Source of the DNA: Circinella minor
Lineage: Eukaryota; Mucoromycota; Mucoromycetes; Mucorales; Lichtheimiaceae
NCBI GenBank assembly: GCA_016758965.1
Contig: JAEPRB010000020.1
Location: 117,191-181,190, forward strand
DNA length: 64,000 bases
Reading direction: 5' to 3'
Of this stretch, positions 1 through 64,000 are shown one piece after another. Position numbers and translations under genes: made by a program. Each line of letters opens with the position of its first letter. The first letter of the stretch is position 1. The notes under the pieces were generated by a model. The model saw only the letters and a list, made by a program, of their open reading frames with translations, did not search any database and had not been told where the DNA came from.

Positions 1-429
1 AAACACTGTTAAAAATAAGTAAAAAAAAAGCGAAAGAAATGGAAAAAAAAGAGAGAGAGAGAGAGAGATTGCGCAAAGAGAAACAAACAAAAGAAAAAAA
101 AAAGTTAAAAAAAGAGGCGTAGCTTCTATAACAAATAACCGATACAAAGAGAGAAAACATATGCTTTTTATCTTTCTGTGTTTTGAGTTTTATGTGTGTA
201 TTGTATACAATCACCCATCTGACTTTGACGCCAAAAATAACTTTTTTTTTTTTACTTTATTTTGTTTACAAGTTCTTGGGGATTTGAAAAAAAAAGAAGA
301 CTTTTTATTTTGTAAAATGTGAGTTGTGGGAGTGTGTGCGTGTGTATATAAGTGAATTATGGTAGTTGATGTTTGTTGCTTGTGTCGTCGTGAAATCATA
401 TATTTATATAAATAAAATATATAAAATGT
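1..429. other. AT-rich intergenic edge with GA microsatellite
   Basis: No coding sequence is visible. The stretch has A-runs and a (GA)n tract near 51-68. The part next to position 430 is probably the 3' UTR of the complex I gene that ends there. Confidence 0.6.
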
Positions 430-1680
<1,251 letters not shown>

Positions 1681-2560
1681 TATGAATGGGATCTTTGTAT
1701 ATAAAGAGTAGGGAGGGTTAGTTGGTAATGGGGAAAGAAGGCACAAAGAAAAATCTCCAATAGTTTGGACCCGCTTTGCTGTTTTTTTTTTTTTTCTTTT
1801 TCTTTAGTTATTTTTTGTTCACTCACCAGCCTGTTTCTGCCGAGATTAAAAAACTGTGACGTAACAAATGGTCAGTCGGCGGAAAACCAAAAGAATTAAA
1901 ATCGTTGTCTATGACAACAATTTGTTAGATAGTAAACCTGCTTTTCATTGGAAAATGTTTTGATACATTGTACTAGATTCAACTTTTATATTACGATAGG
2001 CATCTTATTTATAGGTATAACTCCCAGGTTTCTACAGCCACTGAATTTAAATTAACGGTTTTTGGCGAGTAACGTAATAGCAGTTCAATGTAGCAATGGT
2101 CATTGAGAAAGACATATAGAACAATATTAAAACTTAATTTAAATCAATATATGATTTATAATTCTGTTAAATATCAAAACATGAATCTAACGCATTACTC
2201 TTTTATTTATTTATTCATTTCATTTATACCAAAATTATATACATCCAACTTCGCTATTAACGACCCAGATTCCTCAGTTGCCTAGAAAAAAATGTCAAAC
2301 CCAGGACACAGGATAGCATTTTATTTTATATGAGCTTTTTATAGTAATACTTTAATTTAAGCTATACTTCTTCAAAGTCTGTCACTGATAATGATCTATG
2401 ATATTTGTAAATAGTATTATGATTAAATTAATGAACTACTCTTCATGAGAAACAATAACGAAAAATTGAAATTAAATTCTTTTTTTTTTGTCGCTTCAAA
2501 CCAGAATATACAAACGGCTTAATATAACTTTCGTCAGTACCACTAACTACAGTGATAAAG
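1681..2560. other. Intergenic DNA upstream of NDUFS7
   Basis: This holds the NDUFS7 promoter and leader, then AT-rich DNA. A homopolymer T tract lies near 1782-1800. No coding sequence is supportable. The open frame near 2103-2285 has no coding character. Confidence 0.5.
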
Positions 2561-2561
2561 C

Positions 2562-2790
2562 TCAATGATACTCCATATTACGAATTTGAACACAATTTGG
2601 ACGAGGATCATAATCTTTACCATGAATAATCAAATGAGCCATTACAACAGTGTGATTGGCTGATTTTGTTAAGGAACAATCCATCGTTTGGATAATATGA
2701 GATGACCAGATTAATTTGTTCTCTGGTGTATATAGCTGATGTAGATTTCAAACCTTGAACTTCCGAGCATTGACTCAATTATGTATTATC
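2562..2790 (-). pseudogene. Decayed acyl-CoA oxidase fragment
   Basis: Two adjacent minus-strand blocks in different frames resemble consecutive parts of peroxisomal acyl-CoA oxidase, the first enzyme of beta-oxidation. The upstream block (about 2690-2790) contains EVQGLKSTSAIY, like the family's VQGLETTA segment. The downstream block (about 2562-2690) contains KSANHTVVMAHLIIHGKDY followed by VQIRNMEYH, like the family's ANHAVVFARLI-GKDYG-VQIRD segment. A frameshift separates them and a stop follows the second block. No flanking exons of the ~660-residue enzyme are intact. The assignment comes from recalled family motifs, not a search. Confidence 0.66.
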
Positions 2791-4328
2791 ATTATGTGAA
2801 AAGAAATTGCATCATATAAATGCTATGAATTATTACTCTGTTACTTTATCTTGTATTAATATTATAATTTAGTACCTATGACATAAATATTATAAACTAA
2901 ATATACCTCAGTTGAGCATAGTAACCAATAACTTCATTACTAATTCGCACACTCATAAAATAATTTTTGTTGTTCTTCATTAGATTGATTTTTTCTAAAA
3001 GTGGGAATAAACATAAGATAATGCAAATTACACTATTGATGTTATTATTGCAATTATATATATATTTAAAAAGACAAAGAAATCGTTTAGATTTTACGTA
3101 TCTTTTATTACCATCGCATCAAAAATATGTGTGTTTATAAATCTACTAAAGGAAAAACAAAAGCTAAAACTAATATAAAAATCTTATTGGAGAAACCTGA
3201 TCATACAAAATATTAATAATCCATTTGTTTTCATCATCCCTGCTCTAATTCTCTAAAACAAGGGAAGTTACGTCTTTCTGCTCTTGGTGAGGTAGCACCA
3301 TCTGTGATAGTAGGAGCTGTAACGAGAATTGTTTGCTGTGCAATGGATACTTTTGGCATTGTAATAATAGTTGTCATTGATTGTGCGAATAACCAACACT
3401 TTTCGCATACTATTATTCTTTTTTCCAGTGGACTAAAAATGATAGGCTATTGGTTTTTTTTTTCACAAAAAAAAAGTAAAATAAATAGTGTTGGAATCGA
3501 TACCATACGTCGAAATTTCAGGAGCAATACTAACCAAAGCGAGCACTAGTAAATAATAATCATTTTTATTGACAATAGTCGTGTTACAGTATGAGAATGA
3601 ATATTGCTAATGTTACTTTTTGGCAAAGCGATAGTTGATTATATTGGATGAAATTTCATTTAAACTGAGAGCTGATTATTTTTCATGCAAAAAAAAAAAA
3701 CGTATGCTCCGATTCCCTCCAATTAAGATAATCCGATGTATGGACATACTCTTCAAATGACTATCAAAGACCATCTGTTGTGTCCTTTATGTCATAAGTA
3801 TTTTTCTAGTTTAAATATAATATGTTCCTGCCCCTTAATATACCCGGGTCAGGTAATAGTCACGTATTGCGTACCCCCGTTTACTGTTCATTATTATCAA
3901 AACATTTCCTATTCATCCATCTTAATGTTTGATGTAGTACAAATAATAATGTCTCAGATTTCATATTATAGCTTGATAATAATTATCCTTATTTTTATCA
4001 TTCTTCCTCTTGACAAAACTGTTATATATGACGCTCTCCCAGTATATATTAATAGTAATAATATTGGTTCTTGTTGCAGATGAAAAATAATAATAATAGA
4101 AAAGGTAAAGAATATTGCTTTGTATGTGTGTGTGTGTGTGTGAGTGTGAGTGTGAGTGTGTGTGCAGATATGAATTGAGTGATTGGATTAAAAAATTAAA
4201 AAAAAGTGAGAAACAGAGAAAACAAACCAAAAATGAATAGAGAAAGACAGAATATAAAAAAAAAAGATAAAAAGGAGATTTACATGAAATGGAAAAAAAA
4301 ATGGGAGAGAGAAAAAAAGGAAATATTT
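2791..4328. other. Non-coding region with microsatellite, possible relic exon
   Basis: Mostly AT-rich DNA. A minus-strand open stretch at about 3247-3377 has coding-like composition (it begins MTTIITMPKVSIAQQ) but no partner exons, so it may be another relic. A (TG)n/(TGAG)n microsatellite lies at about 4124-4163. The open frame at 3736-4083 contains a CPLCHKYF motif but ends in low-complexity sequence and is not credible as a gene. Confidence 0.4.
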
Positions 4329-5249
4329 CTATTCAAACTGTTGTTGCATGTACCTGACTTCTTGGAAATATGGATGGTTCATTGCATCCTTTGCAGATAT
4401 TCTCAATTGTGGCTGATATTGAAGCATACGCGACAATAAATCGCGGCCACATGCGTCGACATTTGGCAAGATGGTATTTATATGTTGGGGTGGATAAACA
4501 ACTTGGTTGGGTTTATATTCAGGCAATTGAGAAACACCTGGCCAAGTTTGTTCAGTTGGGGTACCCATCATCCGAAAGATCTTTTGTAATTGATCTTCAT
4601 TGGTCGTACCTGGAAACAAGGGTCTCCCTGTGTACATTTCTGCCATGATACATCCTGCAGACCAAATATCGATTGATGTTGAATACATCCTTGAACCTAA
4701 TAAAACATCCGGTGCTCGATACCATAAAGTGACCACTTCATTTGAAAATGTATTCACAGGAATACCGAACGCACGTGCCAATCCAAAGTCCCCCAGTTTT
4801 AATTCAAGTCGTTTATTAATGAGTAAGTTTTGTGGTTTTAAATCACGATGGAGTACTCGGTTTTCGTGACAATAAGCAATTCCTTTTAAAAGTTGGTACA
4901 TGAATGACTTGATGATGGTCGTTTCCAATGCTGTATGACCTGTACGCGCCGTGGCATCCATATATTTTTTCAAATCTTGATCCATGTATTCAAAGATTAA
5001 AATAAGTTTAGATTCAGTATGAATGACATCAATAAGTCGTACAATATTGGGATGCTTGAGTTCTTTCATAAGTGAGATTTCGCGAATAGCAGTGGAAGGG
5101 GCACCTTCTTCGGCATCCAAATGAATTTCCTTGAGCGCGACCATTTCGCCACTAAGTCGACTTTTGCCTTTGAAAACTGTTGCATAGGTACCTTCGCCTA
5201 GTTTTTCTAGTCGGGAGTAGCGTTGATCAGGAGTACCTGTAGTCGACAT
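4329..5249 (-). CDS. PHO85: PHO85/CDK5-like cyclin-dependent kinase, copy A
   Basis: This Ser/Thr kinase partners with Pcl-type cyclins in phosphate, glycogen, polarity and cell-cycle control. It has 306 residues in one uninterrupted exon. Visible features are the Gly-rich loop GEGTYATV, catalytic Lys in VALKEI, a C-helix PSTAIRE (residues ~51-57), [19 protein letters not shown] and [10 protein letters not shown]. The activation-loop position is [13 protein letters not shown], with Ser rather than a Cdk1-type Thr, as in Pho85/Cdk5. The start [21 protein letters not shown] fits the family. It is transcribed divergently from the ROCK-like kinase. A close paralogue lies at 50052-51062. Lack of introns is unusual beside its intron-rich neighbours. 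Confidence 0.95.
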
Positions 5250-5786
5250 GAAATGTATAGGGTGTGTTTATGTAAAAAGTAGAGGAAAGAAAAGGCGGGT
5301 TTTAGTATGTAAAGAAACAAGAAAGGAAAAAAAAGAGGGGTAGGAGAGAGTACGTTTTGCTTTTTGTTGTTGTTATGGGTTTTTTTTTTGTTGTTACGTG
5401 TAAGAAAAAAGAGGCTGTTTTGTTTTGCTGCGCCTGTATGTATCTATATATGTGTGTGTGAGTGAGAGAGAGCATCGTGAAGTTTTTTTTTGCCTCAAGC
5501 ACTATTATTGTCGTTGTTAGTTATTATTAGTATTACTTACTATATTTTCAGAACTTACAAAAAAAAAGTGAATCTGTTGTAAACATTCTCCTTCTTTTGG
5601 ATAATAATCCCATCAAATATCCAAATACACGTTTTTTTCTCTCTCTCTTTTTTTCTTCTTCTCTTCTCTCTCTCTTTTGGTTTTCTTTTTTTTTAATTGG
5701 TTTTATTATTATTTACTATTACTGCTACATACTACTTTTTTTTTTTTTTTACTTTTAGTTTATAAACAAAACTATATATATACCCT
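5250..5786. promoter_or_regulatory. Divergent intergenic promoter region
   Basis: This spacer separates the starts of PHO85-like A (leftward) and the ROCK-like kinase (rightward), so it should hold both promoters. It is rich in poly-T and CT tracts (5640-5760) that could act as pyrimidine-rich promoter elements or leader sequence. No specific operator is recognised. Confidence 0.5.
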
Positions 5787-8700
5787 ATGTTATCACCATG
5801 CATTACTCCGCCTAGCTCCGCGTCCCTTCAAGAGATCGTCCATTCTCAAACAGATTTATTATTAGACTGTCTTGTTGCTGTTTATGCTGATCTTTTCCCA
5901 CAAAACAATGATTCGTCACCATCGTCACAATGTACGTCACTTTTTATTATATCTTTACGCAGATTATCTATTAAAACTAGTAACCATTATTATTATTATT
6001 ATAGATGAATCACTTTATCAACATATAAAACAATTACGTATTAATAAGAACGATTTTGAACACATACGACCTCTTGCACGCGGTCAATTTGCTCAAGTAT
6101 CCATTGTTCGACATAAAAAAAATGGTCAAGTTTATGCCATGAAACAACTTCATAAAGCTCATGCTTTATCACATCACGAACGAACTTTCTGTATGGAAGA
6201 ACGAAATGTATTGGCAGTACAACATCAGCAACATGATAATGATGGTGATAATGATAAGCAAGAATCATTATCATCATGGATACCTAAACTTCATTGGGCG
6301 TTTCAAGACGATGATTATTTATATTTAGTTATGGAATATGCAGGTGGCGGCGATTTATTCAGTGTTTTACTACGACAGAACAATGAATGTTTGACAGAAG
6401 AAGAAGCACGTTTTTATATTGCAGAAACCATAATCGCTGTGGATAGTTTACATCAAATGGGATATATTCATCGGGATATTAAACCTCAAAATATTTTGAT
6501 TGATCATACAGGACACGTCAAAATAGCCGATTTTGGTTCTTGTATATCAATTAATAATGCAAAGGTAATTATATTTATAAGAATAAAATGAAAATACGTA
6601 CAAAATAACAAATGGAAAGAATATGTAAGTGCTTATATGTGGCTATATAATAGAAATCGCCACCGACAGTAGCTGTTGGAACATGTGATTATGTTGCTCC
6701 TGAAATATTACAAGCACAAGAGGGAAATTTGACGTATGGTACTGAAGTAGATTGGTGGTCTGTTGGCATTGTATTATATGAAGCCCTTCAAGTGTTTCCA
6801 CCGTTTTATAGTAATGAGAGCCAAAAAGAAACCTACTTAAATATCTTGTTTCATGAGGTAATCTAAGCATATGATTTTAAATTACAGAGTTAGTTATAAT
6901 TATTAATTCCCATGTTTAATGTTATGTAGTCTAAGCTTAAGTTTAATGAAGATTTCCCAATATCGGATGAATGCAAAGATTTGATTTGCAAGTAATTTCC
7001 TCTTTTATTTTTTATTTATTTTATACAAATATTTACAAACAAAAAACAACATTATCAAACAACAGCAATAATAATGTTGCTCAAACAAAAATATACATAT
7101 ATTTTTTATTTTTCTGATTTTGTTGTTGTATACAGATTACTATCGAAACGAGAAACTCGATTAGGTAAAAATGGCGTTCAAGAAATTCAACAACATCCAT
7201 TTTTCAAAGGGATCGATTGGAAAAGTTTACGTAAATGTAAGAAATAATGATTAAATAACTGACATGGTGAAGCATCTTTGTTTTTTTATTAGTTAAAATA
7301 ATAATAATATTACTACTTTTTTTTTATATTTTGAATTATAGCAAAACCACCATTTCAGCCAGTTTTGTGTTCCCCAGATGATACATCCAATTTTTCGGAT
7401 GCAAATGAAAGTAATGAAGAGCAAGAACCAAATGAACACTATACTTGGTCATCCTCTACATCTGCTTTGCATCAACAACGTTATATATCATTTATTGGAT
7501 TTTCATTTTCTGGAATAAATAATATCATCCATCCTACTAGCACTACTATTACACAAACATCTTTATCACACCGACAACAGCAACAAAACGAAATACTTTT
7601 GCAACAATTACGTGACGAAAATAAACGATTACTTGAACAAATTCGATCCAAAGCAACTGAAGATGAAAAACACACAAAAAAAACGGTCATTGTTGACGAT
7701 TTACACGAACGCATTGATGTCTTGACAAAAGAAAATACTCGATTAAAATCTACCTATGATGATACCCAACGAGAATTACAAAATGAAACAAATCAAAGAC
7801 TAAATGGTGTTCAAGAGCTTACTCAAGCTCAACAACACATTGAACTCTTGATAAAAATATCCAAACAAGATAAAGAGGATATAGAAAAGTTATCAAAACA
7901 GCTCAATGATGCACAACAACGAATCCAACGCTATGTTGAAATAGATCGAGGACAGAAAAAATCAAATCAAGCCAACGATGAACAACAACGGCAACAACTA
8001 AAAATTCAAGATAATCGATTACAAAAATACGAAAAAAAACTTGAACAACTACGAAATCAAATGATGGAATTACAAAACGAACATGAAATTGAATTGGATG
8101 AAATGATTGAACATTTGAAAGATGAGTTTAATCGAGTACGCGCAGAAGAAACTGTTCAATTACAAAATAAATATCAACAAGAACTGGAAGAATTTCGCGA
8201 TCAATTACAAATTCAGTACAAGAATGAATATGAACTTTTGAGTCAACAATTGAAAAATGATTATAACGACAAAATCAAGGGAAAAAAACATGATAACAAC
8301 GGTAGCGATAGAGACGAGAACGACAGCTTATTAAAACAGCAACAACACCATGAAAAGCTGAGGATGCTACAGCAACAGAAAAAGTATGAAGAAGAAATTC
8401 AGCAGTTGCGTAACGAAAAGCAACAAGAGCTTGACTTTTTACATGTTGAAAATGCTCGGTTGCAAAAAGAAAAACAGGAACTACAACATCAACAAGAAAG
8501 AAATTCAGCAGCTTTACAAAAAGAAATCGAACAGCATTTATACGAAGCACAGTTGCTAAGGGAAGAAATTGTTCAACTAAAAGAACATCACCATAGCAAT
8601 AGAAGCTACAACAACGACAATACGAGTGGTATCCATGACAACAATAATGAAATAGTACCATCGATTGACAAAAGTATTAATATTTCCAATTACAAAAACA

Positions 8701-9389
8701 AAGAAAGTTATAATCAAATACTTTCTAATACGGACATAGATACGGATACTGAACCAACGGGTGTTATTACTAAAGCAGCTATTCCTACACCTCTACTTGG
8801 ATCACAGCAACAACAGCCAAAACAAAAAGCGTTACCATTATTACCAATGCCTATACGAGAAGGACAACTCAGAATAGCATCATCATTGTCATCAACTACA
8901 CCACTTATCGATTATGATGTTAAACTTCAAGATGGGATTTTTTATGCCACTACCACTACTACTAGAGCTCGACAACAAGAGTTGGTATTGGATTTCAGGT
9001 GCTCCACTGTCCTTATTCAGGAAGGTACAATAGAGCAAGAAAAGATACTTGGAGTAGAAGTAACTACATTACTTGTGCTTCGCATTATTAACAAAACGCA
9101 GCAACAACAAGCTACAACATCCATATTAGCATCACCATCAACAACATCAAAATTGAATAATTCTATCATAAAAATTGATCAACAACTAGCAAGAGAGCAG
9201 CAATATGTTCAAGGAGCTAAAAAGACATTACAGGCAAGAAAAAAATTACTTGCATCTTCTGGTAATAATATGATCATGTCTTCAACAAAGCAACAAAAAC
9301 AAATTCAATTAGAACTTGAACAAGCTATTGCCACTGCTCAATCAAAAATAAATCATCTTACGAAAGAACGCGAACTTTTATTGATCGAT

Positions 9390-9420
<31 letters not shown>

Positions 9421-10311
9421 TGATATATAGTTACTTTAATATGTATTAAAAACAAAACAAAAACAAATGACACATATACATACATATACAACAACATATG
9501 TATAAAAAAAAAAAAGGAGGGAACGAAAAAAAAAAAAAGAGAAGAATTTTCGTTTCTTTTTTAAAGTAGGGGACAAAGAATAAAAGAAAGGGAGAGAGGG
9601 TTGTGTGAGTGGGCGTGGGGTGTGTATGTATGTATGTATGTATATAAAAGATAGTTAAATATACTATTGTATTTATATATATTCAAAAGAAAAAAGTTGC
9701 TTTTAGACCAAGGAGGTCAATATAAATTACTAATTTATATACTATTTACTTATTTCTATGCAGGGAAATGATAATATTAATAATTATGAAAAAGATGGCA
9801 ATGGTGATAATTTGATAAATATTAAAGCCATGACAAAACATCATGATTTCAAAATTCAAAAAGCAACAGGAGAAACAAATTGTGGATTTTGTCAGGATAT
9901 CTTGTGGGGACCACGTGCATTGGCATGTCAAAGTAATGTTTTTTTTTTTTTTTGTATAATTCCTGGTTATCTCTCTTTCTAATCTTAACCCCCCCTATTT
10001 TTTTTAATTATACTCGGACTTTTTATAATGATGGTATATGATATTAATAATGATAACTAACAAATTAATGAATGCATAATATAATAATAATATATTTTAT
10101 TTTTATTTTATTACTAGAATGTCAATATCAATGTCATCCCCAATGTCCCGTGGACATTACATGTGAGGAATATAATCAACTAATGCAATGTTCTCCATAT
10201 TATCTATGTGCAAAAAATCCGACTGAACGAAATAAATGGCGACGATGGTTGGAACGCTTTATTATTCGTTATTCTGATATCAGCTACGAGAATACACCAC
10301 TTTCAAGATAA
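5787..10311 (+). CDS. ROCK/MRCK-like AGC kinase with coiled coil, C1 and split PH domain
   Basis: This looks like a Rho-kinase/DMPK-family Ser/Thr kinase, expected to act downstream of Rho or Cdc42 GTPases on actin and polarity. Eight exons join in phase: 5787-5931, 6005-6564, 6654-6857, 6930-6991, 7136-7236, 7342-9392, 9764-9932 and 10118-10311, giving 1161 residues. The kinase domain (about 68-330) shows [27 protein letters not shown] and [10 protein letters not shown], followed by an AGC-type tail. A long coiled coil covers about 440-770. A PH-like N-terminal half lies near 863-938 (EGQLRI...[11 protein letters not shown]). A C1 zinc domain (about 1068-1110) has H, C-x2-C, C-x2-C, H and C ligands. 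A PH-type C-terminal helix follows ([11 protein letters not shown]). In ROCK the C1 domain is inserted within the PH domain, and this order matches that. The second glycine of the Gly-loop is replaced (GQFAQV). Confidence 0.88.
9393..9763 (+). other. Long intron with TA microsatellite, purine-rich tract and (TGTA)n
   Basis: This 371-nt intron separates the exon with the coiled coil and PH-like half from the C1 exon. It is much longer than the other introns of the gene (about 70-190 nt). It contains a (TA)n run directly at the donor (9394-9420), purine-rich A/G tracts at about 9506-9600 and a (TGTA)n repeat near 9624-9643. Confidence 0.7.
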
Positions 10312-10412
10312 AAAAAAAAGGATTTTGTTTGTTTAAAATCCTCTTTGTTTTATCGTAAATTGATCGATTTGTAAATTTTGTCTTTTTGTAAATAATATTA
10401 TCTTTTATCACC

Positions 10413-10413
<1 letters not shown>

Positions 10414-10457
<44 letters not shown>
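10414..10457. repeat. 44-nt poly(A) homopolymer
   Basis: An uninterrupted A run begins about 100 nt after the stop of the ROCK-like kinase. It lies in the convergent spacer (10312-10721) between that gene and the small minus-strand gene. It is the longest homopolymer noticed in the window. The kinase gene keeps its introns, so this is not the tail of a processed copy of that gene. Confidence 0.85.
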
Positions 10458-10459
<2 letters not shown>

Positions 10460-10721
10460 ATATCCATTTTACATGAAAATGTAAAAAATAATAATAATAA
10501 TAATATGTATTCTTGTTTCTTACTTGGAAAAATATATAGAATGACAAATATATGGGGAAGTAAAAAAAAAAACGTGAGAAAGAGAGAAAAAGAATGCTTG
10601 TCTGGTTTGATTGATTGATTGATGTGTGTGTAATATGTAAATATGTATAATTTGTGCGCTGATCAATGAAAAATAATAGATAAAAGTAGAAAATGAAGAA
10701 GACGATATATTATTATTATTT

Positions 10722-10952
10722 TTAAAATCGTCTATCAGAAGCCATCATCATTTTCTCTCGTACAGCTACTATATCTTGTTTGATGGAAAGATCCCTCTCA
10801 CGTAACGCTTGTTCTTCACGTCGTAATTTGGCAATTTCTTCACGTAATTGTTGTTCTCGATTTACAAGTGTACCATGGGACGCGTCTCGAAGTATGGTGT
10901 CCTCATGATGATGAGAAGAATGATGAAAGTTTCCGTTACTTGTTCCGTTCAT
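10722..10952 (-). CDS. Small charged coiled-coil protein
   Basis: A 76-residue open frame starts at the ATG at 10952 and ends in TAA. The N-terminal third is Asn/Ser/His-rich with a HHSSHHH cluster. Residues ~31-66 form a strongly charged heptad-like helix (NREQQLREEIAKLRREEQAL) predicted to be a coiled coil, ending in a basic ASDRRF tail. The frame extends upstream without an ATG, so the start is the first Met. No family is recognised. Codon use and amphipathic periodicity argue that it is a real short gene, perhaps a dimerising adaptor, but no function should be assigned. Confidence 0.6.
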   Translation of the reverse strand: MNGTSNGNFHHSSHHHEDTILRDASHGTLVNREQQLREEIAKLRREEQALRERDLSIKQDIVAVREKMMMASDRRF

Positions 10953-11348
10953 ATTAGTTAATAGCCCTTGTTGTATTATTGTTGCTTGTATTCTACAGTA
11001 ATTAATTGAGCTAGTCAAATAGTTGAAAAAAGAAGATTAAGAAAGAGAGAGAAAGAGAAATAAATATAATGCATCGCATATTTATTCTAGTGAGCATTTT
11101 TTTATGCATCCCTTTTTTTTTTTCTTCTCATCACCCCCAAATACGTAAAAATAAAAAAAAAACTCCTTTTGATACACTTTATGATATGATGTCCGCATTA
11201 ATTATTATTAACATGATCATGATGAATAATATAAATATTAGCACTAAATATATAATAGAAAATCATTAATTTCCCATTTGTATTAGTCTATTTTATCTTT
11301 TGAAAGAAAAAAAAAAGGGGCGGGGGGTGGAGAGGTCGTCATTATTAG

Positions 11349-11396
11349 TTTTTTTAGCATATTCATTACATCAAATAAAATAATATGCTAAAAAAA
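11349..11396. repeat. Perfect 15-bp inverted repeat (hairpin)
   Basis: The arms TTTTTTTAGCATATT (11349-11363) and its exact reverse complement (11382-11396) flank an 18-nt loop. It lies between the small coiled-coil gene and POP7. The U-rich arm could fold in RNA from either strand. Its role is unknown; it could be a transcript end structure or a cruciform. Confidence 0.85.
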
Positions 11397-11563
11397 TTCA
11401 CTTTCAGCTAGAAAGTTTTTGTTGTTTCCAGGATAACAAATAATAATTAATAATGAAAGAAAAACGATCGATTATAAAAGGTTTGAATAATAAATAATTT
11501 GTAGTCAAGCTCATTATTATATTAAAATTAACAACACTACTTATATCCTTATTAGATGCTTCT

Positions 11564-12141
11564 ATGCATAAACGAGCACCACAACGACCTGCTACCATTC
11601 CAAGCGATGTATATGTTTCACATAAAACAAAAACCAGTGTCATAATTAAACGCGTTCGACAATTAATGGTGAATGAAAAGTAATGTTGAATTCAAATACA
11701 TTGAATTGAGCTCTACGGATATAATACATGCTGATACAAAATATTTTTTAAAAAAAAATTGCTTAGGTATAAAAAAGTGACACTTCATGGTATGGGAGCA
11801 CAACTTTTAAAAACTATTCAAATTGCACAAGCCATCCAAAGGACACTTCATCATCAAATTGATATAAAACCTACAACAGAAACAGTTGCTTTGGTAGATG
11901 ATATTATTCCTGAAGATATGGTAAATTTATTATTAATAAGAAATTATCCATGACGACAAGAAACAAAATAAATAGAAACTGATCTAAAAGTTACTTATAG
12001 GAAAAGGATGTTGATACACAAACACGAATGAATTCTGCTATCCATATACAGTTAGTAGCAAAAAAAGGTTTAACTGAATTACAAAGACGAGTTGCACCTA
12101 TCCCACGAAAACCATCCAGAAATCGTAAAATGGTCAAATAA
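11564..12141 (+). CDS. POP7: RNase P/MRP subunit p20 (POP7/Rpp20), Alba-fold
   Basis: This is the Alba-like subunit of RNase P and RNase MRP, which pairs with Pop6/Rpp25 to bind the P3 arm of the RNA for tRNA 5' maturation and rRNA processing. Three exons (11564-11679, 11767-11920, 12001-12141) give 136 residues. The family core is visible as VTLHGMGAQLLKTIQIAQAI, then TTETVALVDDIIPED and RMNSAIHIQL. The tail is basic (PRKPSRNRKMVK). A short upstream exon starting at the ATG at 11453, with donor near 11481, would add about 12 in-frame residues. I preferred the first Met of the conserved reading because that donor (GTTTGA) is weak. The 3' end faces PAXBP1, 17 nt away. Confidence 0.9.
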
Positions 12142-12158
12142 TGAATAAAAATAGTTTA

Positions 12159-15100
12159 TTAATCAAGTCGACCAAGTAATTGTAATGCTTCCTTTTGTAA
12201 TTCAGCATCTTTGACGTTGATATTGGGTTGTAATAATGGTCCAATCATCCGATTCATTACTACAGTTCCCAATGATTTTAATGTATCCTTGGGTAAATAA
12301 CGTCGCCAAACATGTAAAGTTTTCAAATACTATAGTCATAAATAATATCATATATATATTTGTATGTTAAAAATACATTTTCTTTGTACATAATAGTAAT
12401 AGTAATAATAATAAAAATTCTCACCTTGCATAATCTCCATACAAAACGTTCTTTTGCTTCACTATTGGGTTCTATAATTTTAATGGTATCAACAAGTTCG
12501 GCATAAGGTTTTAATTGTTTATCGATCACGGATTCAACGTTTGTCATTAAATCCTACAACAATAGTAGAAAAGAAGAAAGAAATATGTTAATTCGATGAC
12601 GATTTTTTCCTTCTATTTATTTTAAATAACCTTACCATAAATGATCGTTCATGTTTTTCAACATAATAAGATATTTGTTCTACAGCTTGTGATGCATATC
12701 GCATTTCTTTCATTGACGTAATATTCAGTATGTCCAGCATACTTTTCAATTTCTTGATCAAAACCTTTTCAACCACTTTATTCAATAATTCGGTATCTGC
12801 ATCCTCATGTTCATCCGTAATACCATATTGTGATAAAACTGTATGCCATTTCATTGTGTCAAATTCCATAGGTTCCGTAAATGGATTCCATGTCACAAGT
12901 TCACAGCGCACATAAAATTCAAATGCACCTGGTAAACTCAAACTACCAAATGCTTTGGTATAATCTTGATAAAAATTGGTTTTCCATGCTTCAAATTTAC
13001 TTTTTACCATTTCCAAGGATCCAAATTCATCGCTTACATCTTCTAAAATAGAAGCTACTTTATCGTTTTGAATAACATCTAAATAAAATAAAAATAAAAG
13101 GATGATTAGCATTTTTATCCACCGTACACACACACACACACACACACACATATAAAAAGAGTCTCTTTTGATTTTTACCTAATTTTTGATCTTTTCTTGC
13201 TTCCCATTCTTCTGACAATTCATCATCAGACCATAACCCCTGTTCTTGAACACTAGTTAAATCTTCACATTGTGCTATTCGTTGTTGTCGTTCAATTTTA
13301 CGTCGTTGAACTTCACTTGCTGAACCGCGTAAATCTCGACCACGACCAAATTCATCCACCTCTTTTTCTTCGTCTTTTTGCTGTTGGTCCTCATCAAATT
13401 GTTCAGGTACATTTGCAAATTCATGTAAATCATCCAAATCATCCTGCCACCTTCGTTTTACAACTACATCATACTTTGTTGCCATCATATCATGTGCCTC
13501 CTTTTCTAAAGCTTCTAATTCAGGAAACTAGAATAAAAATCAGTTTATGATTAGTCTACTATCATTACGCTCTCTCTTCATCCTATATAATATTTCATAC
13601 ATATATGAACTCTTCCTTTCCTTCCCCAAGAGAGAAAAGTATTATTTTTATTCAATTACCTTGGCATCTAAAAATTCACCCAAATCATTAACATACCCTG
13701 TTAACCCTTGGAAATAATCATATCGTTCACTTTCTCGTACAATTTCTTTATCAAGATCCGTTTCATTCGTAGTCAAATTCTCCATATTCTTTTGCATTTG
13801 TTCAAGTTGTAGTTCATAACTCTTCATCATACTTGATATTCCGGCTGCATTACTATCTAAATTCTCAATAGCTTTATCTAATGACAAAATGGATGATTCG
13901 ACCGGTACTGTGATAATTTACCATAATTTTTTAATGTTACTCTTGAGTGGATGACCATTCGATATGAAAATCTCTTTTTCTTTTTTTTAAAAAAAAACTA
14001 TAATTTTACCTTCTGCAGGTCGATAATCTGGTGGAGGTGCATAAGGGTCTCTTGCTTTTTCTTCTCTTCTTTGTGGTTTAACTCCACCATGTCGAATTAA
14101 TTCATTTTCCCATCGTTCAATATCTTGTTCATCTTCCGCATCATCTTGTGCCTCTTCAATCATTTCTCGAACACCTGCTCTTCGATCTTGTTCTTGTTTT
14201 CGTGCCATTTTTTTGTCTAATGTCAATCGTTCACCTACATAAGATTCGTATTCTATATCCCATATAGAAAAAAAATTAGATTTGTCCTTGTCATTTACTA
14301 ATATAACGCGTTCATTTATTCATATCCATATTTATTATTCTATAATTCAATTTACCTGCTTCTCCATCGTCTCCAACATCATCTTCTTCACGTACAAGAC
14401 GTGAACTTCCTTGATCATCCAACTTTACAAAATCTTCTTCCATAGGATCCACATAACCTTTTCGCATTTGTTCGCGTTTCTTTTTAGCAGCATGAATTGC
14501 ATGAGCATCAGGTATAGCACTTTTATCATTTTTCATTAATGAAGGAAACTTTTCAGCCAGTAATGTATCATCGTCATCTATATTCTTATTATTATCAAGT
14601 GATGTACTTTTTAATGCTGCAGGCGTACTAGGCGTATTTTTACGTAATGCTTCAAGTAATTCATTTGTATATGCTGACGATGTCGATTGTTGCTCTTCGG
14701 TGGTGGTATTGACGATGGTATCCTGTGCTGATTTACGTGCTGCAGAAAGTCGTAAACTAGCTTTACTTTTTTTCACTTTAAACGTTTCCATGTCACCTTC
14801 TTCCTAAATAAATATGTATTATCATTTGAGTTAATTAAACATTGATTAAAAAGACACCCCATAATATATAAATATAGTATCAACCTCTTGATCAAAACTT
14901 AAACCGAGTGATTGTTTTGGTTCTTTTTTTTCTTTCTTTTTCTTCTTTTTGTCAAGTTTAGTTCGGTTAACAACAGATTCAGTTATCGATACTATGGTTA
15001 TATAAAATTGTCATTATTAAATCAAATCCCGGTAAAGTAAGGTTCTTTCAATAAAATAGGAGCCATAACTTGGTTTTCTTTTTACCATTTTCTGAATCTT

Positions 15101-15179
15101 GTTGCTGTTGTTGTTCTTCATCATCACTGGTTACAATTTTACGACGAATATTTTTTGTTCGATTCGATTTCTTAAACAT
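12159..15179 (-). CDS. PAXBP1: PAXBP1/GCFC-family splicing factor
   Basis: This is the homologue of animal PAXBP1/GCFC2 and plant ILP1, nuclear GCF-like proteins tied to spliceosome intron-lariat complexes. Nine exons join in phase: 15179-15086, 14991-14885, 14803-14356, 14234-14010, 13907-13660, 13527-13179, 13078-12636, 12553-12425 and 12329-12159, giving 737 residues. The N-terminus MFKKSNRTKNIRRKI and the following acidic and Lys-rich stretches are typical. A coiled-coil middle precedes the GCFC core, which includes FEAWKTNFYQDYTKAF, LVTWNPF and YVEKHERSFM. The C-terminus YLKTLHVWRRYLP closes the domain. It ends tail-to-tail with POP7 and diverges from the mitochondrial gene at 15419. Confidence 0.92.
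13129..13150. repeat. (CA)n microsatellite in a PAXBP1 intron
   Basis: A dinucleotide run lies inside the intron at 13079-13178 of the minus-strand gene, so it is GT-rich in the transcript near the intron's middle. Confidence 0.85.
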
Positions 15180-15418
15180 AATTATTATTATTGTAGGGCG
15201 TTATATGTATATATATATATCAAAAAAGATAGAAGAGTCGTAGTTAATAAAATTGACTCTACATATCAGGCTCCTGCTGATTCTACTACTAACTACTTTT
15301 TTGCATAAACAGTCACGTCATTTTTTGACATCCTATTTACTAAATTGTTGTCTGAAGGGGGACGGGAACGAAAAAAAAAAAAAAAGAGTACAATAACAAA
15401 ATAATAATATTATTAGCA

Positions 15419-16611
15419 ATGGCAGCAGCAACAGCGACTGGATTACGTGGATTACGTTTAACACCTTCTTTGACTACACCTGTAGTAGCAACACGATATT
15501 TACAACAACGTACTCTTATTGCTTTTCAACAACAACGTGGTTATGCTTCTCGAGAAACTCAAGGAAAACAAATTCTTATTCGCGATCACGGTGTTTTCGG
15601 TAAATAATGAGGACTAGTTTATCCATTATGCGTTTCGAAATACATTTAGAAAGAAAAAAAAAAACTCAATTTATTTTTTTTTATGTTTTATTTTAAGCCA
15701 ACTATGTTCCTCCTGAAAAAGCTCCTTCCATGAGCGATTTTGGTCGATGGCGTTTAACCAAGTGGCGAAACCTTAAAAACAACGTTCAAAACTTACTCAG
15801 GTACAAGATACTAACATAGACAGACCAACGTTGATAATTCAATTTTTTTAAAAGAAAGGAAAATAATAATAATAACTAACATAATGTATATCTATAGTGT
15901 TGGTTTGATCAAATATAAATCTCAATATGAAAAATGGGATTCACGAAAGTTTGTGGAAGTAGCTGAAGAAACTTATAAGGATATGAATGATGCTTTCTCA
16001 AGGTAAATATTATATATATTTGTTATCTTGAGTTGATATGGATCTTTTTTTTTTTAATTTGAAATATGTTTATATATAACTAATAGAGGTGATCGTCAAG
16101 TTCTTGAAGAAGTGTGTTTGGATGCTATGTATTCGGTAAGGAAATGAAATACATTGATAGGGGAAGCTAGAAAATAAATTTTAACATATACAAATATCTA
16201 TAGACTTTGAAGAATCAAATTAAGAATCGTGGTAATTCTCGTTGGGAATGGAAATATCATGGTGAAGTTGAACAACCAAAGATTGTTTGTGTAAGATGTG
16301 TTGGTACAACTGGTCTCAGTAAGCATGGGTTCTCTGTTGCACAAGCTACTTTACGCATGAATACAAAACAGGTTAGACATTTAAATAATAAAATGGATGA
16401 AATGATTGATAATGTTATATATATACTCATACATTATAAATATATTTAGTCAATGGCTGTATATGATAAAAAGAATCGATTGATCGGTGGTGATCCAAAC
16501 AAGATTCATAATGTATTGGAATATGTTGTTTTCCAAAAGACTATTTCTGACCCTGAAGATATCTGGCGTGTTTATGGCAAAATTGCTGCTCCTGAAAAAC
16601 TTCAACAATAA
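15419..16611 (+). CDS. MBA1: Mitochondrial Mba1/mL45-type ribosome receptor (Tim44-like domain)
   Basis: Members of this family dock the mitochondrial ribosome on the inner membrane so that nascent chains insert co-translationally (yeast Mba1, animal mL45). Six exons (15419-15599, 15698-15800, 15898-16002, 16087-16135, 16204-16371, 16450-16611) give 255 residues. The first ~45 residues are Arg/Thr/Ala-rich with no acidic residue, a classic presequence ending near QQRGYASRE. The Tim44-like domain follows, with GLIKYKSQYEKWDSRKF, SRWEWKYHGEVEQPKIVCVR and the C-terminal EDIWRVYGKIAAPEKLQQ. The start is the only ATG before the presequence. Mba1 and mL45 are homologous, and the sequence alone does not settle which name is better. 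Confidence 0.88.
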
Positions 16612-17348
16612 AAAAAAATAAAAAAATAAAAAATAAAACTCACTCATTATTCACTCCATATTATCATTTCAATTACTTCTACCTTCAATTTTATAATAGA
16701 CATACATATACAATACAGCATACTTCTCATTTCGTCAATTGATTTCAAATTGAAACATCAAAAAAAAATTAGTAATAGTAGTAGTAGTAGTAGTAGTAGT
16801 AATAAAATAAACCAAATTTTTGTAAACAAAAATAAAAACAATTATAAATAGTATATAATATTATGACATATTGGTGGCAATAGTAAAGAAAAAAAAAGTT
16901 TTGAATCGAATGTGTTATAGATATGCACTATTTGAAAGTTTTAAGATTTCGTTTTTTGTCTCATCTCATGATAAATGATGTTTTGTTTACTTAAACACTT
17001 TTTTCTGTTACAATATCTTTTAAGCTTTTTATTAGATATAATACGATTCAGGAGTTGGTTTTTTTTCCCCTGACCAAAAAGAACAGGGCAATGTTTTTTC
17101 CATAAAGATAACATATACACACACACACACATAATAATCGAAACAAGAAAACAATTGTTGTTATTATATAAAGCATAAATCTAGTATATTAAATTATTTT
17201 ATTTATTTATTTTTCCTTCTTTTTTTTTCTTCTTTCTATCTCGTTAATATATTGTTATTCTCTTTTTATTTCCTTTTTTCTTTTATTTTATTTTATTGTA
17301 TTCTCTTTTTATTTTTATTCTTTGTTACTCTTCTTGTTAATACTGCCA
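16612..17348. other. Intergenic, with (AGT)n repeat and CT/T-rich promoter
   Basis: This starts with the 3' UTR of the Mba1/mL45 gene. An (AGT)n trinucleotide run lies at about 16776-16800 and a short (CA)n run near 17113-17130. The last ~130 nt (17200-17340) are almost pure pyrimidine and probably belong to the promoter or leader of the arrestin-like gene. No gene is supported. Confidence 0.55.
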
Positions 17349-19187
17349 ATGCCAACCATATCTATCCATCTTGATAATGATCATATCATATTGAAGCAAT
17401 CGACTATTCATAATAATAATTTATTGACTGGTAACATAGCTATTCAAAATTGGAATTATTCGACAATAGCGTCATCGCCGTGTGGATTAAAACACCTAGA
17501 AATACGATTAATAGGAGAAGTATCGATTTCAGATAATATGACAACTATTTTTTTGAATCAAAAAAGTTGTCCTTTCTCTTCCGGTACTGACAACAACGAT
17601 ATTGCAACATCGAATACTACTAATAATAAGTTGCCACAAAATAGTAATAATGACAATAGCATCATAGCAACATCGTCATTACCATCATCTTTTTCAACAA
17701 CTACAACAGCATCAACACTTGATAAAAATACGATAAATTTTCTTTTCTCGATTCCCCTCGATAAAAGTTTACCAGCATCATTTTCGAGTGCAGATCGGTT
17801 TATACGATATACAGTTTACGTTAGCATTTCGGCTGCTACATCGTCTACACATCGTCTAGGATCCCATGTAAAAAATGGTATTAATACTAACAGTAAAGAT
17901 TATGATAGTAAAAATGATTTGATAAAAGTTCAAGCTACTCAACCTGTTTTTATTCATCATAACAATGGTCGCGACAGCACCAATTATATTAATTATATTT
18001 TCCCAATGACGACAACTGCAAGAATAGCGTCACTAGCCATATTGCCCCATAGGTTATATTGGGGAACATCCAAACGATCTCAATTATGGCGTTATGAGAT
18101 TCAATTTCCAGATACCATTACTTTAAACGATTTGATCACATCATCCTGTACTGAAAACGAACTGTCATCATCGGACGAAGAAGACAATGAAAACGACACT
18201 AATAATCAGAAAAAATACTATTATTGTGCTTTAAATACAAATATTCGCATGAAAAATATACAACAACAACGACGACAGCACCATTCCTCATTACGAAAAC
18301 AACAACGACAACAACAGTTTGAAACTATGTCTGACATGACGAAACAGTCTGAAAAGTTTACGGAGTGTTGTATTGCAGAATTTAAATTTGTAGAGGAGTG
18401 CAGTATAAATCCAACTACTATCAAAACCGTTCCTTCAAAAAATAAAAGCATCTATACTAATTTTTGGTAAGTGTTCATCAATCACTAACTTCTTTCGTAT
18501 TTTTCTTTTCTATTCTACGTATTTAAAGATATATAGCAGCAACAGTTACTTACTTAATTATTATTTATAATACGTAGTTCATGTAGTCTTGACACTAAGT
18601 CCTTATCAAACACTACGACTACTTCTACTGCAACAGAAACAATGACAACGACAACAACATTATTACATTCTGAAACACGTATTTTATCATTACCATCTTA
18701 TTCTTGGGATAACCCCTGGAAAGTCAACTTAAATCTTGACAAAGTTCCTTTGCCGACGACAGTAATGACAAGAAAAAAAAGTTTTAATACGAATACATGT
18801 GGTTGCAATAAAGAAATTTTACAAATACAACACTATTTACAAATCAGTTTAACATTTGATGATGGTAGTGGCTATATTGATTACAATACACATACATTTC
18901 CTATTAATGTAATACCGTTATTATCTGTTGTAAATAAAGAAGAAGCAACAGCAACAACAACAAAGCATTCGTCATCATCATCATTCTCCAGTAATAAGAA
19001 AAACACATTGCATCGCGATACATCATTTGATAGTACCACATCATTAAATACTAGCATTAGCAGTAATATAAATTCTGATGATGATATTAACAATAGTAGC
19101 CATAGTAGTAGTTATACAGATGCTTCATCTCTTGTTTATTATTCATCTTCTGATGAAGGTTTAAGTAAAAAAACAAAGTTAACTTAA
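17349..19187 (+). CDS. Arrestin-like (alpha-arrestin) domain protein
   Basis: Two exons (17349-18466, 18578-19187) give 575 residues. The N-terminus ISIHLDNDHIILKQSTIHNN, then LLTGNIAIQNW and LKHLEIRLIGEVSI, has the beta-strand pattern of an arrestin N-domain (ligand-strand, then G-x-V, then L-x-I-x-L-x-G). In the second exon LQISLTFDDGSGYIDYNTHT and FPINVIPLL look like the arrestin C-domain. Long Ser/Thr/Asn runs separate and follow the core, including an acidic SSSDEEDNEND patch. Fungal alpha-arrestins recruit Rsp5/Nedd4 ligases to permeases. I see no clear PPxY motif, so that link is unproven. The first Met in frame was chosen; the frame stays open upstream without an ATG. Confidence 0.68.
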
Positions 19188-19813
19188 ATAGATCAATCAA
19201 TGTTTTTCTTTTTTTCTGTGAGGATTCTTTTATGTCGTAATATAACTATTATTGGTCCTGTTACATTATATAGAAGGACGAGAATGCTTTCTTTTGTTCT
19301 AACAAAAAAAAAGAAGGGTGGGAAAATAGGAATGTATACTATTGTTATTATTATCGAGTCTTTTCTTCTCGTTCAAAACATGTTTATATATTGGTTTTAA
19401 TTAAAACCAAATAGAAATTTATTATTATTATATATCTTTTTTACTTTCCACAACAAGAAATGAATAATACAATCACATTTAGTATACAAAGCTAGAGAAA
19501 AGCTTAGAATATTATTAATATCATATAATTACATTTTTACTTTTATAATAAGCTGTTCTATGTATACGTAGAGTACGTATAAATTGAAACCGACGTGAAA
19601 AAGAAGAAGTCATACGTATATGATTCATTGACTGTTATAAAGGGATCATCATCGATTGAAAAACAATGATACGTAGTGTTTGAATCATGATTAAGTCTAA
19701 TATTTGATACATGTTTCCAATAAGTGGTCTAATACATATGATTGATTGTTATTGTATATATGTTACGTATACGTCCCTTCTTTTGCTTTTCTCAAGTGAT
19801 CAATTTGTTTTAT

Positions 19814-19889
19814 TTATGCATAAATATCATAGAATATATATTTGTTGTTGGTATAATGTTGCACAGACTTCAAAAACAGAAATCACGCG
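19814..19889 (+). repeat. Dispersed repeat copy 1 (TGTTGCACAGAC family)
   Basis: This shares TTATGCATA, TTTGTTGTT, TAATGTTGCACAGAC and AAATCACGCG, in the same order, with 22209-22271. Spacer differences are small indels. Similarity may extend to a CCCTTCT motif about 45 nt upstream. It is probably the remnant of an old interspersed element. Confidence 0.72.
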
Positions 19890-22208
19890 AGCTTCCTTTT
19901 TTTACATTATTAATGGGAAAAAAGGAGCACCCTAATAACCGGTCTTCAATCACCCCTTCGAGACTATGCACAATCTGACTGATTAAGCCAACGTGCAATG
20001 AACAATTTAAAAGAAAGTATTTGAGTTGAGTATTATACAGCCCATGTATTATAAACTATACGAATAATACTACGTAAACAGCATAAACCAAGATCAGTGC
20101 ATGTAAATATTATTATTTTGGCACAGTGGATGAGAATATGTTACCACATTTATACGTACACAAAAAGTAATTAAACTCCAACCAAAAATAAATCAGACTT
20201 ATAATTAGTTTAACTAAATTATCTTGGTTGATTTATCTAAGTCAGTCTACCATGTTGATTTTGCCGTTTATATATGCCACCTCACGCAAATATATCTATT
20301 CAAAATGTATCATCTTCTGTCGGAAAAACAGGTAATATAAAAGGTCAGTTGAAATAAATAAACACATCAGTAACAAAAATAACCGAAGCATTATTGATCT
20401 AGTTTACGTTGCGCTTTGGAAACGTTTTAATGGAAACAATGTGTGGAAGAAACTTATGATGAAGGTATTTACGTACCAAGTTCAATTGACATTGTGATAG
20501 AATAAGTTTGCGATCATTTGGATCCATTATTCTGAGTCTATTTCTTATGACGCAAGCCCTTTATCGCTGAAATGATATAACTTTTTTTTTTAAAAAAAAT
20601 GTTATCACAAAAGCTAAACAAATGAAGAACAATCTACTTTAAGAAATGCTATTTCATCGATTTCACAGCCTACAAAATATTTTAATAAACTATGTTTATG
20701 ATACGAGAAAAATTCAAAGTAGCGAACGTGATGCGCTTATTAAATACCTACTATTCTGTTAGAACAATTAGTAGTAACTCTGGTCAATATTCTTCATCTT
20801 TTTTTTTTATATTGTTTGTATGAGATGTTGATTACATTGTGCATTTGGTATTCAAAGGTGTCATAAAGTATAGCTTAAGCAGTCTTTTCTTTACGTAACC
20901 ATTTTTTTGTCGAACTAATCTTACTTCATTCAAATTATGCTACTCATTTTTTTAGTTAGATAATGACGAATAAACGCCTACTCTTATTTCCACTGCCCAT
21001 GGATTCAATTTATAAAGTCAATTAATAATATTTCATATGTATATATACACATATATGTTACATATATGAAAATTATGTTAACCAAGCAAATGATTGTATA
21101 AAATTGCATGTAAAAGGCTACCTTTTCTGTAGTATACGGAAATAGGATTCATGAAAACATATCTGAAACGAATACCGGTTATCAATGATGAATAAAAACT
21201 TTTTTTGTTACTATCATCTAACGCCATCAAAAAGGTATAGAATACGACTTAGAAGTAGTCCCCAAAGTATACTGAAGTTGGTTTTTTGGTATCACTTTAA
21301 ACTTGATGTAGCTTATGATTTTATAATTTTACTCTGAATATTTTTTGTATGATAACCTGGTGACAACAAGTATATTTGATAGATACCACTCGTATTTGCC
21401 TTCGACAATCACGGCTTGCTTGCTTGTCTTGCAAAAGTATCGTTTTTATTTTGCAATTTTTCTTATTAAAAAAAGGACAATATTTGATGATTTGAGTGCA
21501 TTGTTGCTTACGTATTGTGCATTAGAATACTAACGCTGTTCATCTCCAACAAAAATAAAATGCTAGTGTCATATATTTCTGTCACTTTCTTGAAACAGCT
21601 TACCGGAACTCATTGTTGCTGTCTTTTTAGAACGGTGAAATAATTCTTGACTACTAGTTTCATCAATATGTAGTCCGTAAATGAGATACAAATTAACTAT
21701 ATTAGCCGGTGATTTGAATAATGGTTTTACACATGCTTATATCAGGCCCTTTTTAAAGATTACTTCATCTCAAGATATACATTTAATGATAGGATTGGTA
21801 TGATAAAAAGTATCTTTTTCTTCCTTATTTGTTTGAATTTTTTCCGCTTTACTTGTTTAAAAAAACGATTTTTTTTATCCAGCAAGAGCATGGTACCATT
21901 AGTAATTGTAATTATTGGCAACTATAAGGATATATTAATATTTTATAGTAGCATAACAGTGCTTAGCTATCAACCTGTAAAGTTACTTAAAATAATTAAC
22001 AGCAGCGACGATCCTCCAAAAAAAAAAACCAAAGGAGTTGGGATATAAAGGCTTAAATCCATATTGAATCGTTATTAGTTGATAAAAATGAAAATCAGAT
22101 CATTCTTATTTAATTTAGAATCTCATGTATAATATTGCTGACAGTATAAAAGTAGTCGTTGTGTATATTATAATTTACTGTTGCTTATTAGTAGCGCAAT
22201 CCCTTCTC

Positions 22209-22271
22209 TTATGCATAGCAACACAGAATTTGTTGTTATGTAATGTTGCACAGACAAAAAAAAATCACGCG
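22209..22271 (+). repeat. Dispersed repeat copy 2 (TGTTGCACAGAC family)
   Basis: This is the second copy of the motif series at 19814-19889, in the same orientation about 2.4 kb away. It is followed by GGGATACCG and an A-run. No terminal repeats are visible. Confidence 0.72.
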
Positions 22272-22862
22272 GGGATACCGAAAAAAAAAAAAAAAGACTT
22301 TTTATTTTGGTTTCTATAATGAAACACGATAGCTTCTTGTTACTTTTATCTTTTTAAATCATTTCTCTTTTTCGACGATAAAATATATTTAATTTGCGGA
22401 AAAACAATGGAAAATAGAAAAGGGATCGACTTTTTTTTTTTTACAGTTTTCGGACGTTAAAGCGGCATGTTTTTTTTAAAGGTAAAACAAAATAGAGAAG
22501 CTGTCTTTCTATCCGCGCAAAACAGCTCAATGACGAATACCTCATAAAAAAATGTTATTGGTTAAAAGTTAACTTATCAAACGTTGATTGAACAACGCAT
22601 GATGTATGTACCTGATTCTGAGACAATTGCCTGTGTAAAACAAGTCACCCTATTATAGATAAAAAGAGATGGTTTTGTTGTCGGAGGATATATTTATGAC
22701 AATGTCATTTTAGATGAAAGGATCCAATTAGAGATCTATTTTTTTCCTTTCCCACCCATTTTGGCCCCCAATACATTTTCTTTTTTCTGTGGTCCCTGTT
22801 TTTTTTTTCTTTTCTTTCTCCCCTTTTTTTTTTAACATTTTCTCTAGTTTATTATATTAAAT

Positions 22863-25237
22863 ATGAAAGTAATTGACAAGATTGCTAAAGCAGAAAACGA
22901 AGGTCGTTTCTATTATTCTTTTGAATATTTCCCTCCAAAGACACCTCAGGTAATTTTTTTTATTGTTCTTTATCTTTTGGTCATCTTGTGTACATTGATT
23001 TAGACGCGACCTTATTTCTTTCTTAACAACAATACCATTTTAATAATAAATGAAATATAGGGTGTTCAAAATTTGTATGATCGTATGGAAAGAATGCAAC
23101 GTTTCGGCCCAGAGTTCATTGACGTAACATGGGGTGCTGGTGGTACTTCTGCTGACTTGACAACCGAACTTGTCTCAACAGCCCAATCTGTATATGGTCT
23201 CGAAACAATGATGCATTTGACGTGTACCAATATGCCTATTGAAAAAATTGATGATGCTCTCAAGGTAGATTATACATAAACTAACGCGAACTTGTTTATA
23301 ATTATATAATGAAAAGAAAAAAATTTGTTTGATGAAAAAATAACTGATAAAAAAAAATTTCGTATTTCAATTTAGGCTGCTAAAAATTGTGGTTGTCAAA
23401 ACATCCTCGCTTTACGTGGTGATCCTCCTAAAGGTCAAACGAATTGGGAATCTGTTGAGAATGGTTTCGAACATGCTATTGATTTAGTTAAATATATTCG
23501 TAAACAATATGGTGATTACTTTTGTATCGCTGTTGCTGGTAAATACATTCATCTTTTTTTTGTATTTTTTGAGTGGGGAAATATATAAAAACCGACAAAT
23601 GGCATGTGTAAAAAAAAAAATAAGGTGGTACTAAAAAAAAGAATATGAACCCTATTTTTCTTTTTAGGCTACCCTGAAGGTCATATTGATAACCCCGACA
23701 AAGAAGCAGATTTGCGTTATTTGAAAGAAAAAGTCGATGCTGGTGCTGATGTAATTGTCACTCAACTCTTTTTTGATGCTGAAGTTTTCCTCGACTTTGT
23801 TAAGAGATGTCGTGATATTGGTATCAAATGTCCAATTCTTCCTGGTATTTTCCCTATTCAAAACTATAATGGTCTTAAGCGTGTCATTTCATTCAGTAAC
23901 AATGCTGTTCCTCAAAAGGTTTGGGATGATCTTGAACCTATCAAGGATGATGATTCAGCTGTCAAGGAATATGGTATCAATTTAGCTGTTGACTTTATCA
24001 AGAAATTCAGAGAAGCTGGTATTAATGGTTTCCATATTTATACTTTCAATCTTGAAAGAAGTTCGCGTTTGATTCTTGAACGTCTGGATCTTGTTCCCAC
24101 TACTGAAAGTGTCAAGCCATTGCCCTGGAATCCAGTAAGTAATTCACTAAAAAAATTTTTTTTGGGAAGAGGGTTCTCACTTTTAGACAATGCCATGTGG
24201 AAACATCAATTTTGACTTTTTTTTTTTTTTGTTAGTCTTTGACCAGCAAGCGTGCAAAGGAAAATGTTCGTCCTATTTTCTGGAAGAATCGTCAAAAGAG
24301 TTACATTCAACGTACTGAATCTTGGGATGAATATCCTAACGGAAGATGGGGTGATTCTCGTTCACCTGGTACGTTATATATATTAATTCATGAGAATGAA
24401 AAAGGAAAAGTGAAAAAAAAAGATTATGCAATTTTACTAAACGAAATCTTGCCTTGTACCTGGGTTTTTTTTTTCCTATTATTTTATTATATAGCCTTTG
24501 GTGAATTGGATGGTTGGGGTGTTTCACTCAAGTATCCTACTCAAGATTGTCTTAAGATGTGGGGTGAACCTAAGTCTGCTGACGATGTTGCATTGACTTT
24601 TGCCAAATACTGTAAGGGTGTTATTTCCGGTATCCCATGGAGTGCTCAACAACTTGAACCAGAAACTGAAATTATTCGTCAACGATTGGCTGGTATTAAC
24701 TTACTTGGCTATCTTACTATTAACTCACAACCTGCTGTGAATGGTGTCAAGAGCTCTCACGATGTTTACGGTTGGGGTCCCAATAATGGTTATGTTTACC
24801 AAAAGGCCTACTTGGAATTCTTTGTTTCACCTGAAAAGTTGGAAGAATTAACCACTAAGATTAGCAAGAATCCTCAAGTTACTTATTATGCCGTCAACAA
24901 GCGAGGTGATTTAAAGACCAACACTCAAAATGATCAACCTACCGCTGTCACCTGGGGTGTTTTCCCTGGTAAGGAAATTATTCAACCTACTATTGTTGAA
25001 TCAATGGCATTTATGGCTTGGAAGGACGAAGCATTCGAACTTTGGAACGAATGGGCACGTATTTATGATCGTGAAAGTGAATCTGCCAAGATCACTTTGG
25101 ATATCATGAACAACTGGTATCTTGTCAATATTGTTCATAACGATTTCCAAGATGAAAATGGTATTTGGGGACTTTTTGATCTTGAAGTAGATCAAATTGC
25201 CAAAAAGACTCAACATCTTTTTGATTTGATCCCATAA
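22863..25237 (+). CDS. MET13: Methylenetetrahydrofolate reductase
   Basis: MTHFR reduces 5,10-methylene-THF to 5-methyl-THF, the methyl donor for methionine synthesis. Six exons (22863-22949, 23061-23264, 23376-23538, 23668-24134, 24236-24368, 24495-25237) give 598 residues. The N-terminal FAD-binding catalytic barrel shows [15 protein letters not shown] (catalytic Glu), [33 protein letters not shown] and YPEGH, then [13 protein letters not shown] and PGIFPIQNY. The C-terminal regulatory region of eukaryotic enzymes follows, with [38 protein letters not shown] and a WGVFPGKEI segment. The length matches yeast Met12/Met13. Which of the two yeast paralogues it matches better was not tested. Confidence 0.97.
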
Positions 25238-25814
25238 ATCTATAATTTATTATTATACATATTTATATTTCTTATATCCATTCTTTCTTTCCTTTTTTTT
25301 TCTTACGTTATACAAAAAAGACATCAAACCATTACAACCTCACCCAAAAAAAAAATCATTCGTGATATAAAATCTTAAATATAATATTTTTCCAACTCTC
25401 TTTATTATTGTATTCAACATACATTCCCTTTAAACTTTATTAATTCCCCTTTCCTATTTTCTTTCTTTCTCTCTTTTTTCTTCCTTTGTTCTTATTTTGT
25501 TCTTTTTTTCTTCCTTTCTTTGTTTGTATTCAACTACCCCAGGGGCTGGCATGTTTATTCTCTCTTTCCCCCCTATAATTGTAAATGAGCGAGTATATTC
25601 CGTTGTCTTCTTCAACAGACACCTTTAATTGTAAACAGTTTTCTTCCTTTATCCTTTTATCCTATCTATTTTTATTTAACATTGATAATAAAAAGTAAAA
25701 AAAAAAAGTCTTCAACAGTAAAATTATTCGTTTATTTGTACATTTTATCCTGTTTTATTACATTGTTTGGTGAGAGTTTGAGAAGTAATTATTTATAAGA
25801 ATACCTTCATCTTG
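25238..25814. other. Convergent spacer, pyrimidine-rich
   Basis: This separates the 3' ends of MTHFR (+) and the AYR1-like gene (-). It is full of CT and T runs. AATAAA-like signals near 25685-25692 could be the MTHFR 3' end. Nothing else is seen. Confidence 0.5.
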
Positions 25815-27256
25815 TTAGTTGTTGGCAATTGATTTGATTTGATTGACACCAAGTCTTCTGCTCAAAACAAATTCACGAATGAAGAATGGAAGATAATAGA
25901 ATAACAAGAATGTAAATGAATTAGTTCCATAGGTGATATAACGAGGAAGAGATCGTTTCAAGAGCTTGCTAACAACATAGGCAGCAAATACATTGGTAGG
26001 AGTAGAATGGGGGCCCTGTGACATATTTGCTCGAGCATAAATAAATTCGGCAACGGATGAATAGAATGAATCTAATAAATAACAACAATCGCCCAATAAG
26101 TTTTATATTTTTAAAAAAACACATCCCTGATTCCCTTCGTTCACTCATAGGATCACAAGTGTTTTTCATTTATATACCTTCAGGTATGCTAATCATATTG
26201 GTTGAATTCTTGCCAAAGTTTGATTTAATTGATCCAGGAGCAATAACAACGGCTTGAATACCAAAGGGTGCCAACTCCATACGTAAGGTATCTGTTAATG
26301 AATGTACAGCAGCCTTGGACATTGCATAAATACCTGCCCATGGAGTACTTGCATAACCAACAATGGAACCAACATTGGCAATTTTTCCAGATCCACGCTT
26401 AGCCATATGTTTGGCAACAGCACGACTCATAGCAAGTAAACCAAATACATTTACTTCTACACATTTGCGAGCAGTATCCAAATCAATATCCAGCAAAGCT
26501 CCCACACCACTATAGATAAATAAGTTTACGTATCACCAATTTATCTGTCGGTTTTTTTGTATATAATATCATATATGTCATGGTGTTAAGGTTGATAAAA
26601 AAGAAAACTGAACTTACGGTGCACCTGCATTATTGATCAAAATATCTATCAAAACAGAATAAAATATTATTAATCAATATTTGAAATTTTTTTTTTCACT
26701 TTTACATATAAACATTTAAAATAACTTACCAATATGTCCAGCTTCATCAATAACTCTCTATATAAATTTGCATATAAATTGAATAAGTTTTGAGTTTTAA
26801 AAAAAAAAGACATATATATATATATATTAGGTACCTGAACGGTTGAGTCAATCGATTGTTGATCAGTTACGTCCAAAGCTAACTTCTCACAACCTAATTA
26901 ATATCCCAAAAAAAGAATATTTCGTGTTAAACTTGGAATAATCGTCATGGCAACAAATTCCGTCTCCAATGGAAACCAACTGAACCAAAAAAAGTATATT
27001 GTTTTTTTTCTAAAATAGTAAAACCTTGTTCATTTACCTTCGAGATCGTTCATGCTTTCAATACGTCTTGCTGTAGCATATACTTTAAATCCTTTATTTA
27101 TAAACTCTTGACAAAGTCCATTGCCTGGGAAATGAAAAAAAAAAAGAGAAAAAAGAAGTTAAATCAGAAATCATAAATAATGTTACTACGCGTCCTTTTT
27201 TTCCTCTTACCAATACCGCCTTCGGTACAGCCCGTAATTAAAACAACTTGTGACAT
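25815..27256 (-). CDS. AYR1: AYR1-like short-chain dehydrogenase (1-acyl-DHAP reductase type)
   Basis: Yeast Ayr1 is an NADPH-dependent 1-acyl-dihydroxyacetone-phosphate reductase of ER and lipid droplets, making lysophosphatidic acid. Seven exons (27256-27211, 27124-27038, 26893-26835, 26757-26730, 26645-26618, 26509-26178, 26071-25815) give 278 residues. The cofactor motif is VVLITGCTEGGIG, the family form of TGxxxGxG. ILINNAG, the catalytic Ser region VGSIVGYASTPWAG and YAMSK (Tyr-x3-Lys) complete the active site. Near the C-terminus FTFLLFYYLPFFIREFVL is a hydrophobic membrane-associated segment. Two exons are only 28 nt each. The substrate is inferred from the family. Confidence 0.92.
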
Positions 27257-27998
27257 TGTTTATTATTAAGAAAGAAAAAAGATAGAAAAGAAAAAAAGAA
27301 AGATAAAGTTATGCAAAAAAACTAAAATATAAATAAAAGTACGTAGCATTAATATTTTTAGTCAGCCGTAATGAATTTTTTGAATATTCCTATTAAGGAC
27401 AAGTATAAAAGGATTTTGTGAAGCTAGGTACATATTTAACTTGTGAGAGTTAATATAAAATTGAAAACCACAAGACACCTTAAAAAAATAATGGAGAAAA
27501 AAGGTATACATAAACCAGTATATGTTTTAGGACCTAATTTTCTCACGTAAAGATGATGGGATTATTATGTGTGATTTTTACTTTGAATGGTACATAATAT
27601 AATATACTACCAAAAACGTATACACTAACATCTGGTTAAGTAAAAGACTTTATAGATATGGTAGAGTAATATTGATATTATGGTGCACACTCACTTGAAA
27701 ATATTACAGGACTATTATTACCTTTAATTCCCATTAAAGGGAGTTCTATTGTACAAATATGTATAAAACCTAATCGGATTACTATAAAGAGAGGTGACTC
27801 TTCAGCCGCTTACACCATATGTGGTACATATTCCTAATGGTGATCTGTTCTTTTCTCTTTGTTATAGCTAATCTAGCCATCTTGTGAGTAAAGTGGTACT
27901 ACGTTCTTCCGTGTGTATCGATCAAAAGACATATTTATCTATCAGGAAGGCAATTATACTTTGGGAATTGCTACGGAGACACTCCATATTTTGGCTTA
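27257..27998. other. Upstream region of AYR1-like gene
   Basis: AT-rich DNA with no supportable gene. The open frame starting near 27913 runs into the MITE-like element at 27999 and is not considered coding. Confidence 0.45.
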
Positions 27999-28368
27999 CG
28001 GACACCACACAAATAGAAAGCTATCAAATAAATTTTTAGACCATATAAATTATAGTAACAACGTTATCAACACCAATAAAGCTTACTTGCTGACCGCTCA
28101 TATGTTACGATAAAAGTATACATTATCCTTTGTTTGTCTTGTCTTCATAAGGGCTACAACTCCCACTTGTGTACATGATTTTATAGTGAGAAAAGATAAG
28201 GAATATTGACTGCGATCATATAAAGTTGAACTGTTAATATAAGTTTCATAAACATTTTTAAGTTATATAACGATAATAACTGTATAGACAGTGTATAAAT
28301 GGTTGGATACAATGTAATTATATCAGATTAATGTGTACCTTTGAAAAAATATAAAAGTGGGGTGTCCG
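27999..28368. mobile_element. Short Tc1/mariner-type MITE candidate
   Basis: A 370-bp segment is bounded by 12-bp terminal inverted repeats (CGGACACCACAC at 27999; reverse complement of CGGACACCCCAC at 28368; 11 of 12 match). It is flanked on both sides by TA (27997-27998 and 28369-28370), the target duplication of Tc1/mariner elements. There is no transposase inside. A single copy is seen here, so the family is unproven. Confidence 0.6.
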
Positions 28369-28370
28369 TA

Positions 28371-29725
28371 AGAATTGAAATTACCTAATATAGTATGTTT
28401 TTGCAATTCCCTTATACTTTACAAGTTTAATTTCTTTTAAAGTACGTAAACAATGAATGAATTGTATTTATTCGTCAACCATCTTCTTTGGAGCTCTTAT
28501 ACGGTACAAATAACTTGTAATATCCACGTTCTATCTGAACAAAGCAAGATAATAAGAGTGGCACATGAAGTAATATATTCGGTGCGTGTGCGAATATAGC
28601 AGTAGGATCAATTATTTAATCAGCATGGAGCAAATACTAGAAGCAGTAAATAACTCTTAGAAAAACACGACTCTATTTCGGAAGAACGGTATGACTGCTA
28701 GTCTGTCCTCATATAACATACCTTTCAGGATTATCTTTTTTGCGGTGGGATTATCATGGTTCAGTTTTATGTGTTCCATAATGTACCTTTATTTTCCCAC
28801 TACTGATAAACCAATGACACATAACTCCGTTTTGTTTGTTTACAATAACAACAAATCAATTGGATTGCATTACTCAACATTAAGTCGGGAAACAAGATCC
28901 ACGTGCATCTTTCTCATTGTGTATAAATGTATGTGATGCGTGTTGCCTATCAGCTTTGATAGTAAGTACTATACATACAAACTATAACGACGATCTCCAT
29001 TCTTTTCCTTTTTCAGCTTTTCCTGTCGGAAATTCTTTGTAGGAATTTATATGAAGAGAAAAAAAAATACGCCATTTTTTTTTCTCACTTTTGAAAAAAA
29101 ATAAAAATAAAATTATACGTATAAACAAATATAATTTGTCCTTTTCTGTTTAAAAGAGAAAAAAAAATAGAGATAGAAAAGAATATCTTTTTTTTTTAAG
29201 CTCATTCGAGATATCTTTTTTCATTTTAAAGAAGGTTCTTTTCGTAGTAAGCAAAATAATAAATATTGTTACAAAAAAATATTCATGCATGTATTTACAT
29301 TTAAAGCCAATGTTGGAGCCAACTCAAATAATATGAAATAAAGCTGTTATTAAATTTTTCATCTTATATAATAATCAATATATTATTATTATTATTTACT
29401 TAAAGAAATATGTATATATAAAATAGGATAGAGAATATTTACATAGAAATAAAGGTTATAAAAGGAGAAACGTAAAAAAAAGCAAATATGATGAAAAGAG
29501 AAGGTAAATATACAAGTTTAGATGATTGCATGATGTGGAAGTAGAGAGGGGAGGAGAGGATATATAAAATCATAATCATAATAATAATAATAGTTAAATA
29601 ATAGTAATACTAATGCTAGAAATACAAGTATAATGCGAAAAGAATAAAGGAAGAACAGCTTTTTGTTGTTGCCTCCTGCTGTCGTTATTGTTGTTGTTAT
29701 TGGTACATACATAAAGATAATAGTA
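28371..29725. other. Gene-poor AT-rich DNA
   Basis: No coding sequence supported. The segment contains T/A homopolymers near 29040-29200 and is probably 3' flank of the hypothetical gene at 29726-30169 on its right side. Confidence 0.45.
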
Positions 29726-30169
29726 TTATCGTAACAATCGCTTACATTGTTCAATAGCTGCCGAAGAAGATGACGACGATAAATTCTTCTTTTTATTACC
29801 GGTAATACCGCTTGATCCATTACAACTTTCAAACTCTTCAAGAGCAGGAAATGAAAAATACATTTTTAAGAAAACACTATCAGGAAATGAATCGGCTGCT
29901 GTTGCTAGATACATGCGAGCAGCTTGTTTTTCTGCTTCATCCTGTTCTTTTTTCATTACTCGTTTTCCTTGTGAGGCTACTGCTGGTTGCAAGCATGATA
30001 AGGATGTAAATAATTGTTTTACAAGTGAGGGAAATGAACTTTCTTCTTGTTGTTGTTGCTTGTCGTATTCGGTTACTTGATGACAATTATGATGATGGTG
30101 GTGGCGATGTTTTTTATTCATTACACCTGGTGTTGTAATGAACGATTTGTTGTCGTGAATCATCATCAT
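29726..30169 (-). CDS. Hypothetical 147-residue protein
   Basis: One uninterrupted frame runs from ATG 30169 to TAA 29726. Near the N-terminus is HRHHHHHNCH. A Gln run (KQQQQEE) precedes a plausible folded part containing SFPSLVKQLFTSLSCLQPAV, KQAARMYLATAADSFPDSVF and LKMYFSFPALEEFE. It then has a Ser-rich stretch and ends KRLLR. No family is recognised. The amphipathic middle and normal codon use argue for a real gene. The start could equally be one of three adjacent Met codons. Confidence 0.5.
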   Translation of the reverse strand: MMMIHDNKSFITTPGVMNKKHRHHHHHNCHQVTEYDKQQQQEESSFPSLVKQLFTSLSCLQPAVASQGKRVMKKEQDEAEKQAARMYLATAADSFPDSVFLKMYFSFPALEEFESCNGSSGITGNKKKNLSSSSSSAAIEQCKRLLR

Positions 30170-33020
30170 GGTTGAATTAATTAGCTTGCTTTATGTTTTA
30201 TTGAAAGTACGGCAACAGTAAAAAAAACAATAGATATGAATGTGTTTTACTAAACAATAATACAAAAATGATATAATAACAATATTAGAAATATATAAGA
30301 CAAATTGAAGAAGGATATTATAAAAAGATAGTTTAAGGAAGTAAAAATAAAAGAGTAAATGAAAAAAAAAGAAAGTTAATTTTTGAAGGAAGACTTTATA
30401 TTTATATATCAATTTTCCATGAAGGATGTGGAGTAATTCTTAATTAGGATAATGAGAGAGAGAGAAAAATTCTGCTGTCTGAATTTTCCTGGGCTAAATA
30501 AATAATAATCAAGGAGAATGGATTTTCTGTTTATAAAGAGAGGGAGTTTATGGGGGTACACAGATGGGAGGAGGGTAAATGCGCACTAAGCTTAGAGTAG
30601 ACAGGTTGTTCATCTCCAAATTTAATTTCTTCTAAAAGGTAAGGACCCGATCCCCGGACCGGTACATAAAAAAAAGACTCTTTGCTATAAATGGATAATG
30701 TGCATAGATCAAAAATAAAAAGACAGTGAGGCCCTTTTTTTTGGTGCTCCACACACTTATATAAACACATACAGGAATCAATCATGCAAAAGCGTGGTTC
30801 CGTTTCAGTTCTCTTTCTCTCCGATCCATGATTGTCCTGAATATTTTTATCATTCATCCCCAATCAACAACAACAACCTCCGCCTGACCCAAAATACACA
30901 CACACACACACACACGTTATTTATACCTTTAGACCTTTTGAATATCTCCGCCCACATGTTGTTACTATGTTATAAGATTATTTCCAATTCTTCTTATGAT
31001 AATATATCATAGCCTAGAACTTTTTTCTTATTTTTATCGTTTGTTTAAAAATCCTTTAATGTGATTTATATTTGAGTGACATCGTTTGGATAGACAGCTT
31101 GTCTTTTCATTGTGCAGTTATGTAGTAATTTAAAATTTATATACGCAGTAAAATGATTCTTATTCTTTTATTTTTATTTCTTTAACAAATTGATTGTTAT
31201 AATATGTTGATAAGTATTTATGGAGTATACGTGCTTTTCTTTAAAACTGTGACCTTTTTTTTTATATTAATAAAACAAATCTACTATTCCTTTTCATCTC
31301 TCATCATTTTATCACAATTGTATTATTTTCATCCAAATTCGGATATATCAATTTTAGACAAAAATCATGTTGATTACACACACAGCAGTTAAAAAAAACC
31401 AGACCATGTGATGATTTTTATTGTTATTATCATAAAAAAAAAGAATAGGAAGAAACAAATAGCTATTATTTTAAAGAGAATTGAAAAAGAAGAGGCTTAT
31501 GTTGTTATTATTATTATTAACTATGAAACAAATGCAAAACTAGACGAGGGATGCATAAAGAAGTTTTTTTGTTTATGTCCCCTACAAATAATTACTTTTA
31601 TAACCACGACTTTTTTTTATAATATTCTTGTGCTTTAGTACATAATGTTAATGTTGTACTTGGCTTTTGAGAATAAATATACATAAGCATTTTTATTATA
31701 TAAAATACCTCAACCTTGCATATGCATAATGAATGCATCCCAATATAATTATTCAACTGCTATTAGCAATTCTTTTCTTTACAATTTATTATCATTATTA
31801 AATTATTATAGAATCTATAGTATTGATAATAATCAATTAGTCAGGTTTAAAGAAATTCATGAATTAATGATAATGATGAAATTTAATAATCTCGGCGTTT
31901 TCAAGGATATCAAGGAAGCATAGCGCTACTAACCATATAATAGTCCGGTCTTGCATATAACTCTAAATATTTATTAATGCAATTATGGTGTATGGTATGA
32001 TTCTCTTATGTATGAATGAATATGTGTCTCAATCTAAATTATACATCTTTTTTTTTATAGGAAAGACACGTTTTAATGAACATTTTATTTTAGATAGAAA
32101 GCCAATATGTTTGATGACCCAAATAAAGTAGTATGAAAAAAAAACAAATAAGATAAATGAAGAATTTATATTTTATAGTATAATATAATAATATGTTACT
32201 ATTATAATTCACTATTACAGTTAAAGCATATTATCCTTTTTTTACTTTACCTTTTTTTATACTTTTACTCACCACCAATCATTGTCTTCAACATCAAATT
32301 ATCAGGGGGGGGAGAAGGAAGAAGAAAAAGAAGGGTGTCTCTCTCTACTCATTAAGGATATCTGAGGTACAGGAGAAAGTCTAATAGAATAAAATTGAGT
32401 CTATTCAAAAAAAAAAAAAAAAGTCAGTCAATTCAACCTAGAATGATTGGTCCCCATCATACTTTATTTATTTATTTATCTTTTCTTTTAAAAATAAAAA
32501 AGATTACAATAGAGTAATATAATATTACGTACGATTGAACTTGTTTAGAAAAAGTAAAGCCGAAGAATTCATAATATATATATATTACTATAATTATTTA
32601 ATAAGAAAAAAAAAAGGAGACTGAAATAGTTATTATAATTAGCAACTTCAAGAATTCATTGACTTAAAAATAATCTGAAACTACAAGTCAAAATAAATAA
32701 TATTTTTTCCCTCATTCGAGCTGTTTATGGTAAAGCTTTATTATTATTACTATTTTTTTTTCTTTCCATGTTGAAAAAAAACGTGGAGTAACATAACGGG
32801 TGCGGATTTAACCTGCAAAAAAAGTATTTATGATCACTTGTGTAATTAACGCCATGAATGATTTTTTTTACGTGATTTAGAAAGAAAAAGAACAAAAAGA
32901 TGTTACATTATACAAAGTTTAGTCATAGTGGTAATATTAATAATGAAGTTTCTTTTTTTTTTTTGCCCCAGTATCATAAAATCAAAGATCTTCAATATTA
33001 TGCGCGACACTACTACCTTA

Positions 33021-33046
33021 CTACTACTATATGCATATAGTAGTAG
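33021..33046. repeat. Perfect 26-bp palindrome
   Basis: CTACTACTATATG is followed immediately by its exact reverse complement, with no spacer. It can form a cruciform or bind a symmetric protein. It lies in the gene desert, far from any visible gene. Confidence 0.9.
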
Positions 33047-33371
33047 GTCATTATCATTATTTTGTTGCCACAAAAAAAATGATTATTAACAACAGCACCA
33101 GCATTGCATGGGGTGCATCAAAAATGAATTATTTTAAAAAGAAGATCTAGAATCTAGTGGCCTTGATATAAATAACTAAAAATGAAATGACTGCATGTTT
33201 ATTGTTGTCACAAGAATTAAACTGCATACATACATATGTAGGATACTAAATAATTTAACAAGAGTAAACTATAAAAATGTATAGCATAAAATAAATATTG
33301 AATGAGTATGCTGAATAAGAATATACAGCAACCATTTATTATAGGTAGATTAAGTATTAGTTATAAGAAAA

Positions 33372-33440
33372 AAATGACCAAGTGAATGCTGCATCTTAAT
33401 AGGACATATCCGTTCTCGTCCGATCCTATTAGAAAAGTTA
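33372..33440 (+). repeat. Short dispersed repeat, copy 1
   Basis: AAATGACCAA is followed ~24 nt later by ATATCCGTTCTCGTCCGATC and CTATT. The same order occurs at about 40464-40517. The 25-nt cores differ at four positions, all transitions. The nature of the element is unknown. Confidence 0.6.
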
Positions 33441-35090
33441 TATGAAAAACCTTGAGGGTAATAAGGAAAAAAGTCGAAGGTAAGGAGAAGATAGACAGAT
33501 AAATGTTTTTTTTTTGTTTTTCACAACATAGTAAAATATTGTTTTGTGGAAAAAGAAAAAAACTTTAGGTTTCATATAAATCAATGAAAGAGGGAACAAG
33601 ATGCGTAAGCACGTCACAGGAGTGATAGAAAAAGTAAAAAGGAGAGGTGGGTGGCTATGAACAAAAATTTTGATCAGGTATCATCATAATCAGTGTGTAA
33701 CGCTCATTCATTAACCATTAGAATAAATACGTAGCTCATACTATTTCTATCATAATCAATAGTTATTATTTTAACAATAAACAATGGACACTCGTCCTTT
33801 TCATTAAACCATTATGCGCAAATATTTACGGGATCCATCATTATTCTACAATTTTTGTCCCATCACAACTTGTCTATTAACTATTAACAACAAACAAAAA
33901 AGTACATATTTTTTTGTAACGGTTCCGAGTTTAGTTGATTGCTGTTGCTATTATCATAAAAGTAAAAAAAAATATCACTAATTAAAGGTATTTTTCCTTA
34001 CATAGAGTCATTATAATACAAGGTTTTGGATATATATATATATATATTTATTGATGTAATCCTCTGTTTATCAGTTATTATTAATAGTAATAGATCTATG
34101 TTATTGATATGAAAAAAATGTGGCTATCCATTTGATCATAATTAATCAATAGGTTTTACAAGAACTAAGATTATTCCAAGCCATTATAATACATAATAAC
34201 ACTTGTGCTTCTCTTTATAAGCAATCATGAATTAGTTACCCCTTAATTTGTTGTGTTATATACTTATCAATGACGTTTATGAATAAAAGATCTCAGCCTC
34301 AATAGATTGATTATGTCGAAAAAAAAGACTATAATTGGAAAATGTATATAAATGATACTGTAATACATATGTAATACATCATTTTATGGGACTGATTTGC
34401 TGTTAATGATATATGACGAAAATAATAAATTTTACTCTTCTTTTAACTACAATTTTATGGTTGCTAGGTAACATTTTAGACTACACAGAAGGTCTATAAA
34501 ATCAAACTGTGAATCCCTGTTTCTTTTCAGGGAATCCCTGTGGGTATGGGTGTGGAGACTTATAATCTTTTATGAGAACTATCAAAATTAATAAATGTTG
34601 TCATATTTTCCCCCAATTTAAATAATAAATAATTTCTTTATTAAAATTGTAGCATGATGTATAGCTACTACTCTTTTTCGCTACATGTACATATATAATT
34701 ACGGAGACATACAGTAGTGACAAAAAAAATATTTTATAGAAGAGCCGTGATTAAAAAAAAAAAATATAATAAATGAGATATTATACGTCTATTTTCTACG
34801 TAATAAAAACTTTTGTATGAAGAAATAATAAAGTTTTTTCATAAAGTACGAACATAGAGTAAATATTTTTTTTGGGTGGGACGAGATGTATATACAAAAT
34901 AATAAGAAGAAATTATGTACATATCAAAGGGCAATGGAAAAATAATCTCCAATATGGCGAGTTAAGTGTAATCCGATAAGTAGACTATCAACAAAGCATT
35001 CTGTACTGTGTGTACACGTAACATATACATAAGTAATATAATCTTGTCATTTGTTATCAATATAATTTACACCGAATAAAGAGTAAAACG

Positions 35091-35278
35091 GGGGCCTCTA
35101 AAAATCGTGCACCACATTTTGCACCCCCATCGTGCACCAAAAATAAAGAACAAGTCATACCAGCTTAAGTTCTACACCATCGTGTACTATGATCCAAAAA
35201 AGTGCACGATATGTCGCCATCGAATCATTTTAACCTATTGTGTATAAATGCATAACAACTTTTGCATAAATATCACAC

Positions 35279-35309
<31 letters not shown>

Positions 35310-35966
35310 AATAAACAATCCTTCAATATATGAATTTTTTTATTATTTGATTTTTTTGGTTACAAACTACAAGTATTGGAATTTGTTTTATTTGTGTTTA
35401 GATTTTATAATACATGTTTTTAAAAAACTCTCTTAAGTCTACTCTCGAAGACACTTGTAACGTAAGAAGCTCATTGTACTCGTAAATAAAAATAACAGCT
35501 GGAGTATAGCTTTCAAATGTTATTTCCAAAATAAAAAGCTAGTATACAATACATTTATTTTATTAATCTGACTAAAAGTTAATGTATTCTCGTTACGATG
35601 CTCGAAATCAACAGTCCAATTTATAGACGTTTTCTTCTCTAATGTAGTACTCGAAATAGAAAGTTGATGCGGAATCATAAAAAGAGTAGTTCATGTCGCA
35701 AGTGAAGAACGATTACTATTTTTTATATAGTCCACAGGTAGCTTTTTTGACGACGATCAATATGTACAGAATGCATTGCCCAGCTGATGTCAAGTGTAAA
35801 TTTTATATAGCGAGCTATGTCATCATCAAAATAAGCAAGTGTAGCTTCGTTATAATACCCATTTGGACATATTTCCTTAAATAAATGATGTGAGAATATT
35901 CGTTAGGCATTTATTGAAAGTGCACGATGGGGGTGCAAAATGTGGTGCACGATTTTCGTAGACCCC
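35091..35966. mobile_element. 876-bp MITE-like element with 47-bp terminal inverted repeats
   Basis: The left end (35091-35137) and right end (35920-35966) are inverted copies matching at 43 of 47 positions. They share ATCGTGCACCACATTTTGCA and a GGGG(C/T)CT tip. The interior holds a (CA)n/(TA)n microsatellite near 35273-35308 and no transposase. No clear target-site duplication is visible. A second element abuts the right end. The superfamily cannot be assigned. Confidence 0.8.
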
Positions 35967-36236
35967 TATAATTTTTGCCTATGATAGCGGTGTTTTTCGC
36001 TTATGATAGAACATATACGTATAATTTTCTTACTTATAAGGTCTAAGAGATTCACTTGTGAAGATTAGAGATTTACACAAATGATAGGGGGAGTTTTTCG
36101 CGACTAATATCAATTTTTTTCTTCGCATTTGCTACACCTGCTTTTATGGGATTAATCAAGTATCATCTATCAAAAGCGAAAAATATGGCATATCATAAGC
36201 GAAAAAAATTACTCTTATAAGCGAAAAAATTGAGGG
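35963..36236. mobile_element. 274-bp MITE-like element with subterminal repeats
   Basis: The outer 46 nt on each side (35963-36008 and 36191-36236) are imperfect inverted repeats. Their innermost 16 nt, TTTTTCGCTTATGATA, match exactly. Each arm contains two degenerate copies of this unit, and further degenerate copies lie inside (near 36091 and 36116). The left end overlaps the right tip of the 876-bp element by a few bases, so the two are adjacent or nested. Confidence 0.65.
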
Positions 36237-37464
36237 TTGTGTCCGGAAATGAATGCAAAATCCTGTAAACATTTACCTCCACTACTACTATTATTATTAT
36301 TATAACTGTTATTAATGCAGGCACCGCTAGGTGAACCATTATTGTTGGTGGTGGTTGCTGCGCACCCACTAAGTTCTTGAAGAACCTTTAACAGAATTGG
36401 GGACCAATCGATATATTTTTTTTATTGTTTCTAAAAAAAAAAAAGCCAACGACGTGACCATATTAATGAACTATTTTTTGTAAAATAGAAAATTAAAAAA
36501 GTAAAGCAATTACTAGTTTAATATTTGCTTCTCGAGCAGCATAGCCGATCTACCACTCCATATGCTAATGATATCTTCAGAGTCATGAATAGTTGTATGT
36601 TCAACAATATAATTCTCCTTGTCGAGTACAAACTGTTGGAATGTTATTGGAAGATTATTATTTTTGAGATAGACCAAGTACTTTATGATTTCTATGGAGT
36701 TACACTAGTTATATATTCTAGCACTTGATGCTCTTGACTTGATTTTTTAACTTAATGGCATACCTTTGGTTTCGAAGGACATATAGAAAAAATTGTTGGT
36801 AGGAGAACAGGATCCGGATACCATGTATGAGGCAGATAAAATTAATTGTTCCCAATTAGGAAATGGTCCCAGTAGCGAGATTATTCTATTGTAAAATGAC
36901 AAGTATATTTTATATATGGATAGGTACGTACTTATAACTTTTGAAAAAAAAATGATAATAGCTAGCTATTTGTTATACCTACTGGATATGTTCGAGATGC
37001 ATTTTTCTATCATTTTTGTCTCTACTATCGATTTTGCCACAGACATTATTGCACTTTTTTGCTTTGTTGTTGTTCCCTTTACATTCAATGCTGTCAAATA
37101 TGGCACATGTTCTTATTTTTTATGGGTGTCTTCAAGCAGATTATTACTGCTGCTATCCGTAAATATTTGAAGTGCTATAATAGAATTTGGATCTGTTAAC
37201 ACTAAATTATGTTGCAACTAACAATTAACACTTTTGGAGACGTACTTATCACTTCATATAAGCTCGATTCCATAGTGCTGGATTCAATGGCAGTAGTTGG
37301 ACTAATGGTAGATTTCTTAATAATGGTTCGGTCTGTCGACAATCACTGACAACAGTAGAGTTTTTGTCTCCACACGCAATCATGAACTCACCATTAGATA
37401 ATGCTTTTGTTCCATTAGATTTTCTCCTGGCATTAGGATTTCTCCCTTCTGTTTTTTCTTCCAC
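36237..37464 (-). pseudogene. Decayed multi-exon gene of unknown family
   Basis: Several minus-strand blocks have clear coding composition but are broken by stops and frameshifts. From 37464 downward: a frame containing NGEFMIACGDKNSTVV and PLVQLLPLNPALWNRAYMK; a block with DPNSIIALQIFTDSSSNNLL, a stop, then HVPYLTALNVKGTTTKQKSA; a block with RIISLLGPFPNWEQLILSAS; one with FVLDKENYIVEHTTIHDSED; and a last block (about 36250-36410) with DWSPILLKVLQELSGCA followed by an Asn/Ser-rich stretch. Plausible intron borders remain near 36612-36655. I do not recognise the family. The 274-bp MITE abuts the 3' side. Confidence 0.5.
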
Positions 37465-39290
37465 ATTATTTATTATTAGAGTTATATTTTATTGTGACAC
37501 TATTAATGTAGTCCATGACAGCAATACCTTTTTTTTTTTAGTATTGACGTTAATAATGTATGAACTTTCTTTTTCTCTTATGCTTTATGCTACCTGTTTA
37601 AGTCTCATAGTCAAAATTTATTGACTAAATCCAAGCGTCATAGTCTTCTACATATGAATATGACATATAATTTTCATCATCATCCGTTACCAAAAAAAGA
37701 ACCATAATAATTACTTACTCTGAACAGTGTATCGCTTAAAAAGTAATAAATGGCACTTATAACCAGTAGTGACAGTAACGAAAATATAGACTGACAACCC
37801 ATTTGAACATAAAAAGAAACCAAATAGCAGATGAAAAACATTGATCTTATTCAGGATAATCTTGTTAACCAGAAGAGACATCTTGAAAAAAAAAACCAGG
37901 ATAGCCTACGAGTAGTATTAGAAGAAAGACCGTATGGGAAAAAGAAACAGTTCGTCGTTGAACCAGTAGAAAGTCGATACAAGAAGAATAGACCGAATGT
38001 TTAATGACTTGCTTGTTCGAGTATTGGCTGAGATGATAGAGATGTAAAAAAAATACGAGGATGTGCAATATGTTCTATACAGTGTATGATGATGGTTGTG
38101 GGGGAGAGAGAGTAAAAAAAAAATGATGAAGATTATATTCGACCCTATTTATATTTTTTTATTATGAGTCGAATCATGATACCAAGAAAAAAAGTCAACT
38201 TTGTTTTATGCAATGTTTATATCATTCTTAGGTTGTTTAAAAAAATCATTTTGACAACAAAAAAATAAAATAAAAATACTACATCGACATCGAGATCTTC
38301 TAGATCAGTAGATCTCAACGATAACTTATTGAAAATAAACGAGATAAGTGTCACTTGATAGGCAAGAAGCATATTATTATTTTGGTTACATTTCGTTAAA
38401 AGTATTAGTAGAAAGTTTGTTGTAAGTCGTGAGAATTAAAACGATTATTTTTATTTTATTTTGGTTTTAATTCACGGATGGTTTCGTTATTAATGAAAAA
38501 AAAAAGGATCATTAGACGTACCTAGTTTTAATTACTTATATTGAAGAGAATGATTTGTCGGTTCAAGAATGATAAAATATAATGTAAAAGTGGAAATACT
38601 CGTGATATAAATAAATACATATCAAACAAGTGATAAACTTGTCAACGTTCTTAAAAGCCAGTGATTTTTTAATGTTAATGACCACACAGCTACTAATTGA
38701 ATAATAAATACGTAAAAGTTATACGCTTAATAATCGAAAAAAAATATATGCCACTATCTTTTGCTCTTAATATATTTTATTAAGGAAAAAATAATAGCAA
38801 TAAGAAATGAAGCATCAAAAATATCAATTATTATGTTACATGAGCTACAGCTCTCCTTTTCAAAATAGTTATTACAGTATGATTTTACTTTAATACGTAC
38901 ACCAATATTTTATAATTAAGCAAAGCAATGAAAGATATGATGAATTCATGATATTATTATTATTGAGTCTCATTAACATAAAAATTGTGACATGTCATAT
39001 ATGTACTGATCTTACACTGTTAAAAAAAATTCTACATCTTTCCAGTTCGAAACTTGGATATTAGGTATAAACAGATGCTCGGATGAACAGAACACATATA
39101 TTGTGACGCATCCCACTCGATACATATAACCATATTCGTTTTTCTTATTCTTCATCAACTTTTTTAATTTTTCAATCGTTCCCATACTTTTTATTTGAAT
39201 TCGTATTAAATTTGTTACTAAAAGAAAAGTTGACACTAAAATTGATCTCATTTCTCAATGCATACATACGACAGAAAATATTTTTTTTTT
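37465..39290. other. Gene desert, middle part
   Basis: No supportable gene. A small palindrome, GAGATCT/AGATCTC around an 11-nt loop, lies near 38293-38317. Elsewhere only AT-rich DNA and homopolymers are seen. Confidence 0.45.
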
Positions 39291-39296
39291 ATTTTG

Positions 39297-40437
39297 TTAG
39301 ATCAAGTGCCCGCATTTTTTGGGAAACGGCTGGGGGATGTGCCAATTTCCAAAGTATCCCGCGCCAATGTGAAAAAATTAGCCCCGCCAATCATTAATAA
39401 AAAACCTATATAGTAAATATTCTAATGAAAAAAAAAAGTTCAGCTGTTTGGATATCTATGGGGTACTTCATTTTATCTGATAGACTCCAGGAGTTTATTT
39501 AGTCTTTTTTTTCCCCTCTTGTAACGTATGTTTTCTCTCCTATTAGAGTCTCTAATAAACTCATCCCGTATTCGAGGATAGAAATATCTTTTTAAAGTTC
39601 CCTTAAATTGACCCTCGTTTTCAGAATACTTGTATTTATATTAAAGTTAGTATTATGTGTCACGCCAAATGGTCTTGAGGTGACGATTGGTGGACGTTAT
39701 GTTCAAGGGATTAAAGTGGCGGCAATGTTCTTCACTGTACTTATAATTATTTCCGAAATTGAAGCCCCTGAAAAGGGAGGTAATCATCAAGTTATCGTCA
39801 ATCGTGGCCTTGGTATGGCAAGAGTATTCAATCCATTGATTGGTGCAAGTATGAGATAAGTCGATTGTCTAGTTACGACTACAAAGAAGATAATTAAATT
39901 TATTTCATCATACTACGTGTTTGTTACTTGTTAGTAAGAGAGCGGTTTGACTGATTATGTTTCATGGCGATGGATTTTGGTGGGCAAACATATTAGAACA
40001 TTGATGAAATCAGTTACTGAACCGAGAGATACTTTGGTATTTAATAATACAAAAAGAAAAAAGTCTAGCTATTCTCATGAATATGCTGTAATATGCAGAA
40101 TATACTTGCATATGTGCAAACACGTGTATAGTGTTTGCTTTGTCTATGACTTCAAAAGAAGAAAAAGATGATGTAACATATAGGAGAAAAAATCAACTTG
40201 TCAACAGGTATATACGTCTTTACACTAACAATATAAATAATTTACATATTCATGCATATAAACGTCGACGTATTCACTTTTTATCTTTCGTACGTAACAA
40301 GTCTAATGAGGTTTTCTCATATTTTGAGAGCAGTGCTGGGAATATTCATATTACCAGCCCTATATTTAAATTGTTTCTATAATGATAATTTGCCAGGGAA
40401 AATTCCAGAGTTCTTTGTGAATGTGGTGATAAATTAA
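39297..40437 (+). pseudogene. Possible gene relics (two or three coding-like patches)
   Basis: Three patches stand out from the AT-rich background by composition. 39301-39410 reads DQVPAFFGKRLGDVPISKVS and on to a stop. 39660-39859 reads VTPNGLEVTIGGRYVQGIKV and VNRGLGMARVFNPLIGASMR, then a stop. 40318-40437 reads LRAVLGIFILPALYLNC. They lie on the same strand but in unlinked frames with no convincing splice sites. They may be fragments of one decayed element or gene. No family is recognised. Confidence 0.32.
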
Positions 40438-40463
40438 AGTTTATTGAAAGCGTAAAAATAAAA

Positions 40464-40520
40464 AATGACCAAATAAACTTTACGTATATCCGCTCTCGTT
40501 CGACCCTGTTTGGTAAAGTG
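40464..40520 (+). repeat. Short dispersed repeat, copy 2
   Basis: AAATGACCAA followed by ATATCCGCTCTCGTTCGACC and CTGTT repeats the motif series at 33372-33440 in the same orientation. The CGTTCGACCC part resembles a Pol III B-box, but no A-box is seen upstream. Confidence 0.55.
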
Positions 40521-41483
40521 GCGACATGGTGGTGAGTAATTCCAAACCGCTATTGAATTATCTTCTCATCCAATCCTACTTATTAACTATCATGGATATC
40601 TATTCTGATGCTATTCAGATAATATGGTATCTCATGATTGCAATGTTGGGTGTCGGTATCTTTAGTTTCTTAAGAATGCTATTAAATACACAAGATAATA
40701 AAAATTAAAAAAAGAATGGCTAATTGCAGATATATGGCTATGTATGTATCGATCCCCCTTGTTTGTTCAATACCACCTACATTGAAGACAAACATGATTG
40801 TCATGGTTCGGTTGATAAGATACAAAATGGTGAATATTACAATCAATACATAATATTGCGACGACAAAATACTGTGTGAAGCAAAGTACATTGTACCGTA
40901 TATACTTATAGTATCAATTTTGTTCGATTGAGTGATGTATCTTTTTTTAATTTACTCATCGATACGATGTACAGGAGAAAAAATATACAAAAAAACAAAA
41001 AAAAATCAAGTGTTCGAGAAGATTTATGTATTATTGAACAAGAAGAACAGCTGATAATAATGATAGACAGTAGTAATACGTAACCTCTAAATTGTATAAT
41101 TATTTATAGAAATCTTGTTTCCCTTGCCGCTTAATGTTTTTGTATTTATTTCATGAATACTATGTCCTTGTTTATTAAAAATGTATAATTAAATTAGTCG
41201 CTTACTGTTAAGAAACTTATTTTGTTTTAATAAATGACTTATTCTTTCTTATATTACTGTCTACAGCAAATTTAATTTATGGGATGAATAAATTTTGTGG
41301 ATTGATGAACATAAAAGATATTACGACGTCACCGAGGACGACAATAACTAAAAAATAATAATCAAAGATCACCAAGAGCTGTTTTTAAGCATCATTATCA
41401 TCATCACACTACATTATGATTGTCGTCAGAGCTACTACTAATATTTATACAAACTACTGATATCCCTTCTGTTTTCATTCAAT

Positions 41484-41745
41484 GGAGATAGCAAAAAAAG
41501 TACTGGTAACAAACAAAACAGTTAGTGATGATGAAACAGAGAAGTTTCTCAATGCAGAAGAAGTGGATTATCTTGATGACACAGATGTCATAAGTGAATT
41601 ATCAAGTGATACTGTAAACTAAACGAATTAGATGAAGAATATGCTGATGATACAACTGTTATCTACAATATATATTATTCAGGTTATCGTGCTTCTAAAG
41701 AACGAAGGAACAGTAATTCCAAAAAAAAAAAAAAAAAAAAAAACA
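41484..41745 (+). pseudogene. Frameshifted acidic gene fragment
   Basis: From ATG 41484 a frame with coding composition (VTNKTVSDDETEKFLNAEEV, then DYLDDTDVISELSSD) ends in TAA near 41620. Coding character resumes at once in another frame with ELDEEYADDTTVIYNIYYSG and YRASKERRNSNSKKK, ending in a long A-run (41719-41741). A single frameshift separates the halves. The acidic-then-basic pattern resembles N-terminal regions of transposon-encoded proteins, but no family is recognised. Confidence 0.45.
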
Positions 41746-44135
41746 AATAGCACAAGAAGTACAATATGCATTGAAATCAATTTATACCAACAATCATCTC
41801 TAGTTACCCAACCATATAACTTCTCAAATTAGCATAATGAAAACTGTATAATAATCAGTGAAGAATATATTGATTACATGTATATTTTCCTCAGTTGAAT
41901 ACAACCACATCTTTTTTTCTTTTGTTATTATATTATATTTTTTATATATCTACCTATCTATCAATTATTATTATTACGTTATCGTGAACTATATCAAGTA
42001 AAGATGCAAGTGAGATAATACCGACTAGGGTAATTATCGTAAGTGCTTTGAAAAAAAAAAGTCCAACTGAATTGTATCAGCAAAAATAAAATAAAAATAA
42101 AAAGTGATCTTGTAGTTCAGTGGTAAACTTTAATTCTCCTTTTCAAAAGAAATCATATATCCTAAAATGTCTTGTGCTGAAATTCACGCAAGTGGATGCA
42201 CGGTAATGTGATATGTTACCTTTTGTTGATCTTAATAAAAATGATTGCTTACTCTGTGTTTTCTTCTGACTTGTTCTATCCCTTTGTCCGCTATTCATAA
42301 AAAAAAAACGTGATAATATAAAACTATTATTACGATATAAAATCATGATCTAGATTATAGCTAACAATAGCTTTGTGCAACAAATATCGGGTGTAATTGG
42401 AATATTATATGAAGTGTTTCGATTCATTTGATTACAGATAGACAAAAATAAAGAATTTTGGATAACTTCAAAAAAAAAAAAAAGTCAACAATAATAGAAG
42501 TGTTTTATCGTTATCTTTTTTTTTCTATCATCCAATAATTAAGTTTGGCATTATTAAAAAAAACAACAACATTCAACCGTACTATAAAAGAATATGAAGA
42601 TTGATGATATGGATTTGTGTACTTTAGAAAAGTCGTTATACATTATCTTGCATGTTTACATATGAGGAAACAAAGCTTCCACAAAAAGAAGGGGATGGCG
42701 GCTTCTATTATCGATTATGGATACAAACATTGGAAGAAATAGTAGTTGTGAATGTGAGTATCTATCTATATGTAGAGAGATGATTATCCCCAGTTTACTT
42801 GCTACTATTTACTATTATAATTATGATATAATAGATAATATATGATAAATTCAAAAAGAAAATTAGTTAATTAAAAGATATTTTTATTGTTGTTTGATTA
42901 TACTTGATAAAGTATTTCACTTAGTACATATAATAAATAAAAATGACGATTGAAAAAAAAAAAAAGTTTTTTTTTTTCGTTCCCGATCCATTTATTGAAA
43001 TATTTCATGTGCCAAGAAGCGAAACCAGCACCCTACTGAAAAGAGAGAGGGAGGGGAGTAAAAAAAAGTCAGCAATATATTTGAATTAGAGGTATTATAA
43101 TCATCGGAATCAAAAGCATGTGCTTTATATTAATGCGAAGCGGCTCTCCATCCCATCCCTCTCTGCTCCTGTTGTTTGCACTAATAAGTGAGAAATCAAA
43201 GAAAATCGGTCCCGTATATGACCGGGTTGAGCTAACTTAAGGACAACCTGGTGCTCCGCATTATATCACAAGGCTTTTCCTCCCTCATCAGTTTAAACTT
43301 TATCTTGATTTATTATATAATTCACGCAGCAAAATAATTCACTAAAAAAAAAACCGAATTATGAAAGGATAAGAAATATTATAAGGAACCTATTATCATC
43401 TATCTATCTATCAATCAGAAGATTTATTTAATCGATATAATATAATGCTAAATTTAAAACAGGTTCTCTCTCCTTTTTTATTATTATTCAATTGAGCCAT
43501 TTTGAGCCTTTTATTATTATTATTACTTATTATACAATGATGTTCATACATAAAATTTAAGAAGGAAATAGAAGGAAAAAAGTTTTTCATTAAATAAAAG
43601 CAATCCATAATAAAATTCACTACTTTTTAGTTTACCCCACCTTTTTTTTTTTCCATAAAATCGTGAGAAACGAAAAATGGATTACAAAATATAGAAACTC
43701 TTGTGACGGGTTGACGATCTTTTGGAAAAGGCTTGTGCACCTTTGACAACCAACACAAAAAAAAAAAAAAAAGTTGTTTTCGATCGGAGTATTTCGGAAA
43801 CTCGTTTCGTTTTTACGAGAATGCCCGACTCAAAAAAAAAAAAAAGAACAATAAGAGAATAATAACTCCAAACATGCATATGAACATCAAAAAAAAAAAA
43901 AAAAAACTTTTATGAGACATTTTTAAATTGAAACAAATAATGTAATTTTTTTTATATATATTTATTTGTTAATAAAAAAAAAAGAAAAAAAAAAAGAGAG
44001 AGATTGAAAAATGCATTTTTTATATTATAAACAAATAAAAAAAGAAAGAAAGATAATATATGGGATGTGAGGTGAGGGAAAGGATAATTATTATTTATAT
44101 ATTGGTAAAATTTTATCTTTTGATTTCTTTTTTTT
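41746..44135. other. Gene desert, right part
   Basis: No supportable gene. Contents are AT-rich DNA, poly(A) and poly(T) runs (for example 42952-42980, 43757-43773, 43889-43906) and a GC-richer patch at 43130-43270. A tRNA-like D-arm sequence near 42108-42130 was examined and rejected. Confidence 0.45.
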
Positions 44136-44825
44136 TTAAATAATTGCAGGAGCAGCACAAGTAAATTTGTTCTGCAAATGATGGGTTACAAGAATTCGAC
44201 AGTCCAAAGTTGGCAAGTCGATGGGTATACTAGTACTACCGCTACTAGATGAAAGTGGAGGTGTAGTAGGAGGAGAAATTGGTATGGACGTTGGCAATAA
44301 CGGCGCCTGCGCATGATTTGTTACTGATGCTAATGATAATGATGAGGATGAGGTTGATAATGATGTTGATGCAGATAATGGTGGAGAAGGTGGTGTACAA
44401 ACCATTAATTGAGGTTGTTCTTCTTTTAATGGTTGAGAATGGATAGTGATAGGTTCTTCTTGTTCTTGTTGTAATTCATCATCTTCTTCCATATTACTGA
44501 TAGCTAATGGTGAATGATGATGTGGAGGGTAATGTTGTTGATGTTGTTGTTGTGGAGGATCATCATAGCCTACTTCATCATCTTCTGCGGCTAATACTCG
44601 GCGATTTGTACGAGCTTGACGTTTATTAAGTACAGCATCTGCCTTGTTCATTGTATTTTGTAATAAAACTCGTTCACGAATGTGATAACTTGGTCGACGA
44701 CGTTTTTCGTCTCGATCCAATTTTTTACATGCAAGAGAATGGGCTTTGGAAGCAACTTGTCTTGGAGACATGTTACGAGTAGAAGTGAAGATAGTGTTAG
44801 GAGCGTTATTTCGTTTGGACCACAT
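44136..44825 (-). CDS. Hypothetical Ser/Pro/Gln-rich protein
   Basis: A 229-residue single-exon frame. The N-terminal ~80 residues are basic and look folded: SPRQVASKAHSLACKKLDRD, then RRRPSYHIRERVLLQNTMNK, ADAVLNKRQARTNRRVL. After this comes disordered sequence with Gln/His runs, an acidic MEEDDELQQEQEE patch and long Ser/Thr/Pro stretches typical of fungal regulatory proteins, ending FTCAAPAII. No domain is recognised. The basic helix followed by low-complexity acidic and proline-rich regions would suit a nuclear regulator, which is only inference. Confidence 0.55.
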   Translation of the reverse strand: MWSKRNNAPNTIFTSTRNMSPRQVASKAHSLACKKLDRDEKRRRPSYHIRERVLLQNTMNKADAVLNKRQARTNRRVLAAEDDEVGYDDPPQQQHQQHYPPHHHSPLAISNMEEDDELQQEQEEPITIHSQPLKEEQPQLMVCTPPSPPLSASTSLSTSSSSLSLASVTNHAQAPLLPTSIPISPPTTPPLSSSSGSTSIPIDLPTLDCRILVTHHLQNKFTCAAPAII

Positions 44826-45711
44826 TTTTTGTTTATTTGTTTATAAAAGTAGAAGAGCGTTGTTATTGTTTTTTAATGTTGTTATCCGTATAATCATCGA
44901 ATGGCTTTGAAAAGCAAAAAAAAAAAAAAGTTAATTAAATTGGAGAAGGGTGGAAGTATGTTAAATCAAAAGTTGATCTGAATTAATGCTTCCTATTTAT
45001 ACTAATTTTTTTTTTTTTTTTTTGAAAATAGGTTTCTTTGAAGGAATAAATTCCCTTCGCGGAACTGACCGGAACCTTTGCATGTGCATCCCTCGGTCGG
45101 AACGAAAAAGAAACAAAAAAGGTAAGAAGAGGGGGTTTCTGCGTGTGGAGAAGAAGTCTCGATCCAAAAATGGCCGCTGAAACTCATTTAAGACTCCGTA
45201 ATTCATAATGACATATATTATGAGTTTTTTTTTTTGATCTTGAATTTTTTTTGATATGACACAATAGTTGTAATATTTAGCTCACCGGGGTTATTATCGC
45301 TCATGAAAAAAAATCTTATTGTTTAAGATAATATTGAGATAATAATAGTAATAATTTGAAAAATACTAATAGTAAATAAGTAAAACAATGCAATGGATAA
45401 TTATTTTATTGGTGTAAGTAAAAGAAGTAATTTAGAAAGTTGAAAATAGAATCCTCCCCCTCTCCATAATATTTTTTTTATTTGGAAATAAAAAATATTC
45501 TCCAATATTAGCTACATGGTCCGTTCCCCGTTCCATGGAAGCTTGTATCGGGTAACCGCAGCAAAACCGCGGAGGGACAAAAATAGCCAAACCATGTTTT
45601 TGGCCGCGGAAGAAACAAGTGGAAACATCTGATTGGAAGATAAAATTATTGAAATATAGTGATTCCCCAGCTTCGCTGGTTTTTTTTTTCTTTTCTTCTT
45701 TATTCGACGAT
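44826..45711. promoter_or_regulatory. Divergent spacer upstream of the HAC1-type gene
   Basis: This separates a minus-strand hypothetical gene from the bZIP gene. The part at 45515-45675 is unusually GC-rich for the window, with two CCGCGG sites (about 45568 and 45604) and a compact hairpin CCAGC-TTC-GCTGG (45667-45679) likely in the mRNA leader. These are candidates for stress-response promoter or leader elements. Confidence 0.45.
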
Positions 45712-45728
45712 TTCTCTCCATTGGGTGG
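45712..45728 (+). promoter_or_regulatory. Leader segment complementary to the HAC1-type intron
   Basis: TTCTCTCCATTGGGTGG lies 48-64 nt upstream of the ATG. It is the exact reverse complement of 46525-46541 inside the predicted Ire1 intron (17 bp, extendable by one G-U pair). In budding yeast HAC1 a comparable leader-intron duplex blocks translation of the unspliced mRNA. Confidence 0.75.
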
Positions 45729-45775
45729 TGGAAAATTTTAGAAGATTTTATTAAGCGTTTATTGTTTTAAAAAAA

Positions 45776-46799
45776 ATGATCTCAAACCAACAACAACAAA
45801 CATTGACAACTGATAATGTTAATTTGGAAACGCTCTTGTCGTCCTTCTCGAGTGATTTCGGGGTTAATCCCATGGTGACGATTACTTCCCCTAATGGGAA
45901 CAACGTTAGCAATAGCAACTGTAGCTATAGCAACAACAGCAACAACAACAACAACAACAACAGCAACAACAACAATAAAAGTTCAAAGCGAACTGTCGTG
46001 CAGACTAAAAAATCTCGACTTTCCTTGGATGACAAAGACCAAAAGACAAAAGAAAGGTTTGTTGTTGTTTTATTTTATATATTATTTTTTAATTATACAA
46101 AGTTGATTAAAATAACTAATTATTATTATTATTATTATAGAATCTTGCGGAACAGAGCAGCAGCTCAAGAATCAAGGGATAAAAAGCGTCGTTATGTCGC
46201 CGACTTGGAAACAAAAAATAAACAATTACAAGAAGAAAATGAACGGGTGTCGAAACGTGCCAAGAATTTGGAAATTCAAAATGAAATTTTGAGTGCTCAA
46301 CTCCTTGTCTTGAGTCAACGTCTTGCAAAAATGACGGATTCTTCACAACTTATGAATGATGGCTTTTGCGATTCAGCACGGATCGCGAAGAGGATATACG
46401 TTACGTTGATCACAATCTAAAAAATTGATCTCGTTTATATAATGTATATATAATTCTGTTTCTTTTTTTTTTTTTCATCATCATCATTCAATCGTCGTTT
46501 CAAAACCCAAACCCACCCACCCACCCACCCAATGGAGAGAAGAAGGGATGAAAGAAAAACGATTATATATATATATATATATCAAAGGATTTTTTTATTC
46601 GTATCGATAATTAGTATGGAAACGTATCTGTTCTTTCCCTGCAGCGGAGGCTGTCAAACATGAGCCGTTTGAACCACGTCAACTTTTGCCTTCACCAATG
46701 TTATCATCAGTGTCTTCAAATGATGATGTTCAGTTAGATGATTTATTTTTTGATTGGGAAGGTCTTCAACATATCCCAAGTCCACCAGAACAACAATAA
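45776..46799 (+). CDS. HAC1: HAC1/XBP1-type bZIP factor with predicted Ire1-spliced intron
   Basis: This is the likely transcription factor of the unfolded protein response. Exon 1 (45776-46056) is Asn/Ser-rich with a basic KRTVVQTKKSRLSLDDKDQK end. A normal GT-AG intron follows. Exon 2 (46141 on) has the basic region RILRNRAAAQESRDKKRRYV and a leucine zipper (ADLETKNKQLQEENERV and on), closest in style to Hac1/HacA/XBP1. Unspliced, the frame ends at 46420 (186 residues). Cutting at the two stem-loops (after 46376 and after 46641) joins the frame to AEAVKHEPFEPRQLLPSPM and an acidic DDLFFDWEGLQHIPSPPEQQ tail ending at 46799, giving 224 residues. No phase-compatible GT donor lies between the end of the zipper and the 46420 stop. 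Confidence 0.88.
46364..46390 (+). promoter_or_regulatory. Predicted 5' Ire1 stem-loop
   Basis: Ten consecutive pairs (46364-46373 with 46381-46390, three of them G-U) close a seven-base loop CAGCACG. Cleavage after the third loop base (G46376) fits the Ire1 rule C-N-G/C. Loop position 6 is C, where the animal/yeast consensus has G. Confidence 0.72.
46377..46641 (+). other. Predicted 265-nt unconventional (Ire1/tRNA-ligase) intron
   Basis: It lacks GT at the 5' end and is bounded by the two stem-loops. It contains the stop of the unspliced frame, a poly-T tract, an (ACCC)n run, the 17-nt complement of the leader (46525-46541) and a (TA)n run (46563-46582). The length is close to the 252-nt budding-yeast HAC1 intron and about ten times longer than the 20-26-nt forms known for filamentous ascomycetes and animals. 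Confidence 0.75.
46525..46541 (+). promoter_or_regulatory. Intron segment complementary to the HAC1-type leader
   Basis: CCACCCAATGGAGAGAA pairs perfectly with 45712-45728. The (ACCC)n repeat just upstream could allow limited slippage of the left end of the duplex. Confidence 0.75.
46634..46650 (+). promoter_or_regulatory. Predicted 3' Ire1 stem-loop
   Basis: Five pairs (46634-46638 with 46646-46650, two G-U) close the loop CTGCAGC, identical to the 3' loop of animal XBP1. Cleavage after G46641 gives the reading-frame join described for the gene. Confidence 0.78.
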
Positions 46800-47615
46800 T
46801 TTCATCTTTAATCATTTTTTTTTTATTTTATATTGTTTATGCCCCCCCTTCTTTAAGTCTATTATTACTCGTATTTTCATAGTACCTATTGCATTTTGTT
46901 TCCTTGTTTTCCTTTTTTTATGTTTTCTAATACTCTTTTTACTTCTTTTTCTTTTGGCATTAATAAACGCCGTTCATATTTCTCTCTTCACTTCTTGATT
47001 GTTTTGTGTGTATTTTTATTTTTATTTTTGGTTAGTATAACATGTGCTGCGGCAAAATTGGGGGGTTTTTTTTTCTCTAAATTTAGCTATAAAAGTATTA
47101 TTTTTTTGATGTCGTGTGATACCAAATGAATGACACGTAACAAAACAAAGTTCATTACTTCCATTGTATAAGAATAGTAATAGGGATAATAATAAATAAC
47201 ATCATGTCTTTTTTTTTTTTTTTAGTTTAATTGGCAATTTGTGAATTCAGGTACAAGGAGTTTTAATAATAATCGTTTATTTTTTTTTTGTTAGTAGCAA
47301 AGATTTTTAGTAATTTTTACATGTAGTAATAATATAATATGTATACTAGATTTTTTTTTCTTGAAAAAAAAAAGGTGAGGAGTTAGTTATTGAAAATCAG
47401 GGTATATATGATGTTTGTATAATGAAAAAAAATAGTATAGTAATATATATATATTATATAACATGAAAGAATTGAATAATATGCAAGTATGAGCAATTTA
47501 ACTATTAAGAGATGTTTTTAGTATAATATTATAGACAAAATCATTTTAAATATTTTAAAATAGTCATTTACCTTTTTTTATGTAATTGTTGATATGGACG
47601 ATAAAATGTTTTAAA
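46800..47615. other. Convergent spacer
   Basis: This separates the 3' ends of the HAC1-type gene and the C2H2 gene. It is T-rich with homopolymers near 47205-47223 and 47281-47290. The HAC1-type 3' UTR probably ends within the first 300 nt. No gene is seen. Confidence 0.5.
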
Positions 47616-48918
47616 TCATTTAAAACGTTTCTTTGGAATAATCGGTTCATCGTTATTCAATAGATCACGGATAGAAGCTAATAGTACATTAAATAATATT
47701 TCTTTATTATTTGATCTTCTATAAATATTTATTCTCGTAGATTTATTTATTTACCATTTTTGAAGTTGAGCATTTCTGCATTCGTAGTTATGAAACTATA
47801 TGGTTTTCCATGTTCCAATACTGGAAAATCTTTATAGTGGTGTTTTCGAACATGATTGTATATAGAAGTATCTTGTTTGAAGACTGTTCTACAGTTTTTA
47901 TATGGACAATAAAATCGGACTTTAACTTGTTTAAAATCTAATTATTAACTCTTTAGTTCTTTTATCTTTTCTATTAATAACTATTATTATTCTATCATTT
48001 ATTACAAACCTTTTGTCATTGCTTCTTTTGTTGTTTTTTTTGACGCAAAATCATCATGATCATGAACTGAGTCAATGCTTAATATCTTGGTAGTTACCAC
48101 CGGGGCAAATTCTATTTTTTCTGTTTTCGCCACTGTTTGTTGTTGTAACTCTTTCTTTTTCACCAAATGAAGTTGATCATTAGGTTTCAATGTACCACGT
48201 GATTCTTCTAAGTAAAGACAAAATAATTGTTATATATATATATATATATATATACATGTTTATTATATGATTTACCATCAAAAAGAACTTTTTGACCGGA
48301 ACCATGACACACATAGGCATAAGCTCCAGTAGGTTTACTTAGTTTAATACTACTATCATGAGAAACTCGAATATGCCTAACAATTTTTGCACGTTTGCTA
48401 TTTTCTGACGCATTACATCCTTTATATGGACAATAAAACGTCACTAGAAGAGTCATTTATTATTGAGAATTAAAATATAAATTTCATTGTTTCCCCTCCC
48501 TTGAAATCGAAAAAAAATATATTCTTACATCGTTCTTTTTTATAACTCAAATATTGTTTTCTTTTTAATTTGATGTTATTATCACTGTTACTGTCTTCAT
48601 CATAGTAAGGATCATCATTATCATTATCATTATCAGATGAATCACACCCTATAGTTTCTAAATGTTATTATAATATCGATATTTCAGAGTTAGACTTTTT
48701 TTTAATTACTCCCTTGAATATAATATTTTTTTTTTTTTTTTACCTTTAGTCATAGTACGAACTTGCCTTCCAAATCGAGTTGTATATATATTTTTTTCAT
48801 TGCTTGGATTTTGTTTTATCAAAGTATTATTATCCTCATTCATTGATTGTTGAGTAGTAATTACTTTCGGAATATCCTCCGTGTCTGGGTTTAATGTTTC
48901 ATGTATGATCATCCACAT
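47616..48918 (-). CDS. Protein with two FYCPYK-type C2H2 zinc fingers
   Basis: Six exons (48918-48744, 48657-48529, 48443-48276, 48207-48010, 47937-47755, 47677-47616) join in phase to 304 residues. Two related fingers are visible: FYCPYKGCNASENSKRAKIV followed by RHIRVSH, and FYCPYKNCRTVFKQDTSIYN followed by HVRKHH, both C-x4-C with H-x4-H spacing. An Asp/Asn-rich acidic run (DSSDNDNDNDDPYYDED) precedes the first finger. The C-terminus IPKKRFK is basic. C-x4-C fingers like these suggest a nucleic-acid or protein interaction role, not assigned further. The first exon may not hold the true start, because upstream exons on the same strand (49012-49549) look like part of the same gene. Confidence 0.65.
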
Positions 48919-48964
48919 TTTACTTCTTTATTTTATAAAAGTAAAACTACAATCTCTCTCTTTC

Positions 48965-48966
48965 TT

Positions 48967-49004
<38 letters not shown>

Positions 49005-49005
49005 A
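48965..49005. repeat. (TC)n(TA)n compound microsatellite
   Basis: It lies exactly between the upstream exon set (49012-49549) and the C2H2 exon set (47616-48918). Its length may vary between strains. It sits where the unresolved junction falls. Confidence 0.85.
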
Positions 49006-49011
49006 AATTAC

Positions 49012-49549
49012 CTTTGTAATTCTTTATATATTTAGATTTTAGAGGCATAAATGCTTTATGTTTCTGTAAGTTAATCATTTTATTATTAACTCGTTGGCTG
49101 TTTTTTTATTTTTATTTTAATATATATATATGAGATACTTTACGAACAGTCATGGCACTTCCTAAACGTTTTGCAATGTACTTTTGTCTTTTTAAAGGTG
49201 GTTCGACGTGTTCTTTTTCAGTAAAAGAAGATGGCTTTTCTGTCAAATCTATAATAGTTTTTGAACAATTTGACAATTCCCTTTTTCTTGAACAAGATTC
49301 ATTATTGACATGGGACTTCATGGTTGAACCTAAAATGATATTTTATTATTATTATATATATATAAAAAAAAAGAAAAAAAAAAAAAGAAAAGTACACTCA
49401 ACTCTTTGTATTTTTCTTTTTGTGTAGAATATGTTACCTTCAACTAGCGTAGTATCATTATTATTATTATTATTACTATCCAATGATAATAATCTTTTTT
49501 CTTCAGATAGAAAGGTTTGTTTAATTTGTTTCCAAATAAATGGAAGCAT
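49012..49549 (-). CDS. Upstream exons, probably 5' part of the C2H2 gene
   Basis: Three exons join in phase: 49549-49438, 49329-49139 and 49063-49012. The product starts MLPFIWKQIKQTF, has an Asn run, a SUMO-interaction-like KTIIDLTEKP and a basic YIAKRLGSAMTVRKKHKAFM segment. The last resembles YTTRFGRQVRTMTK in the next exon downstream (48744-48918), which suggests one gene with duplicated exons. The join to 48918 does not work: the donor at 49012 leaves phase 1, while the only acceptors upstream of 48918 need phase 2. Either an exon is missed, the microsatellite has changed the phase, or there are two genes. Confidence 0.5.
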
Positions 49550-50051
49550 AATTTTTTTATTTTTTTTGAATGAAATAAAAGAGAGAGAAAAAGAAAAAAA
49601 AAAGTTAATTTTTTTTTTATGCCAGTTTATCGAAAATGATCTCCTATTTTCTTGTTACTTTTGATCCCTTTCTTAGTTACTATTGTGATATATATATATA
49701 TATATATATATTAACATTTATCAGAGGAAATTACTTGGATATAACTGATGATTATTAATTAATAAAAAAGAAAGATAATTATTTATTATTAAAACTTTAT
49801 CATGTCTTTTTTTTTTTTTTTTTTTTCAAATCAAAAACAAAAGTGTTACTATTCAGTGATATAGAATATAACTCAAAACAAAAGAAAAATGTATATATAC
49901 TACACGTGTATAACTTTGTTACATTGAAGAATCAAAAAAAAAAAAGGAGTGGTAGAGAGAAGGATATATACAATACATTGAATAACCAAAAAAAAAAAAA
50001 ATAGTAATAAAGAAACCAAATTCATGTATAATCCATGTATCAACAAGTTTA
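49550..50051. other. Spacer with homopolymers and TA repeat
   Basis: This holds the promoter side of the upstream C2H2 exons and the 3' flank of PHO85-like B. A (TA)n run lies at 49689-49711 and poly-T at 49807-49826. No gene is supported. Confidence 0.5.
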
Positions 50052-51062
50052 TTATTGTTGTCGTTGTATATAATTGACTTCTTGAAAGTAAGGATGATTC
50101 AATGCATCTTTAGCTGAAATTCGTAATTGAGGTTGATATTGTAACATACGTGATAATAAATCACGTCCTGAAGCATCAACATTAGGTAAAACTGTATTAA
50201 TATGTTGAGGAGGATACATGACTTGATTAGGTTTATATTCAGGTAATTGACTCACACCTGGCCAAGATTGTTCTGTTGGGGTACCAAATGTTCGAAAAAT
50301 CTTTTGTAATTGATCTTCATTGGTTGTACCTGGAAACAAAGGTCTTCCTGTATACATTTCTGCCATAATACATCCTGCAGACCAAATATCAATGGATGTT
50401 GAATACATCCTTGAACCTAATAAAACATCCGGTGCTCGATACCATAAAGTAACTACTTCATTTGAAAATGTATTTACAGGAATACCAAATGCTCGTGCTA
50501 ATCCAAAATCTCCCAATTTCAATTCCAATTTCTTGTTGATGAGCAAGTTTTGTGGTTTTAAATCGCGATGTAAAACCCGATTCTCGTGACAATAAGCGAT
50601 TCCTTGAAGAAGTTGATACATAAATGATTTAATCAATGGTAAATCTAATGCTGTAGTTGAAGGACCCGATGTAGGTTGATGATGATGATGGTGATGATGC
50701 TGTTGTTGTTGTTGTTGTTGATAATGAGTAGAACCACTAACAATACGTGCTGTTGAATCCATATATTTTTTCAAGTCTTGGTCCAAACATTCAAAAATAA
50801 CGATAAGTTTGTTTTCAGTATGAATAACGTCGATGAGTCGCATGATATTAGGATGTTTAAGTTCTTTCATGAGTGAAATTTCGCGGATGGCTGTGGATGG
50901 TGCACCTTCTTCAGCATCCAAATGTATTTCTTTAAGTGCAACAAGTTCACCACTTAACCGACACCTTCCCTTGTATACTGTGGCATAAGTACCTTCACCT
51001 AGTTTTTCTAGTCGAGCATATCGTTGTTCAACAGCTCCATTACTTGATGTTGTTGTTGACAT
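50052..51062 (-). CDS. PHO85: PHO85/CDK5-like cyclin-dependent kinase, copy B
   Basis: This is a 336-residue, intronless paralogue of the kinase at 4329-5249. All catalytic motifs are intact: [50 protein letters not shown]. Most of the sequence is shared, including [18 protein letters not shown] and [20 protein letters not shown]. The main difference is a ~25-residue Gln/His-rich insertion at about 112-137, after KKYMDSTAR. It lies in the loop between the hinge/helix D and helix E, probably surface-exposed. The C-terminus ends [10 protein letters not shown]. It should bind Pcl-type cyclins. Whether the copies differ in role is unknown. Confidence 0.95.
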
Positions 51063-51642
51063 TTAATCTGTTTTTATTTTTATTATTATTATGATGATGT
51101 TTGTTATCGATATAGTATAATGTAGACTCACTCCTATCTTGTTCCTTTAGACGCAGCAAAGAATCAGGTGAAAAGAAAAAAAAAAAAAAAAAAAGGGAAA
51201 GGAAAGAAAAAGAGTCTTTTCGCTCGGTGCGGGGTGTGTAATTTTATTTATGTTTTCAAACTTTTAAACGCTTGGCTGCGGCCTACAAAAAATCTTTTGT
51301 GAAACCTTAAAAAAAAGTATCTCTTTTTATTTTTAATCAGGTGAAATCTATTCTCGTCAAGAAAAAAAAAAAATGGGTTCTCAATACCATTATTATTAAT
51401 TGGATAACAAACCATAATAACTTATCCTTTTTTTTTTTTTTTTTTTTTTTACCGTACAACTTTTTTTTTTTTTTTTTTATATATTTTCGTACATTTAAAG
51501 AATTCTAGAGATTTTTTTTTTTCATTTGATTAAAAGGAAAAGAGACAGAGAGCAAAAAAAAAAAAAAAAAAAGTTATACAAAATTGGATATATAATAAAT
51601 GATAATAATAAATAAGAATAGTAAAAGATATGTTATATCTTT
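51063..51642. other. Spacer dominated by A and T homopolymers
   Basis: Upstream region of PHO85-like B and 3' flank of the EMP70 gene. It contains poly-T runs at 51429-51450 and 51461-51478 and poly-A near 51177-51194 and 51555-51571. Nothing else is seen. Confidence 0.5.
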
Positions 51643-54481
51643 TTAATCAACCTAAATAATATAATATACGAAAATAATTAATTAATGAATAGTGTAAATT
51701 AAAAAAGTATTGATAAAAAGGAACCGAATTATTTTTTTTTTTTTACCTTGATCGCTGCATAGATTTTGCGTACAAATAAGAATGTGGCAAAGAAACCAAT
51801 TGTACCTAAACACAAACTATATATCAAACAGATCATAGTACTGTGACCAAAATAAACCATAGCAGGAACAAAACCTGCGATCTTAAGTCGAGTAAAATAG
51901 TAAAAGATGGAATACAAGAATACATAAACACCAGATGCAGCAGATACTGCAAATGATTTCCACCACCATCGATAATCCTGTATAAAACAAAACATGTTTT
52001 TAATATACTAGTAATAACTTTTTTTTTTTTTTTTTTTTTTTTACCTCGCTACAAAGACTAAAGTAAGTAATCACAATAGCAATTTCAACAGTAGTTAAAA
52101 CTAGGATGAAGAATACTAATGCTAAAAATCCAAACATATAATAATATTGGTCACTCCAAATTGATTTGAAAATAAAGAATAATTCAATGAAAATAACTGC
52201 AAAGGGCATTAAACCACCCACTGCCATACTATAACACACATATATACATATATCAATTAATTAACAAGAAATACTTTTTTTACCAAGTTATATCTATATA
52301 CCACATCATATGTTTAATTACCTGACATGAAGTTGAAGATACCATGGTTGATCAGGAATTTGTCGAGGAATTTGATGCGTACGCACTGGATTATCAGGCA
52401 TGGGTCTTCTAGCACCAAATACAGCACCTGCAAAAACTAATGGTGTTGATACACCAAACCACATGGCGATAAGAGCAAAAAAGGTACCGAATGGAATTGC
52501 AGATGATGATTGTTGACCCCATACAAACAAGTTGAGAACAAATTCAATTACAAAAATTGTACAAGGAACTAATGTGGCAGTCTATTATTATTATTATTAT
52601 TATTATATAAGTTTGAGTATTTTTTTTTAAAAACTTTTAAAACAACTAGTCATAGCAACTAACTTCATTAAAATAATAAACTTACAACCAAAGCGTTTCG
52701 GAACCATTGTTGACCTTTGAGAACTTTATACATTCTAGAACTACAATAACCGGCAAATGATCTAAACAACAATCCCCCATCCCTATATTAATACATTTTT
52801 TTTTTTTTGATACAAAAAGATATCCACTTAACAAATAAATCGATACATTACCCAGCCAAAACATAAAATGCTAATCCATATGAAATAAGACCACCACGAT
52901 AGGATGGGTTAAGAAGACCAAACATTGATAAAACTAATATATAGATTTCATGATAATTATTAAATATACTTCTTTTTCATTCCTTTTTTTACACTAATAT
53001 AATTTCTTACCAATTGTTCCAGCAACCATGATGAGGCATTGAACACCAGAACCAAGCAAGGGAGCCAACAAAAGTGCATATTTAGGTGGTCGTAAAACAT
53101 CACCATGACATAATTTCCAACCGATAGAATCCTCATCTAATGCCTATACAAATTTTAACCAAATGATTAATAAATAATAAAAAACACCTCCTCCCCCCCC
53201 CACTTTTTTTTTCCTTCTTTACCTCAATATCTTCCTCCGAAGTATTATAAGATGTAATATCCCGTTTCAATGTTCGTAAAATGATCATAGCAACCATACC
53301 AGTCAAAAACATGGTAATGACAAGAGAATTACTGATAGAATACCAATGAATACGTGATTCAAAGATTTGTAAATAACGATCCCATCGTGTTGCCCATGTA
53401 ATATCTTTGGATTCTTTCCAAATCACAGAATAAGTATATGTAATATCTGTTTTACCAGCACCCATTTCTTTCATAGGAGTATTAGGTTCTTGTTTGTTAC
53501 ACGATTCAGGATCAGCATAACTGTAGTAAAGAGTAATATAATTGTTTTAGTATTTAGTTTGCTCACCCTGTTTTTTTCCACCACTACTCCAATAATAGAA
53601 ATCAAATTTTTATCCTTGTACCTAGCTGGATAGACTTCAAAACCAACAATATATTTATCAGCAGGATTCTTACTGCTTGTTTGATATAATAGTTGTAATG
53701 TCATATGATTATTAATATAAGCTTGATCTCCCTAATTAATAACAAATAATAAATATGAATAAATTTGTTTTAATAGTAGTTGACAAGAGAATAGATTGAG
53801 AAATAGTAGTAACCTTGACTTGACCAAGAGCGAAATAAGGAAGTAATGCAGTGTTTGGATCGAATGATGAATTGAACTTGAGAACAGTAGCACCAGGCAA
53901 ATTATCCACCACCCTTTTCGTAAAAAAATAATTATATCTGTCAGAATAATTGTTCCTTTTTAACCCCTCCACTTCTTTATTTTCTTTCTTTATTATTTAC
54001 CATTCTACTCGATATTCATCTTTGATTAATTGTTTGACTTCATTCGATTGGTCATCCGTTATTGATACTGTACATAATTTTTCACATTTTGTATCTTGAC
54101 CCATAATAAGCTAAATAATATGTTTTTCTTTTTTTTTTAGCTGTTTGTTTGTTTGTTGCTAAGAAACTACTGTTGTCAACATAATCTGTTATGTGAATTA
54201 AAAGAAATTACCTTTAAATCACTACTCATTAAGCGATCACCACGTAATACTTCACCTAAATTAAGCCAGTTACGAGTACCCCCATTGGAAGGAACACAAA
54301 CAAATGGTAAATCACCATAAGCAAAAGGTAATTGCGTGTTTTCTGAAACAATCTTATTGACAAGTAAAGGTACGTGATCATTGGTATGGAATGGTTTGGG
54401 AGAAACACCTGGAACATAAAATCCAAAAGTGTATTGTGCCAAGACACTAAAGATGGTTAATAATAATAATAACCGTGCCAT
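51643..54481 (-). CDS. EMP70: EMP70/TM9SF nonaspanin
   Basis: Nonaspanins are Golgi/endosome membrane proteins with a lumenal N-terminal domain and nine membrane spans, involved in sorting and adhesion. Twelve exons give 627 residues: 54481-54212, 54110-54001, 53913-53814, 53731-53622, 53520-53223, 53143-53011, 52933-52852, 52782-52686, 52581-52322, 52228-52045, 51977-51747 and 51651-51643. A signal peptide ([20 protein letters not shown]) is followed by the family start [11 protein letters not shown]. Typical motifs are [56 protein letters not shown] and DYRWWWKSF. The last exon is nine nucleotides and supplies Val-Asp-stop, giving the C-terminal K-x-D Golgi-retention signal of the family. 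Confidence 0.95.
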
Positions 54482-56341
54482 GGTTTCCTTTAGCACTTGG
54501 ATGTAGATTTGTTAAAAAAAAAAAAAAAGAACGAGAGAAAGTTTATAATAGAAAAAGAAGAAAGAAAAAAAACCTGGGGATTTTTTTTTTAATACGTGTT
54601 CTCCAACAACACCCCCCCCCACAATATTTCATTTTCAGCATAGCACCTCAATAAAAACTGAATTTTTTTTTTTTGCATGATTAATTTATTTATAAATAAT
54701 CCAGTTTTTGTTTTTTTTGTGTACCATGAGTCCTTAGAATAAAGATGATTTCTTTTACTTTTACATTTATTTTTTTTCCCTCCCATTCTTATGATTTAAA
54801 CAGTTGTTTTAAAGATTTGAGAATCACATTATTATGAATAAAAAAAAAAAAAGTAATTTAAATGGAAGTACGAATATAGCCCTACCCTTATATACTATCA
54901 TACAAAGACCGGCGGTGCAAGCTCCGCTTAACTAAACCTTTCTTAAATGTCTTTTTTGATATATAGCTATCCATACGAAGATAATAAGCGAATTATTTTC
55001 TTTTACTAAATGGGTATGATTATTTTTTTTCATAATAATAAGTTTTAATTTTAAATTTTTTTTTTTTTTTTTATGTTTTATTTTGATTGCTTGAAGGATT
55101 TGATAGTAATATTAAGGAGAGATTTAGTAAGTCTCACCAATAATTTTTTAACAATTATTAGGGACTCACGTCGCACGAAAATTGTTGAGCAATAAAAAAT
55201 GTGTGATGGTTATAAAATTCTCTCAAGGTTTTTCTTTGATACCCCATAATAGTACAGATATTTATTAAAAAAAAGTCGTAATTTAGTGGTACTTAGTGAA
55301 CTTATTCGTTCGTAATATAGATACTCTGAGTAATGAATCATATAATTCAAATATACGTAATAAATGTCCTCCCCTAACTAACTACATACAATAAAATAAT
55401 AAAATAATAAAATAACTTATTCTTATATTAAATAGTATGTTAGCATTGTCAAGGAAAATTGTCTTATAGATTTATAACTGTAACTACGAGTCATTATAGA
55501 GCTTGGCTTTTTTTTTATTTTAACTCTTTGGTATCCTTTATCAAATATATTATTTTCAAAATGACTTTTTTTTTGAGTCTTTACGTAAATATTTTATTTA
55601 GTCATTCCTTAAAACAAACATTAAAAAGAATAAGCAATGGAATAAAGTGTGACAGTCAGTGCGTAAATATTTGTTTTCTTCCTTTTAATGCTACTACAAC
55701 TCTTAATTTTAGACATATGTTATGCTATGTTATACTAGTAACAATAGAGTATTTTTTTTTACTTGTGCTTACTACTACTTTATGCTAGATCTTTTCGTCT
55801 AATATAGTAAAAAAAGACACTACGTACTACTAATAAAGCATTCCGGAATTGATGAGTTACGTAACCGATATATCTAGTCGATAAAGAATATATGTAAATA
55901 AAAAAAAAAAAAACTGTATTAGATCATAGTTTGAAGTGTGGCGCATTTTAATAATCATTCTCGAGTAATCTTAGAACTATTATTCTTATAAAGTTTAAGT
56001 TTCTTCAGATATTATTATCATATTATATATATACTAGTAGTGCGGACTTTATTCATTGCATGACACGATCAAATTGACGTGATCCCTTCCTGTAATGTTT
56101 TTAATAATATTTTCACTCTTTCATCCCTTTATTTCCCTCCCTCCCTCCCCACCTCTTACAGTACCATTTGTAAAGAGAGAGAAAAAAAAAGACTTTTGAA
56201 TTTAATTACTTAATGGGTATAAAAACCAAATAATAAATTTATTTCAAATAATTATGATCAAATATATATTCTCTTGTTATATACTATATATAATAACATT
56301 TTTCATGTACAAATTGTTTTTTTTTAAAAATTTATTATTAT
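54482..56341. other. 1.9-kb intergenic region
   Basis: No supportable gene. It holds the EMP70 promoter, A/T homopolymers (for example 55055-55072) and a small GC-richer patch near 54900-54935. The open frame at 55459-55788 has low-complexity hydrophobic content and is rejected. Confidence 0.5.
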
Positions 56342-57139
56342 TTATTGAGCATTCTTGCCAGCAACATAAGTGCTAACAACCTTTCCAAAGTTTTCACCTT
56401 GGTTCTTTGCGATAGCAAGTTCCTTTTCGGATGGTTGACGGGAACCATCACCGTTAGTAACAGTACCAGCACCATAGGCGGAACCACCAACAACTTCACT
56501 ATTGTCAAAGAGATGAGCATTAGCGAAACCGAAAGGAACGTAGATAATACCATGATGAGCAAAGTAAGTAACAGTTGTGAAAGCAGTGGTTTCTTGACCA
56601 CCATGTTGGGAAGCACTAGAGAAGAAGGTACCAGCAAACTTGCCAGCTAAGGCACCGCTAGCCCAGAGACCACCAGTAGAATCCAAGAAAGCCTTGAGTT
56701 GAGCGGGCATAGTACCGAAACTATATAATTATAAATATTCATTTAGTTTTATGAATTATTTATTATGTAGGAAGAAAGAAAAAAAAAGATGTTAAGGAAA
56801 TATAATTACCGAGTAGGAATACCGAATAAGAAACCATCAGCTTCCTTTAAATCATCGACAGTAATGACGGGAACATCAGGCTTGGGAGGAGCACTGAGCT
56901 TTTCAAGAATTTCTTCGGACAAAGTTTCAGGAACTATAATAATAATAATAATAATATATTCATCAGATAAAGTTTTATATAAATTATAAAGACGCGTATT
57001 CAAGATTTTTTATTTAATTTTTACCTTGGAAGATCTTGGCTTCAACACCAGAGGCTTCAAGACCCTTTTGGACCTCAACAGCCAACTTGTGGATGTGATG
57101 ATACATGGTATAAATAATGATATGAACTTTGGGAGCCAT
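56342..57139 (-). CDS. PST2: WrbA/Pst2-family flavodoxin-like NAD(P)H:quinone reductase
   Basis: An FMN-binding flavodoxin-fold protein that reduces quinones by two electrons and protects membranes from oxidative stress. In fungi it is often at eisosomes. Three exons (57139-57025, 56933-56810, 56720-56342) give 205 residues. Visible features are [18 protein letters not shown] (FMN phosphate loop region), [69 protein letters not shown] and PYGF-type [11 protein letters not shown]. It ends plainly in VAGKNAQ with no lipid-modification signal. It faces a divergent paralogue at 57558; the 418-nt spacer should hold both promoters. Confidence 0.95.
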
Positions 57140-57557
57140 TTTTGTTTTGTTATTGTTTTCTTGTGATGTGAAAGATTTGATGAATGAGGGGAAAAAAAAA
57201 AAAGTAAAAGGGTCAAGTTTATATAGGTTTTTTTTTTTTTTTTTCAAGTACCACTACTCCGAAAATTTAGTGTGCTTAATCATCGGTTGGTAAGAAAGGG
57301 ATGCTGAATCATCTGTTGGTAAGACAAAAATCGCTGATTCATGCCTTACAAATCCCGCTATACTACAAATGTATAACTAAAAATTAATGTTGCATATCAC
57401 GTTTTTTTTTTTTTTTGATAGGACTTTACTCTTCTGAAAAAAAAACCTTTTTTTACTTTAAAAACTTTCATAGATCTGATTACCTTCTTTCTTTCCCTTT
57501 TTCTTTGTTTTACAAACTCGAATTATATTCTCTGACAAATTAATTAGTAATAAAAAA
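57140..57557. promoter_or_regulatory. Bidirectional promoter between two quinone-reductase paralogues
   Basis: This 418-nt spacer holds two similar 19-20-nt segments, AATCATCGGTTGGTAAGAAA (57278-57297) and AATCATCTGTTGGTAAGAC (57308-57326), about 30 nt apart. They may be a duplicated regulatory site. Poly-T and AT stretches make up the rest. Confidence 0.5.
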
Positions 57558-58730
57558 ATGCCTAAAGTATTTATTATCTTTTATTCACTTTATCATCATG
57601 TCTATACTCTTGCACAACATATTCAAAAGGGTCTAGAATCACAAGGTGTTGAAGTAGAACTTTATCAGGTAAAAAACAATTTATTTTCGTAAAAAAAAAA
57701 ATTATATAATAATAGTGAACGCGTGATATAGCTTATTATAAGCCTTATATATATATATCAACACATACTAAATGATTGGGATATATATTTAAAAGGTTCC
57801 TGAAACTTTGGATGACGCGATTCTTGAGAAAATGCACGCGCCGGCCAAGCCCGATGTACCTATAATCACTGCTGACAAACTCAAAGAAGCTGATGGATTT
57901 TTGTTGGGTTTACCTACTAGGTAATAGAAATAATTAATTTTCTTTTTTCTATTTATTATAATTATAATTTACCCCAATAACCAAATTTAAAACTGATAAT
58001 ATAATGTTCTAAATGATTTTAGATTTGGTATTTTCCCCGCTCAGGTATATAGTGAAAAGGAATAATAAGAAAAAAAATAGGATTTTATGAATGAAATAAT
58101 CTAAAAATTTTGTATATGTAATATAGATCAAATCATTTTTGGATTCTACTGGTGGTCTTTGGTCAACGGGTGCTTTAGCTGGTAAATTCGCTGGTACTTT
58201 CTTTTCCACTGCTTCTCAACATGGTGGACAAGAAACGACTGCCATGACTGCTATTACTTATTTTGCACATCACGGTATCAATTATGTTCCTTTTGGTTTT
58301 GCCAATCCACATTTATTTGATAATACTGAAGTTGTTGGTGGTTCTCCCTATGGTGCTGGTACAGTTGGTAAGTTTTTTTTTTTTATTATTATTGTTAGTT
58401 CAAAGAGAAAATTGTATGACAAGCGGATATTTAAATTTATTACATATTTAACTTATATATATATATATATATTTAGCCAACGGTGATGGATCACGTCAAC
58501 CTAGTGAAAAGGAATTAGATATTGCAGAAACACAAGGTTCTAATTTTGCTAAATTACTTTTAACGTTTGAAAAAGGACAATCTATTGTTACCAAGCAAGA
58601 AAAGAAAACTTCTCCAGTAACTGAAAATGGTAATGGTCAAGCTTCTGTTCAACCTGAAATAAAATCTAAAGCAAAGAAAGTCCGAGAAGAATCCAAAGCA
58701 GATAAAAAGAATAAATGTTTCTGCATGTAA
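57558..58730 (+). CDS. YCP4: Ycp4-like flavodoxin protein with C-terminal CaaX box
   Basis: A paralogue of the neighbouring quinone reductase. Five exons (57558-57668, 57796-57920, 58023-58044, 58127-58367, 58477-58730) give 250 residues. The core keeps the family motifs: [68 protein letters not shown] and HHGINYVPFGF. Two intron positions are shared with the paralogue (before VPET and inside the Arg of LPTR). It differs by a ~50-residue Lys/Glu/Ser-rich tail ending DKKNKCFCM, where CFCM fits a CaaX prenylation box after a polybasic stretch. This predicts anchoring to the plasma membrane. One exon is only 22 nt. Confidence 0.93.
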
Positions 58731-59585
58731 AACAAACCACTTTAATATTATTTCATATATAATTTCTATTTTTTACTATATTATTATTATTACTATTATT
58801 ATTTACTATTAACTCTTTCTCTCTCTCTATATATATATATACATATATTACACAATCATATTATTTATTGTATTTTTCTTAACATTTCATTTATTCTCTT
58901 TCTTTTAGATATAAAGAGAACGAAAAAAAAAAGACAATTATATCTCATTACAATAAAAAAAATGAATCTTTTTCTTTTAATTGTTATGACAAACTACTTG
59001 AGAAGAATAAATTGAGAGGGGAGGGACTGTACATCACAAGAGAAAGGGGAGGGAAGGGGGAGAAATCCATCATCTACCAAAAGAGATAATATGTATGTGT
59101 ATATATAAACTACGAGAGAGAACAAAATGGTTACCCATTGAGGAAAAAAAAAGATGAGGATTGTGGGGTTGAGGGGAATGATCATATACAAATATTATAA
59201 AATAAAGAAGAAGAAATTTCGCAACAGATTCAACATAACTGCATATTGAAAAAAGAAGAAGAGAGAGTATGGAATTAACATATACGATGATTTGAGAAAA
59301 AAAAAAGTATTTTGTTTTCTTGTGTTTGTGTGTTTGTATGGGAGTTAAGTTGTTATTATTATTGTTGTTGTTGTTGTAGACTATGAACAAATGTTGTGCT
59401 ATGTTGTGATTTGAATTGTATGGGGAGGGGGACAAGGGTGAAGATTGAAAGAAGATATATTATATATAAAATATATATGTGGATGTATGTATATATATAT
59501 ATGTTTGTGTGTGTGTGTTTGTGTGTGTGCAAAACAATTCTTCTTGGAATTGAAGGTAAATAAAGAAAAAGAAAAAAAGAGAGTT
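58731..59585. other. Convergent spacer with microsatellites
   Basis: This separates the Ycp4-like gene from the phosphatase gene. It has (TA)n near 58826-58849, (TTG)n near 59363-59378 and (TG)n with (TA)n near 59480-59528. The GA-rich stretch at 59010-59160 and open frames across it are low-complexity. No gene is supported. Confidence 0.55.
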
Positions 59586-60957
59586 TCAAAGACCTGATCG
59601 TTTTCTTTCGGCTTGAGCATTTTTCCAAGTATCAACCCTTTCTCTTAACCTTCGTTTTAAATCAAACTGACGATGAAGCATGATCCGCATATCATCCTGG
59701 CGATCAGTAAGTCTTACTAATTTGGATTCGAGAAATCGTCGTAATTGATCCAATTCTTTATCTGAACTATCACCTTGGTATGCTTCGATGGGTATGAGGT
59801 TGCTAAGATTTAACGTGGCAACTAATATAAATTATACTAAATGAATAAAATTGTTTGATTTCTCCTCTTACGTAATATACCTTTTCGTTAATATATATAC
59901 TTACCATGTGGGGTATTATCAACTAAGAAAGTTCTACTTAAATCACGTCCAAGAGCACATAAATCTTTAATAAACATAAAATCATTTGTGGCCGAAGATC
60001 GCATTCGAATACAGGTACGACGTGTTAAAATATGTCTATAATATATAATATATTAATAAATATAATAAAAAAAGATCCTTTTTAAAATTGTCGTCAATTT
60101 TTTTTTTTTTACTTACGTTATTAATTTATTTTCGGGATCAAGTACTGATCGTACCATATTAGCATATTCATCATCACCTGCAGTCCATACTACTACTTCA
60201 AATGTTCCTGATGCCCACATTAAAAATTCTGTTACTCCAGGTCGTAAAATACCAGCTGATAAAATACTATGTCCATCTTCAGCAAAAAAAACATAATCAG
60301 GTTGTGTAGTATCTTGATTTTGTCTTCGATATGTATGAAGAAGTGTTTCATCCAAATCAAGTACTATACAAGAAAATAAAAAAAAAAATATTTTTAAATT
60401 TTGAATTCGTGGGTAAAAAGAAATAAAAGAAAATTTCCTGGTCTTTTTTTTTTTTTTGTTCTTTTTTCTTGTTCTTTTTTCTTTACCAAGAGTAGGTCGA
60501 TTATCTGTTTTTTTAGGTAGATGAGGTTTCATTCCTTTAAGTCGTGCATGCATGGAAGGCCATCGTGCCATAAGTGCGTCTAAAGTTGAACATTCTCCAC
60601 TATTAAATTTATATTCAATTATTTAGTTTTTTTTTTATTTTTTTGCTAAAGTAAAAGACATTCTAAATGTAAAAGAGAAAGGTTGTTGTCAATAAAAATT
60701 TTGAATTCTTACTCGTCCAATTGTTCAACAAGATTTTCAATTTTATAGGAAACGTCAGTTGAAGTTTCTCGAGATCGACAAATATTTAATAATGGAGGGT
60801 CATTTTGAGGATTGGTAGTTGTAAGATGTGTAGGATTAGGATCGTTTTCTTTATCATTACGTCGATTACGTCTCGAGGTCCGTTTGACAGTTGTTGAAGT
60901 TGTATTACGATTTTTACTGCTTTTATTAAACTGAGCTTGATAACGAGTTTGAACCAT
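59586..60957 (-). CDS. SCP/FCP1-homology (NLI-interacting factor) HAD phosphatase
   Basis: A member of the small CTD-phosphatase-like group (SCP, Dullard/Nem1, Psr), which uses an aspartyl phosphate to remove phosphate from Ser/Thr. Five exons (60957-60713, 60599-60487, 60363-60117, 60035-59905, 59821-59586) give 323 residues. The N-terminal ~120 residues are basic and disordered (TSRRNRRNDKENDPNPT). The catalytic motif is VLDLDETLLHT (D-x-D-x-T). ILRPGVTEFLMWASGTFEVV and VWTAGDDEYANMVRSVLDP follow, then DLSRTFLVDNTPH, the distal acidic motif. The C-terminus is a charged coiled-coil-like helix, LVRLTDRQDDMRIMLHRQFD, unlike Nem1 or Psr. No transmembrane segment or palmitoylation Cys is seen at the N-terminus, so the target is unknown. 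Confidence 0.9.
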
Positions 60958-61784
60958 GGTATCACCAAAAAAAGTTTAGAGCGGGTTCAAAAGGGGGGGG
61001 GGTTATTTTTTTTTTTAAAAAAAAGATAAAGAGTTATGTATATGCGTTATTTTTTGTGCGTAACTGTTGCGGGTGTTATTGCGGAGAGAATGAAAAAGAA
61101 GTATATTATATGAAAAAAAGAAAGAGTGTAATGAGTAAAGTAAGGGATATTTAAGATTCAAATGGTGAAAAAAAAAAAACCAACACAATTATTGAAAAGA
61201 TAAAAAAAAAAAAAAGAAGGTTGTTATCTCTTTTTTTTAAAAAAGACCCTTATATATTATATTATATATCGTAACTCTGTTTAGTGAATAAAACGGAAGA
61301 AAGAGAAGAGTCCAAAAAAAAAAAACCTCCTCTTTTTTTTTTTTTTTGAGCTCATGTGTCTCTGGAACAAGTTTCCATGGAAACTCCGATTGGTAGAAGG
61401 TTGGTGACACACTGACAATTTTCTGTTAGTGAAACAAAAAAGAAAGAGGTTTTGTACAGGATTTTTCCTAATGATTGGCGGGGCCTTTTTTCCCATCATG
61501 GGGCCACTGAAGCCAATCAGAGAAGAATTTAATAAAATTAATAGTCTGGGCCAATAAGAACTCGATTTAATAAAAATCTGTTGTTATGCCTGGAGTCTAT
61601 ACATATGATTAATTTTTTTGAGAGAGCGAAAAGGTTTGTGGGTGCCTGCATAATGTATTTAAAATATAAATGTTTCATCTTTCCCACCTCTACTTATTCA
61701 ACGCCATTTAGCTCCATTCACCTACATTCAACTACATTCAACCATATTCAAGCGCATTGAATAATGCTGTTTTTTTTTTTCACA
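60958..61784. promoter_or_regulatory. Spacer with four CCAAT boxes and a 10-bp minisatellite
   Basis: CCAAT-type boxes lie at about 61387-61391 (ATTGG), 61473-61477 (ATTGG), 61514-61518 (CCAAT) and 61551-61555 (CCAAT), all within 170 nt. These are likely HAP-complex sites. A short tandem repeat of about 10 bp follows at 61691-61760. The left part has homopolymers. Confidence 0.55.
61691..61760. repeat. 10-bp minisatellite (CTACATTCAA)n
   Basis: About seven degenerate tandem copies (ACTTATTCAA, CGCCATTTAG, CTCCATTCAC, CTACATTCAA twice, CCATATTCAA, GCGCATTGAA) lie just upstream of the ATG at 61785. The period is close to one helical turn. Confidence 0.75.
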
Positions 61785-63125
61785 ATGGAGGGAAATTTCA
61801 ACCACAAAAAAAAGAGGTCGGCCTTCCGGTCAAAAGAACGCTCAAGTAGGCACAACACCAGACGTCCTAAAGAAGTGGATAGGAAACAAAAAAAAATATT
61901 TACCTCTGTTAACACGACTGTCAATAATAATAAAAATAATAATCCATCATCATCAAGCTCTTCTATTAATAGTACAGCAACGTCTGTACAGGAAGAACCA
62001 ATATCATTATTAGCGGAGGATGGTCATGTACCTACCACTTGATGAAAAAAAATTTGACACCATGATTCATACAGCCGAGAAGATCAATATGATATATCTG
62101 ATAAAGATGATATACTTGATATACTTGATAAAGATTGTAATAATAAAGATGAAGAGGAGAATAGTAATAGACAAGAAGGCACTGAAGATATCATTGCCAC
62201 TACGTCCCAAGCAGCCCACTATCATAATGCTAATAACACTGTTGACGATAATAACACTACAAAAAAAAATATAAATGAATTAAGCGCTAGTCCAGCATTC
62301 GATGATGTAGTTCTTGATGATTATTGATCGTGCCATAACACTGATGTATGTATATTCAATGGTTAAAAAAATGATTGTATGTAAACTAATTCATTAGTAT
62401 GTCTTAGGTGGGAACAATGAACAGACGTGATAAAATCCACAAAGGAGATTATCAGCTATGGCTCACGCGACATATAAATGATTTACGTTTACAATTTGGA
62501 TTACCAGCCATTTATAATGAACCAGGGGTATATAAATACGTCCCTCATCTTGCTGACTGATGAAGGCTTTGGAATTTCTACCCTACTGCGGTCACTTATG
62601 GATCTTTATAACATCCGTGCAGCAGACAGTTCATTATTATGCACAATAAATAGGACATTTTTATCTGATTTAGCTTCATTGACCATCTTACATAGCTCTA
62701 TCATACAGCTCATACAGCTGGATCACAATATAGATTGATGGCTCAACGTCAAGGTGCTGCTCATGATATTATTACTGTACAAACCCAGGTTGAACGCAAC
62801 AAATACGACTCGCTAATTCTACAACATTTCCCTCAACAACTACAACGTAACCAACAAACTGATTTTGACAAGCTTTCAAAATTATGGTCAGCTTTTGTTG
62901 ACGGAAGATCTATTTTTTATAAAGCACCTGAACATTTACGTAGTTGCCTTGACAAATGGTGTGAGTACAGTACTAAAATATACATGTAACGAAAAATAGC
63001 TATAAAGAACAAGTCGAAACTTTGCTCTCTATCAAGAAAGCGCAATATCACAGGAGCACAAAACCCAGCTGCTCTTAAAATACCTCAACTTCAAGCTATT
63101 ATTGATGAAGCAATTGATTCTTCTT
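61785..63125 (+). pseudogene. Broken gene of unknown family, truncated by a gag fragment
   Basis: Coding-like blocks follow one another on the plus strand but do not join. The first (61785-62042) begins MEGNFNHKKKRSAFRSK, is basic then Ser/Asn-rich, and ends in a stop. A second frame (about 62060-62326) is acidic (EDQYDISDKDDILDILDKDC) and ends in a stop. An exon-like block (62409-62526) has NRRDKIHKGDYQLWLTRHIN. The last (about 62710-63125) has GSQYRLMAQRQGAAHDIITV, FVDGRSIFYKAPEHLRSCLD and, after a stop at 62989, RNITGAQNPAALKIPQLQAI. Coding character ends near 63125 where the opposing gag begins. The family is not recognised. Confidence 0.5.
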
Positions 63126-63961
63126 GCTGGGTAATTCCTTTGTCGTTTATAATTATCGTTTTGATAATTTGTGGATCTTGTTTGATATCCCATAGTTCGA
63201 ATAGCGTCAGCAAATGATAATCCTTGTTGTAATAAATCTTTAAAAGTTTGTTCTACATGACGATCGTCATCTGGATAGTCTTGGTTTCCCATATTCTCCA
63301 TGGTATTTAATGATGTATATTTCTTGCGTCTAATCATTGGATTTCTTGATGCCTTGTCTTCTAATTCAGCATTCCAATATCCTTCAGCGTTCCGTAATAC
63401 ATCTTTATGTGACATAACACACATGCGCATGTAATGTTTTCGAATTTCGGGTAATAATCCAGTCTTGAATCGGGATTCAATATGCTCTTCGTCTTTAATA
63501 TCAGCTTCATGGGCAGCTTGTCTTAATCTTCCAAGATAAGAACGTGGGCTTTCATTGTATCTTTGAGCTATGTTATTAAATCGCTCTCTGTATCGTTGAA
63601 GATCATATTCTGTAACATAATTTCTTTCTAATAAGTCCATTGCTGCTGTTACGGTTGGTGGAGTGTTTTCTTCATCTCGTAGTTCTTGTAAGTATGGTAA
63701 AATTTCAGTGACATAATAAGTCAATGCAGGTCCTTGTAATACACCTTGTAATATTTCTAATCGTCGTGATTCTGTTTGCGCGCCAGTAATTAAAACGTAA
63801 GAAGTGAACTCTCTTCTGAACATGCGGAAATTTTCATGTTCATAACCTCTGAAGGTTAACTCTGGTGGTGGTAGAGCAAATCTAGTGCGGTCGTCCAACA
63901 CAGTTAGTTCGTTATGCACTTGACGTCTATTGTTGTTTACGCCAGGTAAATAGTTTTCCAT
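63032..63961 (-). mobile_element. Ty3/Gypsy-like gag, 3'-truncated
   Basis: A 309-residue frame starts at ATG 63961, 39 nt from the window edge. The retrotransposon-gag capsid core is visible: FRGYEHENFRMFRREFTSYV, RLEILQGVLQGPALTYYV, ERFNNIAQRYNESPRSYLGR, LRQAAHEADIKDEEHIESRF and LPEIRKHYMRM. The C-terminal region, SFADAIRTMGYQTRS and on to YKRQRNYPARR, leads toward where a zinc knuckle and pol would follow. Instead, from about 63130 down, the frame reads antisense through the broken plus-strand gene and stops. No pol, LTR or target duplication is visible, so it is a fragment. This is an endogenous fungal retroelement. Confidence 0.8.
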
Positions 63962-64000
63962 TTTGTATGTATTTTATATTATGTGGTCTTGATATTTTAT

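What the first reader, a model, noticed from the sequence alone, without database searches (positions are those of the whole stretch)
45712..46799. HAC1-type gene with a 265-nt Ire1 intron and leader-intron pairing outside the yeasts
Seen in sequence: a Hac1/XBP1-style bZIP; a 10-bp stem with a 7-nt loop CAGCACG at 46364-46390; a 3' stem-loop with loop CTGCAGC at 46634-46650; cuts after the third loop base join GAT-TCA-G to CA-GCG-GAG in frame into an acidic C-terminal domain. In addition, 17 nt of the 5' leader (45712-45728) are perfectly complementary to 17 nt of the intron (46525-46541). Established: budding-yeast HAC1 has a 252-nt intron that pairs with its leader to block translation until Ire1 splices it; animal XBP1 and filamentous ascomycete hacA have 20-26-nt introns. 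Inference: the long-intron, translation-block form exists in an early-diverging fungus, either as the ancestral state or as a separate invention. I know of no description of this in Mucoromycota.
Basis: partly seen in the sequence, partly recalled or inferred. Interest (0 to 1): 0.96.

Follow-up and report, generated by a model that had tools for sequence, protein, structure and literature searches.

The report
Mold HAC1 stress-switch with leader-intron lock
A pin mold related to Circinella carries a stress-response gene whose messenger RNA may be locked by a 17-letter match between its front end and a long removable insert, a safety catch known from budding yeasts, and hints of the same matching pieces appear in some relatives.

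Summary
Removing it swaps a 13-residue tail for an acidic domain conserved in Mucorales. Leader 45712-45728 and intron 46525-46541 are perfect 17-nt complements; the 17-mer has exactly two exact copies in the 46.6-Mb genome, both here. IRE1 and a Trl1-type ligase are encoded. New: the intron half (CCACCCAATGGA) fits 5 of 18 relatives' sequences that reach the intron, in three frames; 8 more begin ME as ATGGAR would; 5 show nothing. The leader half (TTGGGTGGTGG) fits one Umbelopsis-like, probably cDNA, sequence. Mortierella-type (about 32-62 nt) and Endogonales (107 nt) introns are shorter, read through and lack the 12-mer, so the long-intron lock looks derived in Mucorales/Umbelopsidales, independently of yeasts. 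Weak points: no RNA data; TSS unknown; whole-transcript folding gives the helix at most 0.16 probability; the 3' hairpin is weak; 5' loop departs from CxG|CxGx at position 6; GT-AG alternatives exist; relatives were read through proteins, not DNA.

The parts
45712..45728 (+). leader half of the putative lock, TTCTCTCCATTGGGTGG, -64 to -48 from the ATG (transcription not shown)
   Evidence: perfect complement of 46525-46541; two exact genomic copies, both in this gene; TTGGGTGGTGG (45721-45731) also fits the leader of Umbelopsis-like P0074
45776..46056 (+). exon 1, ATG 45776, N-terminal region to the start of the bZIP basic region
   Evidence: ORF and homology
46057..46140 (+). spliceosomal GT-AG intron (84 nt)
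   Evidence: restores KER|ILRNR continuity; relatives P0054, P0056, P0081 carry unrelated residues before ILRNR
46141..46376 (+). exon 2: bZIP and linker up to the predicted Ire1 5' cut (GATTCAG|)
   Evidence: Pfam bZIP_1 2e-9 on the spliced protein
46364..46390 (+). 5' cleavage hairpin, loop CAG|CACG
   Evidence: -12.6 kcal/mol local fold; encoded FC.SARI invariant in 49 of 49 aligned relatives, chosen from 65
46377..46641 (+). Ire1-type intron, 265 nt, in-frame stop at 46418-46420
   Evidence: junction logic; single copy; two relatives' gene models with the same junction
46525..46541 (+). intron half of the putative lock, CCACCCAATGGAGAGAA
   Evidence: CCACCCAATGGA fits 4 of 17 intron/exon ORFs and the P0027 model
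46634..46650 (+). 3' cleavage hairpin TTTCC[CTG|CAGC]GGAGG
   Evidence: canonical loop but weak stem; pattern YTTYC-CNGCAGC-GGARG fits 17 of 18 Mucorales-type sequences tested
46642..46799 (+). exon 3: acidic C-terminal domain, stop 46797-46799
   Evidence: LPSP.LS...LDDL...DW.G.Q shared with 7 aligned relatives

Best explanation
The gene is the Mucorales HAC1, master transcription factor of the unfolded protein response. Its mRNA is made with a 265-nt Ire1-type intron. In unstressed cells, leader nucleotides -64 to -48 pair with the middle of that intron, loop out the coding region and block ribosome recruitment near the cap, as in S. cerevisiae. Under ER stress IRE1 cuts after CAG (46376) and CTG (46641), a Trl1-type ligase joins the exons, the intron leaves, translation starts, and the new acidic C-terminus makes an active factor. 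Shown here: the sequence elements, uniqueness of the complement, conserved exons and junction, presence of IRE1 and a ligase. Inferred: pairing in vivo, translational block, stress induction.
For: 17-nt complement with no other exact genomic copy, beyond most chance controls. Leader and intron alone co-fold with probability near 1 over the core. Exact junction (DSA|AEV) in gene models of Mucor lusitanicus P0009 and Hesseltinella P0034, and SA|AEA in Mortierella-like P0092. 49 of 49 aligned unspliced-type relatives keep FC.SARI; 61 unspliced tails end 9-43 aa after the cut. CCACCCAATGGA fits 4 of 17 ORFs that reach the intron (P0121, P0124, P0130, P0132; 0 of 500 shuffle rounds) and, among 119 other held proteins, only the Apophysomyces model P0027, 66 nt before its PAAE; three reading frames in all; 8 of the 17 begin ME. 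Umbelopsis-like P0074 leader fits TTGGGTGGTGG. IRE1 with LRNK then HHWQDLPE; Trl1-type ligase.
Against: Whole-transcript folding gives the helix 0.00-0.16 probability depending on the assumed start, and forcing it costs 0.4-4.1 kcal/mol. RNAduplex energies as good as the observed one occur in 15 of 1500 random genomic pairs and 3 of 1500 random-leader pairs. TSS unknown; if it lies 3' of 45728 there is no pairing. 5' loop position 6 is C, not the G of CxG|CxGx; the 3' stem is weak. In-frame GT-AG solutions exist, two of them (donor 46400) sparing bZIP and linker. 5 of 17 intron/exon ORFs show neither the motif nor an ME start. Leader conservation rests on one relative. Relatives' DNA was inferred from peptides only.
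Confidence: 0.72

Rival explanations
1. The gene is Ire1-spliced HAC1 with a long intron, but the leader/intron complement does not regulate translation; the two motifs are separate binding sites (for example the leader ATTGG is a CCAAT-box promoter element) or the match is chance.
For: Helix not favoured in whole-transcript folding. Leader contains ATTGG; TSS unknown. C. parapsilosis has a 626-nt HAC1 intron (PMC6222058, passages; the passages shown do not mention leader pairing).
Against: 17/17 complementarity with no other exact copy in 46.6 Mb. P0074 carries the leader motif 24 nt before its ATG in a sequence that I read as cDNA, too close for a promoter CCAAT box. The intron core recurring in relatives is exactly the paired part.
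Confidence: 0.21
2. An ordinary spliceosomal intron (for example GT-AG 46400-46649) joins the bZIP to the C-terminal domain; no Ire1 involvement.
For: 92 in-frame joins exist by enumeration: 20 GT-AG, 22 GC-AG, 50 AT-AC. Two GT-AG ones use donor 46400 (TAC|GTTACG, which looks weak) with acceptors 46649 or 46664. Several relatives' gene models use joins other than the exact hairpin junction (P0010, P0011, P0014, P0024, P0027, P0066).
Against: Of the other 18 GT-AG joins, 10 cut inside the Pfam bZIP match and 8 remove the linker with the invariant FC.SARI. Sequences that already lack the spliceosomal intron but retain this one exist beside relatives that keep both (P0007 with P0054, P0017 with P0055, P0074 with P0081; my reading of the source types). 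Two gene models and Mortierella-like P0092 carry the exact hairpin junction, which in this gene can only be read as GC-CT, CA-TG, AC-GC or CG-CA boundaries.
Confidence: 0.06

Closest known systems
Saccharomyces cerevisiae HAC1 (252-nt intron, leader-intron duplex)
   Same: Ire1-type twin hairpins, long intron with an in-frame stop, leader complementary to mid-intron, C-terminus gained on splicing
   Different: Distant fungal lineage; 17 perfect pairs at -64 to -48 (-31.5 kcal/mol) versus an 11-bp core at -32 to -22 (about -22 kcal/mol; PMC8881652 passages); 5' loop CAG|CACG; ligase gene here appears to lack healing domains
Kluyveromyces lactis (297 nt) and Hansenula polymorpha (177 nt) HAC1
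   Same: Long intron with predicted leader pairing (PMC6116095, PMC10608004, passages)
   Different: Both are budding yeasts; here the feature lies in Mucorales
Cryptococcus HXL1 (56 nt) and the short introns of filamentous ascomycetes and animals
   Same: Ire1-spliced bZIP with hairpins at both junctions
   Different: Short introns; PMC6116095 sees no leader complement in HXL1 (passage)
Mortierella-type and Endogonales HAC1 (this work, protein-level inference)
   Same: Same bZIP family, junction style SA|AEA in P0092, acidic C-terminus
   Different: Introns about 32-62 nt and 107 nt, read through without a stop, 12-mer not found

Membership tests
HAC1/XBP1 Ire1-spliced bZIP | bZIP domain of the HAC1 lineage | tested here: met
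   Pfam bZIP_1 2e-9; 65 homologues at E<=1e-3, the best-scoring named ones from Mucorales
HAC1/XBP1 Ire1-spliced bZIP | hairpins with CxG|CxGx loops at both junctions | tested here: inconclusive
   3' loop CTG|CAGC fits but its stem is weak; 5' loop CAG|CACG has C at position 6 with a strong stem; the encoded SAR is shared by 65 of 136 held proteins
HAC1/XBP1 Ire1-spliced bZIP | excision swaps in a new C-terminal domain in frame | tested here: met
   224-aa product; C-terminus shared with 7 aligned relatives
HAC1/XBP1 Ire1-spliced bZIP | IRE1 RNase and an RNA ligase encoded in the same genome | tested here: met
   IRE1; Trl1-type ligase; RtcB not found while its controls rang
HAC1/XBP1 Ire1-spliced bZIP | ER-stress-induced, Ire1-dependent splicing | not testable with these tools
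   no RNA data for this organism
HAC1 leader-intron translational lock | leader complementary to the interior of the intron | tested here: met
   17/17, no other exact copy in the genome; that 45712 is transcribed is assumed
HAC1 leader-intron translational lock | both halves conserved in relatives | tested here: inconclusive
   intron half fits 5 of 18 sequences that reach the intron (8 more begin ME, 5 nothing); leader half fits one Umbelopsis-like sequence; no relative read on both sides
HAC1 leader-intron translational lock | duplex forms in the full transcript | tested here: inconclusive
   co-fold of the two parts near 1 over the core; whole transcript 0.00-0.16
HAC1 leader-intron translational lock | translation of the unspliced mRNA blocked; compensatory mutations restore the block | not testable with these tools
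   needs a reporter experiment

The most novel reading that the evidence does not exclude
Mucorales and Umbelopsidales evolved, independently of budding yeasts, a HAC1 translation lock built from a conserved sequence pair (leader CCATTGGGTGG / intron CCACCCAATGG). It arose together with a long intron and a modified 5' cleavage loop CAG|CA(C/A)G, from shorter read-through introns like those still seen in Mortierella-type (about 32-62 nt) and Endogonales (107 nt) genes, and in Mucorales it works with a ligase that lacks healing domains.
Probability: 0.6. Interest if true: 0.88.

Novelty: new variant of a known kind. Interest (0 to 1): 0.83.

Why it matters
If true, one of the textbook cases of long-range translational control (yeast HAC1) arose at least twice. 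That gives an independent replicate with which to ask what a HAC1 intron must do once it is long, and which parts of the lock are essential. It also names exact elements for a direct test in non-yeast fungi.

Tried and rejected
Rfam showed no HAC1 intron family, only three matches below their gathering scores. Paralogues as an internal test of pairing: none close (next bZIP E 5.9e-8 against 2.1e-44). Relatives' DNA: scans of viral contigs and genome contigs found none; metagenome scans are capped at 0 and were not tried. A dispersed repeat as source of the complement: rejected. A PUF-like UGUAUAUA element in the retained tail: within its shuffle range (4 of 61, null mean 1.4, maximum 6); UGUGUAUA was above (11 of 61, null mean 1.6, maximum 5) but not pursued.

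Rows dropped or missed: P0103 and P0109 gave 8 of 9 in the frame-shift scan and were set aside because their exon is already read in frame. One search used 49 of the 65 homologues; left out were P0009, P0010, P0011, P0014, P0024, P0027, P0034 (joined or differently modelled), P0049, P0050 (read-through) and P0059-P0065 (distant). P0136 (18th hit) was left out of the 17-ORF test because it shows no intron part. P0106 was skipped (no FCQS). The script filed P0068, P0069, P0071 and P0074 as not contiguous although the printed residues run on; I count them as contiguous. One search listed 120 of 160 hits, from 8000 capped candidates. Basidiobolus, Glomeromycotina, Bifiguratus and chytrid proteins gave no score either way.

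Inferring DNA from peptides is indirect: 'fits' means that some codon choice matches. An initial M can stand for GTG or TTG in some sources, so ME starts are weaker than internal motifs, and L at the start of P0074 is read as TTG. I first wrote '5 of 5 ORFs that run past the motif'; whether an ORF without it runs past it cannot be known, so the count is now 5 of 18, and I lowered two odds slightly (0.74 to 0.72, 0.62 to 0.60).

Full report
What is there. The window lies in an unnamed 46.6-Mb genome in 619 contigs. Its HAC1 product is closest to Mucorales proteins; Circinella umbellata P0003 is 97% identical over 46% of the query and has the same unspliced tail RIAKRIYVTLITI, so I take it for a Circinella or near relative. 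The spliced protein is 224 aa with a bZIP domain. It is the only close copy in the genome: E 2.1e-44, next 5.9e-8.

Exon evidence. The exon after the long intron is a conserved protein domain: seven relatives aligned with it share LPSP.LS and LDDL..DW.G.Q. Two gene models, Mucor lusitanicus P0009 and Hesseltinella P0034, join exactly at DSA|AEV; Mortierella-like P0092 joins at SA|AEA. In this gene that join has boundaries GC-CT, CA-TG, AC-GC or CG-CA, never GT-AG. Other models (P0010, P0011, P0014, P0024, P0027) use other joins.

Rival splice sites. Enumeration gives 20 in-frame GT-AG joins: 10 inside the Pfam bZIP match, 8 removing the linker with FC.SARI, and 2 from donor 46400 (TACGTTACG) that spare both. 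So a spliceosomal reading is not excluded by sequence alone.

Cleavage sites. The 5' hairpin folds well (-12.6 kcal/mol). The peptide it encodes, FC.SARI, is invariant in 49 of 49 aligned unspliced-type relatives, outside the bZIP. Loop position 6 is C, whereas the published motif is CxG|CxGx (PMC8881652, passages). Since Arg follows Ser-Ala in 65 of 136 held proteins, position 6 in a 7-nt loop is C or A throughout that group. Mortierella-type, Endogonales and Basidiobolus proteins have Ser-Ala-Ala or Ser-Ala-Val, compatible with G there. The 3' hairpin has a canonical loop but a weak stem here (-1.4 kcal/mol), and another hairpin over the site is stronger (-6.9). Its pattern YTTYC-CNGCAGC-GGARG fits 16 of 17 intron/exon ORFs and Apophysomyces P0027, and among 118 others only the two Endogonales proteins.

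Machinery. One locus carries IRE1: kinase (Pfam 2.7e-30), RNase (2e-25) with LLRVLRNK, then HHWQDLPE in the next exon. An upstream frame with no Pfam match holds what looks by eye like a membrane span. That these are the catalytic residues is recalled. A Trl1-type sealing ligase is present. Its kinase family was not found (the control rang, below cut-off, in one genome) and neither was the CPD family (no control rang). This agrees with the title of Ahammed & van Hoof 2024 on a 'sealing-only' ligase in Mucorales, seen only in a reference list. RtcB was not found while its controls rang in 9 of 14.

The complement. Leader 45712-45728 and intron 46525-46541 pair perfectly (-31.5 kcal/mol). The 17-mer has two exact copies in the genome, here on + and here on -; five other places match with 1-2 mismatches, as many as the reversed control. 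With the leader taken as 45690-45775: 0 of 20000 random 265-nt windows reach 15; 6 of 20000 same-spacing pairs reach 17, none of similar complexity; 151 of 20000 random 86-mers reach 17 with the repeat-bearing intron. The RNAduplex energy of leader with intron, -47.2, was reached by 0 of 1500 leader-versus-random, 0 of 1500 doubly shuffled, 3 of 1500 random-versus-intron and 15 of 1500 random genomic pairs. In the folded full transcript the helix has 0.00-0.16 probability over five assumed starts and costs 0.4-4.1 kcal/mol to force over three; leader and intron alone co-fold near 1 over the core.

The two halves in relatives, read through proteins. No relative's DNA could be fetched, but 17 held ORFs include intron sequence before the last exon. 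Four (P0121, P0124, P0130, P0132) fit CCACCCAATGGA; 0 of 500 shuffle rounds gave any fit. Eight begin with ME, as ATGGAR would give, against 1.5% Glu elsewhere in those stretches; five (P0113, P0122, P0125, P0127, P0129) show neither. Among 119 other held proteins, read-through Mortierella-type and Endogonales ones included, the 12-mer fits only Apophysomyces P0027, 66 nt before PAAE. The five fits use three reading frames, as expected for a conserved nucleotide element and not a peptide. For the leader, P0074 (unnamed, Umbelopsis-like) begins LGGG 24 nt before its usual ATG, fitting TTGGGTGGTGG; no other of 136 proteins does. P0074 runs on across the site where the closely similar P0081 shows other residues, so I read it as cDNA, which would put the motif in the mRNA. 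This is one relative only, and no relative was read on both sides.

Intron length and history. In SAR-type relatives 61 unspliced tails stop 9-43 residues after the cut. P0121 and P0124 show at least 208 and 202 nt before the 3' cut, with no 5' site fitting inside. In 23 proteins (Mortierella-type, Endogonales, Calcarisporiella) the unspliced frame runs on into the acidic exon, in shift +2 each time and never +1. Fitting unspliced P0063 to spliced P0092 gives 62 nt (57 of 59 residues). Nineteen such comparisons give best lengths of 32-62, all 2 mod 3, but only P0063 and P0099 (44 nt, 54 of 59) fit nearly fully. Both Endogonales proteins give 107 nt. The simplest history is lengthening and gain of the lock on the Mucorales/Umbelopsidales side, separate from yeasts; that these two orders group together is recalled, not tested.

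Comparison with what is known. Leader-intron pairing is reported or predicted for S. cerevisiae, K. lactis and H. polymorpha, and not seen in Cryptococcus HXL1 (PMC6116095, PMC10608004, passages). PMC8881652 calls the association unique to the Saccharomyces clade; PMC8002603 says, citing Hooks & Griffiths-Jones, that it may be conserved only in long Saccharomyces introns; PMC4891664 contrasts HAC1 only with XBP1 and bZIP60. I saw passages of these, not the whole texts. The listings of ten library searches, several of them capped, showed no title or abstract opening on a Mucorales HAC1 intron. Two likely places could not be read, so priority is unsettled.

Verdict. The gene and the Ire1-type intron are very likely (my estimate about 0.93). 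A working leader-intron lock is likely (0.72) but unproven. Independent origin is the better-supported history.

Noticed in passing
L026 (G000:C94:22500-27500): Trl1-type ligase gene apparently ends after the sealing domain; kinase and CPD families not found genome-wide, with weak or no controls.
   Followed up: partly
relatives' unspliced HAC1 tails (61 proteins): 11 of 61 tails fit TGTGTATA, against a shuffle mean of 1.6 and maximum of 5; possibly a further conserved intron element.
   Followed up: no
46641-46654: An alternative hairpin GCAGC/GCTGT over the 3' cut site is more stable than the cleavage hairpin (-6.9 versus -1.4 kcal/mol).
   Followed up: partly
46512-46531 and 46564-46581: CCCA repeats next to the pairing segment and a TA repeat inside the Ire1-type intron.
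   Followed up: no
44136-44825, strand -: 229-aa open frame upstream with no Pfam match.
   Followed up: no
proteins P0063, P0092, P0099: In Mortierella-type sequences HAC1 intron lengths of 62 and about 44 nt can be measured by fitting spliced to unspliced proteins.
   Followed up: yes
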